Of a DNA stretch of 64,000 nucleotides, positions 1 to 64,000 are shown one piece after another. Both the position numbers and the translations under genes were made by a program. How positions within the stretch are numbered: the first letter of the stretch is position 1; each line of letters opens with the position of its first letter. Location of the stretch: assembly GCA_022821085.1 (NCBI GenBank), contig JAJEEG010000006.1:2005330-2069329 (forward strand), written 5' to 3'. This DNA is from Candidatus Latescibacterota bacterium (GTDB lineage Bacteria; JAAXHH01). Under the pieces are notes generated by a model, which had not been told where the DNA came from, ran no database searches, and saw only the letters and a program-made list of their open reading frames with translations.

Positions 1-557
1 TGGAAAGGCGCGAACTGAAGCCCCGAAAGGCCGTGTACGCGGATCGCCCGTTCCAGTTTCTCGATCGCGTCGCCGGTCCGGTCGGGAATCCACCATTCGG
101 GCACCTGGACCAGTCCCTGGATCCGCCGCGGATAGCGCCGGCAGCAGGTCGCGATGAACTCGTCGTCGAGTCCCATGTACGGCGTGCGGTGCAGGAGGGC
201 CCGGTCGACACCCGCGTAGTCCATTTCCGCCACCAGATATTCCACGGTGAAGGAGAAATCCTCCGTCCACGGCGGCAGGGCCTGCTTTACATAATCCTCG
301 CCATCTACCGTCCACTCCGCCAGGCCGTGTTCTCCGGTGCGGAAGTCCGCATCCCGCAAGCCCTCGAAACGCCACGGGCGGCCTGGATCGTAAAGCCCCG
401 TGGCGTCGGCGGGAGCGCGGTCTTCGCGCCGCCAGACGGGCTGTTGGCGCGCCTGGGCCATGAACAGCTGCAAATGGCGCCGAAATTCTGCACGATTGTC
501 GAAACCACCGATATCGCGCGGCTTAGGGAAACAGTAGGCGTGTCCGTCGTAGATCAT
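1..557 (-). CDS. Amidohydrolase-2 family metal-dependent hydrolase (N-terminal part, cut by window edge)
   Basis: About 185 codons are visible, starting at the ATG at 557 (MIYDGHAYCFPKPRD) and running off the left edge of the window. The opening (D-G-H-A-Y-C-F), the stretch VEYLVAEMDYAGVDRALLHR, and the later RIQGLVQVP segment match the TIM-barrel amidohydrolase-2 family (PF04909), whose members hydrolyse or decarboxylate small carbon acids in the cytoplasm. Family members usually have an N-terminal H-x-H metal motif; here only one histidine (H6) is seen in DGHAYC, so metal binding may differ. No clear Shine-Dalgarno precedes the start; a TATAAA box lies about 10 bases upstream, so a leaderless message is possible. 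The substrate is unknown. Confidence 0.75.
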   Translation of the reverse strand, partial: MIYDGHAYCFPKPRDIGGFDNRAEFRRHLQLFMAQARQQPVWRREDRAPADATGLYDPGRPWRFEGLRDADFRTGEHGLAEWTVDGEDYVKQALPPWTEDFSFTVEYLVAEMDYAGVDRALLHRTPYMGLDDEFIATCCRRYPRRIQGLVQVPEWWIPDRTGDAIEKLERAIRVHGLSGLQFAPF

Positions 558-620
558 GTTTTTGTCTTTATAGTAAGCGGCCTATTGACAGACTGATCCA
601 AAAACCGACTACAAATCGCC

Positions 621-650
621 TTTACATTTAAGCAATCATACTTCATTATA
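621..650 (+). promoter_or_regulatory. Possible promoter for the DUF4258/DUF2283 pair
   Basis: TTTACA (621-626) and ATTATA (645-650) are separated by 18 bp in an AT-richer stretch, about 60 bases before the first ATG of the pair. The match is by eye and moderate. Confidence 0.35.
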
Positions 651-712
651 CCTATGGTGTTCTAAATGGCGAAGGGCAGGCTTCTTAAATTGCAGAACCC
701 GATTTAATTAAG

Positions 713-853
713 ATGGAATATACTGCACACGCCCTTCGTGTCATAAAGGAACGAAAAATCCACTTGGAGTGGATAGATAGAGCAGTATCAGACTATGAAA
801 CTCCAAGTAGACAAAGATGCAGACGCTCTTTATTTGCGTCTCGACGATTCTAA
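713..853 (+). pseudogene. DUF4258-like fragment, truncated at the C-terminus
   Basis: ATG 713 opens a 46-residue frame whose first 30 residues (MEYTAHALRVIKERKI then HLEWIDRAVSD) look like the start of a DUF4258 protein: an H-A-L helix followed by the I-x-x-E-W-I segment. Family members normally continue for another 30-50 residues of beta strands. Here the frame instead runs into the DUF2283 gene in another frame and stops at 851-853. DUF4258 and DUF2283 genes are often neighbours and are sometimes suspected of being toxin-antitoxin-like, but no function is established. I infer a deletion that removed the 3' half and fused the fragment to its partner. It is too short to be certain it is translated. 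Confidence 0.5.
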
Positions 854-995
854 CATCGTCGAGTCTGTGGAAGTCTCACCTGGGGTCGTACTCGACTACA
901 ACGAGTCGAACGAAGTGGTGGGCGTGGAATTGCTTCAGCTTTCGAAACGCTCTGCTAACCTGAACCTCTCCGCACTAGAATTCGAAACAGCTTGA
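795..995 (+). CDS. DUF2283 family protein
   Basis: A 66-residue protein covering the whole DUF2283 domain: the D-x-D-A-D-A-L-Y-L-R-L opening, then V-S-P-G-V-V-L-D-Y, then V-V-G-V-E-L-L near residue 48. The family is small, cytoplasmic and of unknown function. It overlaps the DUF4258-like fragment by 59 bp in a different frame, so translation may be coupled. Codon use and base composition are AT-richer than the neighbours, suggesting recent transfer of the 600-1150 stretch. The start at 795 fits the family length. Confidence 0.7.
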   Translation: MKLQVDKDADALYLRLDDSNIVESVEVSPGVVLDYNESNEVVGVELLQLSKRSANLNLSALEFETA

Positions 996-1167
996 GCAAG
1001 TCCGTTTGCTGTGATACTCCCTCCCGGTAATTGAAAGCTCACCCGATTACTTTAGTGTATTTTCCTATCTTAACAAAGATGCCAGACCGACTATCTCGGT
1101 GCTCGCAAACTACTTGCAACTGTTCTGCTAGCCCTGGAAGATACACCGTCCAAACGCCGGATAGTTC

Positions 1168-1977
1168 ATGTCAATGACCAAAACCCCCGCTACGCCCGGC
1201 CATCCCACGGACGCCGAACGCTTCCTCTTCGACACCAACGGTTACCTGGTACTGGAGGATTTCCTACCGGAATCCCTGGTCGATTCGCTGAACGCCGCGC
1301 TGGCTCGGACGATCGCCCGCCGGCGCGATCCCGATTTCAAACGAGCGCACGAACCGGCCTTCGCCGACCGGCTGGGCAGGGCCAACGCGCGGGTCATGCA
1401 CCTGCTGGCCGAAGACCCGATCTTTCTGGACATGCTCGACTACGAGCCGATGATGGCCTACGTCCACGGCCTGTTCAACGAGATGCCCCACCTGCATTCC
1501 ACGGATGCCTTCTACGAGATCGAACCTGGGGAACACCACGGACAGGGCTGGCATACGGACGGGATCCAGGACGGATTCCGTGACTTCCGGCCGCACGTTC
1601 CGTTATTGCAGTTCAAGATCGGGTATTACTTGAGCGACATGTCCGAACCCGACCAGGGCAACCTGAACCTCGTTCCCGGCAGCCACAAGTCCCTGGTAGA
1701 GCCTGACGCGGCGGACGGCATGCCTGGCGCAGTGCAGATCTGCGGGCGGCCCGGCACGGCCGTGCTCTTCCATAACGGGGTATTGCATTCGGCCGGTCCG
1801 TTCACGCGCCGCGGGGGCAAGCGGGTGATCCTGTACTACGGATACGAACACCCCTGGATGCTGGCGTGCGCTGAACAGTGGCGGTACGACAGGGACTTCC
1901 TGAACAGCCTCACCCCGGCGCGGCGGCGTTTCTTCCACGGTTTCGTCTTCGACCCGCCGGAATACCGCTGGGGTTGA
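1168..1977 (+). CDS. Phytanoyl-CoA dioxygenase (PhyH) family protein
   Basis: A 269-residue Fe(II)/2-oxoglutarate dioxygenase of the PhyH family. The N-terminus has the typical F-x-x-x-G-Y-L-V-L-E-D-F-L segment. The iron facial triad is visible as H-T-D in GQGWHTDG (about residues 127-134) and a distal histidine in FHNGVLHSAGPF (about 200-211); an arginine follows for 2-oxoglutarate binding. These enzymes hydroxylate small molecules in the cytoplasm; the substrate cannot be read from sequence. ATG 1168 is used, with a second in-frame ATG two codons on. The gene ends tail to tail with, and 68 bp inside, the protease gene on the other strand. Confidence 0.85.
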   Translation: MSMTKTPATPGHPTDAERFLFDTNGYLVLEDFLPESLVDSLNAALARTIARRRDPDFKRAHEPAFADRLGRANARVMHLLAEDPIFLDMLDYEPMMAYVHGLFNEMPHLHSTDAFYEIEPGEHHGQGWHTDGIQDGFRDFRPHVPLLQFKIGYYLSDMSEPDQGNLNLVPGSHKSLVEPDAADGMPGAVQICGRPGTAVLFHNGVLHSAGPFTRRGGKRVILYYGYEHPWMLACAEQWRYDRDFLNSLTPARRRFFHGFVFDPPEYRWG

Positions 1978-2401
1978 TCGGACGACGCGTCGCATTACGC
2001 TTCAGCATGATGCCCGGGAGCCGTTTCAGTCTTTCATTGCGAGGATCGATCTCGAATCCGCCGGACTCCAGGGCGGTCACGCCGAATAGTGGTTCCGTCC
2101 CTTCCGGGCCATAGGCTAAGGTCCCGCCAACGATCACTCCTTCGAACTCGGTCTCGGCGACCGTTGCTTCCAACGTCACCGGGTTGCCGTCCGCGAATAC
2201 GTAGTCGCGACTTCCCCTCGGTTTGAGGCCAATTGCTTCGAGGGTTCCCCTTGGCACAAGCGAGTCGAACGCCCCGGTATCGACCATGAACTTGCCTGTC
2301 CAACTACGCTGCGGCTCCGCGGGATTACGGATCGTCACATCGACATAAGTGGTGCCCGTACTAACATCCCTCTTGCTTGCGTATTCCATTTGATGATTCA
2401 A
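1910..2401 (-). CDS. Retropepsin-like aspartyl protease family protein
   Basis: A 163-residue frame with the clan AA aspartic protease core: FMVDTGAFDSLVP (catalytic D-T-G, about residues 40-52), then YVFADGNPVTLEATVAETEF and a hydrophobic-glycine segment ending in LFGVTALESGGFEID. Such single-domain bacterial proteins probably act as homodimers. The recognisable fold ends near KRLPGIMLKR; the last 25-28 residues are Arg/Pro-rich and are read antisense through the 3' end of the dioxygenase gene, so they look like a read-through tail. The start could be MNHQ (2401) or the next methionine (2389); neither has a strong Shine-Dalgarno. Confidence 0.7.
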   Translation of the reverse strand: MNHQMEYASKRDVSTGTTYVDVTIRNPAEPQRSWTGKFMVDTGAFDSLVPRGTLEAIGLKPRGSRDYVFADGNPVTLEATVAETEFEGVIVGGTLAYGPEGTEPLFGVTALESGGFEIDPRNERLKRLPGIMLKRNATRRPINPSGIPAGRRRNRGRNAAAPG

Positions 2402-2496
2402 ATCATTCCGGATGATCCGACGTGCCCTGTCATAGAATGTAGTCGAAATTCACCTTGTTTCTATTCGACTTTTTTCTGAAGTGTACTTTGATCGGG

Positions 2497-2538
2497 TGTA
2501 CATTGGCCTATATGTACATTGGCTATGTGTACATTGGG
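2497..2538 (+). repeat. Three direct repeats of TGTACATTGG upstream of the LRR lipoprotein
   Basis: TGTACATTGG followed by a C/G-CTAT stretch occurs at 2497-2506, 2513-2522 and 2528-2537, at 15-16 bp spacing. The array lies 78 bp before the lipoprotein start and in the gap between two divergent genes. It could be a set of regulator binding sites or a simple tandem duplication. Confidence 0.7.
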
Positions 2539-2615
2539 CTATGTTAAGAAATGGAACAATCCAAAAACGCAGTAACACGCATGATCCTCGACACGTATTG
2601 CCAAGGAATCTTGCC

Positions 2616-5600
2616 ATGAGGTTTCGTTTCGTTCCACTCGTCCTCTCGGTCATTGTCCTTTCGACGTGCGGCAGGGAAAGCCCCACGGAACCGCCACTGG
2701 CGGCAGGCATCACGGTATCGCCAACCGAAGCCGTACTGGATGCAATCGGCGCGACCGTGCAGTTCACCGCGTCGGTACGGGACGGGAACGACCGGGCGAT
2801 AGTAAACGCCGCCGTGACGTGGACCAGCGGAAACACCGAAGTGGCCACCGTCACGGACGACGGCCTGGTCACGGCCCTGAGAAACGGTTCCGCGGTCGTC
2901 ACGGCCGTTTCCGGGCAATTCCATGCGACTGCCGCCGTCACGGTATCGCAGACGGTCGCCCGCATCGAGCTCGCGCCCGCAAGCGTGACATTGACGATGA
3001 CGGACGGGGCGCTGCGGGTGGACGCCGCGGCGAAAGACAGGAACGGCCACCTGGTGCCGAACGCGCGACTGGTCTGGGCAAGCAGCGATCCCCTCGTCGT
3101 CTCGGTGAACGCACTGGGCGTCCTCGAGGCGCAGTCGAACGGCAACGCCCGGATCACCGCTTCTTCCGGGGACGTATCGGCAAGCGTGGAAGTCACGGTC
3201 TCGGGATTCGGACCGGACGCGCCGGAACGCGCCGCCCTGGTCGCGCTGTACAACGGGACCGGCGGACCGGAATGGACGCTCGCCACAAGCTGGTTGAGCG
3301 ACGCCCCTCTGGCCGAGTGGCACGGGGTGGTGACCGATGCCGAAGGAAGGGTGGTCGAACTGCTGCTCGACAGGAACGGCATGACGGGCGCGATCTCTTC
3401 GGAATTGTTCCGACTGGAGAGGCTCCGGTCTCTTTCACTCGCGGGCAATCGTTTGACCGGCAGCATCCCCCCCGGAATCGGACGACTCACCAGGCTGGAG
3501 GTGCTGGAGGTTTCCTTCAACCGGTTGACGGGTAGCATACCGCCCGAAATCGGGCGGCTCACCAGGCTCAGGGTACTCGCAGCCAGGGGCAATAACTTCT
3601 CGCACGGACCGTTGCCCCTTGCCATGACCCATCTCGACAACCTCGAAACGCTGAGGCTTGACAGGACATTCCTTTGCGCGCCGCTGGACGCGGATTTCCA
3701 GGCCTGGCTCGGTACAATTAGCGACGTTGCAGTGGACCATTGCGAGGACCTGGAGCGAAGCGCGCTGATCGCGTTGTTCAACGCAGCGGACGGGCTGAAC
3801 TGGACGGAACGGGACAACTGGCTTACCGGCGCGCCCCTGGGCACCTGGCACGGCGTTGCGACCAATGATTCAGGCCAGGTGGCGGGTCTGGATCTGGAAG
3901 ACAACAACCTGAAGGGAACGCTGCCGTCCCGGCTGGGAGATCTCCTATCGCTAAACGTACTGGACCTGTCGAACAACCCCGGGCTGGCGGGACCGCTGCC
4001 TGCGTCGCTGGCTGGTCTCGGCCTGACGGTCCTCAGGTTGGACGGAACAGGTCTTTGCGCGCCGCCGGACCCCGATTACCAGGCCTGGCTGGCCACCGTC
4101 GGCGATATACGGGTCGTCAACTGTCCCTCTGCCGTCACCCCCGACCGGGTGGCATTGACCGCGCTATACGGCGAAGCGGGCGGCGCGAACTGGCAGGCGG
4201 CCGCCAACTGGCTCAGCGAAGCGCCGCTGCGAGACTGGCACGGCGTCGAGACCGATGACGAAGGATACGTGACCTCCATCGACCTAGGTTACAATAACCT
4301 GAAAGGGCGGCTGCCTCCGGAATTGGCGCTGATGGACCGGCTGGAAACGTTGCGTCTCATCGGCAACGGCCTGACCGGGCACATTCCACCCGAACTCGCA
4401 CGTCTCGACCGACTCGCCACGTTGGATCTCTCGGTGAACCTGCTGACGGGGCCCATTCCGCCTGAACTGGGACGGCTGGGAAACCTCTCCGTCCTCGACC
4501 TCTCCGCCAACAGGATGACCGGGTCCATTCCATCCGAACTGGGACGACTCGACCGGCTCTCCGTCCTCGATCTCGGGCTCAACCGGTTCCACGGACCCGT
4601 GCCGCCGGAACTAGGGAACCTCCGCAGCCTCGGGCGGCTGACGCTCTCTTCCAACCAATTTACGGGTCCCGTTCCCCCCGAACTGGGGAGATTGGCAAGC
4701 CTCTCCATCCTCAACCTCCGCAACAACGGGCTGACGGGCCAGGTCCCACCCGAGCTGGGTCGCCTGGAAAACCTCGAGTATGTAAACCTCTCAACCAACG
4801 AGTTGACGGGCCCCGTTCCGTCGGAGCTGGGCCGATTGACAAGCCTCGAGGACCTGGAACTCTCCGACAACGAGTTTACCGGTCCCGTTCCACCCGCACT
4901 GGGAAGGCTGGCAAACCTTGAGGAACTGGACCTTTCCACCAACGAGTTGACGGGCCCCATTCCATCCGAACTGGGAAGACTGGAAAACCTCGTCACACTG
5001 AGTCTGGCATCGAATCGTCTGAGCGGGTCGGTGCCGCCCGAACTGGGCACGCTCGGAAAGCTCAGGACGCTGAGCCTTTCCGGAAACGCCACGCTGTCGG
5101 GGCCGCTGCCGCACGCGTTACTCAACCTCAACCTGGCCTCCCTGCTGCTGGCCGGCACGGAACTTTGCGCGGCCATGGACACCGAGACCCAGACGTGGTT
5201 ACGTGAAATAGATGAAAGGCGCGTATCCGACTGCGGTGACGCCATCGCGCGCGTCGCGTCCGCGTATCTTACGCAGGCGGTGCAATCCCTCGAAAACCCG
5301 GTGCCCCTGGTTGCCGGCAAGCCCGCGCTCCTGCGCGTCTTCTTGACGAACGGCGGCGTTGCCGACGCCCGGCGGCCGGCGGTACGCACCACGTTCTACC
5401 GGAACGATCGCCCGGTGCACACGGTCGACATACCGGGTCGAGACGAACCTTTGCCGGACCGCCCGGAGGAAGGCGACCTCGCGTCGTCATCCAATGCCGC
5501 GGTACCGGCCGAAGTCGTTCGACCGGGCCTGGAAATGGTGATCGAAATCGATCCCGGCGGAATGCCGGATTCCGCTTCGGACGCCGGACACGGCCTGCCG

Positions 5601-6725
5601 CCTGACGGTCGCCGCCTGCCGCCTGACGGCCGGCTGGCCGTCGAGGTGACGGAGGTGCCGCCTCTCGATCTTACCCTGGTCCCGTTCCTGTGGTCGCCGG
5701 ATCCGGACTGGACACTCACGGACTACGCCGCGGGCCTGTCGCCCGATGACGAACTGTTCAGGATGACCCGGGAGACGCTGCCGGTCGGTGACTTGCGGCT
5801 GAACGTACGCGAACCCGTTTGGACCTCGATCAAGTCCGAGGCGAAAAACACCATATCGATCCTGGTCGAGGTCTTCGTGGTTCGCATCCTGGACGGCGCC
5901 CAGGGACACTATATGGGCATCATCCCGGCCAGCGAACGCGTGGGCGTCGCCGCCATCCCCGGAAAATACGGCGTGTCGGCACTGAACGGAAACATCATTG
6001 CCCATGAACTCGGACACAATATGAACCTGGGGCACGCGCCCTGCGGCGGTCCGTCCGGGGTGGATCCTGACTACCCCTATTTCGATGGGACTACCGGCGC
6101 ATGGGGATTCGACATTCAATCGGGATCGCTGGTGTCGCCGCAAAACTACGACCTGATGAGTTACTGCAGCCCCGACTGGATCAGCGACTTCCACTTCACC
6201 AAGGCGCTGATCTATCGGCGGTCCGAGGAAACGCCCGTCCCGGCGGCGCGCGCCGCTTCCGCGACCAGCCTGCTGATATGGGGCGAAGTGAACGACGTGG
6301 GCGAACTGATCATCCATCCGGCCTTCGCAGTCGACGTCCCGCCCGTCCTGCCGGAGACCGGCGGTCCGTATCGTATCAACGGTGAAGACGAAGCGGGGAA
6401 CACGCTGTTCGACCTGTCCTTCGGCACGGCGGACATCGCGGACGCGGCCGGGAGCGTCTTCGCCTTCGTACTTCCCGTCCGTCCTGACTGGCTCGGTCGA
6501 TTGGATCGTATCGCATTTTCCGGGCCGGAAGGAGTAAAGGCGATAGATCGGGAAGGAGGGCCGGCCGCCGCGATCATGCTGGACCGGACCACCGGTGCGG
6601 TCCGAGGCATCCTCCGGGACTGGCTGGACCCGGGCGGTTCTCCATCGTTCGCCCGTCGCGTGGTGCCGGACGGGGATTACGAAGTCCTGGTCAGCCGCGG
6701 CATCCCGGACTCGCGTCCACGGTAG
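2616..6725 (+). CDS. Large BIG2 / leucine-rich-repeat lipoprotein with C-terminal zinc metalloprotease domain
   Basis: A 1369-residue secreted protein. The start at 2616 gives a lipoprotein signal (hydrophobic LVLSVIVL then LSTCG, lipobox cysteine about residue 18). Residues about 28-190 are two BIG2-like Ig domains. Three modules opening with ALxALYxxxGGxxW and a WHGV motif start near residues 204, 379 and 509 and lead into long GxIPxELGxLxxL leucine-rich repeats up to about 860. The C-terminal part holds HELGHNMNLGH (residues 1130-1140), a full HExxHxxxxxH zincin site, and a DLMSY Met-turn. I infer a surface-anchored protease with LRR recognition. A 21-bp in-frame duplication (LPPDGRR/LPPDGRL) lies at 5594-5635. 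Earlier in-frame starts would read the upstream repeats and lack a signal peptide. Confidence 0.85.
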   Translation: MRFRFVPLVLSVIVLSTCGRESPTEPPLAAGITVSPTEAVLDAIGATVQFTASVRDGNDRAIVNAAVTWTSGNTEVATVTDDGLVTALRNGSAVVTAVSGQFHATAAVTVSQTVARIELAPASVTLTMTDGALRVDAAAKDRNGHLVPNARLVWASSDPLVVSVNALGVLEAQSNGNARITASSGDVSASVEVTVSGFGPDAPERAALVALYNGTGGPEWTLATSWLSDAPLAEWHGVVTDAEGRVVELLLDRNGMTGAISSELFRLERLRSLSLAGNRLTGSIPPGIGRLTRLEVLEVSFNRLTGSIPPEIGRLTRLRVLAARGNNFSHGPLPLAMTHLDNLETLRLDRTFLCAPLDADFQAWLGTISDVAVDHCEDLERSALIALFNAADGLNWTERDNWLTGAPLGTWHGVATNDSGQVAGLDLEDNNLKGTLPSRLGDLLSLNVLDLSNNPGLAGPLPASLAGLGLTVLRLDGTGLCAPPDPDYQAWLATVGDIRVVNCPSAVTPDRVALTALYGEAGGANWQAAANWLSEAPLRDWHGVETDDEGYVTSIDLGYNNLKGRLPPELALMDRLETLRLIGNGLTGHIPPELARLDRLATLDLSVNLLTGPIPPELGRLGNLSVLDLSANRMTGSIPSELGRLDRLSVLDLGLNRFHGPVPPELGNLRSLGRLTLSSNQFTGPVPPELGRLASLSILNLRNNGLTGQVPPELGRLENLEYVNLSTNELTGPVPSELGRLTSLEDLELSDNEFTGPVPPALGRLANLEELDLSTNELTGPIPSELGRLENLVTLSLASNRLSGSVPPELGTLGKLRTLSLSGNATLSGPLPHALLNLNLASLLLAGTELCAAMDTETQTWLREIDERRVSDCGDAIARVASAYLTQAVQSLENPVPLVAGKPALLRVFLTNGGVADARRPAVRTTFYRNDRPVHTVDIPGRDEPLPDRPEEGDLASSSNAAVPAEVVRPGLEMVIEIDPGGMPDSASDAGHGLPPDGRRLPPDGRLAVEVTEVPPLDLTLVPFLWSPDPDWTLTDYAAGLSPDDELFRMTRETLPVGDLRLNVREPVWTSIKSEAKNTISILVEVFVVRILDGAQGHYMGIIPASERVGVAAIPGKYGVSALNGNIIAHELGHNMNLGHAPCGGPSGVDPDYPYFDGTTGAWGFDIQSGSLVSPQNYDLMSYCSPDWISDFHFTKALIYRRSEETPVPAARAASATSLLIWGEVNDVGELIIHPAFAVDVPPVLPETGGPYRINGEDEAGNTLFDLSFGTADIADAAGSVFAFVLPVRPDWLGRLDRIAFSGPEGVKAIDREGGPAAAIMLDRTTGAVRGILRDWLDPGGSPSFARRVVPDGDYEVLVSRGIPDSRPR
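5594..5635 (+). repeat. In-frame 21-bp duplication in the LRR protease
   Basis: Two 21-bp units (5594-5614, 5615-5635) encode LPPDGRR and LPPDGRL in the linker before the protease domain. The unit length keeps the frame. Confidence 0.75.
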
Positions 6726-6843
6726 CATCACCGGTAGCGATGGTTGCATGCCGAGACCCAGCGGCTGGTACGCCGGCCCGTCGATACCGTACGACAGATA
6801 GATAAGCCGGTTCAAAAAACTGTTCCGGGCATCGCATATGGGG

Positions 6844-6849
6844 TATAAT
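6844..6849 (+). promoter_or_regulatory. Possible -10 box upstream of the M23 peptidase
   Basis: A perfect TATAAT sits at 6844-6849 with no good -35. If used, it gives a leader of about 110 bases that contains CCGGACCGGTC-type repeats and an inverted repeat (CAGGTC...GACCTG). Confidence 0.35.
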
Positions 6850-6966
6850 ACCGGGTATAGCCCGGACCGGTCGTGTCGTCCAGGTCGGGGGTGCCGCCGA
6901 GACCTGAGTTATCACCCGGACCGGTCCCTGAATAAGCCCGGATCGACCCGAATTCCGCCCTGATTC

Positions 6967-8016
6967 ATGAATATTGTTCTTACTCTGGCTTTGACCGCCG
7001 TCTGCCTGGGTGGCGAAACCTTCTTCCACGCACCACGGAACTATCTGGGAGAGCGGGCTTTCTCGCTTCGCCTTTCCGATGAGCGGGTGTCGAACGGCCA
7101 CACCCTGTTGCTGCAGTACATCCCTGGTGGTCCTGATCAGGAAGCCAGTGGCAGCCCCGGCGAGGAAGCCGGTCCCGTGGCCAACCTTCCGGCAGCGCGG
7201 GCCGATCTCGACGGCTCGGCCGGTCCTGGCCCGGCCGGTCGCGCGGCTGAACTGACCGTTTGGGCGGGTGCCCGGTCCCATCGCCTGTACCCTCATCCGA
7301 CCAAACCCGAAGGTGTTCTATTCGCCCTGATCGGCATTCCCTATCGGGCGGTGCCGGGACCGGATACCGTGTACGTGGAATGGACCGAGAGCGACCGGAT
7401 CTTCGATCGGGAACTCCCGTTCGCCATAATCGCCGGCCCGTACCGGTCGGAGCAGATCCGCGGCGTGCCGCAGAGCCGGGTCACACCCTCGGTTGCGGAC
7501 TTTCGGCGCATCGCGCGGGAACAGAGGATCATCGCCGCGGCGTACGAGGCGGTACGGGATACGGTGATGATGGAAGACACGTTCCGTTACCCTGTGGAAA
7601 AGAAGACCATCACCAGTCCGTACGGGACTCGCAGGGTGTTCAACGGACAGCTTCGCAGCTATCACGGCGGCCTCGACCTGCGGGCCTACGAGGGCACGCC
7701 CCTGTACGCCGCCCAGTCCGGCGTGGTCAAACTGGCGCAGAACCTGTTCTATTCGGGCAACCACGTCCTCGTCGAACACGGCATGGGCATCCACACCGGG
7801 TATTCGCACATGAGCCGGCTGTACGTGAAAGAAGGGGACGAGGTGTCCCGGGGACAGTTGCTGGGACTGTCGGGGGCCACGGGCCGGGTGACCGCCGCGC
7901 ACCTGCACTGGACGGTGAACGTGGACGGCGTGGGGGTCAGTCCGCTCCAGTTCACCGAGATCCTGGCCATGCTGTACCAGAAACCCGTCGAGGTGCGTAA
8001 TCCGAATGACGGCTGA
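6967..8016 (+). CDS. Exported M23 family metallopeptidase (LytM/peptidoglycan endopeptidase-like)
   Basis: A 349-residue protein with a short N-terminal hydrophobic signal, a beta-rich middle with a GP/GS-rich variable loop (residues about 50-90), and a C-terminal peptidase_M23 domain. Zinc ligands are visible: H233 and D237 in YHGGLDLR, and H312/H314 in HLHW. The intermediate segments (GTPLYAAQSGVV, HTGYSHM) also match. M23 enzymes cut peptide crosslinks of peptidoglycan in the periplasm. It ends 11 bp before a solute-binding protein gene on the same strand, so the two are probably co-transcribed. Confidence 0.9.
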   Translation: MNIVLTLALTAVCLGGETFFHAPRNYLGERAFSLRLSDERVSNGHTLLLQYIPGGPDQEASGSPGEEAGPVANLPAARADLDGSAGPGPAGRAAELTVWAGARSHRLYPHPTKPEGVLFALIGIPYRAVPGPDTVYVEWTESDRIFDRELPFAIIAGPYRSEQIRGVPQSRVTPSVADFRRIAREQRIIAAAYEAVRDTVMMEDTFRYPVEKKTITSPYGTRRVFNGQLRSYHGGLDLRAYEGTPLYAAQSGVVKLAQNLFYSGNHVLVEHGMGIHTGYSHMSRLYVKEGDEVSRGQLLGLSGATGRVTAAHLHWTVNVDGVGVSPLQFTEILAMLYQKPVEVRNPNDG

Positions 8017-8027
8017 ACGGGGTAGTC

Positions 8028-9812
8028 ATGCGATCGAAGATCTGCCTGTTGCTCCCTGCTTCCTTGCTGATGGTTGCCGTTGCCCTGGCGTCGGACGTTT
8101 CCCCCGATGGGCCGGGGTCACCCGGGCAGCCCGGCCATTCTGGATCCCCTGAATCGCCCGGTTCCTCCGACCCGGTCGATCAGCCTGGTTCGGCCGCCCG
8201 GGTCAACTCCGTCGGCGTGACGTTGCCACCGGACGCCGCGCCGCCCTCCCAGCAGATCCTGCGCACGTTCGAGCTGAACAATCGGTACATGGACCGGGCC
8301 ACGTCATCGTACCAGAAGTCCTTCGGATTCGCCCTGACGAATGAGCCCCTCACTCGGGTCGACCGCAATTTCAACCTGGTGCCCGCCGCCGCGACCCACT
8401 GGGAAGTGACCGAGGACGGCCATACCTGGGTTTTCCACCTCCGGAAGGACATGGTTTTCGGCGACGGCAAACCGGTTACCGCCTACGATTACGCGGACAC
8501 GTTCCGGCGCTGGGCGGACCCGGACATCGGTTTCGATTTCGAATGGTATTACCGGCCCATCAAGAACTGGGGCGCCGTCGTCGCGCGGAAGATGCCGCTG
8601 GATTCGCTGGGCGTCGAGGCGCTGGACCGGCATACCATTGCCTTCACGACCACACGGCCCGCGCCTTTCGCGCCTCATCTGCTCAACTACAGCTGGGTGA
8701 CGCCCACCCACCAGTTCGAGAAATACGGGGCCGCGTGGTCCACCAAACCCGAAACCCACATCGGGTATGGACCCTACCGGCTCAAGGAGTGGACCATCAA
8801 TGACCGCATCGTCCTGGAACCGAACCCCGCCTACCCCGGACCCAGCACGCCCTACCTGGAACGGATCATCGCCCGGTTGTACAACGCCGCGGCCCAGCCG
8901 CCCTTTCTCGCTTCCTACGAGGCCGGCGAGGTCGACTACGTCCTGCTGAACATCCCGGCCGAGATCAACCGTGTCCGGTCCGACCCGGTGCTGCGAAGCC
9001 ACCTCAACACCTACACCAATTTCACCACGTACTATCTGTTCATGGATACCCGCGTTCCTCCCTTCAACGACCTCCGCGTCCGCCAGGCCGTAAGCCACGC
9101 CATCGACCAGCCGGCCATCATGAAGTCCGCCCTGAAGGACATCGCGGTGCCCGCCGTTTCGATGATGCCGGCCGGATTCCCCGCCGCCAATACCGAAGCG
9201 CTCGCGCCTATACAACGGTACGAACCGGAAAGGGCCCGCCGACTGCTTGCGGAAGCAGGTTATCCCGACGGCAGAGGGTTCCCGGTGATGGCCATGTGGC
9301 TGCGCGGAGAGGCCTACCTGAGAAAAGTGGCCGCCGAGGCCATCCAGGCCATGCTGAAACAGAACCTGAATATCGAGGTCGAGGTGCTGAACGTGGAACG
9401 GAAGGTCTACACGGAAGCCATGAACGCCAAGGAGATCCCCTTTTCCATGATCGCCTACGGATGGGACTACCTGGACCCCAGCAACCTGCTCAACCTGTGG
9501 TTGTCCCGGGGCCGCCATCCGTGGCGCAACGACCGGTTCGAGGAACTTGTGGAGCGCGCCAACCACCTGGTGGGCGATCCCGGCCGCCGGGCGCAACTCT
9601 ACCACGACGCGGAAGAAATCCTGGTCCGCGACGTGGGCGGCGTTTTCCTCTGGCACGACCTGGTCAACGAGATGTGGCGGCCTTACATCCGCGGTGAAGC
9701 GCTCAAACCGAACGACGCGGGATACAGGGCATGGCGTGGAAACCAGATGCTGAACCTGATGACGACGATTTATATTACAGATGACGTATCCCGGGAAACG
9801 ACCGCGCGCTAA
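8028..9812 (+). CDS. ABC transporter substrate-binding protein, family 5 (peptide/oligopeptide type), copy 1
   Basis: A 594-residue periplasmic binding protein (SBP_bac_5). It has a signal peptide (LLLPASLLMVAVALAS), then a low-complexity GSPG/SPESPG linker, then the family core: ALTNEPLTRVD, HWEVTEDGHTWVFHLR, VTAYDYADTFRRW, GYGPYRLKEW and DLRVRQAVSHAID. It probably captures a peptide or similar solute. No permease or ATPase genes of an Opp/Dpp system are nearby. It follows the M23 gene by 11 bp and is followed by a close paralog; the pair looks like a tandem duplication. Its stop codon lies in a short repeat array. Confidence 0.9.
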   Translation: MRSKICLLLPASLLMVAVALASDVSPDGPGSPGQPGHSGSPESPGSSDPVDQPGSAARVNSVGVTLPPDAAPPSQQILRTFELNNRYMDRATSSYQKSFGFALTNEPLTRVDRNFNLVPAAATHWEVTEDGHTWVFHLRKDMVFGDGKPVTAYDYADTFRRWADPDIGFDFEWYYRPIKNWGAVVARKMPLDSLGVEALDRHTIAFTTTRPAPFAPHLLNYSWVTPTHQFEKYGAAWSTKPETHIGYGPYRLKEWTINDRIVLEPNPAYPGPSTPYLERIIARLYNAAAQPPFLASYEAGEVDYVLLNIPAEINRVRSDPVLRSHLNTYTNFTTYYLFMDTRVPPFNDLRVRQAVSHAIDQPAIMKSALKDIAVPAVSMMPAGFPAANTEALAPIQRYEPERARRLLAEAGYPDGRGFPVMAMWLRGEAYLRKVAAEAIQAMLKQNLNIEVEVLNVERKVYTEAMNAKEIPFSMIAYGWDYLDPSNLLNLWLSRGRHPWRNDRFEELVERANHLVGDPGRRAQLYHDAEEILVRDVGGVFLWHDLVNEMWRPYIRGEALKPNDAGYRAWRGNQMLNLMTTIYITDDVSRETTAR

Positions 9813-9883
9813 CCGGCCGGACGGTGGAATTGGCTGACCGGCCGATGACGGGACCGCGGTGTTTGCTGACCGGCCGATGACGG
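9808..9883 (+). repeat. Imperfect repeat spanning the stop codon of the first binding protein
   Basis: GCTGACCGGCCGATGACGG occurs at 9833-9851 and 9865-9883 (32-bp spacing), and a diverged copy (GCTAACCGGCCGGACGG) begins at 9808, containing the TAA stop of the upstream gene. Confidence 0.7.
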
Positions 9884-9937
9884 CAGGGGCGTTTCGCTGC
9901 AGCATCCGCGCCACAACGTTCGGCCTTTTACCCTTCG

Positions 9938-11767
9938 ATGCTTATGCCAATAGACATGAGAAAATGGGGCAGCCTCGCCCTGGCGACGATGTTGACTGGT
10001 TCGATGGCGCTCATGTGCGCCACCCTGTTGGGCGCTTCCGGGAGCGAGCCGGATGACCAGGAACAGCCGCCGGGAGTCAACCCCCGCGATGACCCAACCC
10101 ACCAGGGTGAATCGACCCACGTCAATTCGATCGGCGTCACCCTTCCCTCGGACGCCGCGCCGCCGGAATACCAGCATCTGCGCACCTTCGAGCTGAACAA
10201 CCGGTTCATGGACCGGGCCACTTCATCGTACCAGAAGATCTTCGGCTTCGCGTTGACCAACGAGCCGCTGACCCGCGTCGACCGGGATTTCAACCTGCTC
10301 CCCGCCGCGGCGACACACTGGGAAGTGACCGAAGACGGCCACACCTGGATTTTCCATCTGCAGCAGGACCTGGTCTTCGGCGACGGCCGGCCCGTCACGG
10401 CCTACGACTACGAGTCTTCGTTCCTTCGCTGGGCCGATCCGAAGACCGGGTTCGATTTCGAATGGTACTACCGGCCCATCAGGAACTGGGGCGAAGTCGT
10501 GGCCGGCCGCATGCCCCTGGATTCCCTAGGCGTCGAAGCGCTGGACGAGCATACGATCGCCTTCACCACGACCCAGCCGACGCCTTACGCGCCGGAGCTG
10601 CTCAACTACAGCTGGGTGACCCCCACCCACCTGTTCGAGAAATACGGTCCGGCCTGGTCGACCCGCCCGGAGACCCACATGGGAAACGGACCATTCAGTC
10701 TCAAGGAATGGACGATCAACGGCCACATCGTCCTCGAGCCGAGTCCCACGTACCGGGGCCCTAACAAGCCCTACCTGGAACGTATCACGGCGCAGCTCTT
10801 CAACGCCGCCGCACAGCCGCCCTACCTAGCCGCATACGAGGCCGGCGAGGTCGACTACATCGTGCTGAGCAACCAGGCTGAAATCAACCGGGTCAAGTCC
10901 ATCCCTTCGTTGAGGGACGACCTGAACACCTACGTGGATTTTCAGACCTATTACCTGATGATGGACACTCACAATCCACCCTTCAACGACTTGAGGGTCC
11001 GCCAGGCCTTCAGTCATGCCGTGGATCAGGCTTCGCTCATGAACTCCGCCCTGCGGGACATCGCACTGCCGGCGCCGTCCATGCTGCAACCGGGGTTTCC
11101 CGCGGCCAATACAGAAGCGCTGGCCTCCATACAAGGTTACGATCCGGATCTGGCGCGCAGGCTCCTTGCTGAAGCAGGTTACCCGGACGGCAGGGGATTC
11201 CCCGCCGTGAGCATGTGGCTGCGGGGGGAACCCATCGTGATTAACACGGCCGCCGAGGCGGTACAGGCCATGCTCAAACAGAACCTGAATGTCGAAATCG
11301 GTGTACAAAACGTGGAGCGGAAGGTGTTTACGGAGGCGATGAATGCCCGGGAAATCACCCTGGCGCTCATTCCCTACCGTTACGATTACGTCGACGCGAG
11401 CAATCAGCTCACGCTGTGGCTGTCGAACGGCAGGCATCCCTGGTACAACGAGCGATTCGAAGACCTGGTGCTCCGGGCGAATGTGCTGGTGGGAGACCCG
11501 GACCGGCGCACCGCGCTATACCAGGAGGCGGAGGAGATCCTCGTCCGCGACGTGGGCGGCGTGTTCCTCTGGTACACGCTGATCAATGAGATGTGGCGGC
11601 CCTACGTGCGCGGCGCCGCGCTGGAGACCAACAATTGGGGATACAAGGCGTGGCGGGGCAACCAGATGCTGAACCTGATGCCGACCCTGTATATCTCGGA
11701 AGAGGTCCTGGAATCGGCCGATGAGCAGGAATCCACCGGCTTCTGGGACTGGTTGACTACGAGGTAG
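9938..11767 (+). CDS. ABC transporter substrate-binding protein, family 5, copy 2
   Basis: A 609-residue paralog of the preceding gene, aligning along the whole length: FELNNRFMDRATSSYQK, ALTNEPLTRVD, WEVTEDGHTW, FEWYYRPI and NAAAQPPYLA recur almost unchanged. The N-terminus is a signal peptide; translation could start at 9938 or at the in-frame ATG at 9956 (MRKWGSLALA), which gives a more typical signal. No clear Shine-Dalgarno helps decide. Ligand pockets may differ, since surface loops vary (for instance NNWGYKAW against NDAGYRAW). No permease partner is seen. Confidence 0.9.
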   Translation: MLMPIDMRKWGSLALATMLTGSMALMCATLLGASGSEPDDQEQPPGVNPRDDPTHQGESTHVNSIGVTLPSDAAPPEYQHLRTFELNNRFMDRATSSYQKIFGFALTNEPLTRVDRDFNLLPAAATHWEVTEDGHTWIFHLQQDLVFGDGRPVTAYDYESSFLRWADPKTGFDFEWYYRPIRNWGEVVAGRMPLDSLGVEALDEHTIAFTTTQPTPYAPELLNYSWVTPTHLFEKYGPAWSTRPETHMGNGPFSLKEWTINGHIVLEPSPTYRGPNKPYLERITAQLFNAAAQPPYLAAYEAGEVDYIVLSNQAEINRVKSIPSLRDDLNTYVDFQTYYLMMDTHNPPFNDLRVRQAFSHAVDQASLMNSALRDIALPAPSMLQPGFPAANTEALASIQGYDPDLARRLLAEAGYPDGRGFPAVSMWLRGEPIVINTAAEAVQAMLKQNLNVEIGVQNVERKVFTEAMNAREITLALIPYRYDYVDASNQLTLWLSNGRHPWYNERFEDLVLRANVLVGDPDRRTALYQEAEEILVRDVGGVFLWYTLINEMWRPYVRGAALETNNWGYKAWRGNQMLNLMPTLYISEEVLESADEQESTGFWDWLTTR

Positions 11768-11807
11768 AAACCGGTGGCGTCCTCAACAAATTGCCGGGCC
11801 GCTTCCC

Positions 11808-12482
<675 letters not shown>

Positions 12483-12505
12483 GGTGCACTCCCGTAGTGT
12501 GATGA

Positions 12506-13840
12506 TTACTGCAATACCAGCCTTTCCATGTCACCGAAGTTGTCGTACATGGAGGTGATGACCGTTTCGCCCTCTTCGAGCCCTTCGAGCACCTCGAAGT
12601 ACTGGCTGTTCTGCCGGCCGAGCCGGATCTGGCGCCGCACGGCGAACTCGCCTGTGGGATCCAGCACGTAGATCCAGCGCCCGCCCGTCTTCTGGTAGAA
12701 ACCGCCCCGGGGCACCTGCATGGCGTCGGCCAACTCGCCCAGCGCGACCCGGACCTGCAGCGTCTGGCCGCGGCGGAGGCCGTCCGGCATCCCTTCGGGG
12801 AACACCATGTCCGCCTCGAACTGCCCTTCGATCACCTCGGGGTACACCCGGCTGATCACCAGGTCGTAGGTCCCGCCCGCGAAATCGAAGGATCCGGTCT
12901 GGCCCGTGCGGATGCGGGCGATGTAGTGCTCGTCGATGGCCGCCCGCACCTTGAACTCGTCCTCCACGTCGATCTGGCCCAGCCGGTCGCCGCCGGGCTT
13001 GGACTCGCCCACCTCGGCGATCAGCGAGGAGAGCAGCCCCGTGATCGGCGCCCGGATCGTCAGGTTCTCCTCGTTTTGCTTGATGAGTTCCAGGTTCAGG
13101 CGCAGCCGGTCGATCGATTCCTCCAGCTGCTGGATCTGGATCGTCTGGAAAAGCGAATCCTGGCGCAGCGTCTCGACGGTCACGTCCCGCCTGCGCGTCA
13201 GGTATTCCAGGTTGTCCTTCGCCTCGTCGTATTCCTGGCGCGAGGTCAGGTCCGCCTTGAACATCTCGTCCTGGCGCGCGTACTCGCGCTCGGCCTGGCG
13301 CAACTGGTATTCGGTTTCCACCAGCCCGGCGCGCATGCTCAGGCGCCGCTGTCCCATGGTCACCCGCGTCTCCCTGAGCCGGTTCACCTCGCGGAAGAGC
13401 TCGGCCTCGCGCTGCATGACGCTCAGCTGCAGGTTGGCGTTGGACAGCCGCAGGATGGGCGTGCCCTCCTCGATCGGCGAGCCTTCCAGGACGTAGACCT
13501 CCTCCACGCGCCCGCCTTCCACCGCGTCCAGGTAGATCGTCCGCAGCGGCATCACCTCGCCCTGCTCCACGATGTACTCGAGGAAGGGACCGTGGGTCAC
13601 CGGGGCCAGGGTCAGCTTCTCCGCGTCCACGTTCAGCGAGGACGGGTTGATCGTGAGCAGTTGCCAGGCGACGAACGCGATCACCAGGGCCGCCCCGCCA
13701 AAAATCGCGATCCGGCGCGGCGTAAAGCGCTTCTTCTCGATCCGGCGGTCCATGGTGTTGTCCTGCTCACGCTGCCGCTCGGCCGCGAACATACTCACCA
13801 GGCCCTTGGATTCTTCACCGTTTTGACGCTCGTCGCTCAT
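12506..13840 (-). CDS. Periplasmic adaptor (membrane fusion) protein, MacA/HlyD-like
   Basis: A 444-residue protein with one N-terminal transmembrane helix (IAIFGGAALVIAFVAW, about residues 48-63), a lipoyl half-motif (VEEVYVLEGSPIEEGTPILRL), a long alpha-helical hairpin (about residues 140-250, rich in E/R/Q), and a beta-barrel with R-A-A-I-D-E-H-Y. Such adaptors bridge an inner-membrane ABC permease to an outer-membrane channel. A methionine about 30 residues in (MDRRIEKKRF) is an alternative start that gives a shorter cytoplasmic tail. It is transcribed just ahead of the ATPase gene and 5 bp after the lactonase gene. Confidence 0.88.
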   Translation of the reverse strand: MSDERQNGEESKGLVSMFAAERQREQDNTMDRRIEKKRFTPRRIAIFGGAALVIAFVAWQLLTINPSSLNVDAEKLTLAPVTHGPFLEYIVEQGEVMPLRTIYLDAVEGGRVEEVYVLEGSPIEEGTPILRLSNANLQLSVMQREAELFREVNRLRETRVTMGQRRLSMRAGLVETEYQLRQAEREYARQDEMFKADLTSRQEYDEAKDNLEYLTRRRDVTVETLRQDSLFQTIQIQQLEESIDRLRLNLELIKQNEENLTIRAPITGLLSSLIAEVGESKPGGDRLGQIDVEDEFKVRAAIDEHYIARIRTGQTGSFDFAGGTYDLVISRVYPEVIEGQFEADMVFPEGMPDGLRRGQTLQVRVALGELADAMQVPRGGFYQKTGGRWIYVLDPTGEFAVRRQIRLGRQNSQYFEVLEGLEEGETVITSMYDNFGDMERLVLQ

Positions 13841-13845
13841 GTGCT

Positions 13846-14877
13846 TTAGCCCAGGGTCGTCGCCATTACCCAGAATGGCTTGTCGCCTACGTTATAATCC
13901 CGCAGCGGATGCAGGGTGCCATCTGACTGGTCCACGCTAAATGCCGTCATCATGCCCGCGGCTTCTCCGGCGCAATAGAGGAACCGGCCGTCCGGATCGA
14001 CGTTGAAGGAGCGTGGGCTGGCCGGCACCGAAACGTGCCCGAAGGCGCTCAGCGCGCCGTCGGCCGCCACGTCGTAGCCTACGATGCTGTCATGTCCCCG
14101 GTTGGAGGCATAGGCCCACTTCCCGTTCCGATGCACCTCCACGTGTGCGGTGAAACCACCCTCCTCCCAGTCATCGGGCAGGGTCGATACGTTCTGGAAG
14201 ATCTCGAGGGTACCGCTATCCGCATCGAAGTGATGGGCCGTCACCGTGTTGCCCTGCTCGTTGACGATGTACGCCACGTCCCCACCGGGCCGGAAGCAGA
14301 TATGCCGGGGTCCCGTTTCTTCGTCCGGGGGGTTCAGTACCGCGGGTTCATTGGGGGTCAGCCGCCCCGTTTCCGCGTCGAATCGAAACTGGTTGGTCTT
14401 GTTGGTGGGACAGACGTGGGGGACGATCACGTACCGGTCCTCGACCGCCAGGTAGACGGCATGGGCCTTTTCGCCCGTGTTGATGTACTGCATGAGCTCG
14501 CCGATCGCGCCGTCGCCGCCCAGGCGGTGCACGGTGATGCCGCCGCCCCCGTAGTATACCGTCAGCAGGAACCGGCCGCGCCGGTCCGTAACCAGGTGCG
14601 CGGGGATCTCGATGCCGGTATCCACCTTGTTGACAAGGGAGAGTTCGCCTGAGCCCGTGTCCACCCGGTAGGCCGCGAGCGTGGTGGATTCCACGTGGGC
14701 GTTGTACATGAGGTTGCCCACCGGATGCAGGCACAGCGCCCCGGACGGACCGTGGGCGTCGCTGGTGGACCGCAGGGTCAGTGCGCCCGTCTCCCGGTTC
14801 TGGTCGTAAGCTTTCACCTGCTCGTCGCCGGTCAACGAGACGAAAACAACGGTGCGTCCGGACGGGGAATCAGCCAT
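13846..14877 (-). CDS. Lactonase family beta-propeller protein (6-phosphogluconolactonase-like)
   Basis: A 343-residue protein of the YbhE/Pgl lactonase family, a seven-bladed propeller. Repeated blade motifs are visible: GPSGALCLHPVGNLMYNAH, DRRGRFLLTVYYGGG, GPRHICFRPGGDVAYIVNE, VEVHRNGKWAYASNRGHDS and FNVDPDGRFLYCAG. Members include E. coli Pgl, acting in the oxidative pentose phosphate pathway, but many relatives have other lactone substrates. There is no signal peptide, so it is probably cytoplasmic. A good Shine-Dalgarno (AGGAG) precedes the start. It may be co-transcribed with the adaptor and ATPase genes 5 bp downstream, though no functional link is obvious. Confidence 0.88.
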   Translation of the reverse strand: MADSPSGRTVVFVSLTGDEQVKAYDQNRETGALTLRSTSDAHGPSGALCLHPVGNLMYNAHVESTTLAAYRVDTGSGELSLVNKVDTGIEIPAHLVTDRRGRFLLTVYYGGGGITVHRLGGDGAIGELMQYINTGEKAHAVYLAVEDRYVIVPHVCPTNKTNQFRFDAETGRLTPNEPAVLNPPDEETGPRHICFRPGGDVAYIVNEQGNTVTAHHFDADSGTLEIFQNVSTLPDDWEEGGFTAHVEVHRNGKWAYASNRGHDSIVGYDVAADGALSAFGHVSVPASPRSFNVDPDGRFLYCAGEAAGMMTAFSVDQSDGTLHPLRDYNVGDKPFWVMATTLG

Positions 14878-15041
14878 GCTTTTCCAATCTCCTGTTTTTG
14901 ATAAAGACTACCTTAACGGGTAAGACTTCAAAATATACTCCGAGGTTGCGTCCTCAAAGTGTATTTTGGATTCAGGATGTCCGTGTCGATGATCGCACGG
15001 CGGGCAAGACGCTGCGGGTTCAAACGAAGGAGTCGGGGCCA

Positions 15042-16289
15042 TTGCGGATTATGATCATCGCCGGAGAAGCGTCGGGCGAGATGCACGGAGCGGGAGTCGT
15101 GGCCGCGCTCAAGGCCAGGTACCCGGAAATCGATGTATTCGGCGTCGGCGGGGAACGCATGAAACGGGCCGGCTGCGCGCTGGTCTACCATATCGAACGC
15201 TTCTCGGTCATGGGTCTCACCGAGGTCGTCCGGCACCTGCCCTTCATTCGACGGGCGTTGCGACGGCTGGACGGACTCCTCGCATCCCGGCGGCCCGACC
15301 TGGTCATCCTCATCGACTATCCCGACTTCAATCTCCGACTCGCCCGCAAGGCCCGCCGGCGGGGGATACCGGTCCTGTACTACATCAGTCCCCAGGTCTG
15401 GGCCTGGAGGCCGCGGCGGATCCACGCCATCGTCCGAAACGTGGACTGCATGGCCGTGGTCTTTCCATTTGAAGTGGAACTGTACGAGAAAGCCGGCGGA
15501 AAGGTCGTCTTCGTCAGCCATCCCCTGCTGGAAGTGCTCGAAAGCCGGCAGTCCAGGACCGAATTCTGCGAAAGCGTGGGGCTCGATCCCGACCGGCCGA
15601 TCATCGGGATGCTGCCGGGCAGCCGGACCATGGAAGTGGAGCGCATGCTTCCCGCGATGGCCGGCACCCTGCGGAATGTCCAGCGCGACCTGCCCGGGGT
15701 ACAGGGCGTCATCGGACTGGCGCCGACCGTCTCCGGTACCGACCTGGCGGCGTGTCTCGCGGGAAATACTGGCCTGGAAGAAGACGTTATGAAGATGCCC
15801 GTGGTGGAAAACAGCACCTATGAGGTGATGAAACACGCCGATCTGCTGCTGGTCACGTCGGGAACGGCGACCCTGGAGTCCGCCTGTTTCGGCACGCCCC
15901 TGCTGGTCCTCTACCGGATGTCCCGCCTGTCCTGGTGGATCGCCCGGCGACTGGTCCGCATACCGGACATCGGCCTGGTTAACGTGGTCGCGGGCCGGCG
16001 CATCGCACCGGAATTCCTTCAGGACGCCGTCGATCCGGAAACGCTGTCGCCCGTAGTCCTGGAGCTGTTGAAGGACCCGGAAAAGCGACAGGCCATGGCC
16101 CACGAACTCCGGGAAGTAAGGAGTCGCCTGGGTACGCCGGGCGCATCGTCGCGCGTCGCCGAACTGGCCCTGGACATGGCGGCGGGCGCCGACCTGGCCC
16201 TGGACATGGCGGCGGGCGCCGACAACAATCAAGTGGATGACCGGGTAAGCGGGCCGCGCGGGGAAAGGGCAGCCAATGGCGGGCAATGA
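15042..16289 (+). CDS. lpxB: Lipid-A-disaccharide synthase
   Basis: A 415-residue GT19 enzyme that joins UDP-diacylglucosamine and lipid X to make the lipid A disaccharide at the inner membrane. Diagnostic segments: IIAGEASGEMHGAGV at the N-terminus, ERFSVMGLTEV, YYISPQVWAWRPRRI, and the C-terminal VTSGTATLESAC. TTG 15042 is chosen because AAGGAG lies 9 bases upstream; ATG 15051 is the alternative. The last residues contain an exact 30-bp tandem duplication (LALDMAAGAD twice), outside the conserved domain. It overlaps the next gene by 14 bp and heads the lipid A/Kdo operon. Confidence 0.95.
   Translation: MRIMIIAGEASGEMHGAGVVAALKARYPEIDVFGVGGERMKRAGCALVYHIERFSVMGLTEVVRHLPFIRRALRRLDGLLASRRPDLVILIDYPDFNLRLARKARRRGIPVLYYISPQVWAWRPRRIHAIVRNVDCMAVVFPFEVELYEKAGGKVVFVSHPLLEVLESRQSRTEFCESVGLDPDRPIIGMLPGSRTMEVERMLPAMAGTLRNVQRDLPGVQGVIGLAPTVSGTDLAACLAGNTGLEEDVMKMPVVENSTYEVMKHADLLLVTSGTATLESACFGTPLLVLYRMSRLSWWIARRLVRIPDIGLVNVVAGRRIAPEFLQDAVDPETLSPVVLELLKDPEKRQAMAHELREVRSRLGTPGASSRVAELALDMAAGADLALDMAAGADNNQVDDRVSGPRGERAANGGQ
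16164..16223 (+). repeat. Exact 30-bp tandem duplication near the lpxB 3' end
   Basis: Two identical 30-bp units (16164-16193 and 16194-16223) encode LALDMAAGAD twice. Complete identity suggests a recent event. Confidence 0.9.
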
Positions 16290-16935
16290 AAACCCCGTAC
16301 ACGCCCTGATAGGAAAACTGAGCGCCGGGGCGATATGCCTGCTTGGCAGGTCGCTCTCCATCCGCAGGATCGGAGCGGAGTACCTTGAGCAAGCGCGGGA
16401 AGGCGGCGGGAAGGTGCTGTACGCCTTCTGGCACGAGGGTCTGCTGGTGGCCACCTATGCCTTTCGCCGGCAGGGGATACGGGTACTCGTGAGCCAGCAC
16501 CGTGACGGCGAGTTGATCGCCCGGGCCATCGAGAGCATGGGATACGGGACCATACGCGGATCTTCCACCCGGGGTGGGACGCGCGCCCTGTTCCGCATGG
16601 CGGCGGCCGGCGCGTCCGGCGACGACCTGGGGGTAACCGTGGACGGTCCCCGCGGCCCCCGGCTACAGGTCAAGCCGGGTACGCTGATCATCGCCGGGCG
16701 GTCCGGCCTGCCCATCGTGCCCTTCGCAGTCGCCTCGAACAATGCGTGCCTGCTTTCGAGCTGGGACCGTTTCATGGTACCGCGCCCATTTTCCAAGGCG
16801 GCGATCGCCTTCGGAGAACCGCTGAACATACCCGGAGACGCGCCGGTCGAGCGCCTCGAACCTTACCGGGCCGAACTCCAGCGGCGCCTGTTGGATGCAC
16901 GCGAAACCGCCGGACGAAGTCTGGATGCGTCCTGA
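16276..16935 (+). CDS. DUF374 family lysophospholipid acyltransferase-like protein
   Basis: A 219-residue protein of the DUF374 family, related to the LPLAT acyltransferases. Visible landmarks: YAFWHEGLLVATY (H-x-x-x-x acyltransferase-like motif), SQHRDGELIARAIE, GSSTRGGTRALF, VTVDGPRGPRLQVKPG and GLPIVPFAV. In other genomes this gene often sits with lpxB/waaA/lpxK, so it may acylate lipid A or its precursors at the inner membrane; that is inferred from context. Its start lies inside the lpxB 3' end and its stop is immediately followed by a 19-bp direct repeat and the next gene. Confidence 0.88.
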   Translation: MAGNENPVHALIGKLSAGAICLLGRSLSIRRIGAEYLEQAREGGGKVLYAFWHEGLLVATYAFRRQGIRVLVSQHRDGELIARAIESMGYGTIRGSSTRGGTRALFRMAAAGASGDDLGVTVDGPRGPRLQVKPGTLIIAGRSGLPIVPFAVASNNACLLSSWDRFMVPRPFSKAAIAFGEPLNIPGDAPVERLEPYRAELQRRLLDARETAGRSLDAS

Positions 16936-16971
16936 CGAACCGGCAGATTCCCTACGAACCGGCAGATTCCC
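16932..16971 (+). repeat. 19-bp direct repeat between the acyltransferase stop and the waaA-lpxK start
   Basis: ACGAACCGGCAGATTCCC is found at 16935-16952 and 16954-16971. The first copy begins at the TGA stop, and the second ends 3 bases before the next ATG, so the repeat occupies where a Shine-Dalgarno should be. Confidence 0.85.
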
Positions 16972-16974
16972 GAC

Positions 16975-19482
16975 ATGGTCTTTGTCTACACCTTGCTATA
17001 TTCCGCGCTGATCGTGCTGCTCTCGCCGGTCCTGGCCTGTCTGTCCATCCTGGACCGGTACGGTATGCGCCAGCGGCTCGGCCGGCTGCCGCTCGTTCCC
17101 GACGGGGAGAACCGGCCGGTCGTCTGGTTCCACTGCGCGTCCGTGGGCGAAGCCACCGGCCTGGCCGCCGTGATCGCCGGATTCCCGGAACGCCATCCCG
17201 GTTACCAGGTGCTGGTCACCACGATGACCGAAACCGGCCTGGCCTATGCCAGGAAGCACGTACCCCGGGCCCGGTACTTCGGACTGGCGCCCCTCGACGC
17301 GCCCTTCATCGTCCGACGGGTGTTCGCGCGTGTACGCCCCCGCGCTCTGGTTCTGCTCGAAGGGGAACTCTGGCCCGGCATGCTCGGGGCGGCCGCCGCC
17401 CACGATTGCCCCGTGGCCCTGGTCAACGGCCGCATGTCGGATCGCAGTCTCGCGCGAAACCGATTCGTGAAGCCGTTGTTCAGGCACATGTTGCGGCGTC
17501 TGGCCGCCGTGGGCGTCCAGCATGCGCTCGACGGCGAGCGGTTCATCGCCTATGGCGCGGACCCGGGCCGGGTGCGGGTGACCGGCAACGTCAAGTTCGA
17601 CCTGGCCGCCGAACAGCAGGGCCCCGGGCGGGAATCGCTGCGCCGTGAACTCGGCCTGTCCGCTTCCGTGCCGGTCATCATGGCGGGTTGCCCCCGGCCG
17701 GTGGAAGAGGAACGCGCCGTGCTGGCGGCCTTCGTCCGCGTACGGAAACGGTATCCCGAGGTCAAATTGATCTGGGCGCCCCGGCACCTCCAGCGCATAC
17801 CCCCTGCCGAGCAGATGCTGAAGGCGGCCGGCCTTCGGTTCGCCCATCGGACGCGGTTGGGCGGCCCCGATGGGGCGGGCGAATCGGTCAAGGCCGGAGC
17901 AGGCGGTACGGAGCGCACGGCGGCACCCGACGGCGCGGGCGACCCCGATGGCACGGGCGGCCCCGACAGAACGGCCCCCGCTCCCTTCGACGTGATCATT
18001 CTGGACACCATGGGTGAACTGGCATCCATGTATGCCGCCGCGGACATGTCCTTCGTGGGCGCCACGCTGGTTCCCCTCGGCGGCCACAACCTGCTCGAGC
18101 CCGCGGCTTGCGGCATACCGGTCCTCTTCGGCCCCCACACCGAGAACGTCCGGGCAAGCGCCGCGGCCCTGCTGCGAACCGGGGGCGGCATGGTTGTGCA
18201 CGACGGCGGCGAACTTGCGCTGAAATGGCTCGAACTGCTGGACGACCCGGGGAAGTGCACGCAGACCGGCGCGGCCGCCCGGCAGGCCGTGCTCGAATGT
18301 GCGAAGTCCGTGGACCGCACATTGGACCTTGTCGACCAGTGGATCCTCGATCCGGATGCTGGCAGATCCGCCGGATCCGGGACGTGGCGCTACACGCAAC
18401 ACACGCCGATCATTACCCGGTTGATGGACCCCGACGAACGCGCTCCCGCCATCCGCGCCATGCACGCTGCGTTGATGCCCGCGTCCCTGCTGATGGGCAT
18501 TTTGATCCGGTTACGCAATGGGTTGTATGACAAGAAACTGCTGACTTCCGACCGATTGCCGGTCCCGGTGATCAGCGTAGGCGCACTGACCGCGGGCGGC
18601 GCGGGGAAGACCCCGGTCGTACGGTACCTCGCGGGCCGCCTTCGGGACGCCGGCTACCGGCCCGCCGTGCTGAGCCGAGGTTACGGCAGGAATTCCCGCG
18701 CGACACAGGCGATCAGACCGGGCGTCCTTTGGCAGGAGGCGGGCGACGAACCGGCCTTCCTGGCCTCGGCCCTTCCCGATGTACCAGTGGTTGTCGGCGC
18801 GAGCCGCACCGCGGCGGGTCGTCTGGCGATCGACAGTCACGGGGCGGACGTGCTGCTGCTGGACGACGGATTCCAGCACAGGCGCACGGCCCGCGCGGTG
18901 GACATCGTGGTGCATGACGCCACCAGCCGCCCCAGCCGGGGGCGCCTGCTTCCCGCCGGACCTTATCGAGAACCGGTCTCCTCGCTCCGCCGCGCCCGGG
19001 CACTGGTGCTGACACGGACAGACCAGGCCCAATCCGCGGCAGTCGACACGGCGCGAATAAAAGAATCGTTCCCCCACCTGGCGCTCATCGAAGCCGTCTA
19101 TGAACCCGCGAGGCTGCGGCGCCTGGACGACGACACGAGCCTTCCGCTTAATTGGCTCGCCAGCCGTGAGGTACTCGTTCTCTGCGGGATCGCCAACCCG
19201 GCTTCCTTCGTACAGACGGTCACGGACGCCGGAGCACGCGTGACCCGGGTCCTGGCGTACCGGGATCACCACCCCTTCACCCCGTCCGACCTGGACCGGG
19301 CGCTGTCCCTGGCTTCAGCATCGAGCGTGGAATACCTCGTCACCACGGAAAAAGACGCCGTCCGGATCCCTCCGGGGCAAACCATCAGAAAACACCTGGT
19401 CGCCCTGGATATCGCGCTCCGGTTGACCTCGGGCGAACCTGCACTCGAGGAAATGCTTTCAATGCTGGACGACACGCGATGA
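16975..19482 (+). CDS. waaA-lpxK: Fused Kdo transferase (WaaA) and tetraacyldisaccharide 4'-kinase (LpxK)
   Basis: An 835-residue fusion of two lipid A pathway enzymes. Residues 1-430 are WaaA (GT30): an N-terminal anchor helix, VWFHCASVGEATGLAAVI, TTMTETGLAYA, LVNGRMSDRS, and FVGATLVPLGGHNLLEPAACG in the donor domain. Residues about 475-835 are LpxK: the P-loop SVGALTAGGAGKTPVVRYLA, VLSRGYGR, LLLDDGFQHRR and DHHPFTPSD. LpxK phosphorylates the disaccharide made by LpxB and WaaA adds Kdo, so the fusion joins consecutive steps. A Gly/Asp-rich repetitive loop (17861-17985) is inserted within the WaaA half. No stop or frameshift separates the halves. Confidence 0.93.
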   Translation: MVFVYTLLYSALIVLLSPVLACLSILDRYGMRQRLGRLPLVPDGENRPVVWFHCASVGEATGLAAVIAGFPERHPGYQVLVTTMTETGLAYARKHVPRARYFGLAPLDAPFIVRRVFARVRPRALVLLEGELWPGMLGAAAAHDCPVALVNGRMSDRSLARNRFVKPLFRHMLRRLAAVGVQHALDGERFIAYGADPGRVRVTGNVKFDLAAEQQGPGRESLRRELGLSASVPVIMAGCPRPVEEERAVLAAFVRVRKRYPEVKLIWAPRHLQRIPPAEQMLKAAGLRFAHRTRLGGPDGAGESVKAGAGGTERTAAPDGAGDPDGTGGPDRTAPAPFDVIILDTMGELASMYAAADMSFVGATLVPLGGHNLLEPAACGIPVLFGPHTENVRASAAALLRTGGGMVVHDGGELALKWLELLDDPGKCTQTGAAARQAVLECAKSVDRTLDLVDQWILDPDAGRSAGSGTWRYTQHTPIITRLMDPDERAPAIRAMHAALMPASLLMGILIRLRNGLYDKKLLTSDRLPVPVISVGALTAGGAGKTPVVRYLAGRLRDAGYRPAVLSRGYGRNSRATQAIRPGVLWQEAGDEPAFLASALPDVPVVVGASRTAAGRLAIDSHGADVLLLDDGFQHRRTARAVDIVVHDATSRPSRGRLLPAGPYREPVSSLRRARALVLTRTDQAQSAAVDTARIKESFPHLALIEAVYEPARLRRLDDDTSLPLNWLASREVLVLCGIANPASFVQTVTDAGARVTRVLAYRDHHPFTPSDLDRALSLASASSVEYLVTTEKDAVRIPPGQTIRKHLVALDIALRLTSGEPALEEMLSMLDDTR

Positions 19483-19553
19483 ACCGGCTATATTTACTAA
19501 CCTGTTCGTTAATTTGACGACACCCGGCTTTTCATCCTTCTGAAATCCATTAA

Positions 19554-21095
19554 ATGGCTGACTCGAACTGGATTGCCATCCTCGATTTCGGCGCGCAGTA
19601 CACCCAGCTCATCGCGCGGCGCATACGGGAAAGCCACGTTTATTGCGAAGTACTTCCCTACGATACGCCGGCGTCCGAAATCTCGGCGCGCCAAGTCTCC
19701 GGCATCGTCCTTTCGGGCGGTCCGGCCAGCGTGTACGGGGAAGACGCGCCGCACCCGGATCCGGCCATATTCGAGACGGGCAAACCGATCCTCGGGATCT
19801 GCTACGGCCTGCAGCTCATGGGGCATTACCACGAAGGCGAGGTCGCCCACGCCGGAACCCGGGAGTACGGCAACGCGGGAATCCGGACGACGGGAGACAC
19901 GCCCCTGTTCCGCGACCTGCCAGAGCGCATGACGGTCTGGATGAGTCACGGCGACGAGCTCAAGGCGCCGCCGCCGGATTTCGACATCATCGCCCGCTCC
20001 GACAACGGGCACATCGCCGCCGTCGCCCAGCCGGAACGCCGGATCTATGGCGTGCAGTTCCATCCGGAAGTCGTGCACACGGTCCATGGCCGCGAGATCC
20101 TCGAGAATTTCGTATTCGCCCTTTGCGGCTGCGAGGGAAGCTGGACGCCGCAGACCTTCATCGACGAGGCCATGGCCTCAATCCGGGAGAACGTGGGTGA
20201 ACGCCGCGTGGCCTGCTTCGCCAGCGGCGGCGTGGATTCCTCGGTCGTGGCGGCGCTGATCGGCCGGGCCATCGGGGACCGTCTGACCTGCATCTTCGTG
20301 GACACGGGCATGCTCCGGAAGGACGAGGCCAGGCAGGTCGAAGAGACCTACCGGCGGACCATCAACGCCCGGTTCCGATTCGTGGACGCCTCGGACCGGT
20401 TCCTGGACCGGCTGAAAGGTGTGGAGGAACCGGAACAGAAACGCAAGATCATCGGGGACGAGTTCATTCGCGTCCTGGAAAGCGAACTGACCTCGCTGCG
20501 CGGCGTCCACATCCTGGCCCAGGGCACCCTCTACCCCGACGTGATCGAAAGCGCCTCCGTGAAGGGCCCGGCCAGCATCATCAAGACCCACCACAACGTG
20601 GGCGGGCTGCCGGACGACCTGGAACTGGAGCTGCTGGAACCGGTCCGGAACCTGTTCAAGGACGAGGTACGCACCGTAGGCCGGGAACTCGGCCTGCCCG
20701 ACGAGATCATCAACCGCCATCCCTTCCCGGGACCGGGCCTGGGTATCCGCGTACTGGGGGAAGTGACCCGGGAGCGGGTGGCCATGCTGCAGGACGCGGA
20801 CAAGATCTTCATCGACGAACTGCGCCGGGCCGGCCTGTACGACGAGGTCTCCCAGGCGCTGGCCGTGCTGCTTCCGGTCAAGACCGTCGGCGTGATGGGC
20901 GACGCCCGCACCTACGAGCGCGTCATCGCCCTCCGGGCCGTGACCACGCTGGACTTCATGACGGCCGACTGGGCGCGCCTGCCCGCCGATTTCCTGGCGC
21001 ACGTGTCGAACCGCATCATCAACGAAGTGAGGGGCGTAAACCGCGTGGTCTACGACCTCAGTTCCAAGCCACCCGGCACCATAGAATGGGAATGA
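19554..21095 (+). CDS. guaA: GMP synthase (glutamine-hydrolysing)
   Basis: A 513-residue enzyme converting XMP to GMP. The class I amidotransferase half shows the nucleophile in GICYGLQLMGH and FHPEV; the ATP-pyrophosphatase half shows FASGGVDSSVVAAL (P-loop SGGVDSS) and the C-terminal dimerisation domain with GPGLGIRVLGEVT and TSKPPGTIEWE-type ending (here SSKPPGTIEWE). Length and all domains are normal. It stands 71 bp after lpxK and ends 4 bp before the next start, so it is likely translationally linked with the helicase-associated gene. Confidence 0.97.
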   Translation: MADSNWIAILDFGAQYTQLIARRIRESHVYCEVLPYDTPASEISARQVSGIVLSGGPASVYGEDAPHPDPAIFETGKPILGICYGLQLMGHYHEGEVAHAGTREYGNAGIRTTGDTPLFRDLPERMTVWMSHGDELKAPPPDFDIIARSDNGHIAAVAQPERRIYGVQFHPEVVHTVHGREILENFVFALCGCEGSWTPQTFIDEAMASIRENVGERRVACFASGGVDSSVVAALIGRAIGDRLTCIFVDTGMLRKDEARQVEETYRRTINARFRFVDASDRFLDRLKGVEEPEQKRKIIGDEFIRVLESELTSLRGVHILAQGTLYPDVIESASVKGPASIIKTHHNVGGLPDDLELELLEPVRNLFKDEVRTVGRELGLPDEIINRHPFPGPGLGIRVLGEVTRERVAMLQDADKIFIDELRRAGLYDEVSQALAVLLPVKTVGVMGDARTYERVIALRAVTTLDFMTADWARLPADFLAHVSNRIINEVRGVNRVVYDLSSKPPGTIEWE

Positions 21096-21099
21096 GCCC

Positions 21100-23169
21100 T
21101 TGATCCTCCAGGACTACCTCGCTGCCCTGCCCATGGGCGACCTGAAATCCATCGCCGTCACCCTCGGCGTGCAGCCCGGCATGATCTCCCGCGCCCGGCT
21201 GATCCGTGAAATCACGGACCAGGTCTTCGAGCCGGGGTACATCGATCAGTCCGTGGACGATCTGAACGAAGAAGCCCGGGGTATTCTCCTGGCCGTGCTG
21301 TCGGCCGGCGACGCGGGCCGCGTCTATGATACGAGAAAACCCTCCAACGAGGGGTTGATCGAACATCTCCACGGACTACTGAACCGGGGACTCGTGATCG
21401 GCCGGCGACCGGCATACCGTACCGTCGACTTCACCGTTCCGGAAGACCTCCGCGACATGCTGATCCGCAATTTTACGGACCGGTTGGCGGGGTTTTTTCA
21501 GGCGGAAGCGGCGAAATCGGAAGACGACGAAAGCCGGGACCTCACCACGGTCCGAAACGTCTTCGCCCTGGTAAACGGCCTGCGTCACAACCCGGCGCGA
21601 CTCACGGACCGGGGCCTGCCCTACAAACGGGCGCTCGATGCCATGATGGATCGGCAGGAAGCCGTGACGAACGGCTTGCCGGATTCGGAGGAGGAAACCC
21701 CCGATCAGATGCGCTTCGTCATGGACTATGCGCAGTGGCGCGGGTTGACGCGCATTGAGGACGGACGTCTCCGCGCCGACTGCGAATTCGAATCGTGGCT
21801 GGCGCAGCCCACTACCGAAAAACTGGCGAACCTGCTGTCTTTCTGGCACGCGGGGGACCGGGCCCGTTCCCCCGCGGTGTCCGCATTGCCGGGCATCCTC
21901 AGGCTGTGCGTGGGTTTCGCGCAGGTGGACCTGGACCAGATCCTGCGCTGCGTGCTGACCTGTTCTTCTCCTCACGTACGGACGGATGCCTTCAGCGCAG
22001 AGGAAAAAGCGGAGATCCTCGCCGCGCTGCGCGAGCTCGAATGGATCGGTCTCCTGCGGCAGTACGACGGCAAGAACGGGGCCGGCGACGGCCTGGTGAT
22101 CACGCCGGCGGGACGGCACGTGTTCGGCGGGCAGGACTGGCCGGACGAGCAGGCCTGGAGCACGCAGTTCGTCGTCCAGCCCACCTTCGAGATCATCGCA
22201 CCCCGGGACCTGGACCTGAGGATCCGGGAAAAGCTCGAACATTTCGCCGACCTCGAAAAAGTCGATCTCACGCTGACCTACCGGGTAACCCGCGATACCA
22301 TCTACCGGGCCGCCAACGCGGACATGTCCGGCGCGGACGTAAACAGTTTCCTGGCGGACCATTCCGAGAAGGACGTGCCCCAGAACGTCGCGTACTCGAT
22401 CCAGTCGTGGGGCGATGCGTACGGCCAGGTGTATTTCATGGAGACCTTCCTCCTGCGGACCGCCAGCGCCGAGATCGCCAGCCATATCAAGGCCCACGGG
22501 GAGCTCGCGCCCTACATCAAGGGCGAGGTGTCGCCCGACGCGCTGATCGTGGAACGAAAGACGTACCGCGAACTGATGGACCTACTGCAGAAACAGGGTT
22601 ACATGCCGAGGTCGGGGATCGTCGGACCAGCGGGGGCCGATTCTGCACCCAACGCCGGACAGGCGGTCCAGGGTCCCCGGTCAGGCAACGGGAGCGGCCT
22701 GCGTACAGATCCAAAAGATCCACGGGAGCGAAGCGGTCATCCCGACCAAGGCGATCCTCCCGCGGACGGTGCGCAGCCTGCCCCCCCTGAATCCGAACGA
22801 AAGCCGGTTCTAGGGTTTGGGGACTGTCTTCCCGGATTCCAACTGCACAAGGGCTCGGGTGGCGTCGAAAGGAACGCGCCGCACATCGAGCAGGCCGCCA
22901 ACATGCAGTACCTGTCCCCCGGGCAGACGGAAGAACTCCTGGAAATGGCCGTGAAGAACAACCACCGGGCCGTCGTGGAATACTACCTGGGCAACCGGAG
23001 CCGCAGCTTCCTGCACCGGATCAAGCCCATCCGCATCGAGCGGACCCGGGGCACGCCCTTCGTCGAGGCGCACCGCATCCCCGAAGGCGACGTGCACGCC
23101 TTCAAGATCGCGAACATCCGGGCGATCCGGATCGTATACGAGCACGAAGAGCAAGCAGGCGGCAGTTGA
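21100..23169 (+). CDS. Helicase-associated-domain protein with C-terminal WYL-like domain
   Basis: A 689-residue protein with no helicase motor. Residues about 355-480 match the stand-alone XPB/Ssl2-type helicase C-terminal domain (PF13625): VQPTFEIIAPRDLDLRIREK, LTYRVTRDTIYRA and PQNVAYSIQSWG. The first 130 residues are alpha-helical with the common LQDYLAALPMGDLKSIA opening. A Pro/Gly-rich linker (about 505-590) leads to a WYL-like module (MAVKNNHRAVVEYYLGN, IKPIRIERTRGTPFVEAH). Similar proteins occur beside XPB-like helicases and may regulate or bind DNA. The TTG at 21100, 4 bp after guaA, is chosen because the conserved N-terminus precedes the first ATG at 21133. Confidence 0.75.
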   Translation: MILQDYLAALPMGDLKSIAVTLGVQPGMISRARLIREITDQVFEPGYIDQSVDDLNEEARGILLAVLSAGDAGRVYDTRKPSNEGLIEHLHGLLNRGLVIGRRPAYRTVDFTVPEDLRDMLIRNFTDRLAGFFQAEAAKSEDDESRDLTTVRNVFALVNGLRHNPARLTDRGLPYKRALDAMMDRQEAVTNGLPDSEEETPDQMRFVMDYAQWRGLTRIEDGRLRADCEFESWLAQPTTEKLANLLSFWHAGDRARSPAVSALPGILRLCVGFAQVDLDQILRCVLTCSSPHVRTDAFSAEEKAEILAALRELEWIGLLRQYDGKNGAGDGLVITPAGRHVFGGQDWPDEQAWSTQFVVQPTFEIIAPRDLDLRIREKLEHFADLEKVDLTLTYRVTRDTIYRAANADMSGADVNSFLADHSEKDVPQNVAYSIQSWGDAYGQVYFMETFLLRTASAEIASHIKAHGELAPYIKGEVSPDALIVERKTYRELMDLLQKQGYMPRSGIVGPAGADSAPNAGQAVQGPRSGNGSGLRTDPKDPRERSGHPDQGDPPADGAQPAPPESERKPVLGFGDCLPGFQLHKGSGGVERNAPHIEQAANMQYLSPGQTEELLEMAVKNNHRAVVEYYLGNRSRSFLHRIKPIRIERTRGTPFVEAHRIPEGDVHAFKIANIRAIRIVYEHEEQAGGS

Positions 23170-23195
23170 ACACCCCGCCGATCGGAGGACCAGCC

Positions 23196-24047
23196 ATGCA
23201 CACCACCCTGATCGACGTACACACGCTGTACCGGCATCACCAGGATCCGGACTGGCGCGTGATCGACGCGCGGTTCTCCCTGGCCGACGCGGGCCAGGGC
23301 GCCCGGGAATACGGCGAAGGCCACGTGCCCGGCGCCGTGTACGCTCACCTGGACGAGGACCTCTCCGGACCCATTATCCGCGGTGAAACGGGCCGCCACC
23401 CATTGCCAACGGTGGGCCGGGCCGCCGAGGTATTCTCACGGTTAGGGATCGACGGAGACGTGCAGGTCGCCGTTTACGACGGTGCGGGCGGTTCGGTGGC
23501 CGCCCGGGTATGGTGGATGCTCCGCTGGCTGGGGCACGACGCCGTCGCCGTGTTGGACGGCGGCTGGCCGGCCTGGTCCGGGGCGGTACTGCCGGTTACG
23601 CGGGATGTGCCGGAAGTGGCGGCGCGCACCTTCGTGCCCAGCGTCCGGGCTCACCTGGTCACCGACGTGGACGGCGTGAACAGGTACCGGAACGATGCGG
23701 CCTGGACCGTCCTGGACGCCCGCACGCCGGAGCGGTTCCGCGGTGAACAGGAGCCCATTGACCCCGTTGCCGGCCATATCCCGGGCGCAACATGCGCGAC
23801 TTTCGATGCGAACCTGGGAGACGATGGCCGCTTTCGTTCGCCGGAGGAGCTGAAACGGAGATTTGAAGGGTTATTCGGCGGTGTGCCAACCGACCGGGCT
23901 ATAAACTACTGCGGCTCGGGGGTATCAGCCTGTCACAACCTGCTCGCCATCGCCCACGCGGGCCTGGGCAATGCCGTACTTTACCCGGGTTCCTGGAGCG
24001 AGTGGATAACGGACGAGGACCGGCCGATCGGGACGGGGGAGGGGTGA
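23196..24047 (+). CDS. Sulfurtransferase (thiosulfate / 3-mercaptopyruvate type, double rhodanese)
   Basis: A 283-residue tandem rhodanese. The first, inactive domain has VIDARFSL and GHVPGAVYAHLD; the second holds the active loop YCGSGVSACH, close to the CGSGV[TS]A of mercaptopyruvate and thiosulfate sulfurtransferases. It moves a sulfane sulfur to cyanide or thiols in the cytoplasm. The ATG at 23196 has GGAGG 7 bases upstream and fits the family N-terminus better than the in-frame TTG at 23166. It follows the helicase-associated gene closely on the same strand. Confidence 0.92.
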   Translation: MHTTLIDVHTLYRHHQDPDWRVIDARFSLADAGQGAREYGEGHVPGAVYAHLDEDLSGPIIRGETGRHPLPTVGRAAEVFSRLGIDGDVQVAVYDGAGGSVAARVWWMLRWLGHDAVAVLDGGWPAWSGAVLPVTRDVPEVAARTFVPSVRAHLVTDVDGVNRYRNDAAWTVLDARTPERFRGEQEPIDPVAGHIPGATCATFDANLGDDGRFRSPEELKRRFEGLFGGVPTDRAINYCGSGVSACHNLLAIAHAGLGNAVLYPGSWSEWITDEDRPIGTGEG

Positions 24048-24056
24048 TTCCATCCC

Positions 24057-24764
24057 TCACTTCCCAAACGCATACCGAAACGTCACCCACAGGATCTTCA
24101 CGCCCGCCCGGACCGCGCCGGACAAGGTCCCGGTGATCTTGGAGACCCCGACCCGGCGGCGGTAACTGACGGGTACATCAACCGTCCGATACCGCTTCCG
24201 TGCCGCCTTGATCTGCATCTCGACGGTCCAGCCGAAGTTCTGATCCGCCATTTCCAGCTCGAGCAGCCGGTCGTAGCGTATGGCCCGGAACGGTCCGAGG
24301 TCGGTGTACCGATGGCCGTAGAGCCACCGGATGATCCGCGGTACGAGGACGTTCCCGATGACGGCCTGGGCCGGCATGGATCCCGGCGCACGGCGGCCCA
24401 GCATCCGCGATCCGATCACCAGGTCGCAGCCGTCTTCCGCGATCGGCCGCACCAGGTCCGCCATCTCTTCCGGGTAGTCGCTGAAGTCGCCGTCCAGGAA
24501 CACGATGACGTCCGGGGCGAACCGTTCGGCTTCGGCCATGCCGCGAAGGCAGGCCGCTCCATAACCGCGCCGGGGTTCCCGCACGACGACGGCGCCGCCC
24601 TCTTCTGCCACTGCCGCCGTCCGGTCCGTCGACCCGTTGTCCACCACGATCACGGCCGCGGCCATTCCCGACGGGATATGCGCCAGGACCAGGCCGATCG
24701 ATTCCTCTTCGTTCAGGACCGGAATGATGACCACGATGTTCCGACTGTCCGCCGACCGCGCCAT
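24057..24764 (-). CDS. Family 2 glycosyltransferase (dolichol-phosphate mannosyltransferase-like)
   Basis: A 235-residue GT-A enzyme: VVIIPVLNEEESIG at the N-terminus, nucleotide-binding VVDNGSTDRT, and the D-x-D-like FLDGDFSDYPEEM. There is no C-terminal transmembrane pair, so it is the short soluble form. It probably transfers a sugar from a nucleotide donor to a lipid carrier or glycan at the membrane. It converges on the sulfurtransferase gene and diverges from smc. A perfect 8-bp inverted repeat (24811-24829) lies just upstream of its start. Confidence 0.88.
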   Translation of the reverse strand: MARSADSRNIVVIIPVLNEEESIGLVLAHIPSGMAAAVIVVDNGSTDRTAAVAEEGGAVVVREPRRGYGAACLRGMAEAERFAPDVIVFLDGDFSDYPEEMADLVRPIAEDGCDLVIGSRMLGRRAPGSMPAQAVIGNVLVPRIIRWLYGHRYTDLGPFRAIRYDRLLELEMADQNFGWTVEMQIKAARKRYRTVDVPVSYRRRVGVSKITGTLSGAVRAGVKILWVTFRYAFGK

Positions 24765-24810
24765 ATCTGGCCCCTCAAAATCCCTTTCGATCCGTGTTTA
24801 TCGTGGTTTC

Positions 24811-24829
24811 CGGCGGTCCGGGACCGCCG
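24811..24829. promoter_or_regulatory. Perfect inverted repeat between glycosyltransferase and smc
   Basis: CGGCGGTC-CGG-GACCGCCG: an 8-bp perfect arm with a 3-base centre in the divergent intergenic region. It could be a repressor site or a short hairpin in the glycosyltransferase leader. Confidence 0.45.
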
Positions 24830-24848
24830 TACATAGTGTATAATTCGC

Positions 24849-24876
24849 TTGACAAGCCCCCTACATATACTAATAT
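24849..24876 (+). promoter_or_regulatory. Promoter for smc-coaE
   Basis: TTGACA (24849-24854) and TAATAT (24871-24876) with a 16-bp spacer, giving a leader of about 88 bases before smc. Confidence 0.65.
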
Positions 24877-24969
24877 ATCCCCTTAATAGTCTCCTGAAAC
24901 CCATTTTCAACCCGATCTGACTTTACCGTATTTCAAACCGGCTGTATTCGCCATCAGGATCCGTGCCCG

Positions 24970-27900
24970 ATGCGTCTCTCCCATCTTGAAATGATCGGTT
25001 TCAAGTCATTCTCCACCCGGCTGAAGGTGAAGTTCAGCGACGGCATCACGGCCGTGGTCGGTCCGAACGGCTGCGGCAAGTCCAATATCGTCGATGCCAT
25101 CCGCTGGGCGCTGGGGGAGCACCGCGCGACTTCGCTGCGGGGCGACCGGATGGAAGACATCATCTTCAACGGCACGGCCGCCCGCAAGCCCCTCGGCATG
25201 GCCGAAGTATCGCTGACGATCGACAACAGCGAGCAGATGCTGCCCGTCGAATACAGCGAGGTCACGATTACGCGCCGCTATTTCCGCTCGGGCGCGAGCG
25301 AATACCAGATCAACAAGGTGCCCTGCCGCCTCAAGGACATCACCAACCTCCTGCTGGACACGGGCATGGGCGCCCACGCCTATTCCATCATCGAGCAGGG
25401 CATGGTGGAATCGGTGGTGAACGGCAGTCCGCTGGAGCGGCGCCAGCTCATCGAGGAAGCCGCCGGCATCAACAAGTACAAGACGCGGCGGCGCCTGGCA
25501 CAGCGGAAGCTGGAAGGCACCGAGCACGACCTGGTCCGCATCGCCGACCTCCTGGACGAGGTCGAACGCAGCGTGAGCACGCTGCGGCGGCAGGTGCGCA
25601 AGTACGAGCGGTACGAGCGGCTGATGCAGCAGATGAAGGACGTGGAGATCGTGGTCGCCTGTCACGCGTTCCAGGACCTGCGTAGACAGACCGAGCCTGT
25701 GCGCGCGCGGATCCGGGAATACGCGGAGCGGAAAGAATCCATTCAGACCCGCATCCGGACCGCCGAGGCGGAGGTCGAGAAGAGCAAGGCCGTTCAGTTG
25801 GAGAAGGAGGAAAAGCTCCAACAGCGGCAGGACACCGTCAACCAGATCGATGACCAGATCAGGGCGCTGGAAGAGGAACTCCTGGTTAGCAAGGAGCGCC
25901 GTACCGGCCTGGAGCAGCGGGCCACGTCCGCGTCGGGGGAAGCCGAGCAGGCGGAGGCCGAACTGGTAGGCATCCGGTCCCAGCTCGCCCGGATCGGGGA
26001 CGACCGGAAGACGCTGGAGACGGCGCTGGAACAGGCGCGCGCTTCCTTCGCGGAGCGGGACGAGGCGTCCCGGACCTACGCCGGCCGGATCGCCGCGCAG
26101 AAAGAAGCCACCCAGGCGCTGCGGGACCGCAGCATGGCGGTGATTCAGCAGCATTCGAGCGAGCTGGCGGAGATCAGTTCGCTCGAAGCCCGCGAAGCGT
26201 CCCTTCGCGGCCGAAGCGCCGAGGTCGAGTCCGCCCGGAAGAAGCTCGCCGAAGAACTGGCCTCGAAGAAGGCGGACGTCGAGGCCGTACAGAAGGAACT
26301 GCGCGCCGTCCAGGCCGTGGAGGAAGAGAACGCGTCGCTGCACGCGAACCTCACGGAGTCCGTCCAGGACGCGCAGCAGTGCATCGATTCGGCCCGGGAC
26401 GAGCTGAACGGCCTCGAAACGACCATTACGACGGCGGAAAAGGAATGGGCCCTGCTCGACCGCATGCACCGGCAGTACGAGGGATACGGCCAGGGCGTCC
26501 GGACGCTGCTCACCAACGGCGCGGACGTCGATGGACTCCGCGGCGTGCTGGCGGACGGGATCACCATCGACAAGGCCTACGAAACGGTGATCGCGGCCTA
26601 CCTGGACGATATGCTGCAGTATGTCGTGGCCGGCCGCACAGCGAATGCCGAGGCGGGCCTGGCCTACCTCCGGGAACAGGAGGCCGGACGGGCTTCCTTT
26701 ATCCTCCTGGACCGCATGAAGTCCCGACCCGCGCCCGCGGACCTGCCCTTCGAGGACGACGGCATCATCGGCCGCGCGAGCACCATGGTCACGGCCGACA
26801 AAACACTGGCACCGGCGGTGACCCACCTGCTCTCCCGGGTCGTGCTCGTGAAGGACGTGGAAACGGCCCTGCGGCTGTCCCCGTTGTTCGACACCGACCA
26901 GGACTGGAAACTGCTGACGGCCGGCGGCGAGGTCGTCGACCCGGCCGGCGTGCTGACGGGTGGTTCCTCCGGACCGTCCGAGGCGGGCGAATCCGACCTC
27001 CTGCGCCGTGCGGAGCGGATCGCGGAGATCGAAGGGGAACTGGAGGAAAGCCGGGCGCAACGGGAAAAAGTCGCCGGCGAACTGGAAGGCCTGGAGACGG
27101 AACTGGCCGCGCTGGCGGAACGGCAGGCCTCCGTCGAAAAGGTACTCGGCGAGTCCCGGCGCAAGTTGATGGAAACGGAGTCCAGGGAACGGCAGCTGGA
27201 TTTCGAGCGGACCCGGATGGCGGAACAGGACGAAGAACTCGCCCGTGAATCGGATTCCCTGGCCGCGGACGCGAAGGCTGCGGCCGGGGAGCGCGAGAAA
27301 CGTAAAAAAGCGATGGACGCCCTCGCCCGAGACCGGGTCTCTGCCGAAGAAGAAGAGCGGACCAACCAGCAGACCCTGGACGAGATGGAAGCGGAACGCC
27401 AGGACCTGGCCGAAGCGGCCAACGAAGCCCGGGTCGCCCTCGTGTCCATGGAGAGCCGGAGCAACGAGCTGAGCACCACCGATGAATTCCTCACCCAGGA
27501 GAACGAGCGCCTGGCCAATCTCCTGGCGCAGCGAAAGACCGAGGCGGTGGAGGCCGGCAGCCAGTCCCGGGAACTGGAGAAGACCCAGCAAAAGAACGAG
27601 AAGCAGCTGGAGACGCACTACGCGTCCCGGCGGGAGCGCGCGGTGGACCGCGACGCCGTCCTCGAAGAGCACCAGAACCTGCAGGAAGCCGAACGCCAGT
27701 TGCAGCAGCGCCTCGGCGAAAACCGGAACGAACTGACCCAGGTGCAGGAACAGGTCCACCAGGCGGAGCTGGAAGACGCCGAGCTGTACATGAAGAGCAA
27801 CGAGATCCGGCGGCAGTTGATGGACCGGCACGACACCGATCCCGAGGGCATGGACGAGCTGCCGCGGATCGAGGAACTGGACGAATACTCGCCAGACGCC

Positions 27901-28638
27901 GCCCAGACCCTGCGGGACGGCATCCAGCGCAAGGTGGACGACCTGGGTCCCATCAACATGGCGGCGGTGGAAGAGTACCGGGCGGGCAAGGAGCGGCTCG
28001 ACTTCCTCCAGCAGCAGCAGAACGACCTCATCGAGGCCAAGGACAACCTGGAGAAGACCATCGTCAAGATGAACAAGGCCGCCCGGTCCCGCTTCATGAC
28101 CACCTTCGAGGAGGTCCGGACCAACTTCATGACCACGTTCCAGACGCTGTTCGAAGGCGGCGAGGCCGACCTCATGCTCGAAGAAGGGGACCCCCTCGAA
28201 GCGGGCATCGAGATCATGGCGCGGCCGGGAGGAAAGCGGTTGCAGAGCCTGGCCCTGCTGTCCGGCGGCGAGACGGCCCTCACGGCCATCGCCCTGCTCT
28301 TCGCCATCTACCTCGTGAAACCCAGCCCCTTCTGCGTGTTCGACGAAGTGGACGCGCCGCTGGACGACGCCAACGTCCGGCGTTTCGCCGGCGCCCTGCG
28401 CCAGTTTACCAGCGACACGCAATTCCTGGTGGTCACCCACAACAAGCGGACCATGGAAGCCGCCGATTACCTCTACGGCATAACCATGGAAGAACCCGGC
28501 CTGTCCAAGATGGTCTCCGTGCGCCTCGAGGATGCCGAATCGGATGCCGAATCGGACGCGCTGGAACCTGCGGCCGCCCCGGGCGAGGAAGCCAACGGCG
28601 CCGGAACGGCCAACGGCGCCGGACCGGTCGGGGTATAG
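24970..28638 (+). CDS. smc: Chromosome segregation ATPase SMC
   Basis: A 1222-residue SMC with all parts: N-terminal Walker A VGPNGCGKSNIVDAI (about residues 32-46), two long coiled-coil stretches, a hinge (about 515-660, with DGLRGVLADGITIDKAYE), the C-terminal signature LLSGGETALTAIALLFA and Walker B FCVFDEVDAPLDDAN. The protein loads on DNA with ScpAB to organise and segregate chromosomes; no scpA/scpB gene is in the window. The extreme C-terminus carries two small in-frame duplications (DAES twice, NGAG twice). It is followed 7 bp later by coaE. Confidence 0.97.
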   Translation: MRLSHLEMIGFKSFSTRLKVKFSDGITAVVGPNGCGKSNIVDAIRWALGEHRATSLRGDRMEDIIFNGTAARKPLGMAEVSLTIDNSEQMLPVEYSEVTITRRYFRSGASEYQINKVPCRLKDITNLLLDTGMGAHAYSIIEQGMVESVVNGSPLERRQLIEEAAGINKYKTRRRLAQRKLEGTEHDLVRIADLLDEVERSVSTLRRQVRKYERYERLMQQMKDVEIVVACHAFQDLRRQTEPVRARIREYAERKESIQTRIRTAEAEVEKSKAVQLEKEEKLQQRQDTVNQIDDQIRALEEELLVSKERRTGLEQRATSASGEAEQAEAELVGIRSQLARIGDDRKTLETALEQARASFAERDEASRTYAGRIAAQKEATQALRDRSMAVIQQHSSELAEISSLEAREASLRGRSAEVESARKKLAEELASKKADVEAVQKELRAVQAVEEENASLHANLTESVQDAQQCIDSARDELNGLETTITTAEKEWALLDRMHRQYEGYGQGVRTLLTNGADVDGLRGVLADGITIDKAYETVIAAYLDDMLQYVVAGRTANAEAGLAYLREQEAGRASFILLDRMKSRPAPADLPFEDDGIIGRASTMVTADKTLAPAVTHLLSRVVLVKDVETALRLSPLFDTDQDWKLLTAGGEVVDPAGVLTGGSSGPSEAGESDLLRRAERIAEIEGELEESRAQREKVAGELEGLETELAALAERQASVEKVLGESRRKLMETESRERQLDFERTRMAEQDEELARESDSLAADAKAAAGEREKRKKAMDALARDRVSAEEEERTNQQTLDEMEAERQDLAEAANEARVALVSMESRSNELSTTDEFLTQENERLANLLAQRKTEAVEAGSQSRELEKTQQKNEKQLETHYASRRERAVDRDAVLEEHQNLQEAERQLQQRLGENRNELTQVQEQVHQAELEDAELYMKSNEIRRQLMDRHDTDPEGMDELPRIEELDEYSPDAAQTLRDGIQRKVDDLGPINMAAVEEYRAGKERLDFLQQQQNDLIEAKDNLEKTIVKMNKAARSRFMTTFEEVRTNFMTTFQTLFEGGEADLMLEEGDPLEAGIEIMARPGGKRLQSLALLSGGETALTAIALLFAIYLVKPSPFCVFDEVDAPLDDANVRRFAGALRQFTSDTQFLVVTHNKRTMEAADYLYGITMEEPGLSKMVSVRLEDAESDAESDALEPAAAPGEEANGAGTANGAGPVGV

Positions 28639-28645
28639 GTGAGAC

Positions 28646-29236
28646 TTGATCGTCATCGGAGTAGCCGGCGGCATCGCCTCGGGTAAGTCGACGGCGGCCC
28701 GGGTTTTCGAGCGGCTCGGCGCCCGCGTCCTGGACGCCGACGCCATCGGCCACGACCTGCTGCGGACCGAGCGAATGCGCGACGATATCCGGTCGGCCTT
28801 CGGCGCGGACGTCCTGACGGCCGAAGGGGACGTGGACCGGCGGGCCCTCGGCCGCGTGGTCTTCGGCGACGAGCAGGCCCGGCACCGGCTGAACCGCCTG
28901 GTACGGCCCGCCATCCGCGCGGAAATCCGCCGCCGGATCGCCGGGATGCGCGGCGAGGGCTACGACGGGGTCGTCGTGGTGGACGCCCCCCTGCTGGTCG
29001 ACACCGGACCCACCGACCTCGCCGACCGGGTCATCCTGGTCACCGCACCCGCCTCCACGCGGAAAGAACGGATCCTCCTTCGCGGCCTGACCGGGTCCGA
29101 GGCCGAAGCGCGTATCGCCGCCCAGGAGCCCGACGCGAAACAAGGCCGGTGGGCGGATTTTATTTTGGAAAACAACGGTACGAAGGACGAACTGGTCGAA
29201 AAAGCCGAAGCGCTCTGGAAGCGCATCGTTTCCTGA
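28646..29236 (+). CDS. coaE: Dephospho-CoA kinase
   Basis: A 196-residue kinase for the last step of coenzyme A synthesis. P-loop GGIASGKST at residues 8-16, then VLDADAIGHDLL, and the lid region RADFILEN-like segment (WADFILENNG) near the C-terminus. The start is TTG 28646, since the strand of the P-loop begins at once (IVIGVAGGIASGKS). It is in an operon with smc and converges on nadD. Confidence 0.94.
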   Translation: MIVIGVAGGIASGKSTAARVFERLGARVLDADAIGHDLLRTERMRDDIRSAFGADVLTAEGDVDRRALGRVVFGDEQARHRLNRLVRPAIRAEIRRRIAGMRGEGYDGVVVVDAPLLVDTGPTDLADRVILVTAPASTRKERILLRGLTGSEAEARIAAQEPDAKQGRWADFILENNGTKDELVEKAEALWKRIVS

Positions 29237-29320
29237 AAACAGCCCGCCGGTTTTGCCTCGCCCGGATTCCCCGAACCGGCCATCCTTCCCTCGCGGCGGG
29301 TTACATCACGAAAGCTCCCG

Positions 29321-29911
29321 TTACCTGTAAAGACCGCGTTCTTCGATGTAACCCTCCACTTCCTCAGGGACCAGGTGACTTATGGGAAGCCCTGCTCCGG
29401 CGCGGCGGCGGATGTCCGTGGAAGAGATGTCGATCTCGGGTAGCTGGAGGGTGACGACCCGGTCGCGCCAGCGAGGATCCAGCCCGGCGAGGTCTTTACC
29501 GGGCCTGGGGACCGTTACGACCGTCGCCAGGTCGAATACCCGGTCCGGCGCGTGCCACGTGTCGATCTCGAGCAGGCTGTCGGCCCCGATGACGAGATGG
29601 AACGCACACGACTCGCCGTATATCTCCCGCAGCGCCTCCAGCGTATCCACGGTGTAGGACAGGCCGGGCCGGTTGATCTCCAGGTCTGACACCTCGAACC
29701 GGGGATCGTTCCGCGCGGCCAGCAGCGCCATGCGGTACCGGTCATCCGGCGGGGCGACGGCGTGTCCCCGCTTGTGCGGGGGTCGGGCGGACGGGACGAA
29801 CAGGAGCCGGTCGAGGGAACAACGTTCGACCACGCCCCGGGCCATGACCAGGTGGCCGGCGTGAATCGGGTCGAACGTGCCCCCGTAGACGCCAAGCCGT
29901 TGGATGTTCAC
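29321..29911 (-). CDS. nadD: Nicotinate-nucleotide adenylyltransferase
   Basis: A 196-residue nucleotidyltransferase that makes deamido-NAD. The signature GGTFDPIHAGHL (residues about 10-21) and the C-terminal EIDISSTDIRRR match NadD. It overlaps the bamD 3' end by 4 bp (ATGA type), so the two are translationally coupled. NAD synthesis and outer-membrane assembly have no direct link; the grouping is a common housekeeping arrangement. Confidence 0.95.
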   Translation of the reverse strand: MNIQRLGVYGGTFDPIHAGHLVMARGVVERCSLDRLLFVPSARPPHKRGHAVAPPDDRYRMALLAARNDPRFEVSDLEINRPGLSYTVDTLEALREIYGESCAFHLVIGADSLLEIDTWHAPDRVFDLATVVTVPRPGKDLAGLDPRWRDRVVTLQLPEIDISSTDIRRRAGAGLPISHLVPEEVEGYIEERGLYR

Positions 29912-30798
29912 GGTGAGTTGCCGCTCTCTGATTCGGCCGGTGACGATCCGTCCGTGGAAGCCGGATCGTCCGTGTAAGAGGTGTCGTCCGTGGAAGCCGG
30001 GCCGTCCTCGGCCAGGGATGGCGCCACGTAACTGCTTCTCAGTTCGGAAAGACGCTCTACGGCCTCCGCCGACCGTTCGTTTTCGGGATAACTCTGGATG
30101 AAGATCTCGAACTGCTCGATGGCTTCCCGGTGTTTCCCTTCCCTGGCGTAGCTATCGGCAATCTCGTATTGCGCACGGGAAGCCCAGTTGCTCATGGGGT
30201 AGGTTTCCAGCAGTTCGCCGAAATAGAGACGGGCCGCTTCCCAGTCCTTCAACTTGTAGTAGAGGTTGCCGATCCGATAGTCCTTCTCGGCCACTTTGTC
30301 GAAACACTCCTGCAGCAGTTCGTGAACTTCCCCGCTCCATTCGCTGTCGGGGTACTCCTGGAGGAAGAACTGGAGTTCGCGGATGGCTTCGAAGGTCTTG
30401 TCCTGCGTAAGATGGGGCGGATTGGACTGGAGGAACGTGGCATAGGCCAGTTTGTACTGGCTTTCATCGCTGTACGGGCTGTGGGGGAAATCGCTGATCA
30501 GACGGCGGAACACGAGCGTGGCAAGGGGGTATTCCTCCAGGTTGATGTGCATCTCCCCCTGGTGGTACAGGGCATCGTCCACGATGTCGCTGCCCGAATG
30601 GCCGAGGGTGATGGCCCGGAAGGCGTCCAGGGCATTCAGCCAGTCTTCCTGTTCCACGCGCTCCATGGCGTAGTCGTAGAGTTCCTCCACGGTCCAGTCG
30701 GACTCGAAACCGGGCGGGCTGCACGCCGGAAGCACGAGCAGGGCGAGGAATATCCCCGTAACGGAGATCCTGTAGCGGCGTAAGGGCGGGATGATCAT
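29908..30798 (-). CDS. bamD: Outer-membrane assembly lipoprotein BamD (TPR family)
   Basis: A 296-residue lipoprotein: signal with lipobox LLVLPACS (cysteine about residue 26), followed by five TPR-like repeats in which ALYHQGEMHINLEEYPLA, ESQYKLAYATF, IGNLYYKLKDWEAARLYF and AQYEIADSYAREGKHREA are clear. BamD is the essential partner of BamA for inserting beta-barrels into the outer membrane. The last 40 residues are an acidic, Ser/Asp-rich repetitive tail beyond the normal fold. It overlaps rimO by 4 bp. Confidence 0.9.
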   Translation of the reverse strand: MIIPPLRRYRISVTGIFLALLVLPACSPPGFESDWTVEELYDYAMERVEQEDWLNALDAFRAITLGHSGSDIVDDALYHQGEMHINLEEYPLATLVFRRLISDFPHSPYSDESQYKLAYATFLQSNPPHLTQDKTFEAIRELQFFLQEYPDSEWSGEVHELLQECFDKVAEKDYRIGNLYYKLKDWEAARLYFGELLETYPMSNWASRAQYEIADSYAREGKHREAIEQFEIFIQSYPENERSAEAVERLSELRSSYVAPSLAEDGPASTDDTSYTDDPASTDGSSPAESESGNSP

Positions 30799-32219
30799 GC
30801 CAGTGTTCCGAATTGGGCGGGGAACGTCTGCCGGCCAGGCCCTCGCTGCGGTTTCGTCCCACCGGGTTCTCGGGCACCTGTCGAGACCACGCCGACCAGG
30901 TCATATTCCATGGCGTCGGTGATTTCCACGGAGGCGAAGTCTCCGGGGGCCAGACCGTCCCCGGGCGCCAGGCCTTCGCCGGTGACCAGCACCTCGTTGT
31001 CGACCTCCGGCGCATCCGCGGCGGTCCGCCCGGTGTAGTGTCCTTCATCGGCCCGTTCGTCGATCAGCACGTCGACCGTCCTCCCCACGAAGGACCGATT
31101 GCGTTCGAGTGAAATCTCGCGCTGCAGCGCCATGAGCCGGTCGTGCCGCTCCTGTTTGACGGACTCGGGGATCTGTTCGTCGTACCGGGCGGCCGGCGTT
31201 TGCTCCTCCTGCGAATACATGAACACGCCCATGCGGTCGAACCGTGTCTCCTCGACGAAGTCGTAAAGCTGATCGAAGTCTTCCTCGGTCTCTCCCGGAA
31301 AACCCACGATGAAGGTGGTTCTCAGCGTCGCCTCCGGCATCCGGTCGCGGATCCGCTTCAGAAGCGCACGAGTCGCCTTCGAGTCAGTCTCTCGGTTCAT
31401 TCGGTCGAGCATGGGATCCGAAATGTGCTGCAGCGGCATGTCGATGTAGTCGCAGACCCGTTCCAGGTCGGCGAAGGCATGGATCAGCGTGTCGGTGAAC
31501 CGCACGGGGTGGTTGTACAGCGCCCGGATCCAGCGCACGCCCTCCACGCCGTTCAGCGCGGCGAGCAGGTCCTCCAGCCGGGCCGGCTGTTCCAGGTCCT
31601 TGCCGTACCAGGTGGTGTCCTGCGAGATCAGGTTCAGTTCGACGGCGCCCTGGCCGGCCAGCGTCCGGGCCTCTTCCACGAGTGAATCCACGGTGCGGCT
31701 CCGCTGGCTGCCCCGGATGGCCGGGATGATGCAGAACGTGCAGCGGCGGTCGCAACCCTCGGCGATCTTGAGGTAGACGGAATGTCGGGGCGTAGTGATG
31801 ACCCTCGGATAGGAGTAGTCGGTGGGCAGGGGCTGCCTGCGTATCTCCCGCAGGGTCTCGCGCCGGTCCCGCAGACGGTCGAGCAGCTGGACGATGCGAG
31901 GGTACTGATGCACGCCGATCACGGCGTCCACTTCCGGCATTTCGGCGACCAGGCCGTGGGCGTATCGCTGCGCCATGCATCCCGTGACGACGAGCGAATC
32001 GCACCGGCCGTCCTCCTTGAACCGCGCGAGATCCAGGATGGTCTCGATGGACTCCTCTTTGGCGGGCCGGATGAACGCGCAGGTGTTCACGATGATGACG
32101 TCCGCGTCGCCGTGGTCGGCCACCACGTTATATCCTGCCCGGGTGAGCTGGCCCAGCATGACTTCGGAATCCACCGTGTTCTTCGAACAACCCAGGCTGG
32201 CGAGACTGATGTTGGGCAA
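30795..32219 (-). CDS. rimO: Ribosomal protein S12 methylthiotransferase
   Basis: A 474-residue radical-SAM enzyme that methylthiolates Asp88 of ribosomal protein S12. The N-terminal UPF0004 domain has LGCSKNTVDSE; the radical-SAM cluster is CDRRCTFC; LLDRMNRETD-type segments and a C-terminal TRAM domain follow. RimO rather than MiaB is indicated by LGCSKNTVDSE and the absence of MiaB-specific motifs. The start codon is TTG 32219, with GGAG 7 bases upstream. The C-terminal 25 residues are a Gly/Arg-rich extension. Confidence 0.95.
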   Translation of the reverse strand: MPNISLASLGCSKNTVDSEVMLGQLTRAGYNVVADHGDADVIIVNTCAFIRPAKEESIETILDLARFKEDGRCDSLVVTGCMAQRYAHGLVAEMPEVDAVIGVHQYPRIVQLLDRLRDRRETLREIRRQPLPTDYSYPRVITTPRHSVYLKIAEGCDRRCTFCIIPAIRGSQRSRTVDSLVEEARTLAGQGAVELNLISQDTTWYGKDLEQPARLEDLLAALNGVEGVRWIRALYNHPVRFTDTLIHAFADLERVCDYIDMPLQHISDPMLDRMNRETDSKATRALLKRIRDRMPEATLRTTFIVGFPGETEEDFDQLYDFVEETRFDRMGVFMYSQEEQTPAARYDEQIPESVKQERHDRLMALQREISLERNRSFVGRTVDVLIDERADEGHYTGRTAADAPEVDNEVLVTGEGLAPGDGLAPGDFASVEITDAMEYDLVGVVSTGAREPGGTKPQRGPGRQTFPAQFGTLA

Positions 32220-32257
32220 TGTCTTTCTCCGCTTGCTCCGCTTCTACGCGGCGCCCC

Positions 32258-33034
32258 TCAGCGCAGGTCGACCCATTCGACCCCCTCGGGCGCCGTCATC
32301 TCGAACAATCCGGGAGCGAGTTTCTCGTTCAGTCGGTAATCCATGAAACGCAGGGTGGTTTCAGACCCCATGTCGTCGGTATACGTCACTTTCCGCGTAA
32401 GCCATTCTTCCTCGTCCACCCAGATGCGCAGATCCGGCAGGCCATCGGCCGGCTCGACGGCGGTAAGCCTGAGGCGGGAGCACGGCATGTCATCGACCGG
32501 TTCCCTGCCCTCCAGCGCATACAGGTAGCGGTTCGAGTAGTTGAATATGAAATCGTCCGGCCGGCCCGTACGCCCAGGCCCGGATTCCGAACCCTCTTCC
32601 CCCGCCGGCGACACGATGACCTGCCGGTTGCCGGGCACATAGGTCCATAGCGTCTCGCCGTCTGAAACGATGGTCTGGCCGGCCTCTTCCAGGCGCAGGC
32701 GGTTCCGGTCCCTTTGCAGATAGAGGTCTCCCTCGGTCTCACTCCGGCTTTCGAGCACCGCCGCATACGTCGTAACGATATACCGGGCCGCCAGCGACCG
32801 CACGCCGTCAAGGCGCTGGCGCATCATTTCGGTGACGGTTTCCGCCGTATGAAGCGCACCCGGCGCTCCGACGCCCTGCTGCGGTCCGACGCCCCCCGGC
32901 GCTCCGACGCCCTGCAGCGGTTCGACGCCCCCCGACGCTCCGACGCCCTGCAGCGATCCGACGCCCCCCGGCGCTCCGACGCCCTGCAGGGCTATCAGGC
33001 CGGACAACAGGCCGACCCAGATATGCGCGGCCAT
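32258..33034 (-). CDS. lolA: LolA-like outer-membrane lipoprotein carrier protein
   Basis: A 258-residue periplasmic protein. A signal peptide (HIWVGLLSGLIA) is followed directly by about 40 residues of 12-residue repeats (LQGVGAPGGVGS type), and then the LolA/LolB fold: YIVTTYAAVLESRSETEGDLYLQ, TLWTYVPGNRQVIV and RFMDYRLNEKLAPGLFEM. LolA shuttles lipoproteins across the periplasm, which suits a genome with many lipoproteins. A perfect AGGAGG lies 5 bases before the ATG. The repeat array lies where the mature N-terminus should begin. Confidence 0.85.
   Translation of the reverse strand: MAAHIWVGLLSGLIALQGVGAPGGVGSLQGVGASGGVEPLQGVGAPGGVGPQQGVGAPGALHTAETVTEMMRQRLDGVRSLAARYIVTTYAAVLESRSETEGDLYLQRDRNRLRLEEAGQTIVSDGETLWTYVPGNRQVIVSPAGEEGSESGPGRTGRPDDFIFNYSNRYLYALEGREPVDDMPCSRLRLTAVEPADGLPDLRIWVDEEEWLTRKVTYTDDMGSETTLRFMDYRLNEKLAPGLFEMTAPEGVEWVDLR
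32860..32991 (-). repeat. 36-bp tandem repeat (3.6 copies) in the lolA mature N-terminus
   Basis: Units at 32860-32895, 32896-32931, 32932-32967 and a partial unit to about 32991 keep the reading frame and encode Gly/Val/Ala/Pro-rich 12-mers. Confidence 0.9.
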
Positions 33035-33087
33035 GCCGCCTCCTATCGCGGAATACCCATGCGTAACACATCCTGCGCAAGCCTGGA

Positions 33088-33116
33088 AATATGCATTCTG
33101 TACGCGCTCGCGTCAA
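33088..33116 (-). promoter_or_regulatory. Promoter for the lolA-rimO-bamD-nadD cluster
   Basis: On the minus strand TTGACG (33116-33111) and CATATT (33093-33088) are 17 bp apart, about 50 bases before lolA. Confidence 0.55.
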
Positions 33117-33147
33117 GTTCTACAGTGGATGGATTCCCTGATATAAA

Positions 33148-33183
33148 GAACGGGGAAAGCCCCCGTGGGTTCCCTCCCCGTTC
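33148..33183 (-). terminator. Intrinsic terminator after the exported amidohydrolase gene
   Basis: A 9-bp perfect stem (GAACGGGGA / TCCCCGTTC, 33148-33156 with 33175-33183) is followed on the minus strand by TTTATAT. Confidence 0.65.
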
Positions 33184-33239
33184 GTTGCACTGCCGGTTGT
33201 ACTTCGACGCGCTGCCTGACCTTGCTTCGGCCGGTCTCG

Positions 33240-34946
33240 TTACGGTATCGGGGCACGCCCTCGCTCGTACCGCACCTTCCCGTCCACAATGGTATACACG
33301 ATTTCCGTGTCCAGGATCTGGTTCTCGGGTACGGTCATGATGTCCTTCGACAGCACCGTGAAATCGGCGAGCTTGCCTTGCTCGATGGACCCGAGCACGT
33401 CTTCATGAAACGAGCCGTAGGCGGCGTCCAGGGTATAGGACCGCAGCGCCTCCTGGCGCGACATGCGCTGGTCGCCGAACATCCCGCCTTCGGGCGTCCC
33501 GTCCGGCCGCTCACGGGTCACGCTGGCGTAGAAGGAAGCAATGGGACTGATATCTTCGACCGGCGCATCGGTTCCGTTGATGATCTTCACGCCATGCTGC
33601 AGCAGCTTCTGCCAGACATAGCCGCCCTCCGCCGTGCGAGCGTTACCGAGCCGGTCCGGCGCCCAGGGAAGGTCCGAGGTCGCGTGTATACCCTGCATCG
33701 ACGCGATAACGCCCAGCTGGGCGAACCGGGGGATGTCCGCCTCGTCCAGGATTTGGGTATGCTCGTCGCGGAACCGGTGGTCCTTCACGTGGGGGAATTC
33801 CTCCATCGCCTTCTCGTACATGTCGAGCATCATGCGATTGCCGCGGTCGCCGATGGCGTGGGTGCACACCTGCCAGCCATGCTCCAGGCCATAACGGGCG
33901 GCGTCGTAGATCATCTCCGGCGGGGTCGTGGGGAACCCTGAATTCCCCGGGTCGTCCTCGTAGGGCTCCAGCAGCCAGGCGCCCCGCGAGCCGAGCGCCC
34001 CGTCGCCGTACAACTTGACGGCGCGGACGGTGAGAAACCCGTCGGGGTGAGACCACGGCTTTTGCAAGGCGACCATGGTGTGCAGATTCGAGGCCATCAC
34101 GTAGACGCGCATGTCCAGCTTGCCCGCGTCCGCGTACTCCTTGTACAGGTCGATCCCGTCCTCGCCGACCCCGGCGTCGTCGAACATGGTGATGCCGTTG
34201 GCCAGGCATTCCTGGATGCCGAGTTCAAGGGCCTGCCGCCGCTGGTTTTCGGTGAGGCCGGGAACGCTCACCAGTCCCATGGCCTTGTCCACCAGGATAC
34301 CGGTGGGGTTGCCGTCGGCGTCTTTGATGACGTCACCGCCTTCGGGCGACTGCGTGTCCCGGTCGATCCCCATCAGTTCCATGGCTTTGGCATTGGCAAA
34401 GGCGGCATGGCCGTCGGCCCTGCGCACGAACACCGGGATATCGGGCACGGCCTCGCTCAGCCTGTGGTGGGTCATGAACCCGCGGACCGTGAGCGAGCTG
34501 CGGTCCGTCCACTTCTCCTCGTGCCACCCGCGGCCGGTGATCCACTCGCCTTCCTCTTTACCGTCGGCCGCCGCAAGCACCCGTTCGATGAGTTCGTCGT
34601 AACCCGAAATGCCCACCAGATCGACCGTCATCCTGGCAATCCCGATGCCCATGAGGTGGCCGTGGCTTTCCTTCAACCCGGGCACCATGGTCTGGCCTTC
34701 GAGATCGATCACCCGGGTATCGGGACCGACGAACGGCGCTACGTCCGCATCGACGCCCACGACGACGATCCGGTTGCCGATGACGGCCACGGCCTGCGCC
34801 TTGGGCCGATCGGCGTCCATCGTGTAGACCAGGCCGTTTTTCAGTACCAGGTCCGCGGTGGACCTGCGTACCTGCGCCTCTCCGCCCGCGGCCCAAACCA
34901 GGGACATCAATCCCGCGATGGTCGCTGCAATCACTGACTTTCGCAT
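33240..34946 (-). CDS. Exported amidohydrolase, YtcJ-like (amidohydrolase-3 family)
   Basis: A 568-residue metal-dependent hydrolase with a cleavable signal peptide (AATIAGLMSLVWAAGGEAQ). The YtcJ layout is clear: ADLVLKNGLVYTMD, GQTMVPGLKESHGHLMG (metal-binding S-H-G-H), GRGWHEEKW, HAIGDRGNRM and NGTDAPVED. Substrates of the family are poorly known (amides, formamides, ureas). AGGAGG lies 5 bases upstream of the ATG. It is downstream of the B12-binding subunit gene and ends in a clear terminator, so it is the last gene of a recJ-meaB-B12 run. Confidence 0.88.
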   Translation of the reverse strand: MRKSVIAATIAGLMSLVWAAGGEAQVRRSTADLVLKNGLVYTMDADRPKAQAVAVIGNRIVVVGVDADVAPFVGPDTRVIDLEGQTMVPGLKESHGHLMGIGIARMTVDLVGISGYDELIERVLAAADGKEEGEWITGRGWHEEKWTDRSSLTVRGFMTHHRLSEAVPDIPVFVRRADGHAAFANAKAMELMGIDRDTQSPEGGDVIKDADGNPTGILVDKAMGLVSVPGLTENQRRQALELGIQECLANGITMFDDAGVGEDGIDLYKEYADAGKLDMRVYVMASNLHTMVALQKPWSHPDGFLTVRAVKLYGDGALGSRGAWLLEPYEDDPGNSGFPTTPPEMIYDAARYGLEHGWQVCTHAIGDRGNRMMLDMYEKAMEEFPHVKDHRFRDEHTQILDEADIPRFAQLGVIASMQGIHATSDLPWAPDRLGNARTAEGGYVWQKLLQHGVKIINGTDAPVEDISPIASFYASVTRERPDGTPEGGMFGDQRMSRQEALRSYTLDAAYGSFHEDVLGSIEQGKLADFTVLSKDIMTVPENQILDTEIVYTIVDGKVRYERGRAPIP

Positions 34947-34980
34947 GTTTTCCTCCTGTTAACTGGCGTTATCGCCCGCG

Positions 34981-35397
34981 CTAGATCTCGTCCGCCACGC
35001 GGCGGCGGCCCACTTCCTCGTGGATATAGGCAATGATGTCCCGCGTCGAAGTGCCGGGGCCGAACAGCTTCCCCACGCCGATTTCCGCGAGTTCCTCCGC
35101 GTCGGATTTCGGGATGATCCCGCCGCCGGTGAGGAGCATGTGGTGGATGCCCCTTTCCCGCAGCAGTTCCATGACCCGGGGGAATATGGTCATGTGGGCG
35201 CCGGAGAGGATGCTCAGCGCGACCACGTCCACGTCCTCCTGCACGGCCGCTTCCACGATCATTTCGGGCGTCTGCCGGAGCCCGGTGTAGATCACTTCCA
35301 TGCCGGCGTCGCGCAGGGCCGCGGCCACCACCTTGGCGCCGCGGTCATGGCCGTCCAGGCCCGGTTTGGCGACGAGAACCCTTATGTTTTCCGCCAT
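34981..35397 (-). CDS. Methylmalonyl-CoA mutase cobalamin-binding (small) subunit
   Basis: A 138-residue stand-alone B12-binding domain: PGLDGHDRG carries the D-x-H-x-x-G motif whose histidine ligates cobalt, followed by SILSGAHM and LLTGGGIIP. Split methylmalonyl-CoA mutases use such a subunit to interconvert methylmalonyl-CoA and succinyl-CoA. The ATG at 35397 ([13 protein letters not shown]) matches the family start; longer frames would read GC-rich non-coding sequence. The gene directly follows meaB, the mutase chaperone; the catalytic subunit is not in the window. Confidence 0.92.
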
Positions 35398-35447
35398 GAT
35401 CGCCTGTTCTCTCTCAGTCCGCGCCGCCGCGGGACGGCACCGCCACG

Positions 35448-36386
35448 TTAATCCACCATCTCTTCCATCATCTCCCGGGCGGCCGCCAGCGGGCTCAATT
35501 CCCCGCAGGCCACGCGTTCGGCAAGACGGTCCATCGCGTCTTCCGCGTCCCGTAGTACCGTCAACCTGCCGCGCCACAACTCGCCGAGCGCTTTCTCGAT
35601 GGCCGAGCGCCCCTGGCGCAGCCGGCGCGCCTGCAGCCTGCCTTCTCCGGCGAGGTAGTCCACGTGGGCGTCCAGGTGCTCGTACACGCCGTCGATTCCG
35701 GTATCGTCCCGTGCGCTGGCGCTGAGGACGGGCGGTTTCCAGCCTTCCTCCCACCGCCCCATGTCCACGATCATCTTGAGTTCCGAGGCGAACCGATCCG
35801 CGCCTTCACGGTCGGACTTGTTGACGACCAGCACGTCGGCGATCTCCATCAGGCCGGCCTTCATGGCCTGTATGCTGTCGCCCGATTCCGGTGTGAGCAG
35901 GACGACGGTCGTGTCGCTGACGTCGGAGACATCGAGGGTGGACTGGCCTACGCCTACGGTCTCCACAATGATAACGTCTTTGCCGAAGGCGTCAAGGGCC
36001 GTCATCGCGTAAGGCGTCGCCTCCGAAAGACCGCCGGTATGGCTCCGGTCGGCCTGGCTGCGCATGAAAACCCGCGGATCGTCCCACGAGCCCTGCATGC
36101 GGAGCCGGTCGCCGAGCAACGCGCCGCCGGTGAAGGGGCTGGTCGGATCCACCGCGATTATGCCGACCGTGCGGCCGCGCTGAAGAAGCCGGGCGGTGAG
36201 GCGGTCAGTAAGGGTGCTCTTGCCGGAACCGGGCGGGCCCGTGATCCCGATGCGGCGGGCCTTGCCGGTACGGGGATACAGCACATCCAGTATGGCGGAA
36301 CGCCGGTCTCTGTCATTTTCGAGGAGGGTGATGACGCGGGACAGGGCGGTCCGGTCGCCGGCAAGGAAACGGTCGAGTAGTTTCAT
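35448..36386 (-). CDS. meaB: Methylmalonyl-CoA mutase-associated GTPase MeaB (ArgK family)
   Basis: A 312-residue G3E GTPase that loads and protects adenosylcobalamin on methylmalonyl-CoA mutase. Walker [10 protein letters not shown] (about residues 47-55), [19 protein letters not shown], the VETVGVGQS switch and VNKSD (G4) are all present. The ATG at 36386 ([12 protein letters not shown]) sits 14 bp past the recJ stop. With the B12-binding subunit it forms an obvious functional pair for propionate or odd-chain catabolism. Confidence 0.95.
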
Positions 36387-36400
36387 AGCGGGATCGGAGG

Positions 36401-38110
36401 CTATACCGTGCCGAGTTTTATGTCTTTTATTCTCAACTGGAGGCTGGTTTCGCCCCGAAAGGTGTTTTCCTCGAGGGTGTAGGCCAGGTCCAGCCGGTCC
36501 CGGCTTTCCTTCAGGCGATCGGCGAAATGCGCCATGCCGAAACCGATCGCGTCCATGGTGCGGCCTTTCTGCCTGACCCTGAACCTCAGGTGTTTCTTTT
36601 CCATCCCGATGGTCCGGAGGTTTCCGACGACGCTCAGGTTTCGGGATACGAGCACGGGGTGGTGGTTTGCCGGACCGAAGGGCCCGATCATCTTCATGAG
36701 CTTGACCATGCGCGGGGTCACCTCGTCGAGTTCGATTTCCGAGTCGATTTCGAGTTTGGGGACGAAATCGGCCGGTGTCGCGCGCGCCGCGACCACCTCG
36801 TTGAATCGCTGCCTGAATTCCTCGATGCGGTCCTTTTCGATGGACAGGCCCGCCGCGTGGTGATGGCCGCCGAACTGGATCAGCAGGTCGGAGCACTCCT
36901 TGATGGCGTTGTACAGGTGGAAATCGCCCACGGTCCGCGCCGAGCCGCGTCCCTTCTCCCCCGCGGTAGAGATCATCACGACCGGCCGGTTGAAGGCTTC
37001 CACCATGCGGGACGCCACGATGCCGATGATGCCGGGATGCCACGTGTCCGAAGCGAGTACGAGGCCTTTCGACTCCCTGAGAACCGGATCATTCTCCACG
37101 AGGTCCCGGGCCGCTTCGAAGGTGAGCGTATCCTCCTTACGCCGTCGCTTGTTCTCCACGTTCAGCTCTTCGGCGAGTTGCGCCGCTTCTCTCTGGTCTT
37201 CGGTTATCAGTAGATCGACCACGCGCGTGGCGTCGCCCATGCGGCCGGCGGCGTTTATCCGCGGCGCCAGCAGGAAGAGCATGTGGCCCGTGGACAGTTC
37301 CTTCTCCCGCAGTCCCGCAACTTCCAGCAGGGCCTGCAGGCCCGACTTGTGCGTCTGCTGCATCATGTCCAGGCCGTACTTGGTCAGCACCCGATTCTCG
37401 TCGCGCAGGGGGACGATGTCCGCCGTGGTGCCCAGGGCCACGAGATCCATGTGCGTATACACCGAGTTCTCCGGCAGACCCACGTGCTCGGCCAGCGCCT
37501 GCGCCACTTTGTACGCCAGGCCGACGCCGCAGAGCTCCTTGAAGGGGTATCCGCAGTCGTCCCGCTTCGGATTCAGAATGGCCACGCCGTTCGGAAGGGT
37601 GTCGCCCGGCACATGGTGATCGATGATGACGACGTCGATGCCCATTTCCCGGGCCTGTTCCACCTCGGCGTTCGCGGTTATCCCGCAGTCGACGGCCAGG
37701 ATCAGCGTTACGCCGCGGCTTTTGGCTTCCTCCAGTCCTTCGATGGACAGTCCGTAACCATCGGTCATGCGGTTGGGGATGTAGGAAGAAATCCGGTCCG
37801 TCAGCAACTTGATCGTCAGGTACAGCAGCGTGGTCGCCGTCGTACCGTCCACGTCGTAGTCGCCGAAGACCATGATGTGTTCCCCGCCCTGGATGGCGTC
37901 GTGAATCCGTTCCACGGCCAGGTCCATGTCCGCCATGAGAAAGGGACTGTGCAGGTCTTCGAGGGTGGGCTTCAGGAAATACCGGGCGTCGTCAAAGGTC
38001 GAAACGCCCCGGTTGAGCAGGATCTGCGCGATCACGCGCGGGACGTTGATCAGCTCCATCATCTGGGGAACCTGGGGATGTTCGTCTAGTAGGACCCAGC
38101 GGCTGTTCAT
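36401..38110 (-). CDS. recJ: Single-stranded-DNA-specific exonuclease RecJ
   Basis: A 569-residue 5'-3' exonuclease of the DHH family. Motif I FGDYDVDGTTAT, the IIDHHVP motif and the DHHA1 GGHHHAAG motif are present, and the C-terminal OB-fold region (LEIDSEIELDEV) is intact. It serves recombination and mismatch repair. No good Shine-Dalgarno is visible; the gene starts about 50 bp after the 3' end of rnpB and may depend on read-through from it. Confidence 0.95.
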   Translation of the reverse strand: MNSRWVLLDEHPQVPQMMELINVPRVIAQILLNRGVSTFDDARYFLKPTLEDLHSPFLMADMDLAVERIHDAIQGGEHIMVFGDYDVDGTTATTLLYLTIKLLTDRISSYIPNRMTDGYGLSIEGLEEAKSRGVTLILAVDCGITANAEVEQAREMGIDVVIIDHHVPGDTLPNGVAILNPKRDDCGYPFKELCGVGLAYKVAQALAEHVGLPENSVYTHMDLVALGTTADIVPLRDENRVLTKYGLDMMQQTHKSGLQALLEVAGLREKELSTGHMLFLLAPRINAAGRMGDATRVVDLLITEDQREAAQLAEELNVENKRRRKEDTLTFEAARDLVENDPVLRESKGLVLASDTWHPGIIGIVASRMVEAFNRPVVMISTAGEKGRGSARTVGDFHLYNAIKECSDLLIQFGGHHHAAGLSIEKDRIEEFRQRFNEVVAARATPADFVPKLEIDSEIELDEVTPRMVKLMKMIGPFGPANHHPVLVSRNLSVVGNLRTIGMEKKHLRFRVRQKGRTMDAIGFGMAHFADRLKESRDRLDLAYTLEENTFRGETSLQLRIKDIKLGTV

Positions 38111-38161
38111 GTAAACTGTCGGGATTTTAGGGTGATCGTGTCGCGAGGTGCGGTAAAACGT

Positions 38162-38537
38162 CCAAGCCGACCGTAAGCCGAGTTCTGTGCCTTCGCGGTG
38201 AAGGTGGCGATCATCTATCTGGGACGGCTGTCGCCAGCCGCCTCGTGCGACCTAACCCGAGAGTCTCCGGTTTCCCGGCGGTCGAGACGGGCCGTCTCTC
38301 CTCTCCTATTCGGTCTTGCACCAGATGGGGTTTGTCCTGCCGGACCGGTTACCCGGACCGCGGTGAGCTCTTACCTCGCCTTTTCACCTTTGCCTCCCCG
38401 AAGGGATCGGCCGTGTGTTTTCTGTGACACTTTCCGTGGCATCACTGCCCCCTGCCGTTAGCAGGCATCCCGCCCTGCGGTGCTCGGACTTTCCTCGTCC
38501 GCCTTGCCGGCGAACGCGATCGCCTGGTCGACTTGGG
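38162..38537 (-). ncRNA. rnpB: RNase P RNA (bacterial class A-like)
   Basis: Minus-strand sequence contains the universal RNase P RNA blocks: GAGGAAAGTCCGAGCACC near the 5' end, the GGGTAACCGG and GCAAGACCGAATAGG middle segments, and ACAGAACTCGGCTTAC at the 3' end. The P1 helix pairs CCAAGTCGACC (38536-38526) with GGTCGGCTTGG (38172-38162). The pairing continues outward (GTAAAACGTC with GACGTTTTAC), so the transcript or precursor may extend about 10 bases each way. It cleaves tRNA 5' leaders. Open frames inside it are incidental. Confidence 0.95.
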
Positions 38538-38567
38538 ACGTTTTACATTTTTAAATATAACAAAGGA

Positions 38568-38592
38568 CGCGCCGCGGTTCAACCCCGGCGCG
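38568..38592 (-). terminator. Hairpin between the zinc-ribbon gene and rnpB
   Basis: CGCGCCG and CGGCGCG (38568-38574, 38586-38592) form a 7-bp stem with an 11-base loop, just past the zinc-ribbon stop; a weak T stretch follows on the minus strand. It may end that transcript or shape the rnpB precursor. Confidence 0.45.
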
Positions 38593-38594
38593 GT

Positions 38595-39311
38595 TCAATA
38601 CTCCAAACCTTCTTCGAGGATCAGGATCCGGCCGCAACTCTCACAGGACACCAGCTTTCGCCCCTGGCGGATCTGCATGACGACCTGCAGCGGGATCACG
38701 TGGAAACAGCCGGAGCAGGCCCCCTTCTTTACCGGTACGACGGTCATCCCCCGCAGGTTCCGCCGTATCCGGTCGTACACCTTCAGGACCTGGTTCTCCA
38801 CGCGTATGGCCATCCGCTTCCGCTCGTCCATTTTTACGGCGACGTCCTCGTCCACCGCCGACAGCCTGGACTGGAGCGTCGTGCGTTCTTCGCTGAAGCG
38901 TTCGATGAGCGATTCGGTCTCGCCGCGTATGGTCTCCAGCGCCTCCTGCTCGGTCTCGGCATCGGAAATCAACTGCAGTATCGCGTCTTCGAGTTCGGAG
39001 ATACGGTTCTTATGCGCCTGGATCTCCGCCTGGAGGGCGTCGTACTCCTTGTTGGTCTTCACGCTGTAAAGCTGACCCTGGTACTTCTTGATCTGCTCCT
39101 GTGCGGCCTGCAGGTCCCGTTCGTACTGACGCCTGTTCTTATCGATGTCCGCGACCTTCGTTTCCTGGTCCGTAAGTCTGGTTTCCGCCTCGGACTGGAC
39201 CGTCTCCATCGTCTCCAGCTGGTTGGGTATGTCTACCTTGTACTGTTCGAGTTCGTGCAAGTCCTGATCCGTCTTCTGCAATTCCAAAAGCGCTCTCAAG
39301 CTTTCCTGCAT
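38595..39311 (-). CDS. Coiled-coil protein with C4-type zinc ribbon (CT398 family)
   Basis: A 238-residue protein: a long antiparallel coiled coil (residues about 5-185) and a C-terminal zinc ribbon with C-S-G-C and C-E-S-C. Proteins of this family (Chlamydia CT398, Helicobacter HP0958 relatives) have been linked to sigma-54 or secretion in single cases, but no general role is known. Two sigma-54-type activators occur in this window, though not adjacent. It lies directly upstream of rnpB on the same strand and downstream of the small terminated leader described separately. Confidence 0.88.
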   Translation of the reverse strand: MQESLRALLELQKTDQDLHELEQYKVDIPNQLETMETVQSEAETRLTDQETKVADIDKNRRQYERDLQAAQEQIKKYQGQLYSVKTNKEYDALQAEIQAHKNRISELEDAILQLISDAETEQEALETIRGETESLIERFSEERTTLQSRLSAVDEDVAVKMDERKRMAIRVENQVLKVYDRIRRNLRGMTVVPVKKGACSGCFHVIPLQVVMQIRQGRKLVSCESCGRILILEEGLEY

Positions 39312-39347
39312 GCGACCTCAGCCCTCCATGGAGATGAAAAGGCGGAC

Positions 39348-39376
39348 AAAAAAAAATGCACGCTGACCGTGCATTT
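39348..39376 (-). terminator. Strong intrinsic terminator in front of the zinc-ribbon gene
   Basis: AAATGCACG - CTGAC - CGTGCATTT (39354-39376) is a 9-bp perfect stem; on the minus strand nine T residues follow (39356-39348). It lies between a good minus-strand promoter and the zinc-ribbon start. Confidence 0.85.
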
Positions 39377-39505
39377 CCTTTCGTTTCAATCTGGTTTTAC
39401 CGCGCCCCGGGTCCGAAGAGGCAACTGCAGTCGGACCATACGGACAATAGGGCACGTAGACATATCCATCCTTTTCCCGATACTACTTGATTTTTTGATC
39501 ATAGA
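39348..39505 (-). ncRNA. Candidate small RNA or attenuated leader
   Basis: A promoter (39511-39539) and a terminator (39348-39376) on the minus strand bound a transcript of about 155 bases. It contains a 7-bp stem (GGTCCGA with TCGGACC, 39437-39431 and 39416-39410). It also contains a 27-codon frame (start ATG 39467, MDMSTCPIVR) preceded by AAAAGG. It could be a stand-alone sRNA or a leader whose terminator controls the zinc-ribbon gene. It matches no class I recognise; it lacks the long rod of 6S RNA. Confidence 0.5.
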
Positions 39506-39510
39506 CGATA

Positions 39511-39539
39511 AAGATAATGCCGAAGGCATGTAGTGTCAA
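39511..39539 (-). promoter_or_regulatory. Promoter for the small terminated transcript
   Basis: TTGACA (39539-39534) and TATCTT (39516-39511) with a 17-bp spacer on the minus strand. It is divergent from the RidA gene. Confidence 0.7.
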
Positions 39540-39560
39540 CCAAAATCAGGGGAGGTTATC

Positions 39561-40079
39561 ATGGGCTCGACCATACGAATCCGGGGCGGAAGGAAAGAAG
39601 ACAGTTTCGAGTTGAATATCGTGATTTCCAGGTGGCTGTTCGCCGGCCTCACGGCGCTGCTGGTCGCCGCCGTTTCGCTGGGGTACGCCGTCATGCCCGC
39701 CCAGTCGCAGGACGACCGGGGCCGAAAGGCGGTTAACCCGGGCGCGAACTACAGCGAGGCCATCGAGGCGGGCGATTTCGTGTTCCTCTCAGGCAAGATC
39801 GCGGCCGTCCGGGGCCGGATCATCCCAGGCGGTATCGAGGCGGAAACGAAAATGGTCATGGACAACCTGCAGACGGCGCTGGCCAAGTCCGGGCTGACCA
39901 TGGACGACGTGGTCAAGGCCACGGTGTTTCTCAACGACCTGAACGACTTCTCCGCCATGAACGAAGTGTACCGGTCCTACTACACGGGCGATCCGCCTGC
40001 CCGGTCCACCATACAGTCCGGTGTCGTGCTGAATGCCGGCATCGAGATCGACCTGATCGCCTACCGCGGCGGCAAGTAG
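39561..40079 (+). CDS. Membrane-anchored or exported RidA/YjgF family protein
   Basis: A 172-residue protein: an N-terminal charged segment, one hydrophobic helix (WLFAGLTALLVAAVSLGYAV, about residues 31-50) and a full RidA domain (AGDFVFLSGKIA, ETKMVMDNLQTALAKSG, VKATVFLNDLNDFSAMNEVY, PARSTIQSGVV). The catalytic-type arginine of RidA deaminases is present in PARST. RidA proteins normally hydrolyse reactive enamines/imines in the cytosol; a membrane anchor is unusual. GGGGAGG lies 4-5 bases before the ATG. The stop codon lies inside a 9-copy 11-bp repeat. Confidence 0.88.
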   Translation: MGSTIRIRGGRKEDSFELNIVISRWLFAGLTALLVAAVSLGYAVMPAQSQDDRGRKAVNPGANYSEAIEAGDFVFLSGKIAAVRGRIIPGGIEAETKMVMDNLQTALAKSGLTMDDVVKATVFLNDLNDFSAMNEVYRSYYTGDPPARSTIQSGVVLNAGIEIDLIAYRGGK

Positions 40080-40168
40080 CCGGCAAGTAGCCGGCAAGTA
40101 GCCGGCGAGCAGGCGGCAAGTAGTCGGCGAACAGGCGGCAAGTAGTCGGCAGGTAGTCGGCAGGTAGT
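40070..40168 (+). repeat. 11-bp tandem repeat, nine copies, starting at the RidA stop codon
   Basis: Unit CGGCAAGTAGC/T repeats nine times without gaps, with variants CGGCGAGCAGG and CGGCGAACAGG. The first unit contains the last codons and TAG of the RidA gene. Each unit shifts the frame, and several units carry TAG. Confidence 0.95.
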
Positions 40169-40204
40169 CGTCAATTTGTCGCCGGATCATTCCCTCAGAG
40201 GCGA

Positions 40205-41224
40205 ATGAACGAAAAAACGACCGTTGGCGTGATCGGGCTGGGGCTGGGGAAAGCCCATCTCGCCGGTTATTTGAAGGACGACCGCGTGGAAGTCATCGGG
40301 CTGGCCGACCTGGACGTCGGGCTGGCCGAACGGACCGCGTCGGAACACGGCGTGCCCCACGCGTTCTCGGCCTACCGGGACCTGCTCGCCCTGGGCCCCG
40401 ATCTCGTCAGCGTCTGCCTGCCGAATTTCCTGCACGCGCCCGTGACCATCGACGGCCTGGACGCCGGTGTCCACGTGCTGTGTGAGAAGCCCATGGCGCT
40501 CAACGCGACCCAGGCGCGCGGCATGGCCGCCGCCGCCCGGCGCAACGGCCGCTACCTCATGATCGCCCTGAACAACCGGTTCCGCGCCGAGACGCAGATC
40601 CTGAAGAAACTCGTCGAGCAGGACGTGCTGGGCGAGATCTACTACGCGAAGGCCGGGTGGTTGAGGCGGAGCGGCATTCCGGGCGCCGGGACCTGGTTCA
40701 CGCGCAAGGCCCAGGCCGGTGGCGGGCCCTTGATCGATCTCGGCGTCCACATGATCGATCTGGCGCGCTGGATCATGGGCAACCCGCGGCCGGTGTCCGT
40801 GGTGGGCGCCACCTACGCCCGGCTGAGCGATTCGGTGGAAGGCGCCTTCGACGTGGAAGACCTTGCCGCGGCCTTCATCCGGTTCGAGGACGATGCCACG
40901 CTCGTCGCGGAGACGAGCTGGGCCTCCCACGTGCCTTCGGAAGGCTCCTACGTCAAGTTCATGGGCACCCGGGGCGGCGCCGAGATCACGGGCAACGAGT
41001 TGACTGTATATACCGACCTGCACGGCGAACAGGTGGACATCACGCCGGCCTACGCACCGCGGGAATGGTCGGACTGCATCGCGGCCGAGATCGCCCATTT
41101 CGTGGATTGCATCCGGGCCGGCCGCACGCCCATGTCCACGGGCGAGCAGGGTGTCGAGATCATGCAGATCCTGGATGGCATCTACGAATCGGCCGCGGGC
41201 AACCGGATGGTCCGGATCGACTAG
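40205..41224 (+). CDS. Gfo/Idh/MocA family oxidoreductase
   Basis: A 339-residue NAD(P)-dependent dehydrogenase. The Rossmann part shows VGVIGLGLGKAHLAGY, followed by VSVCLPNFLHAPV and the CEKPMALN motif (catalytic-site lysine). The C-terminal domain has GGGPLIDLGVHMIDLARWIMG, the usual active-site histidine region. Members oxidise sugars, inositols or amino sugars. The start is ATG 40205, right after the repeat array. It meets the lipoprotein gene tail to tail with a 4-bp overlap (CTAG). Confidence 0.92.
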   Translation: MNEKTTVGVIGLGLGKAHLAGYLKDDRVEVIGLADLDVGLAERTASEHGVPHAFSAYRDLLALGPDLVSVCLPNFLHAPVTIDGLDAGVHVLCEKPMALNATQARGMAAAARRNGRYLMIALNNRFRAETQILKKLVEQDVLGEIYYAKAGWLRRSGIPGAGTWFTRKAQAGGGPLIDLGVHMIDLARWIMGNPRPVSVVGATYARLSDSVEGAFDVEDLAAAFIRFEDDATLVAETSWASHVPSEGSYVKFMGTRGGAEITGNELTVYTDLHGEQVDITPAYAPREWSDCIAAEIAHFVDCIRAGRTPMSTGEQGVEIMQILDGIYESAAGNRMVRID

Positions 41225-42222
41225 TGGCCCTCGGGGAGTCCGAAAGCCCGGCTGTTGCCCTGGATCGTCCGGTCGCCGGGTCCTGATGAGAGCGCGCTCC
41301 GGTAGGCGGCCGCGGCATCAGTCCGGCGGCCGGACCTTTCATAGGCGATCGCCAGGTTGTTCCACGCCCCCGCTTTGTCCGGGTCAACTTCCACGAGACT
41401 TTCCCATATCGCCACCGCCCCGGACCAGTTTCCTTCCCTTGCCGCCGAGCTCCCGCCTCGGTTGCCGACAGGGACCAGCCGCCGCGTAACCTGGACCTCC
41501 GCCCGGACGATGGAGTCCATCAGGCGGCCCACGATGCGCCGGGCGATCACCTCGGTCAGCATCGGCGAAACGATCTCGACGGAGACGGTCCCTTCCGGCG
41601 GCGCCTCGACGGGTTCGGGCAGCACCGTGCGGTAGGATTCGGTTTCCGTGACGGAGAAGCTGCCGAGCAGTTCGTTCGAGCCGACGTCGTAGGCCCTGAG
41701 CGTAGCCGTCATGACCGCCGTCTGATCGATATGCGGCACGATATAGGACTTGTTTACGATCTTGATATCGGTTCGTCCTAGTCCCACCTCCATGGCTTCC
41801 TCCTCCCGAAAGACCTTAACCTCTCCGTACGCTTCCGTGTAAGCCCTTTCGAGATCGCCGACCAAGGTGATATCGGCGTTGATTTCCCTTCCAACGACCA
41901 GCGCGAGAGAATCGGGGATCCGGCCGGCCTCGTGGGAGTGGCGGGACAGCGTCCGGAGCACCGGTCTCATTTCGATGGCCGTCAGCGTGGAATCCGAAAC
42001 GAGGGCGCGGGCGAACAGGAACCCGGTCAGGTTGTTCAGGGCCAGGTCGGTGCCGTTGAATCCGAGCAGTGCGATCGATTCTTCTTCGCCCGGGAGACCG
42101 AGCAGGGGCGAACGGTAGACATCGAAGCGGACAGAAAGCGCAGAAGCCGCGCATCCGGGGACATGCGCCAGGATTGCCGCGGCGAGGAGCGGCAGGACCG
42201 TTCTGTAGAATGAAGCGGTCAT
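41221..42222 (-). CDS. Lipoprotein with C-terminal TPR, DUF6340-like
   Basis: A 333-residue envelope protein: signal with lipobox HVPGCAA (cysteine about residue 24), a central alpha/beta domain (SIALLGFNGTDLALNN, ADITLVGDLERAYTEAYGEV, VMTATLRAYDVGSNELLGSF) resembling DUF6340-type lipoproteins, and a C-terminal TPR (WSGAVAIWESLVEVDPDKAGAWNNLAIAY, split here: first part W-S-G-A-V-A-I-W). The function is unknown; such proteins probably scaffold outer-membrane processes. It is transcribed divergently from the Rieske gene, with a palindrome between the promoters. Confidence 0.75.
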   Translation of the reverse strand: MTASFYRTVLPLLAAAILAHVPGCAASALSVRFDVYRSPLLGLPGEEESIALLGFNGTDLALNNLTGFLFARALVSDSTLTAIEMRPVLRTLSRHSHEAGRIPDSLALVVGREINADITLVGDLERAYTEAYGEVKVFREEEAMEVGLGRTDIKIVNKSYIVPHIDQTAVMTATLRAYDVGSNELLGSFSVTETESYRTVLPEPVEAPPEGTVSVEIVSPMLTEVIARRIVGRLMDSIVRAEVQVTRRLVPVGNRGGSSAAREGNWSGAVAIWESLVEVDPDKAGAWNNLAIAYERSGRRTDAAAAYRSALSSGPGDRTIQGNSRAFGLPEGH

Positions 42223-42232
42223 GGTACCTGAA

Positions 42233-42262
42233 TAGGTACGCCCTTTTGTCCCGTTGTGTCAA
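42233..42262 (-). promoter_or_regulatory. Promoter for the TPR lipoprotein
   Basis: TTGACA (42262-42257) and TACCTA (42238-42233), 18-bp spacer, on the minus strand. The start codon is only about 11 bases past the -10, so the message would be nearly leaderless. Confidence 0.45.
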
Positions 42263-42272
42263 GGCGATTCGG

Positions 42273-42290
42273 GGCGGACGCGCGTCCGCC
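42273..42290. promoter_or_regulatory. 18-bp perfect palindrome between divergent promoters
   Basis: GGCGGACGCGCGTCCGCC reads the same on both strands. It is 10 bp from one -35 box and 17 bp from the other, an ideal operator position for both genes. Confidence 0.5.
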
Positions 42291-42307
42291 GGACCCCCCG
42301 AAAGAGG

Positions 42308-42336
42308 TTGACAACCGGGCCGGCGGCCCTTAATCT
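42308..42336 (+). promoter_or_regulatory. Promoter for the Rieske/cytochrome b operon
   Basis: TTGACA (42308-42313) and TAATCT (42331-42336), 17-bp spacer, 39 bases before the Rieske start. Confidence 0.65.
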
Positions 42337-42374
42337 ACGCATGACCAGAAGCCAAGCCATTACGGGTTACGTAC

Positions 42375-42869
42375 ATGTCCTCGTCACAGAAGCCGCCCGG
42401 GCCAGCCGCACCCGGCAAGCAGTCCGGCAAAACCCCCGGGAAGACCCGTCCCGACCCGGTCCGCCGCCGCCGATTCCTGCAGAGATGTCTCGGCGCGCTG
42501 GGCGGTATCGGTTCCCTGATGGCCGTCTATCCGCTCATCCGTTACATCGAACCGCCGCCGGAAGCCGAAGGCGCCAACCGGGTTGAAATCGACCGCGCGT
42601 CCCTGCCTCTCGGCACGTCCAGGACGGTGATCTACCGGGGCCGGCCGACCATCGTGGTCAACACTTCCGACGGTTACATCGCCTACAACGCCGTTTGTCC
42701 CCACCTGGGTTGCGTCGTCAAGTGGGAGGGGGGAACGCAGAACCTGATTTGTCCCTGTCACGGCGGCATATTCGGCACAGACGGCAGCGTCCAGGGCGGA
42801 CCGATTCCCGGCCCCCTGACCGCGGTCGAACTGTCCGTCACCGACGACAAGATCATCGTCGGCGTGTAA
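42375..42869 (+). CDS. qcrA: Rieske iron-sulfur protein of a bc-type complex
   Basis: A 164-residue Rieske protein. The N-terminus is Pro/Lys-rich, then a Tat-like RRRRFLQR and hydrophobic segment anchor it. The 2Fe-2S ligands are in CPHLGC and CPCHGG, with the GPIPGPL proline loop following. It takes electrons from quinol at the cytochrome b Qo site and hands them to cytochrome c on the periplasmic side. It heads an operon with cytochrome b and a multiheme cytochrome. Confidence 0.95.
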   Translation: MSSSQKPPGPAAPGKQSGKTPGKTRPDPVRRRRFLQRCLGALGGIGSLMAVYPLIRYIEPPPEAEGANRVEIDRASLPLGTSRTVIYRGRPTIVVNTSDGYIAYNAVCPHLGCVVKWEGGTQNLICPCHGGIFGTDGSVQGGPIPGPLTAVELSVTDDKIIVGV

Positions 42870-42920
42870 CCGCCGGTGCCCGGACGCCCCCTTTTCTCCC
42901 GGAGCACGAAACCAGCCACC

Positions 42921-44120
42921 ATGATCAGACGCCTGTCCAACGAGGTGTACAACTGGCTCGATGATCGAACGGAAATCTCCGTCATCATCGATTTCTGCCG
43001 CCGCCAGCTGACCAAGCCCGTGCCCCGTCATCTCAACTGGCTGTTCTCTTTCGGAACGGTCACCCTGATGTTCTTCCTTTCCCAGGCCGTCTCGGGCGTC
43101 TTCCTGATGATCTACTACGAGGCGTCGGCCGATACGGCCTACGAAAGCGTGAAGTACATCATGGAGCAGGTGCGCTTCGGCTGGCTCATGCGCCAGGTGC
43201 ATACCTACGGCGCCAATTTCATGATCGCCTTCCTGCTGCTCCACTCGGTCCGCGTGTTCTTCTACGGCGGTTACAAGAAACCCCGGGAGCTCACCTGGCT
43301 CTTCGGGTTCGGCCTGCTGGTCGTGACCCTGGCCTTCGGCTTTACGGGCTATCTCCTGCCCTGGGACCAGCTCTCATACTGGGGCACGACGGTGGGCACG
43401 GAGATCGCCGCCGCGACTCCGCTCATCGGCGAGTATCTGCTGATCCTCATGCGGGGCGGCGAAATCATCTCCGACGTGACGCTCACCCGCTTCTTCGTGC
43501 TGCACGTGGTGCTGCTGCCGTGGGCCTTCATCGCCCTGGTCACCGTGCACCTGGTCCTCATCCGGTACAAGGGCATCTCGCCGCTCGAAGGAACGGACGT
43601 GCCGGAAAAGACGCCGGAAGAACTGAAGCAGGCCGGCGGCAAGCCTTTCTACCCCCAGCACGTGATGAAAGAAGCCATCGTGGTCTTGCTGGTCCTGGCG
43701 TCGATGATTTTCATGATCATCTACTACCCCCTGCCGCTCCACGAAAAGGCCGATCCCTTCAACACGCCGGTGGGCGTCAAGCCCGAATGGTATTTCCTTT
43801 CCTCCTACCAGGCGCTGAAATACCTTCCGAAAACCATCGGCATCATTGGATCCGGCCTGGTGGTCCTGGCCATCTGCCTGCTGCCCTTCTGGGACCGCAC
43901 GCCGGCCCGCACGCCCGCACGCCGGCCCCTCGCGACGTCCCTCGGCATCCTGTTCGTCGTGCTGAACATCGCCCTCGCCCTGCTCGGCAAGATCTCGGAA
44001 ACGGAGATGACCTTCATGGGCACGAGGTATCATTTCGACATCTACGGCTGGCCCCACGCCATCGGGACGGTCGAGGAACCGGCTGTCCCGCAGGACACCG
44101 GCGGCGAGGGTACCGAATGA
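42921..44120 (+). CDS. Cytochrome b of the quinol:cytochrome c complex (b6 plus subunit IV in one chain)
   Basis: A 399-residue membrane protein with about 7-8 helices. Paired heme-ligand histidines lie in HTYGANFMIAFLLLHSVRV and LHVVLLPWAFIALVTVHLV; the Qo-site motif PEWYFL is in the C-terminal (subunit IV) part. ATG 42921 (MIRRLSNEVYNWLDDR) matches the family start; an in-frame GTG 45 bases earlier is less likely. The fused b6-IV form and the linked multiheme cytochrome suggest a menaquinol complex. It ends in ATGA overlap with the cytochrome c gene. Confidence 0.94.
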   Translation: MIRRLSNEVYNWLDDRTEISVIIDFCRRQLTKPVPRHLNWLFSFGTVTLMFFLSQAVSGVFLMIYYEASADTAYESVKYIMEQVRFGWLMRQVHTYGANFMIAFLLLHSVRVFFYGGYKKPRELTWLFGFGLLVVTLAFGFTGYLLPWDQLSYWGTTVGTEIAAATPLIGEYLLILMRGGEIISDVTLTRFFVLHVVLLPWAFIALVTVHLVLIRYKGISPLEGTDVPEKTPEELKQAGGKPFYPQHVMKEAIVVLLVLASMIFMIIYYPLPLHEKADPFNTPVGVKPEWYFLSSYQALKYLPKTIGIIGSGLVVLAICLLPFWDRTPARTPARRPLATSLGILFVVLNIALALLGKISETEMTFMGTRYHFDIYGWPHAIGTVEEPAVPQDTGGEGTE

Positions 44121-45064
44121 GCGGACGGGCATCATACCGGGCGCGGGCGGCATTCCGGGCGAGGGCGGCATATCGGGCACGGGCGGCATATCGGGCGAGG
44201 GCGGCATATCGGGCGAGGGCATCATACCGGGCGAGGGCATCATACCGGGCGCGGGCGGCCCTCATCCTCATTCCGCTGCTGATCCTCTCCTGGACGACTG
44301 CGGATTCGGCGGAAGCGCAACTGTCCGCGGCGACCAACAATTGCGTCAGCTGCCATGCCGGCCTGGACGACGAAGACATGAGCCTGCCGGTGGCCGAATG
44401 GCAGCGGAGCGCGCACCGTCCGGCGGACATCTACTGCCAGGATTGTCACGGTGGGAACCCCGCCACCACGGTGGAGGACGAGGCGCACGACGTCGAAATG
44501 GACTTCGTCGGCCTGCCTGATCCCTACGTCGTCCATGAACTGTGCGGCGAGTGCCACCAGGTACAGATGGAGAACTACGTGCCCAGTCCCCATGGCCTGG
44601 AGGGGGATTTCTGGCCCAACTGCGTGGACTGCCACGCGAACCACGAAGTGGTCTTTCCCCAGGCGTCCCTGATTTCCATACCCGACAACTGCGAGGACTG
44701 CCACGAGCAGGCGATCATGGACGATTTCATCGCCCTGACCGACCGGGGTCTCGAACCCATCGCCGAGTTCCGGCGGGCGGCGGAGGAGATCCGTTCGGCA
44801 GGGGTCCCGGTCGACCAGATCATGGCCCAGGCCACCCTGGCGCGGAACGCCTATATCGAGCAGGCCTCCCACGTCTTCGTACTCGAGAAAATGGTCGCCG
44901 TCGTCGATTCGCTGGAACAGGTCTTCCCGGACATCAGAAAAGAAGTGGATGCCGCGCGCACCGAAGTCGACACGCGGCGCAGGTTCGGCTGGATGTTCAT
45001 CGGCCTCTTCCTCCTGGTGGCGGGCGTCATCTGGCTGTACCGCCGGTCGCTGCCGGGCGCCTGA
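44117..45064 (+). CDS. Membrane-bound pentaheme cytochrome c with repeat-built N-terminus
   Basis: A 315-residue protein. Residues 5-46 are seven six-residue repeats (AAYRAR/ASYRAR type), followed by the signal/anchor helix LILIPLLILSW. Five CxxCH heme sites follow: CVSCH, CQDCH, CGECH, CVDCH and CEDCH. A C-terminal helix (FGWMFIGLFLLVAGVIWLY) anchors it. Its place next to Rieske and cytochrome b suggests that it replaces cytochrome c1 as the electron acceptor of the complex. The ATG overlaps the cytochrome b stop (ATGA), so the repeats belong to the translated n-region unless an internal start is used; none is obvious. Confidence 0.88.
   Translation: MSGRASYRARAAFRARAAYRARAAYRARAAYRARASYRARASYRARAALILIPLLILSWTTADSAEAQLSAATNNCVSCHAGLDDEDMSLPVAEWQRSAHRPADIYCQDCHGGNPATTVEDEAHDVEMDFVGLPDPYVVHELCGECHQVQMENYVPSPHGLEGDFWPNCVDCHANHEVVFPQASLISIPDNCEDCHEQAIMDDFIALTDRGLEPIAEFRRAAEEIRSAGVPVDQIMAQATLARNAYIEQASHVFVLEKMVAVVDSLEQVFPDIRKEVDAARTEVDTRRRFGWMFIGLFLLVAGVIWLYRRSLPGA
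44129..44254 (+). repeat. 18-bp tandem repeat, seven copies, in the cytochrome signal n-region
   Basis: Seven contiguous 18-bp units (44129-44254) encode (A-A/S-Y/F-R-A-R). They add about 14 arginines before the hydrophobic helix. Confidence 0.95.
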
Positions 45065-45082
45065 TCGAACCGGAGCCCCATC

Positions 45083-47785
45083 ATGTACACTCGATTTCTC
45101 CTCGGCCTCCTGCTCGCCCTATCCGCGCCGACTGCCGCGGCCAGCATACCCGTCACGGCCGGCGACATCCGTCCGGTGCCCGACGGCAAGGGCACGTCCA
45201 CCCTGGCCCAGGCCGTGCTCCGCCTTCCCGTCGTGGCCAGCATGCTGCACACCGGCGCCCATCCCGACGACGAGAACAGCGCCCTGGTCGCCTACGTAAG
45301 CCGCGGGCTGCATGCGCGGACCGCCTACCTTTCCCTCAACCGCGGCGAAGGCGGACAGAACCTCATCGGTCCCGAACTCTACGACGCCATCGGCGTGATC
45401 CGGACGGAAGAGCTGCTGACGGCCCGTCGATTCGACGGCGCGGAGCAGTTCTTCACGCGGACGTACGACTTCGGGTTTTCAAAGTCGGCCGAGGAAGCCC
45501 TGGAATACTGGAATCATGATGAAATGCTGCTTTCGGACGTGGTGCGCGTCATCCGCCGCTTTCGCCCCGACGTAATCGTATCCGTGTTCGCCGATTCTCC
45601 CCGCGACGGCCACGGGCATCACCAGGCGGCCGGGAGGATCACCCGCGAAGCCTTTTTCGTCGCGGCCGATCCGGAACGCTTTCCCGAACACCTGCGGGAC
45701 GGCCTGCGTCCCTGGCAGGCCCGCAAGCTGTACATCAACAACACGCGGGCATCTTTCGACAGCATCGACTCCCTTGTGGTCGACGTAGGCACCTACAGTC
45801 CCGTGCTGGACCGGTCGTACCGCGAACTCGGCCTGGCGGGCCGCAGCATGCATCGCTCCCAGGACATGGGGACCCTGCAGCCGAAGGGTCCGGCCACCAC
45901 GAAGATCAAACTGGTCGCACGCGCAGGCATGATGGAGTCGGGCATGACGGACGCGTCGGACACGGACGGAGACGCCCACCTCTTCGACGGCCTGGACACG
46001 ACTTTCATGCGGTTCCTTGCCATGGCCGGACCGGACGCAGGGAAGATCCCCGGACTCGCCGGCCGGCTCGAACGGCTGGACGCGTTGGCCCTCGAGGCCG
46101 TGGACGCCTACCGCCCGCTCGACCCTCCCGCCGTACTGGATCCCGTGTTGGAGGGCCTGCGGATGATCCGGGCGCTCCGGAAAGACCTTGAACAGGGCGG
46201 TCTGCCGGCCGACGTCCTCGCGGATATGCGCTTTCTGCTCGATCTGAAGGAGGAAGACTTCGCCAATGCGGCGGTCCTGGCCCTCGGCATGGCCTTCGAG
46301 GTGCTGACCAGCGACGACCGGGTCGTCCCGGGCAACCTGCTCGGTGTGCACGTGGTGTTGCTGAACCGCAGTGCGCGGCCCGTCCGCGTCACCAGCCTCG
46401 CGCTGGATGTACCTCAGGGTTGGACCGCGGCCCCCGATCCTGTCCCGGCCAGACCGGCCAGACCGGCCTCAGACATCGGTTACAATGAGAGCTTCGCGGA
46501 GAACTGGCGGGTCGAAGTACCGCCCGACGCCGGCCTTACCCGGCCCTACTGGCATCGCCGCTCCTTGAACGACCCGAGGGTCGAAGTGGACGACACGGCA
46601 TTGATCGGGCTTCCCTGGCGCCCGCAGCCCGTTATCGGACGGGCCCGGTTTGTCGTGGACGGCGTCGAGATCGAAATCCGCCAGCCCGCGCAGTACCGCT
46701 TCGCCGACCGGGCCTTCGGTGAAATCCGCCGCGAACTCCAGGTCGTGCCCGCGTTGTCGGTGACAATGGACCCGCCGGCGGTGGTCGCTCCGTCGGGACG
46801 GGAAAACCCCCTGCGGTTCAGCGTGTCCGTAGTCAGCAACGTGGAAGGCGGGATCGAAGGTGAATTGTCCCTCGAGGTGCCGGACGGGTGGGAAGTCTCG
46901 CCCGGGGGATTTCCCCTGTCGTTCTCGGGAAGGGGACAGGCCGCCACGTTCAACTACTCGGTAGTCCCGGCACGGGACGCCACGGACGGAGCTTACGATG
47001 TACGGGCGGTGGCGAAGGCCGGCGGAAACGAATATCGCGAGGGATACGAGGTGATCGCCTATCCCCACATCGAACCGAGACACCTGTACCACGGTTCGTC
47101 ATCCGTCGTGCAGGTGGCCCCGGTCGATCTGCCGGACGATCTCAGGGTGGGTTACATCATGGGAACAGGCGACCAGGTCCCGCTCGTGCTGGAGCAGATG
47201 GGCCTGCAGGTGCGGCTGCTTACGGGGGAAGACCTCGCCACGGCCGATCTGGCCGCCTTCGACCTGATCATCGCGGGCATCCGCGCCTACGAAGTCCGCG
47301 AGGATCTTATCGCCGTGAACCAGCGCCTGCTGGACTACGTGGAGGCCGGGGGCGTCTACATCGTGCAGTACAACAAGTACGCCTTCAACCTCGACCAGTA
47401 CGGGCCCTACCCCTTCCAGATCAACCGCCCCCATGACCGTGTGACCCGGGAGGACGCGCCGGTAGAGATCCTGGTTCCGGATCACCCTGTCTTCAACCGG
47501 CCCAACCGGATCACCGAAGCGGACTTCGAAGGGTGGGTGCAGGAACGCGGCCTGTACTTCCAGGGCGAATGGGACCCCCGCTACACGCCGCTCATGGCCT
47601 CGCGGGACCCGGGTGAGCCCCCCAAGGCCGGCGGGCTCCTCGAAGCCCGTTACGGCAAGGGGCGCTATATCTACACAGGCTACGCGTGGTTCCGGCAGCT
47701 TCCCGCGGGCGTGACCGGCGCCGTACGCCTCTTCGCCAACCTGATCGGCCTGGCGAAGCCGGCCGCCGAAAACCGGGACCCCTAA
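45083..47785 (+). CDS. Exported PIG-L (LmbE) family deacetylase with C-terminal NEW3 and ThuA-like parts
   Basis: A 900-residue secreted protein. After a signal peptide (FLLGLLLALSAPTAAA) the N-terminal 280 residues are a PIG-L deacetylase: zinc motif AHPDDE (about residues 58-63) and DGHGHHQAAG. The middle has Ig-like NEW3-type segments (RPVRVTSLALDVPQGW, NVEGGIEGELSLEVPDGW), and the C-terminus is a ThuA/amidotransferase-like domain (VGYIMGTGDQVPLVLEQMG, VNQRLLDYVEAGG). It probably removes N-acetyl groups from extracellular glycans or sugars. It follows the cytochrome gene by 18 bp. Confidence 0.9.
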   Translation: MYTRFLLGLLLALSAPTAAASIPVTAGDIRPVPDGKGTSTLAQAVLRLPVVASMLHTGAHPDDENSALVAYVSRGLHARTAYLSLNRGEGGQNLIGPELYDAIGVIRTEELLTARRFDGAEQFFTRTYDFGFSKSAEEALEYWNHDEMLLSDVVRVIRRFRPDVIVSVFADSPRDGHGHHQAAGRITREAFFVAADPERFPEHLRDGLRPWQARKLYINNTRASFDSIDSLVVDVGTYSPVLDRSYRELGLAGRSMHRSQDMGTLQPKGPATTKIKLVARAGMMESGMTDASDTDGDAHLFDGLDTTFMRFLAMAGPDAGKIPGLAGRLERLDALALEAVDAYRPLDPPAVLDPVLEGLRMIRALRKDLEQGGLPADVLADMRFLLDLKEEDFANAAVLALGMAFEVLTSDDRVVPGNLLGVHVVLLNRSARPVRVTSLALDVPQGWTAAPDPVPARPARPASDIGYNESFAENWRVEVPPDAGLTRPYWHRRSLNDPRVEVDDTALIGLPWRPQPVIGRARFVVDGVEIEIRQPAQYRFADRAFGEIRRELQVVPALSVTMDPPAVVAPSGRENPLRFSVSVVSNVEGGIEGELSLEVPDGWEVSPGGFPLSFSGRGQAATFNYSVVPARDATDGAYDVRAVAKAGGNEYREGYEVIAYPHIEPRHLYHGSSSVVQVAPVDLPDDLRVGYIMGTGDQVPLVLEQMGLQVRLLTGEDLATADLAAFDLIIAGIRAYEVREDLIAVNQRLLDYVEAGGVYIVQYNKYAFNLDQYGPYPFQINRPHDRVTREDAPVEILVPDHPVFNRPNRITEADFEGWVQERGLYFQGEWDPRYTPLMASRDPGEPPKAGGLLEARYGKGRYIYTGYAWFRQLPAGVTGAVRLFANLIGLAKPAAENRDP

Positions 47786-47868
47786 GAAATTCCTACGAGC
47801 TGTGAAGGTCGAATCGGTGGCGGGCCGGAACGAAAGGGTGAGGTCGCGCAAGCGCCGAACCACGTTAC

Positions 47869-47921
47869 GCGGGTTTCAGCGGCACGTCGACTCGCGCTAT
47901 GCGGGTTTCAGCGGCACGTCG
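47869..47921 (-). repeat. Duplication of the last codons of ilvE
   Basis: GCGGGTTTCAGCGGCACGTCG occurs exactly at 47901-47921 (ilvE codons for VPLKPA) and again at 47869-47889, 32 bp further, also next to a stop codon. Confidence 0.9.
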
Positions 47922-48850
47922 GTGCGCCACTCGGGGAAGCGTTCGTCGATCCCGCGGATGAGACCGTTGTAGGCCTCGCGGAACTGCTGGGTCACAGCGC
48001 CGATGGACCCGTTCCCTATGTCGTAGTTGTCGATCGAAGCGACCGGGGTGACCTCCGCGCCCGTTCCGCACAGGAAAACTTCGTCGGCCGTATACAGTTC
48101 GGTGCGGTCGATCTCCCTTTCCACGACCGGCATCTCAAGGACGTCCCGCCCGATCCTCAATATGGTATCCCGGGTGACGCTCACGAGGATATCGGCGGTG
48201 ACCGGCGGCGTGATCAGGACGCCGTCCTGGATCATCATCAGGCAGGCGCCAGGGGCTTCGCAGACCTTGCCGCGGTTGTTGAGCATGATCGTCTCGTCGA
48301 AGCCCTTGAGCGTGGCGTCCGTCCACGCGATGGCGCTGTTGCGGTAGTTGGCCCAGCACTTGATACGGGCCGGGAGCGTGTTATCCGAAATGCGCGTCCA
48401 GGAGCTTACCGAGCACCGGGCGCCATCCTTTCTGCGCAGGTTGGAGCCGTAGGCAAAGGTGTGGACGTAGACGTGGGCCGGACCCGCCATCTTGTTGAGA
48501 TACACGTCGGGGGAAAAATACACGGTAGGAAATATGTATACGTCCTCCCGGTACCCGTGGACCCGGCACAGCTCGAGGGAGCCGTTCCAGACGTCCTCCA
48601 GCGTGTACGGCGTCTCCATCCGCATCAACTTGATCGACCTGTACAGGCGGTCCAGGTGTTCCTTGAAACGGAAGACGAAGAGTTTTTCCCGGTCGTCGTT
48701 CCAGTAGGCCCGGATCCCCTCGAAAATGGCGTGGGCGAATATATGTCCCTGTGTGACATGCACCGTACCCTGGTTCCACGGGACCTGTTCCCCGTCCAGC
48801 CAGATGTACTTTGAATGATCCTCGCCCCACATTTTCGTCTTCTTGGCCAT
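47897..48850 (-). CDS. ilvE: Branched-chain amino acid aminotransferase
   Basis: A 317-residue fold-type IV PLP enzyme for the last step of Leu/Ile/Val synthesis. Landmarks: HYIFAHAIFEGIRAYW-like start (here HIFAHAIFEGIRAYW), the PLP-lysine segment ARIKCWANYRNS, EAPGACLMMIQDG, and CGTGAEVTPV. Length and the AAGGAG Shine-Dalgarno upstream of ATG 48850 are normal. Its C-terminal six codons plus stop are duplicated just downstream. It is flanked upstream by a 29-bp tandem array. Confidence 0.95.
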   Translation of the reverse strand: MAKKTKMWGEDHSKYIWLDGEQVPWNQGTVHVTQGHIFAHAIFEGIRAYWNDDREKLFVFRFKEHLDRLYRSIKLMRMETPYTLEDVWNGSLELCRVHGYREDVYIFPTVYFSPDVYLNKMAGPAHVYVHTFAYGSNLRRKDGARCSVSSWTRISDNTLPARIKCWANYRNSAIAWTDATLKGFDETIMLNNRGKVCEAPGACLMMIQDGVLITPPVTADILVSVTRDTILRIGRDVLEMPVVEREIDRTELYTADEVFLCGTGAEVTPVASIDNYDIGNGSIGAVTQQFREAYNGLIRGIDERFPEWRTDVPLKPA

Positions 48851-48885
48851 TACCGCGCTCCTTATGAATGGTCGAACAGTTCCGC

Positions 48886-49001
48886 CCGGTCCGCGTGCCG
48901 ACGCCGCTCTAAGTCCGGTCCACGCGCCGACGCGGCTCTAAGTCCGGTCCGCGTGCCGACGCCTCTCTAAGTCCAGTCCGCGCGCCGATGTCTTTCTACG
49001 C
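48886..49001 (-). repeat. 29-bp tandem repeat, four copies, upstream of ilvE
   Basis: Units at 48886, 48915, 48944 and 48973 have the plus-strand form CCGGTCCGCGTGCCGACG plus CCGCTCTAAGT. The fourth overlaps the 3' end of the small gene. There are no spacers between units. Confidence 0.92.
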
Positions 49002-49286
49002 CCGGTCCGGTCCGGGCCGGTCCCGCACGCCGGCATTCCGCATCCCGTCCAGGCGCGCCCGCCAGGCGTATTCCTCCGGACCGAGGACCTCCACCTGCAG
49101 GCACGACATGCACCACTGCAGGATCACCGGATCGTCATCCCGGGAAACCGTGCGTATGGCCACCCAGAATTCGACGCCGTGGGGGCAACCCTCGCGTGTC
49201 CGCTGGAACTCGGGCAGGATGTGATGGACCTTGTCGCCCGCCGGCGTCAGGCCGACCAGGGTCTCATCATAGGGGCGGATAGGCAT
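48996..49286 (-). CDS. Small Cys-containing hypothetical protein
   Basis: A 96-residue frame not recognised as a known family. It has one CPHG and one C-M-S-C pair (residues about 34 and 59-62), which could bind a metal, and a hydrophilic sequence without signal or membrane segments. A good minus-strand promoter (TTGACA-17-CATAAA) lies about 60 bases upstream, supporting expression. The last residues are Arg/Pro/Gly-rich and run into the 29-bp repeat array. It lies upstream of ilvE but no functional link is known. Confidence 0.55.
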   Translation of the reverse strand: MPIRPYDETLVGLTPAGDKVHHILPEFQRTREGCPHGVEFWVAIRTVSRDDDPVILQWCMSCLQVEVLGPEEYAWRARLDGMRNAGVRDRPGPDRA

Positions 49287-49348
49287 GCTCGATGATCCGG
49301 AATCGGTGCAAAACGGACGTGTATCCCGTGTACGCGAACGCTGTGTAA

Positions 49349-49377
49349 TTTATGGATCCGGACCGCCGTCCTGTCAA
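49349..49377 (-). promoter_or_regulatory. Promoter for the small Cys-containing gene
   Basis: TTGACA (49377-49372) and CATAAA (49354-49349), 17-bp spacer, minus strand. Confidence 0.55.
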
Positions 49378-49424
49378 GGGATATCCCGTCGCGGAACCGC
49401 GGCGCAAAAACAACCGGATTCACC

Positions 49425-49453
49425 TTGACCATACACGCCGCCCATCGTTATTC
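49425..49453 (+). promoter_or_regulatory. Promoter for the acetamidase/formamidase gene
   Basis: TTGACC (49425-49430) and TTATTC (49448-49453), 17-bp spacer, about 60 bases before the gene and back to back with the minus-strand promoter. Confidence 0.5.
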
Positions 49454-49513
49454 TAACCGGCGGAACCAGGCCCTTTACGTCGTTTCGCGCAGCACAGGAT
49501 TCCGGGAGTGATC

Positions 49514-50482
49514 ATGGTCCACCTTTTCGAACCCGCACGCTATCACACCACCATGGGCACCCATGAACCCGCCCTGCGTGTGAACGACGGGGATACCGTC
49601 GTCACGTCGACGGTCGACGCCCGGGGGAAGGACCGATCCGACACGCCCGTGACGCCTCCGGGCAATCCACAGACGGGACCCTTTCACGTCGAAGGCGCCG
49701 AACCGGGAGACACGCTCGCCGTGCACCTGGACCGGCTTACGCCCAACCGCCCGTTCGGCTGGACCCGTCCGCTCGTGGCGCCCAACGTGCTCGATCCCGA
49801 TTACGTGCGGGAGACCGCGGGGGAGATCGAAAGCCGGGACGACCTCTGCCGCTGGGAAGTCGATCTGGAGCGGAGGACGGTCACGCTGATCGACCCGGAC
49901 GACACCCGGCTCGGCCGGATGTCTCTGCCCCTGGCGCCCATGACGGGATGTTTCGGCGTGGCGCCGGACAAGGGCCAGGCGATTTCGACGGCCACGTCCG
50001 CCAGCCACGGGGGCAACATGGACTACCGGGGTTTCGTGGAAGGCGTCACCGCGTACTTCCCCGTGTTCGCGCCCGGCGCCCTGTTCCACATCGGCGACGG
50101 CCACGCGGTGCAGGGCGACGGAGAAATCGTCGGCACGGGCGTCGAGATCTCCTTCGACGTACAGATCACCTTCAGGGTGCTCAAGGGAAAGCCAAGCGCC
50201 TGGCCCCGCGGCGAGAACGAGGAATACCTATTCACGGCGGGCAACGCCCGGCCCCTCGACCAGTGCGTCCAGCACGCGACCACCGAAATGCTTCGCTGGC
50301 TGCAGGCCGACTACGGTCTCGATCCCAGGGCGGCGCACACGCTGCTCGGCCAGTGTGTCGAGTACGACATGGGCAACGTGTTCGATCCCGCCTATACCAT
50401 GGTGTGCAAGGTCAGGAAAGACCTGCTTCGCGGTCTGGGCATCGACACCCGGTCGGTACATGACGAGCTGGCGGCAGACTGA
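49514..50482 (+). CDS. Acetamidase/formamidase family protein
   Basis: A 322-residue FmdA/AmdA-type amidase: GPFHVEGAEPGDTLAVHLD, MTGCFGVAP, HGGNMDYR, IGDGHAVQGDGEI and LGQCVEYDMGNVFDP are the usual blocks. It hydrolyses short amides to ammonia and a carboxylate in the cytoplasm. ATG 49514 is preferred over GTG 49508 because GGGA lies 6 bases upstream of it. The stop lies in an 18-bp repeat. The SDR gene downstream is on the same strand. Confidence 0.9.
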   Translation: MVHLFEPARYHTTMGTHEPALRVNDGDTVVTSTVDARGKDRSDTPVTPPGNPQTGPFHVEGAEPGDTLAVHLDRLTPNRPFGWTRPLVAPNVLDPDYVRETAGEIESRDDLCRWEVDLERRTVTLIDPDDTRLGRMSLPLAPMTGCFGVAPDKGQAISTATSASHGGNMDYRGFVEGVTAYFPVFAPGALFHIGDGHAVQGDGEIVGTGVEISFDVQITFRVLKGKPSAWPRGENEEYLFTAGNARPLDQCVQHATTEMLRWLQADYGLDPRAAHTLLGQCVEYDMGNVFDPAYTMVCKVRKDLLRGLGIDTRSVHDELAAD

Positions 50483-50600
50483 CCGGGCGCGGCAGACTGA
50501 CCGGACCGGCGCCTGACCTTCCCGGCAGACTGACTCGAGCGGCGCCTGACCGACCGCGCTTGACCTGACCGGCGCCTGACCGACCGCGACAGGCCGGCGG
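50471..50600 (+). repeat. Degenerate tandem repeats beginning at the acetamidase stop
   Basis: GCGGCAGACTGACCGGRC at 50471-50488 and 50489-50506, the first holding the TGA stop; decayed relatives (GGCGCCTGACCG, GGCAGACTGACTC) continue to about 50600. Confidence 0.85.
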
Positions 50601-50626
50601 ACATAACGCATAGAACGGAGCGTATC

Positions 50627-51376
50627 ATGAACAGACTCGAGGGACAGGTGGCCTGGATCACCGGCGCGGGTTCCGGCATCGGACGCGGGATCGCGCTGGC
50701 CCTGGCCCGGGAAGGCGCGGACGTGATCCTTTCCAGCCGGCGGCGCGAACCCCTTGAAGACGTCGCCGGAGAGGTGGAGGCCGCGGGGCGCCGTGCGGCT
50801 ATTGCCCCCATGGACGTGACCGACCGGGAACAGATCGATACGGCGATTGCCCGGGCGGTTGATCAGTTGGGCCCCGTGTCGATCCTGGTGAACAACGCGG
50901 GCGTCAATACCCCCCTGCGCACGGCGACCGAGATGTCGGTGGAGGACTGGGACCGCGTGGTGGACATCAATCTCACGGGCGCGTTCAACTGTTTCCGCGC
51001 GGTATACGAACCCATGAAGGCACGGGGCGGAGGCACCGTCATCAACGTCGCGTCCATGGCCGGACGGCAGGTGTCCCTCCTCGGCGGGGCCGCCTACTGC
51101 GCGTCCAAGCACGGCATGGTGTCGCTGACCCATTCGATCAACCTGGAAGCCGCCGAATTCGGGCTCCGCGCCAGCGCCATCCTGCCCGGCGAGGTGAAAA
51201 CGCCCATCCTCAAGAACCGGCCCCAACCCGTGTCGGAGAAGCGCCTGTCCCTGATGCTCACCCCCGAAGACATCGCGGACACCGTCGTTTTCGTGCTGTG
51301 TCAGCCCGCCCGCGTGGTCATACCCGAAATGTGGGTCATGCCCGCCTACCAGGTATCGGCCCAACCGCTTCCCTGA
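50627..51376 (+). CDS. SDR family oxidoreductase
   Basis: A 249-residue classical short-chain dehydrogenase: TGAGSGIG (NAD(P) binding), NNAGVN, the catalytic S in NVASMAG region, and YCASKHG (Tyr/Lys). Specificity is unknown; the R-R-E after the second strand favours NADP. It lies about 145 bp after the acetamidase in the same direction and is followed by a repeat-filled gap. Confidence 0.92.
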   Translation: MNRLEGQVAWITGAGSGIGRGIALALAREGADVILSSRRREPLEDVAGEVEAAGRRAAIAPMDVTDREQIDTAIARAVDQLGPVSILVNNAGVNTPLRTATEMSVEDWDRVVDINLTGAFNCFRAVYEPMKARGGGTVINVASMAGRQVSLLGGAAYCASKHGMVSLTHSINLEAAEFGLRASAILPGEVKTPILKNRPQPVSEKRLSLMLTPEDIADTVVFVLCQPARVVIPEMWVMPAYQVSAQPLP

Positions 51377-51384
51377 TGCCGCCG

Positions 51385-51451
51385 AACGGCGCGGCGACGG
51401 CGCTCCAAGGCGTAGCGACGGGTGCTCCACGGCGCGGCGGCGGCGCTCTCC
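51385..51451 (+). repeat. About 22-bp GC-rich repeat, three copies, after the SDR gene
   Basis: ACGGCGCGGCGACGGCGCTCC and two diverged relatives follow each other right after the SDR stop (51374-51376). Confidence 0.7.
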
Positions 51452-51478
51452 GGCCCGCCCGGATGCCCGGTTTAACGT

Positions 51479-51507
51479 TTGACAGCGACCGGGCCCTGGC
51501 GTAATTT
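51479..51507 (+). promoter_or_regulatory. Promoter for the NtrC-like regulator pair
   Basis: TTGACA (51479-51484) and TAATTT (51502-51507), 17-bp spacer, about 80 bases before the first regulator gene. Confidence 0.6.
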
Positions 51508-51585
51508 CGAGTGGGCGCCGAATCGGAAGCTGCCGCCCGGCTTGAAGCCCCGTCAACCTGACCCTTGCCTCCCGACCCACATACC

Positions 51586-53241
51586 ATGAACAGTCCGACA
51601 GAATCGGTCATCCTGCTGGTTGAAGGTTCCTCCCGCGGAAGGGACGAGAAACACTACGGACTGACCCAGCGAGGTCACCGCGTGATCGCCGTGGAGAACA
51701 GCGACCAGGCGCTCAACGTCCTGGCGGCGGAAGCCCCGAACGTCATCATCTCGGACCTGAAGGCCCCCGGAATCGACGGACTGCGCCTGATGGGCGTCGC
51801 CCTGGGCAGGAGTCCCGAGGTGGGCGTCATCCTGATGACGGACCCCGGTTCCATGGGCCTGGCCGTGGCCGCCATGAAGGAGGGGGCGTACGACGTGCTC
51901 GAGAAACATGTCTACGTGGAGAAGCTCGCGGCGGAAATCGAGAAGATCCTGGACCGCCAGCGCATCGTGCAGGAAAACCAGGAGCTGCTGCACCAGCTCG
52001 ACACCCGCTACGGATTCGAGAACATTGTGGGGCGGTCCGCGTCCATGCAGCGCATCCGGGAGCAGATCCTCCAGATCGCCGATACCCAATCCACGGTACT
52101 CATCTTCGGCGAGAGCGGCACGGGCAAGGAACTGGTGGCCCACGCCCTCCACCGCGCGAGTTCCCGGAGGAACAAGTCCTTCGTGCCCGTCTTCTGCAAC
52201 GCCCTTTCGGAAGGGGTGATCGAAAGCGAATTGTTCGGCCACGAGAAGGGCGCCTTCACGAACGCGGTAAAGACCTACAGGGGCCGGTTCGAACTGGCCG
52301 ACGGGGGCACGCTCTTCCTCGACGAGGTGGGCGAGCTCTCGCCTGCCACCCAGGTGAAGTTGCTCCGCGTCCTCCAGGAACGCAAGTTCCAGCGGGTGGG
52401 CAGCGGAAACTGGCTGCAGACGGACACCCGGGTCATCGCGGCGACGAACCGCGACCTCGAAGCCGAGATCGAAAGCGGACGTTTCCGGGAGGACCTCTAT
52501 TACCGGCTGCGCGTAGTGACCCTTTCCCTGCCGCCCCTGCGGGAACGGAAAGAGGATCTCCCGCTGCTGATCGACCACTGCATCCGCCGGTTCGGCGAAC
52601 GGGAGAAGAAGCCGATCGAGCGTATCGACCCGGCGGCCCTGGAACTGCTGTCCACCTATCACTGGCCCGGGAATGTGCGTCAACTGGAGAACTGCATCGA
52701 GGGCATGATCGTCATGGGTACGGGGAAGGCCCTGACCGTGGCGGACATCCCGGAATTCATACGGCATACCCGGCCGGAATCGGCGGCGGTCCCGCCTGAC
52801 GAAGGACCGGACCGGCCGGACGACCTGTCGCCGGACTTCATCCGCTATCTGGCCGGGAAAATCGCCGAACAGCGCCACGTGCCCGTCCGGCCTATCACCG
52901 ACCGGGCCCTGGCCGCATTGGCCGACGTCGACTGGTCGGCGGACGGCGCGTCGCTGCGACGCTGCCTGGAAACCATGGTACTGCTCGCCGACGGGGACGG
53001 GCTGGACGTGGAGGACATCCCCGCGGAATTCCTGCCCGAACGGTCCGGCCAATCCGCGGCGGACGGCGAGGACGAAGACGGGGTGGACATCCGGGTGGGC
53101 ATGACGATGAAGGAAGGCGAACGGAGACTGATCGCCGCGACCCTGGCCGCCTGCGGACGGAACAAGGCGCGGACCGCCCGGGTCCTGCGGATCGGACAGC
53201 GCACCCTCTTTCGAAAAATAAAGGCCTATCACCTGGAGTAG
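51586..53241 (+). CDS. Sigma-54-type response regulator (NtrC-like) with GAFTNA loop, copy 1
   Basis: A 551-residue regulator with three parts. Residues 1-120 are a receiver: phospho-acceptor D in IISDLKAPGIDG, lysine in DVLEKH, but the usual acidic pair is replaced (LLVEGSS). Residues about 140-370 are an AAA+ domain: Walker A GESGTGKE, loop 1 GAFTNA (222-227) instead of GAFTGA, Walker B TLFLDEVGEL and the R-fingers. After an unusual helical spacer a Fis-type HTH (RTLFRKIKAYHL) ends the protein. ATG 51586 is chosen over an in-frame TTG at 51565. No histidine kinase is adjacent. Confidence 0.9.
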   Translation: MNSPTESVILLVEGSSRGRDEKHYGLTQRGHRVIAVENSDQALNVLAAEAPNVIISDLKAPGIDGLRLMGVALGRSPEVGVILMTDPGSMGLAVAAMKEGAYDVLEKHVYVEKLAAEIEKILDRQRIVQENQELLHQLDTRYGFENIVGRSASMQRIREQILQIADTQSTVLIFGESGTGKELVAHALHRASSRRNKSFVPVFCNALSEGVIESELFGHEKGAFTNAVKTYRGRFELADGGTLFLDEVGELSPATQVKLLRVLQERKFQRVGSGNWLQTDTRVIAATNRDLEAEIESGRFREDLYYRLRVVTLSLPPLRERKEDLPLLIDHCIRRFGEREKKPIERIDPAALELLSTYHWPGNVRQLENCIEGMIVMGTGKALTVADIPEFIRHTRPESAAVPPDEGPDRPDDLSPDFIRYLAGKIAEQRHVPVRPITDRALAALADVDWSADGASLRRCLETMVLLADGDGLDVEDIPAEFLPERSGQSAADGEDEDGVDIRVGMTMKEGERRLIAATLAACGRNKARTARVLRIGQRTLFRKIKAYHLE

Positions 53242-53262
53242 CGTCAGCCAAGGAGTCCCGAT

Positions 53263-54906
53263 TTGGAAGGTCGGTCGATTCTGGTCGTCGACGGTGAAAC
53301 GGACAGCCGGCGTCACGCGGCGAGCATCCTGAGAAATGCGGGTTACGACGTGCTGGAGACCGGCACCGCGGCCGAAGCGTTGCGCGCGGCGAGGACGGAT
53401 CCGCCGGATGTCGTTCTCGTCGATCTCGCTATGAGCGACGCGGACCCGGAGCAGCTGATTCGCACCATATCGGCAAAGCACCCCGACACCGACATCATGC
53501 TCACCACCCGGCAGCATGAGCCGCCCCGCCAGTTCCGCCAACTGGACGTCAGCGACTACATCGAAAAGCCCGTCGACGCCGAAGAACTGCTCACGAAAAT
53601 GCGCATGCGGGACCTTCGGCGCGAGTTCCACCAGCGGTTTCAGCTCCTGGGCAAGAACGAGCGATTCATCGCCGCCATGGAATCGGTGCTCCAGGTGGCG
53701 CCCACGGGGATCCAGGTCCTGCTCACGGGAGAAAGCGGCACCGGCAAGGAAGGATTCGCCCGGGCGATCCATCATTACAGCGACCGGCGCGACGGCCCTT
53801 TCATACCCATCAACTGCGGCGCCATCGCCGAAGGCGTGCTGGAAAGCGAACTGTTCGGTCACGAAAAAGGCGCCTTCACGGACGCCAAGGGCCAGCGGAA
53901 GGGATACTTCGAACAGGCCCACGGCGGCACGCTGCTCCTCGATGAAATCGGCGACATGCCCCGTTCGACCCAGGTAAAGCTGCTGCGCGTCCTGGAGCAG
54001 CAGGAGTTCATCCGCGTCGGCGGATCGACGCCGGTGAAGACGGACGTCCGCCTCATCGCGTCCACCAACCGGGACCTCTCCGGGGACATCCACGACGGTA
54101 CGTTCCGCCAGGACCTCTACTACCGGCTCAACGCCGTGCACATCCATCTGCCCGCCTTGCGGGAGCGCCGCGACGACATCCCCAGGCTGATCGGCCACTT
54201 CGTACGGCACGCCCCCGGCAAACCCGGCGCGCCGCCTCCCGTCTTCACGGAGGAAGCCCTGGCGGCCCTCTCCGACTACGCGTGGCCGGGCAACATACGG
54301 GAACTGCGTCACCTCGTCGAATCGCTGGTGGTGACTTCCGGCAAGGCCAGGATCGACGCGGAAGACCTGCCGGACAGCATCTACACGCCGCCCGTGGCGA
54401 ACCGGGCCCTGCCGGTCCCGCAGAACCGCGACCCGCAGGACATGGACCGCGAGATGTTCTACAAGATCCTCTGGCAGATCCTGACCGCCATCCACGAACT
54501 CCCTTCCAAGATCTCCGCGGCCCTCGGAAGGGGTCCCGAACCGCTTCCCGATCGTTTTCAGCTGCCGCCCCCCGAGGATGCGGTGCAGGACGTCGAAACA
54601 CCCCCCGCGGAAGCGGCACAGTACGTCGAACCGCCCCGCGACGATGCGGTACAGGACGTCGTGTCTTCCCACGGCGAAGGGGAACCAGGCCTCGAACGGC
54701 CGGCCGAGGTGGTGCCGGGCAATGTGGTGCCGGAAAATGGCGAACTGGACCGCTTGCGCTCCATGGAAGACTGGGAGCGGGAGGCCATACGCCGCGCGCT
54801 TGAGCGAAACGAAGGGCACCGGGGCAGGGCCGCGCAGGAGCTCGGCATCAGCGAGCGGTCCATCTACCGCAAGATCAGGGACTACGGCCTGGACGAATAC
54901 GCCTGA
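53263..54906 (+). CDS. Sigma-54-type response regulator (NtrC-like) with GAFTDA loop, copy 2
   Basis: A 547-residue paralog of the preceding gene. The receiver (ILVVDGETDSRR, phospho-site VLVDLAMSDAD, IEKPV) again lacks one acid of the pair. The AAA+ domain has GESGTGKE, GAFTDA (residues 203-208), LLLDEIGDMP. A low-complexity linker with repeated DAVQDV and YVEPP units (54577-54680) leads to a Fis-type HTH (RSIYRKIRDYGL). TTG 53263 is chosen since AGGAG lies 7 bases upstream. The two regulators are probably one transcription unit and may form heteromers. Confidence 0.9.
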   Translation: MEGRSILVVDGETDSRRHAASILRNAGYDVLETGTAAEALRAARTDPPDVVLVDLAMSDADPEQLIRTISAKHPDTDIMLTTRQHEPPRQFRQLDVSDYIEKPVDAEELLTKMRMRDLRREFHQRFQLLGKNERFIAAMESVLQVAPTGIQVLLTGESGTGKEGFARAIHHYSDRRDGPFIPINCGAIAEGVLESELFGHEKGAFTDAKGQRKGYFEQAHGGTLLLDEIGDMPRSTQVKLLRVLEQQEFIRVGGSTPVKTDVRLIASTNRDLSGDIHDGTFRQDLYYRLNAVHIHLPALRERRDDIPRLIGHFVRHAPGKPGAPPPVFTEEALAALSDYAWPGNIRELRHLVESLVVTSGKARIDAEDLPDSIYTPPVANRALPVPQNRDPQDMDREMFYKILWQILTAIHELPSKISAALGRGPEPLPDRFQLPPPEDAVQDVETPPAEAAQYVEPPRDDAVQDVVSSHGEGEPGLERPAEVVPGNVVPENGELDRLRSMEDWEREAIRRALERNEGHRGRAAQELGISERSIYRKIRDYGLDEYA

Positions 54907-55012
54907 TCCAATCCGGTGTTTCGCCCTGCGAAAATGCTTGACAAATCGCCCGTGAAACACCGAATTTGGCTGGGAGCGATTTACATACATCACCGTGAAA
55001 GGAGCAGCGATA

Positions 55013-55336
55013 GTGGGACAGCCAACAGCGATTACCGACGATCAATTCGAATCCGAGGTCATTAACAGCAACACGCCGGTACTGGTCGATTTCTGGGCGG
55101 AGTGGTGCGGGCCCTGCAAGGCCGTCGCCCCCACGCTGGTGGAACTCGCGGGCGATTACGACGGGCGCCTGAAAGTCGTCAAGGTCGACGTGGACGAGAA
55201 CCGGGAAGCGGCAACCCGCTTCGGCATCCGGAGCATTCCGAGCCTCCTGATCTTCAAGGACGGCGCCGAGGTGGACCGGATCATCGGTGCGCTCCCCAAG
55301 CAGCAACTCGCCGAAAAGATCGACGGCCACCTTTAA
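55013..55336 (+). CDS. trxA: Thioredoxin
   Basis: A 107-residue thioredoxin with the redox motif WAEWCGPCK, followed by VKVDVDENREAATRFGIRSIPSLLIFKDG including the cis-proline. It reduces disulfides in the cytoplasm. GTG 55013 is used because AAAGGAG lies 8-9 bases upstream; GTG 54995 is the alternative. An inverted repeat (GGTGTTTC at 54915, GAAACACC at 54954) brackets a TTGACA box upstream, hinting at regulation. Confidence 0.95.
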   Translation: MGQPTAITDDQFESEVINSNTPVLVDFWAEWCGPCKAVAPTLVELAGDYDGRLKVVKVDVDENREAATRFGIRSIPSLLIFKDGAEVDRIIGALPKQQLAEKIDGHL

Positions 55337-55435
55337 CGAACGAGGCCACTCGCAGCCGGGCGGCCAGGCAAGGGCATTTGAAGCCGGGCGGGCCAGGCAC
55401 GACTCGATGAACGTGGGACCGATATTCAACGAAAG

Positions 55436-55469
55436 CCGGGAAGGCCGATCGACGCACTCCCGGTTTTTT
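55436..55469 (+). terminator. Probable terminator after trxA
   Basis: CCGGGA (55436-55441) pairs with TCCCGG (55458-55463), followed by six T residues. Confidence 0.5.
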
Positions 55470-55490
55470 GTATGCGGTCCGGCCGGCCAG

Positions 55491-55522
55491 CCGGGCAACC
55501 GTCTGACCGGGCAACCATCTGA
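55491..55522 (+). repeat. 16-bp direct repeat between trxA and ftsY
   Basis: CCGGGCAACCGTCTGA and CCGGGCAACCATCTGA are adjacent (55491-55506, 55507-55522). Another pair (AGCCGGGCGG-CCAGGCA type) lies at 55354 and 55382. Confidence 0.75.
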
Positions 55523-55564
55523 CCGGCCGGGCGGGCAACACCTGAGGAATCCGGAGACCAGGAC

Positions 55565-56476
55565 ATGCTGGGGGTAGTACGCAGACTGAGAGACGGGTTG
55601 GCCAAGACGCGGGACGGGTTTGCGCGCAGGATCCAGCAGGCCGTGGGCCGGTACGACCGGATCGACGAGGATCTGCTGGAGGAAATCGAATCCATCCTGC
55701 TGCAGACCGACGTGGGCGTGGAAACGACCCTGCGGATCATCGACGGACTGCGGGACCGCGCGGTCGACCGCCGGACCCGGAATCCCGATGACCTCATGGA
55801 TCTGCTGCGCGAGGAGATGGCGGATATTCTCGGCGATGCGCCGGCCCCTGCATCGGACCAGCGGCCCCGGGTCATCATGATCGTGGGGGTCAACGGATCG
55901 GGCAAGACCACGACCGCAGGGAAGATGGCGGCCCGTTACGCCGGGGAAGGGAAGAAGGTCCTGATCGCCGCGGCCGATACCTTTCGCGCGGCCGCCATCG
56001 ACCAGCTGGAGGTCTGGGCGCGCCGCGCGGAGGCGGACTTCATCAGGCACCAGCACGGATCCGACCCCTCGGCCGTAGTCTACGACGCCATGCAGGCCGC
56101 CACCGCCCGGGATGCGGACGTGGTCATCATCGACACGGCGGGCCGGCTGCACACCAGGGACAACCTGATGGAGGAACTGAAGAAGATCAAGCGCACCACG
56201 GGCAAGCAAATGGACGGCGCGCCCCACGAGGTACTGCTCGTGCTCGACGGGACCACGGGCCAGAACGCCCTCTCCCAGGCTCGGGTCTTCAGCGAAGCCC
56301 TGGGCGGCCTGACGGGTATCGCGCTGACGAAGCTGGACGGGACCGCCCGGGGCGGCATCGTGTTCGCCATCGGCGTGCACCTGGGGATCCCCGTCAGATT
56401 CATCGGCGTGGGCGAAGGCATCGAGGACCTGCAGGAATTCGACGCACCGGCCTTCGTGGACGCCCTCTTCAACTGA
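55565..56476 (+). CDS. ftsY: Signal recognition particle receptor FtsY
   Basis: A 303-residue SRP GTPase: a short N domain, then G1 [27 protein letters not shown]3 DTAGRL and G4 TKLDG, ending in [13 protein letters not shown]. It docks SRP-ribosome complexes on the inner membrane with Ffh. It is the short form without the acidic A domain. It is followed 15 bp later by the DegT gene. Confidence 0.97.
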
Positions 56477-56491
56477 TTACGGGAGTAAGCC

Positions 56492-57724
56492 ATGCCCCGA
56501 TTGGCGATAAACGGCGCGGCGCCGGTACGGACCGAACCCTTTCCGACCTGGCCCATGAACCTGGACGCAAGCGCCCGGGCCGCCGGCGATACCGTACGCT
56601 CCGGGCAATGGGGAAGCATCCAGGGCGAGAAGGTGCGCGGCCTCGAACAGCGCTTCGCATCCTTCCAGCACGCCGCCCACGGCATTGCCGTCAGCAACGG
56701 CACCACGGCCCTCTGCCTCGCGCTGCAAGCGGTCGGCATCGAACCCGGCGACGAGGTCATCGTGCCGGCCTATACCTTCATTGCATCGGCCAGCTCGGTC
56801 GTGATGTCGAACGCCGTGCCCGTATTCGTCGACATCGACCCCCTTACCTACAACCTGGACCCCGATCGGGTCGAGGAGGCGGTCACGCCGCGGACCCGGG
56901 CCCTCATGGCGGTGCATTTCGCGGGCCTGCCCGCGGACATGGACCGGCTCGGTGAAATCGCCGGCCGCCACGGCCTCGCGGTGATCGAGGACGCGGCACA
57001 GGCCCACGGCGCGCGGTGGGGAGGCCGGGGCGTGGGCGCCATCGGTTCGATCGGCGCCTTCAGCTTCCAGTCCTCCAAGAACTTAAGCGCCGGCGAGGGG
57101 GGCATCATGCTCACCAACGACGACGGCCTGGCGGCGGCGGCGCGGTCCCTCGCCGACTGCGGGCACGCAGAACAGGGACCCCGTTACAACCACTTCCGCA
57201 TGGCCGGCAACAACCGGATGACCGAGGTACAGGGCGCGCTGCTCCAGGTCCAGATGGATCACCTGGAGACCCAGGCCGACCGGCGTCACGCGAACGGCGA
57301 GTATTTGACCGAACGCCTCGGGGCGATTCCGGGCATCGTGCCGGTGGCCAGGCCCGCGAAGGCCGACCGCCACGCTCGGCACATCTACATGTTCAGGTAT
57401 AGCGAAGCGTCCTTCGGAGGCATCCCGAAAATCCGGTTCATCGAGGCCCTGCGCGCCGAGGGGATCCCCGCCAGTCCGGGCTATTCCATCCCCCTGTACA
57501 AACAACCGGTCTTCACGGAACGGAATTACGGCATATATCAAAGCCCGGCGCTATCTGCCGTTGACTACGACGCGTTGAGTCTGCCGGTAACGGAGCGGGC
57601 CTGCCGTTCGGAGGCCGTATGGTTCACGCAGAATGTGTTGCTGGGGGGCCGGGACGATATGGATGACATCGTCCGGGCGGTCGCGAAGATCGGGGAACAT
57701 CGCGACGAATTGAGGGAAGTGTAG
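56492..57724 (+). CDS. DegT/DnrJ/EryC1/StrS family aminotransferase
   Basis: A 410-residue PLP enzyme of the sugar aminotransferase type. VSNGTTALCLALQA, DEVIVPAYTFIASASSV, DAAQAHGARWGG and the PLP-lysine segment SFQSSKNLSAGEGG are diagnostic. It could aminate a keto-sugar or, as in some relatives, an inosose. No sugar nucleotide genes are adjacent. It converges on xdhC, with an 8-bp CTAGCGCG repeated at both stop codons. Confidence 0.92.
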   Translation: MPRLAINGAAPVRTEPFPTWPMNLDASARAAGDTVRSGQWGSIQGEKVRGLEQRFASFQHAAHGIAVSNGTTALCLALQAVGIEPGDEVIVPAYTFIASASSVVMSNAVPVFVDIDPLTYNLDPDRVEEAVTPRTRALMAVHFAGLPADMDRLGEIAGRHGLAVIEDAAQAHGARWGGRGVGAIGSIGAFSFQSSKNLSAGEGGIMLTNDDGLAAAARSLADCGHAEQGPRYNHFRMAGNNRMTEVQGALLQVQMDHLETQADRRHANGEYLTERLGAIPGIVPVARPAKADRHARHIYMFRYSEASFGGIPKIRFIEALRAEGIPASPGYSIPLYKQPVFTERNYGIYQSPALSAVDYDALSLPVTERACRSEAVWFTQNVLLGGRDDMDDIVRAVAKIGEHRDELREV

Positions 57725-57743
57725 CTAGCGCGGCGCCAGATGA

Positions 57744-58910
57744 CTAGCGCGACGCGCTGCCCGCACCCGCCGTACCGGCCGCGGCCTTCACCGTGGCGTC
57801 CTCCACCGTGGCGGTCTTCACCGTGGCATCCTTCACCGTGGAAACCAGGTGAGCCGGCTTTCCACCGGACCGCCGGAATTCGATCAACTCGGCCATGATA
57901 CTTACCGCGATCTCTTCGGGGGTATCGGCGCCGATCTCCTTGCCGATCGGCGCGTGCACCTGGTCGAGCAGGTGCCGCGGCACGCCTTTTCCTTCCAGGT
58001 TCTTCCACATCAGGGCGATCTTGCGTCGGCTGCCGATCATGCCGACGTATGCGGCGCCGGTCCACACCGCCTGCTCGATGACGGGCTGGTCCCACTGGTG
58101 TCCGCGGGTCACCGCGACCAGGTAGGACGAGCCGTCGATGGGCAGCTTGCCCACGACCTCGTCGAAGGCGTCCACGACCACCTCGTCGGCTTCGGGAAAC
58201 CGCTCATGGTTCGCGAAGGCCGGCCGGTCGTCCACCACGATGATGCGGAACCCGACGGTGTCGGCGATCCGGGCAATGGCCCTGGCCACGTGGCCGCCGC
58301 CGAAGAGGAACAGCTGCGGCGCCGGCCAGATGGACTCCAGGAAGATCCGGGTCTCCACGCCTTCGTGCTCCAGCGTGACCACCCGCAACAGGTTCTCGGT
58401 GATTTCAATATCGGAATCCAGCCTGATCCGGTCGTCCAGGGCGGGGTCTCCGAGCGTGCCGACGGTTTCGCCGGTATCCTTGATCAGCAACTTGCCGGCT
58501 TCCGTTCCGGCCCGGCCCGACACCAGCGTGGCCAGGAGTCCGATACCCCGCGCGTCGTGAAGTCCGCGAATCGCCTCGAAGACCTCCTGCATGGGGCCCG
58601 TCCGGATCGGTTCCGTGAAGATCTCCACGTTGCCGCCGCAATTCAGCCCCTCGTCGCCGGCGTGTTTCTCGGTCAGGATGAAGTGCTGCAGCCTGGGGGC
58701 GGACCGGTCCATGACTTCGCGGGCCTCGGCCCAGACGTCGGCTTCCAGGCAGCCGCCGCCCACCGTGCCGGTGAACGAACCGTCCCCCTTGACGAGCATT
58801 TTCGCCTTTTTGCTCATCGGCAGCGATCCCTTGCTCGACACGATGGTGGAAAGCGCCGCCTTTTCGCCCCGCGACAGGACGTTCACGACCTCGTCGAAAA
58901 CCTCTTTCAT
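57744..58910 (-). CDS. xdhC: XdhC/CoxI family maturation protein
   Basis: A 388-residue protein. The N-terminal XdhC domain has KAALSTIVSSKGSLP, GCLEADVW and GLNCGGNVEIF; the C-terminal NAD-binding-like domain has LFGGGHVARAIA, VVDDRPAFAN and GMIGSRRK. XdhC binds and sulfurates molybdenum cofactor for xanthine dehydrogenase-type hydroxylases. No such hydroxylase is in the window. The last 25 residues are four in-frame 15-bp repeats (TVKDA type) beyond the fold. Confidence 0.92.
   Translation of the reverse strand: MKEVFDEVVNVLSRGEKAALSTIVSSKGSLPMSKKAKMLVKGDGSFTGTVGGGCLEADVWAEAREVMDRSAPRLQHFILTEKHAGDEGLNCGGNVEIFTEPIRTGPMQEVFEAIRGLHDARGIGLLATLVSGRAGTEAGKLLIKDTGETVGTLGDPALDDRIRLDSDIEITENLLRVVTLEHEGVETRIFLESIWPAPQLFLFGGGHVARAIARIADTVGFRIIVVDDRPAFANHERFPEADEVVVDAFDEVVGKLPIDGSSYLVAVTRGHQWDQPVIEQAVWTGAAYVGMIGSRRKIALMWKNLEGKGVPRHLLDQVHAPIGKEIGADTPEEIAVSIMAELIEFRRSGGKPAHLVSTVKDATVKTATVEDATVKAAAGTAGAGSASR
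57787..57846 (-). repeat. 15-bp tandem repeat, four copies, at the xdhC 3' end
   Basis: Units at 57787, 57802, 57817 and 57832 (TTCACCGTGGCRTCC on the plus strand) encode TVKDA-type pentads in frame. Confidence 0.92.
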
Positions 58911-58931
58911 GCGTCTATCTCCGCTAGAGCA

Positions 58932-59456
58932 TCAGACCAGTTCAACAGGCAACTCCTCGAAACCCGTCTCATCGTCCACCCACCGGAACATCTTGATATC
59001 GCTTACGGCGTCCCTCGTGACGGATAGGACCAGGTAGCCGGGTTCCGGGTCCAGCCAGCCGGTCAGGGCGTCCATCCGGTCCTTCTCCGAGAAATACGCC
59101 GGCGCGTCCGGATGGGAATGATAGAATCCCTGGACCCGCGCGCCCGGAGGGTCGAACTCCCCGAAGAACAGCCGCTCCATGTCCGCCCGGCTGAACGCAT
59201 AGGCGGTCCGGGCGTCCCGGGGATGTTCCGACGGGTCTTTCGCGTGCAACTCGTCCTGGATGTTCCTGCACCGGTGCACCCGCCAGGATTCCGGGACCAC
59301 CGGGTTGGCCGGGTTAGCCGGGTTGGCCGGGTCAGCCGGGTTCACCGGATCGTCCAGATCGTCAATACCGGTCAGGAACCCGCAGCACTCCCGTGGATAC
59401 TCCGCCACGGCGTGGTCGGCCATGTCTTCGTAGACGGTCCGGGGAAGCCGAATCAT
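58932..59456 (-). CDS. M67 family (JAB1/MPN) metallopeptidase
   Basis: A 174-residue JAMM protein: the catalytic glutamate in ECCGFLTG and the zinc site YHSHPDAPAYFSEKD (H-x-H...S..D). Prokaryotic members remove C-terminal residues from ubiquitin-like sulfur carriers or handle cysteine-sulfur transfer. Between the E and the rest is a loop of six NPA/DPA tripeptides (9-bp repeats). The ATG overlaps the Mrp stop (TGATG), so it is coupled to that Fe-S gene. Confidence 0.88.
   Translation of the reverse strand: MIRLPRTVYEDMADHAVAEYPRECCGFLTGIDDLDDPVNPADPANPANPANPVVPESWRVHRCRNIQDELHAKDPSEHPRDARTAYAFSRADMERLFFGEFDPPGARVQGFYHSHPDAPAYFSEKDRMDALTGWLDPEPGYLVLSVTRDAVSDIKMFRWVDDETGFEELPVELV
59292..59345 (-). 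repeat. 9-bp tandem repeat, six copies, inside the M67 domain
   Basis: Units CGGGTTGGC-like at 59292-59345 on the plus strand encode NPA/DPA in the peptidase insert. Confidence 0.9.
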
Positions 59457-60280
59457 CAGGTCCGGACCGGACCGGGCAGCGGTGCCGGCTGGTTCTCGAT
59501 CTCGGCCTCGACGGCCGCCCGGACATGCTTGAAGGCCGCCGTTTCGACGGCGTTCCCGGGTTCGAGGAAAATCGGCTCCCCCGCGTCTCCGCCCGCGCAG
59601 ACGGCCGGCGAAAGAGGGATCTCTCCCAGGAAGGGCAGGCCCAGTTCATCGCTCAACGCGGCGCCGCCGCCCCGGCCGAAGATATGGGTCCGTTCACCCG
59701 TCGCGGCGTTGAGGAAGTAACTCATGTTTTCGACGATACCCAGCACGGGGACCCGCAACCGCTGGAACATGGTGATTGCCTTGCGCACGTCCGACAGGGC
59801 GACCTGCTGGGGGGTCGTGACGATAACGGCCCCGGTGAGTTCGACCGACTGGGCCAGGGTCAGCGACGCGTCGCCGGTGCCGGGCGGGAGATCGACCACC
59901 AGGTAGTCCAGTTCCCCCCAGGATACGTTACCGAGGAAACTCTTCACCATCTTGCCGACCAGGGGCCCCCGGTAGATCACCGCGTCCGACGGCCCCGCGA
60001 CGAAACCGACGGAAACCAGCCGGATACCATGCTTGACAATCGGTTGGATACTGCCGGAAGGATCTTTCTCGAGGGACCCGGAAACGCCCATCATCTGGGG
60101 CACGTTCGGGCCGTAGATATCCGCGTCGAGCAGGCCGACCGCATGGCCCGCTTCCGAGAGGGCGAGGGCCAGGTTGACGCTTACGGTCGACTTGCCCACG
60201 CCGCCCTTGCCGCTGGCTATGGCAATGACGTGGCGGATACCGGTCAGCGCGTCACGGAGGTTTTCGGTTTCCGCAGCCAA
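59456..60280 (-). CDS. apbC: Mrp/ApbC family iron-sulfur carrier ATPase
   Basis: A 274-residue P-loop ATPase: deviant Walker A ASGKGGVGKST (about residues 19-29), DADIYGPNVPQMMG, and VDLPPGTGDASLTL. It lacks the N-terminal DUF59 domain and the C-terminal C-x-x-C is not clear, so it is a short form. It carries or assembles 4Fe-4S clusters. It lies between erpA and the M67 gene on the same strand, a sensible Fe-S/sulfur grouping. Confidence 0.93.
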   Translation of the reverse strand: MAAETENLRDALTGIRHVIAIASGKGGVGKSTVSVNLALALSEAGHAVGLLDADIYGPNVPQMMGVSGSLEKDPSGSIQPIVKHGIRLVSVGFVAGPSDAVIYRGPLVGKMVKSFLGNVSWGELDYLVVDLPPGTGDASLTLAQSVELTGAVIVTTPQQVALSDVRKAITMFQRLRVPVLGIVENMSYFLNAATGERTHIFGRGGGAALSDELGLPFLGEIPLSPAVCAGGDAGEPIFLEPGNAVETAAFKHVRAAVEAEIENQPAPLPGPVRT

Positions 60281-60305
60281 AGTGCTCGATCCGCGTTTAC
60301 AGTCA

Positions 60306-60341
60306 GCCTGGACTGCCTGGACTGTCCGGACTGTCCGGGAT
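60306..60341 (-). repeat. 9-bp tandem repeat between erpA and the Mrp gene
   Basis: GCCTGGACT twice, then GTCCGGACT and GTCCGGGAT, contiguous at 60306-60341. Confidence 0.8.
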
Positions 60342-60370
60342 GCACGGTTCCGATCCCGCGCCTTTCGGAC

Positions 60371-60694
60371 TTATACGTAAAACGACTCGCCGCAGCCGCA
60401 GGTGCCCTTGGCATTGGGATTGCTGACCTTGAACCCGGCGCCCATCAGCCCTTCCACATAGTCCAGTTCCGCACCCATCAGGTAGATGGCGCTCTTATTG
60501 TCGACGAGAACCTTGATGCCGTTCTGCTCGATGATCTGGTCGTTGTCGGTCGCGTTCTTGTCGAAGGCGAGCTTGTACTGAAAACCGGAACATCCCCCGC
60601 CGGAGATCATGACGCGCAGTCCGAGATCCGGATTGTCCTGGTCCTCGATCATGGTTTTTATCTTGTCGGCGGCGACGTCGGTCACGGTGACCAT
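60371..60694 (-). CDS. erpA: Iron-sulfur cluster insertion protein (ErpA/HesB/IscA family)
   Basis: A 107-residue A-type carrier with the three cysteines in GGGCSGFQY and GTCGCGESF. It delivers Fe-S clusters to apoproteins. ATG 60694 has AAGGGGG 9 bases upstream; longer frames are not supported. A strong promoter 100 bases upstream probably drives erpA, the Mrp gene, the M67 peptidase and xdhC. Confidence 0.95.
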   Translation of the reverse strand: MVTVTDVAADKIKTMIEDQDNPDLGLRVMISGGGCSGFQYKLAFDKNATDNDQIIEQNGIKVLVDNKSAIYLMGAELDYVEGLMGAGFKVSNPNAKGTCGCGESFYV

Positions 60695-60797
60695 GTTGTC
60701 CAACCCCCTTGCGAATGAATGGCGTAAGTAGCTTTGTTTGCGCTGACTTGTATCCGTCTTGCACGACCGGCCACATGTACCGTTTGTTGCTAAGGCT

Positions 60798-60826
60798 ATA
60801 TAAACCAGAACCCGTCTGGATGTCAA
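60798..60826 (-). promoter_or_regulatory. Promoter for the erpA operon
   Basis: TTGACA (60826-60821) and TTATAT (60803-60798), 17-bp spacer, minus strand. Confidence 0.7.
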
Positions 60827-60868
60827 CCTCTTTATCGAAACCCGCCGGGCTGAAACTGCGTGTCGCGA

Positions 60869-60932
60869 CCCGGCTGCGCGCCGCCCCATAGGCAGCAGCG
60901 CGCCGCCCTTATGCAGCGGCACGGCGCCCCTA
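60869..60932 (-). repeat. 21-22-bp repeat, three copies, starting at the subtilase stop codon
   Basis: On the minus strand three units opening with TAG, TAA and TAT each continue with GGGGCG/GGGCGGCGCGC; the first TAG is the stop of the protease gene. Confidence 0.75.
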
Positions 60933-63023
60933 ACGCAACAGCAGCATCTTGCCGTTCCGCTCGATTCCGCCGGCGGTCATGCGGTACAGGTACACGCCGC
61001 TGGGTACGGCGCGGCCGTCGCCGTCCATGCCGTTCCAGGTCCGCGCGTATCTGCCCGGCCCGTGTGCTGCATCGACCAGCACCCGTATCTTTCGACCGAG
61101 CAGATCGTAAATCGTCAAGGTAACGTGGAACGGCTCCGACAGTTCGAAGCGTATATCCGTGCTGCCGGCGAAGGGGTTCGGCGCGTTCGGATAGAGGACC
61201 GCCACCAGCCCATCGGACGCGCCGGGCTCGTAATCGATGCGGATAAGGACGGGTTCCGCCGTCAGTGCCAGTCCCGCGCGGCCCACCGGCTGCAACCGGT
61301 ACTCGTAGGACGTTCCCGGCTGGACGGCGGTGTCCGTGTACTCATAGGTGTTTGCGCGTTGGGGATCGTTCCCGGACCGGATTACCGGTACCGAGGTCAG
61401 CGCTTCAAACGATCCGTCAGGATGAGCCCGGCGTTCGATCCGGTAGGACAGCAGGTTGATTTCCAGCCCCGCGGTCCAGGAGAGGTACACACCACTCAGC
61501 CCGCCCTCGGCCGTGAAGGACCGCACGGTCCCCCGCGATTCGGTCATCAGGGCGTTCAGCGCGTGGACGATGCCATAACCGTTCAGGGTATCGGGGGCGG
61601 CGGCCTGGCCGGCCGTCCGGCGGAGTACGCTATGCACCTTTCCGGGCGTCCAGTGGGGGTAGGCTTCGAGCAGCAGCGCAGCGACCCCCGCCACCAGGGG
61701 CGCGGAGAAGGAGGTGCCGTCGACGCGCACGTAACCTTCGATGTCGTACGGATGCACCGTGTAGACCCCTTCCCCCATGGCCATCACGTCCGGCTTGATG
61801 CGGCCGTCGAAGGTGGGGCCGATGGAGGAGAACGCCGCCCGGTTTCCTGCCGAGTCGACACCACCCACGGAAACCACTTCCTCCGCGTCGGCGGGCGCCA
61901 CCATCTTTTCATAAGGTGTGTCGCCCTCATTGCCCATGCTATTCACGACCACGATGCCGCGGCGCACCGCAATCTCCGCCGCCCGCGTGATGACGGCCGT
62001 CTCGCCGTCCATGTCGGCATAGGTGTACCAGTCCAGGTATCCGAGTGAACTGCTGATTATGTCCGCGCCCAGACTGTCGGCCCATTCCGTGGCGGCCACC
62101 CAGAAGTCCTCCTCGACTTCCCGCTCGAAGGCCACGACCTCCGTGCTCGCGAGAAGGTAGCGCGCGCCGTAAGCCGGGCCGACCAGCTCACCCGGCGCGT
62201 ATCCGCCGATCGTGCCGAGCACTGCCGTACCGTGACCGATGTCCTCCAGGTCGGTGAATCCTGTTTCGTCCCGAAGAAAATTGCGTCGGGCTTCCACCCG
62301 GGTTCTCAGGCTGTCGAACGCCGCGTGATCCGTGCTGAAACCCGTGTCGAAGAGCGCTACGAGCACGCCGTTTCCGGTAAGTCCCAGATCATGAAGTTCC
62401 GGTACGTGCAACTGGTTCAATTGAACGAAGGATGGACCGTAATCGAACCGGGTGGACTGGACCGCCCGGTGCCTGGCTTCCAGTTCCGCCTGGCCGGGAG
62501 GTTGCAGAGGGATGGGGCGCGGAGGCCGGAGACCGGCGACCGCGTCGATGCGCTGCACGAAGGGCTGGCCGGCCAGACTGTCGATATTCCCGGCCGGGAT
62601 GGACACGCTCGCCGCGTTCAGCCAGCGGGACACCTGGAGGATCCTGCCCCCCAACGCTTCGATGCGCTCCAGGTAGGGGACGTGGACGGGGATATCCTCC
62701 CATCCCGCCAGCCGGTCGCTTCTTGTCGACAGCCGGCGGCGGGTACGGGGCGACAGGCGGTCTTCGGCGGCCGCCAGCGCGGCGTCGTATCCGGCCCCGG
62801 GGTCAATTCCCTTGTCCGCCAGGTAGACCCAAACCTTCAGCATCTCGTCGGGAAGCCGCGTGGCGAGCTCGTTCTGAAGGCGTTCGGAAATCCCCGGTTC
62901 AACGCCGGAAATCCCCGGTTCGCCGCCCGGGACGGTCCCCCGTACAGGTTGCTGATCGGGCAGTGGGCCGCCGAAAGCATGGGAGGCGACGAGGACGAGC
63001 AGCAACGGAAAGCATCGCTTCAT
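60930..63023 (-). CDS. Secreted subtilisin-like (S8) serine protease with C-terminal sorting domain
   Basis: A 697-residue exported protease. Signal peptide (FPLLLVLVASHAFGG), propeptide-like region, then the triad: D in VALFDTGFSTDH, H in GHGTAVLG, S in GTSFSAPLVAGVAAL. A fibronectin-like part follows, and the C-terminal 85 residues (LYPNAPNPFAGSTDIRF, LTIYDLLGRKIR, VPSGVYLYRMTAGG) are the FlgD/type-IX-like sorting domain common in FCB phyla. ATG 63023 has AGGAAG 8 bases upstream. The 4-bp ATGA overlap with the upstream gene implies coupled translation. Confidence 0.93.
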   Translation of the reverse strand: MKRCFPLLLVLVASHAFGGPLPDQQPVRGTVPGGEPGISGVEPGISERLQNELATRLPDEMLKVWVYLADKGIDPGAGYDAALAAAEDRLSPRTRRRLSTRSDRLAGWEDIPVHVPYLERIEALGGRILQVSRWLNAASVSIPAGNIDSLAGQPFVQRIDAVAGLRPPRPIPLQPPGQAELEARHRAVQSTRFDYGPSFVQLNQLHVPELHDLGLTGNGVLVALFDTGFSTDHAAFDSLRTRVEARRNFLRDETGFTDLEDIGHGTAVLGTIGGYAPGELVGPAYGARYLLASTEVVAFEREVEEDFWVAATEWADSLGADIISSSLGYLDWYTYADMDGETAVITRAAEIAVRRGIVVVNSMGNEGDTPYEKMVAPADAEEVVSVGGVDSAGNRAAFSSIGPTFDGRIKPDVMAMGEGVYTVHPYDIEGYVRVDGTSFSAPLVAGVAALLLEAYPHWTPGKVHSVLRRTAGQAAAPDTLNGYGIVHALNALMTESRGTVRSFTAEGGLSGVYLSWTAGLEINLLSYRIERRAHPDGSFEALTSVPVIRSGNDPQRANTYEYTDTAVQPGTSYEYRLQPVGRAGLALTAEPVLIRIDYEPGASDGLVAVLYPNAPNPFAGSTDIRFELSEPFHVTLTIYDLLGRKIRVLVDAAHGPGRYARTWNGMDGDGRAVPSGVYLYRMTAGGIERNGKMLLLR
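62886..62927 (-). repeat. In-frame 21-bp duplication near the subtilase N-terminus
   Basis: Units at 62886-62906 and 62907-62927 encode PGISGVE and PGISERL just after the signal peptide. Confidence 0.85.
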
Positions 63024-63580
63024 GGCGATCTTCCTGGTTGGCGCGAACGGAGCCGGACGGCTCTTCGCCTGAACACACACCAGTACAACATAGTCAACAG
63101 GACGACAAGAAAAAGAGCGCCGCCCAGGATCAGTGACCGGTCCACGCCCAGTACACCCGCCATCTGTCCGCCCAGATAGAACCCCAGTATCCCGCCGATT
63201 CTGAACCTGAGGGATTCGGGAAGGACCGGGAGCAGGCTCCCCGTGGAAATCCCGGATATCACGAGAACCAGGAGCCAGGCGGCTTGCACGAGCAGCCTCA
63301 CCGGACGCTGCCCCCGGATCCGGTTCCAGGCCAGCAGGCCGATGAGGACCGGAACTACATATCCCCCGTATCCCAGGACGAGCATCACGCCGTAGGACAC
63401 CAGGGCGCCGGGCAGGCCGGCCAGGTTGCTGACTTCATCCGGACTGCGGCTCGAATTGGGGTAGTCGGTTTCGGCGTGGGAGACGAGACTGAGCAGCACG
63501 AAGAGCGCGACGGGGACCAGGAGGATCCCGATCACGTACATGCGGCGTTCGATGGCTCGGGTGAACGGAGGGAAGCTCAT
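63020..63580 (-). CDS. Orphan FtsK-type 4TM membrane protein
   Basis: A 186-residue membrane protein resembling the N-terminal four-helix domain of FtsK/SpoIIIE (PF13491): VIGILLVPVALFVLLSLVSH, then a short loop ending in NLAGLPGALVSYGVMLVLGYGGYVVPVLIGLLAW, and two or three more helices, with a basic C-tail. The motor and gamma domains are absent; the frame closes and overlaps the subtilase start by 4 bp. It may be a membrane partner of the protease or a detached FtsK remnant. Its 22-bp distance to purQ suggests co-transcription. Confidence 0.7.
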   Translation of the reverse strand: MSFPPFTRAIERRMYVIGILLVPVALFVLLSLVSHAETDYPNSSRSPDEVSNLAGLPGALVSYGVMLVLGYGGYVVPVLIGLLAWNRIRGQRPVRLLVQAAWLLVLVISGISTGSLLPVLPESLRFRIGGILGFYLGGQMAGVLGVDRSLILGGALFLVVLLTMLYWCVFRRRAVRLRSRQPGRSP

Positions 63581-63602
63581 TCAAGTGCGCTCCCTTCGGC
63601 AG

Positions 63603-64000
63603 CTACTGGGCCCCGCGGACATAGTTCACGGCGTTCCGGAAGATATGCAGGCCGTCCGGCTCCCTGCGTCCCTCCCGGGTCCACCGGGGATGATGGGTCG
63701 GATGGGTGTAACGCTCCGGATGAGGCATGAGTCCGAAGATCCTTCCCGTGGCGTCGCAGATCCCTGCGATGGCGTCCACCGAGCCGTTGGGACTCCAGGG
63801 ATAGGCCGTCTCTGCCGTTGCCTCTCCGGCCGCCACCCACGGCGGATTGACGTACTGCAACGCGATGTGGCCGCCCGGACCCAGCCGAGCCCGCACGTCC
63901 TCCGACGCCAGCATGACCTTGCCTTCCCCGTTCGCGACCGGAATGTAGATGGTCTCCGGCATGTCCCGGGTAAAGACGCAGGGACTGGCGGGGTTCCTGC
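63603..64000 (-). CDS. purQ: Phosphoribosylformylglycinamidine synthase glutaminase subunit (C-terminal part, cut by window edge)
   Basis: About 132 codons are visible. SPCVFTRDM then [13 protein letters not shown] and [11 protein letters not shown] with NYVRG at the end match the C-terminal half of PurQ, including the catalytic His (H-P-E). The nucleophile cysteine lies beyond the right edge. PurQ supplies ammonia for purine synthesis with PurL. The gene is upstream of the FtsK-like gene on the same strand. ATG 63962 is internal, not the start: the frame continues to the window end. Confidence 0.9.

Follow-up and report, generated by a model that had tools for sequence, protein, structure and literature searches.

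A promoter and terminator-like hairpin conserved ahead of the CT398-family gene, a probable leader attenuator in Candidatus Latescibacterota

A 64,000-nucleotide stretch of DNA from a Candidatus Latescibacterota bacterium, here called the window, carries on its minus strand a sigma-70-type promoter, a terminator-like hairpin and a CT398-family gene, in that order, and the hairpin is specifically associated with CT398 across several phyla. The element is probably the 5' leader of the CT398 gene acting as a transcription attenuator. As judged from the sequence, it is quite likely that this is a CT398 leader with a working terminator; regulated read-through into the gene is favoured on balance, and regulation by the CT398 protein itself is put forward, by analogy, only tentatively.

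The features of the locus are listed in Table 1. A preliminary description made from the letters alone had noted a near-consensus minus-strand promoter, a 7-bp hairpin and a 9-bp terminator stem with nine T residues lying before, not after, the nearest gene; all of these were found as described. The gene product matches Pfam CT398_CC (2.2e-17) and Zn_ribbon_9 (4.9e-11) and, by sequence, PDB entries 4ilo (CT398) and 3na7 (HP0958). Downstream neighbours are rnpB and, further on, recJ. The divergent RidA-family gene encodes an N-terminal membrane-anchor-like segment, and its promoter may overlap the CT398 leader region on the opposite strand.

Table 1. Features of the CT398 locus, with positions counted in the window
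Feature	Position	Strand	Basis
Sigma-70-type promoter of the CT398 leader, TTGACA-17-TATCTT (-35 box 39539-39534, 17-base spacer, -10 box 39516-39511)	39511..39539	-	Consensus scan and phylum comparison
Putative leader RNA, ~155 nt if terminated	39346..39504	-	Start inferred ~7 nt past the -10 box
Leader helix P1 (39456-39450 with 39407-39401, P2 nested inside)	39401..39456	-	Genus alignment
Leader helix P2, the 7-bp hairpin of the preliminary description (GGTCCGA 39437-39431 / TCGGACC 39416-39410)	39410..39437	-	Genus alignment
27-codon open frame MDMSTCPIVRMVRLQLPLRTRGAVKPD, translation doubtful (codons 39469-39389, TGA 39388-39386)	39386..39469	-	Open in 12/12 congeners
Intrinsic-terminator hairpin AAATGCACG-GTCAG-CGTGCATTT then T-run (9-bp stem, arms 39376-39368 and 39362-39354, loop GTCAG; nine T at 39356-39348, three inside the stem)	39348..39376	-	Scan, comparison, ~-11 kcal/mol
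CT398-family gene, coiled-coil hairpin and C4 zinc ribbon, the putatively controlled gene (start codon ATG 39311, separated from the T-run by 36 nt)	38595..39311	-	Pfam
Separate rnpB promoter, TTGAAC-17-TATATT	38554..38582	-	Scan and congener comparison
rnpB, RNase P RNA class A	38159..38535	-	Rfam RF00010, 273.4 bits
RidA-family gene, divergent from CT398	39561..40079	+	

The chance level of the motifs was estimated by simple consensus scans over 4 kb, which gave four promoter-like matches (1.0 expected) and four terminator-like matches (3.5 expected), both near background. A chance origin of promoter and hairpin is excluded because both are conserved across the phylum, sampled here by 16 genomes, 12 of them in the genus of the window; the named relatives are MAGs filed under Latescibacterota, Gemmatimonadetes or Zixiibacteriota. 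TTGACA-17-TAnnTT lies upstream of CT398 in all 15 phylum sequences scored, and the 16th genome (G002), read by eye, has the variant TTGACT-17-TATCTT. The hairpin is present in 16/16 genomes, always ahead of CT398 and in one copy per genome, as AAATGCAC...GTGCATTTTTT in the 12 congeners and as AAGTGCAC...GTGCACTTTTT in the four genomes of other genera. A scan of the 36 nt between hairpin and CT398 start gave no promoter match, so CT398 expression must rely on read-through. The arrangement of an attenuator leader was thus found in full, with a promoter upstream, a terminator between promoter and gene, and no other promoter. Because a conserved terminator sequence may also be an uptake repeat, a general terminator or uptake-sequence repeat was considered and rejected, the hairpin being single copy.

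The preliminary description had proposed a search for its hairpins before CT398 homologs, and the terminator hairpin was found there across several phyla. CT398 relatives are encoded at 80 named loci. The usual order in Zixibacteria, Calditrichota and Latescibacteria is tRNA-Met(CAT) and/or tRNA-Val(CAC), a spacer (median tRNA-to-hairpin length 103 nt), a terminator-like hairpin and CT398, often with rnpB further on, and the hairpin frequently has the form AGTGCA...TGCACT. Under one scoring rule and threshold, a terminator-like hairpin lies at most 160 nt upstream of CT398 in 73 of 96 loci, compared with 23 of 213 other genes of the same loci, a comparison in which some genomes are counted twice and the loci are not all independent. 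About a quarter of the CT398 loci carry no clear hairpin, which means that the gene does not strictly require one. Of the CT398 hairpins, 33/73 contain RTGCA in the 5' arm (22/62 with the loci of the window's phylum mostly excluded), as do 3/267 of the remaining terminator-like hairpins. The pattern AGTGCA...TGCACTTTT matches 15 of 16 genomes from other groups, chosen mainly for carrying the AGTGCA-form hairpin, and nearly always at the CT398 site; the extra matches are palindromic sites counted double and three sites of different sequence. According to PMC3372290, tRNA-Met, dnaG, rpoD and RNase P RNA are neighbours of DUF164/COG1579 (CT398/HP0958), and to this extent the neighbourhood was already known, but the synteny section of that paper mentions no leader hairpin.

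From this layout we infer that termination takes place at the hairpin and that read-through is regulated. RNA polymerase would initiate at TTGACA-17-TATCTT and transcribe ~155 nt; at the hairpin and U-run it would either stop, releasing a short leader RNA, or read on into CT398. Many polymerases should stop by default, since hairpin and U-run have all the features of an intrinsic terminator. The leading candidate for a regulator is CT398 itself, or else a partner of it, which may melt the leader hairpin of the CT398 gene; the 27-codon frame is a less likely sensor. The CT398 protein is favoured because a member of its family has antitermination activity. BB0713 of Borrelia, a CT398-family protein, anneals and displaces RNA strands as an RNA chaperone, unwinds the trpL terminator to a moderate degree in vitro, shows strong in vivo antitermination at that terminator in E. 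coli RL211 and co-sediments with RNAP subunits (PMC13285594). Several other proteins also scored in the antitermination assay (PMC13285594), so the BB0713 activity is not specific evidence for the CT398 leader hairpin. A second relative, HP0958 of H. pylori, binds the flaA transcript (PMC3372290). Autogenous control is suggested by the circumstance that a family with antitermination activity has a conserved terminator before its own gene. The wider proposal, that CT398-family proteins are RNAP-associated antiterminators melting their own AGTGCAC...GTGCACT leader hairpin in a loop common to several phyla, is likewise speculative. If true, autogenous antitermination would give this widespread and poorly understood family (CT398/DUF164) a molecular function, and the conserved, nearly single-copy hairpin provides a concrete RNA target.

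Comparable arrangements are known. In E. coli greA/GraL, a leader terminator releases a short RNA, about one third of transcription reads through, and autoregulation acts via the leader (PMC6829880). As in the CT398 element, an intrinsic terminator lies within the 5' leader, and the gene that follows encodes a protein associated with RNAP; the likeness is one of arrangement, with no sequence relation claimed. GreA, however, raises termination, whereas a BB0713-type activity would lower it, and at CT398 the regulation is putative. The B. subtilis rplJL operon is regulated by its own product, which acts on a terminator in the leader (PMC4538822), the autogenous attenuation proposed here for CT398, but rplJL has an antiterminator and an anti-antiterminator, neither of which is conserved in the CT398 leader. 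The CT398 element is absent from Rfam and would belong among the leader attenuators; proof of autogenous antitermination would set it apart there as a new variant.

Among the 12 congeners the leader has a mean pairwise identity of ~88%, against 79% at CT398 third codon positions, a conservation part of which may be owed to the promoter of the divergently oriented RidA gene. In the genus alignment, pairing holds in 96.7% of the cells of P1, P2 and terminator; none of 500 shuffles reaches the covariation score of the three helices. Compensatory changes, proposed earlier as a check, were found in part: only two of 23 pairs change on both sides, so support for P1 and P2 is modest. P1 is paired in 96% of cells, with pair 52/103 occurring as UG, AU and UA, and is a lineage-specific helix; P2 is paired in 95% and shows no two-sided change. 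The inner pair of the terminator is U-A instead of G-C in two species and a C.A mismatch in two others. The full leader folds with a stability z of -2.8, and the leader without the terminator folds no better than shuffles; the excess stability therefore comes from the terminator. Identity with 6S RNA was rejected by eye, the ends forming no closing stem.

The alternative that survives best, a real though lesser possibility, is an unregulated partial terminator, whose fixed read-through fraction would set the CT398 dose below a strong promoter (a tRNA promoter in other phyla). No conserved, mutually exclusive antiterminator pairing was found, alternative pairings varying between congeners. Searches of Rfam at the gathering threshold and at E<=10 gave no riboswitch, 6S, sRNA or leader family, only rnpB, the best other match (E = 7) being on the opposite strand. 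The leader body is recognisable within the genus only, with a best match in other genera of E 0.05. These three results, and the unremarkable fold of the remainder, all favour a simple partial terminator. In all 16 genomes, nevertheless, the strong terminator is retained together with a promoter close to consensus, which exceeds what a fixed ratio needs, as does a hairpin sequence common to several phyla.

The preliminary description had offered two readings, one as a new sRNA and one as an attenuated leader. The leader is favoured, the hairpin standing with CT398 across phyla and CT398 having no other visible promoter. An independent trans-acting sRNA gene, lying by chance before CT398, is unlikely, though it would account for a single-copy element with its own promoter and terminator (no further copies were found in the phylum genomes), for a leader better conserved among congeners than CT398 third codon positions and for the genus-level helices. 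Such a gene would leave CT398 without a promoter. The terminated ~155-nt RNA might conceivably have an sRNA function of its own besides. Beyond the genus only the promoter type and the hairpin persist, and in other phyla tRNAs and unrelated spacers occupy the place of the leader body. An RNA body conserved independently of CT398 was therefore not found; what is conserved more widely is a hairpin tied to CT398, apparently a gate dedicated to this gene and not a small RNA standing by itself.

Control by ribosomes, in which translation of the 27-codon frame decides whether the terminator forms, is improbable. The frame is present as first described, open in 12/12 congeners without indels and ending 9 nt before the terminator stem, but the AAAAGG taken for its ribosome site directly abuts the first ATG; the second, better spaced ATG is AGG in 3/12 congeners, so the start codon is variable. 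Variable columns fall evenly by codon position (9/11/9), and pN/pS is 0.66 compared with 0.19 for CT398. The peptide is thus under no visible selection, and no coding signature was found among the 12 congeners. In other phyla, Shine-Dalgarno frames reach the hairpin at 32 of 55 loci (18.6 expected from shuffles), which speaks for leader peptides, but these frames are not universal and are unlike one another. Ribosome-site frames ending at or inside the hairpin are alike in the near relatives L086/L089 (MLRYLAFLSTTETR...) and L053/L068 (MQKIYMREMKYCLGFKHFIKFYKT) and are possible lineage-specific leader peptides. No such frame is evident in L015/L016, nor consistently in Latescibacteria, and a conserved antiterminator is again lacking. 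The system bmrB-bmrCD also has a short frame upstream of an intrinsic terminator ahead of the regulated gene (PMC4191407), but there the terminator lies inside the frame and has an alternative antiterminator, whereas the CT398-leader frame ends before the stem and shows no coding signature.

Which gene the hairpin serves is indicated by one phylum in which CT398 and the tRNA genes have become separated. The window's phylum retains the tRNA-Met/tRNA-Val tandem at another place than CT398. In the three genomes read (G000, G013 and G012) the tandem lies behind a DnaG-like gene, with no CT398 after it, and ends shortly past tRNA-Val in a different terminator, e.g. ACGGAGGC...GTCTCCGTTTTTT; in locus L113 (G000:C2:160500-166500) the tRNA pair is at contig positions 163544-163697. 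The AGTGCAC-type hairpin stayed beside CT398, a gene that in this phylum has a promoter of its own, and a KSB1 locus without tRNA (L105) has kept the hairpin AAAAGTGTACC...GGTACACTTTT. Because both the split and the tRNA-less locus keep hairpin and CT398 together, the hairpin is best seen as a CT398 leader element. It is most likely not the terminator of the tRNA genes, and its main role is probably not that of an sRNA. That it is a relic terminator of an ancestral tRNA-Met/tRNA-Val operon with no CT398 role is very unlikely: it does come after tRNA genes in Zixibacteria and Calditrichota, and a dnaG/rpoD/tRNA-Met/DUF164 synteny is published (PMC3372290), but it went with CT398 on the separation, the tRNA pair has another terminator, and the median spacer is long for a tRNA terminator.

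The earlier suggestion that the leader perhaps also controls rnpB is weakened for the genus of the window. There the gap between CT398 and rnpB contains another conserved promoter, whose TATATT-type box stands ahead of rnpB in every congener read, and rnpB could therefore be transcribed independently of the attenuator. In other genera, in which no separate rnpB promoter is evident, the leader may yet control rnpB, and co-transcription of CT398 and rnpB is possible where the gap is ~50 nt (L014). A literature search found no paper joining DUF164 and rnpB. In the congener loci L011 and L010 short repeats have widened the gap between CT398 and rnpB, with the TATATT box kept, and in L015 an RNase H-like gene seems, by eye, to be placed between the two genes. 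Short tandem repeats, GCCGGCTACTTGCC-like, are also found in the window at 40080-40190, in the intergenic stretch that follows the RidA-family gene.
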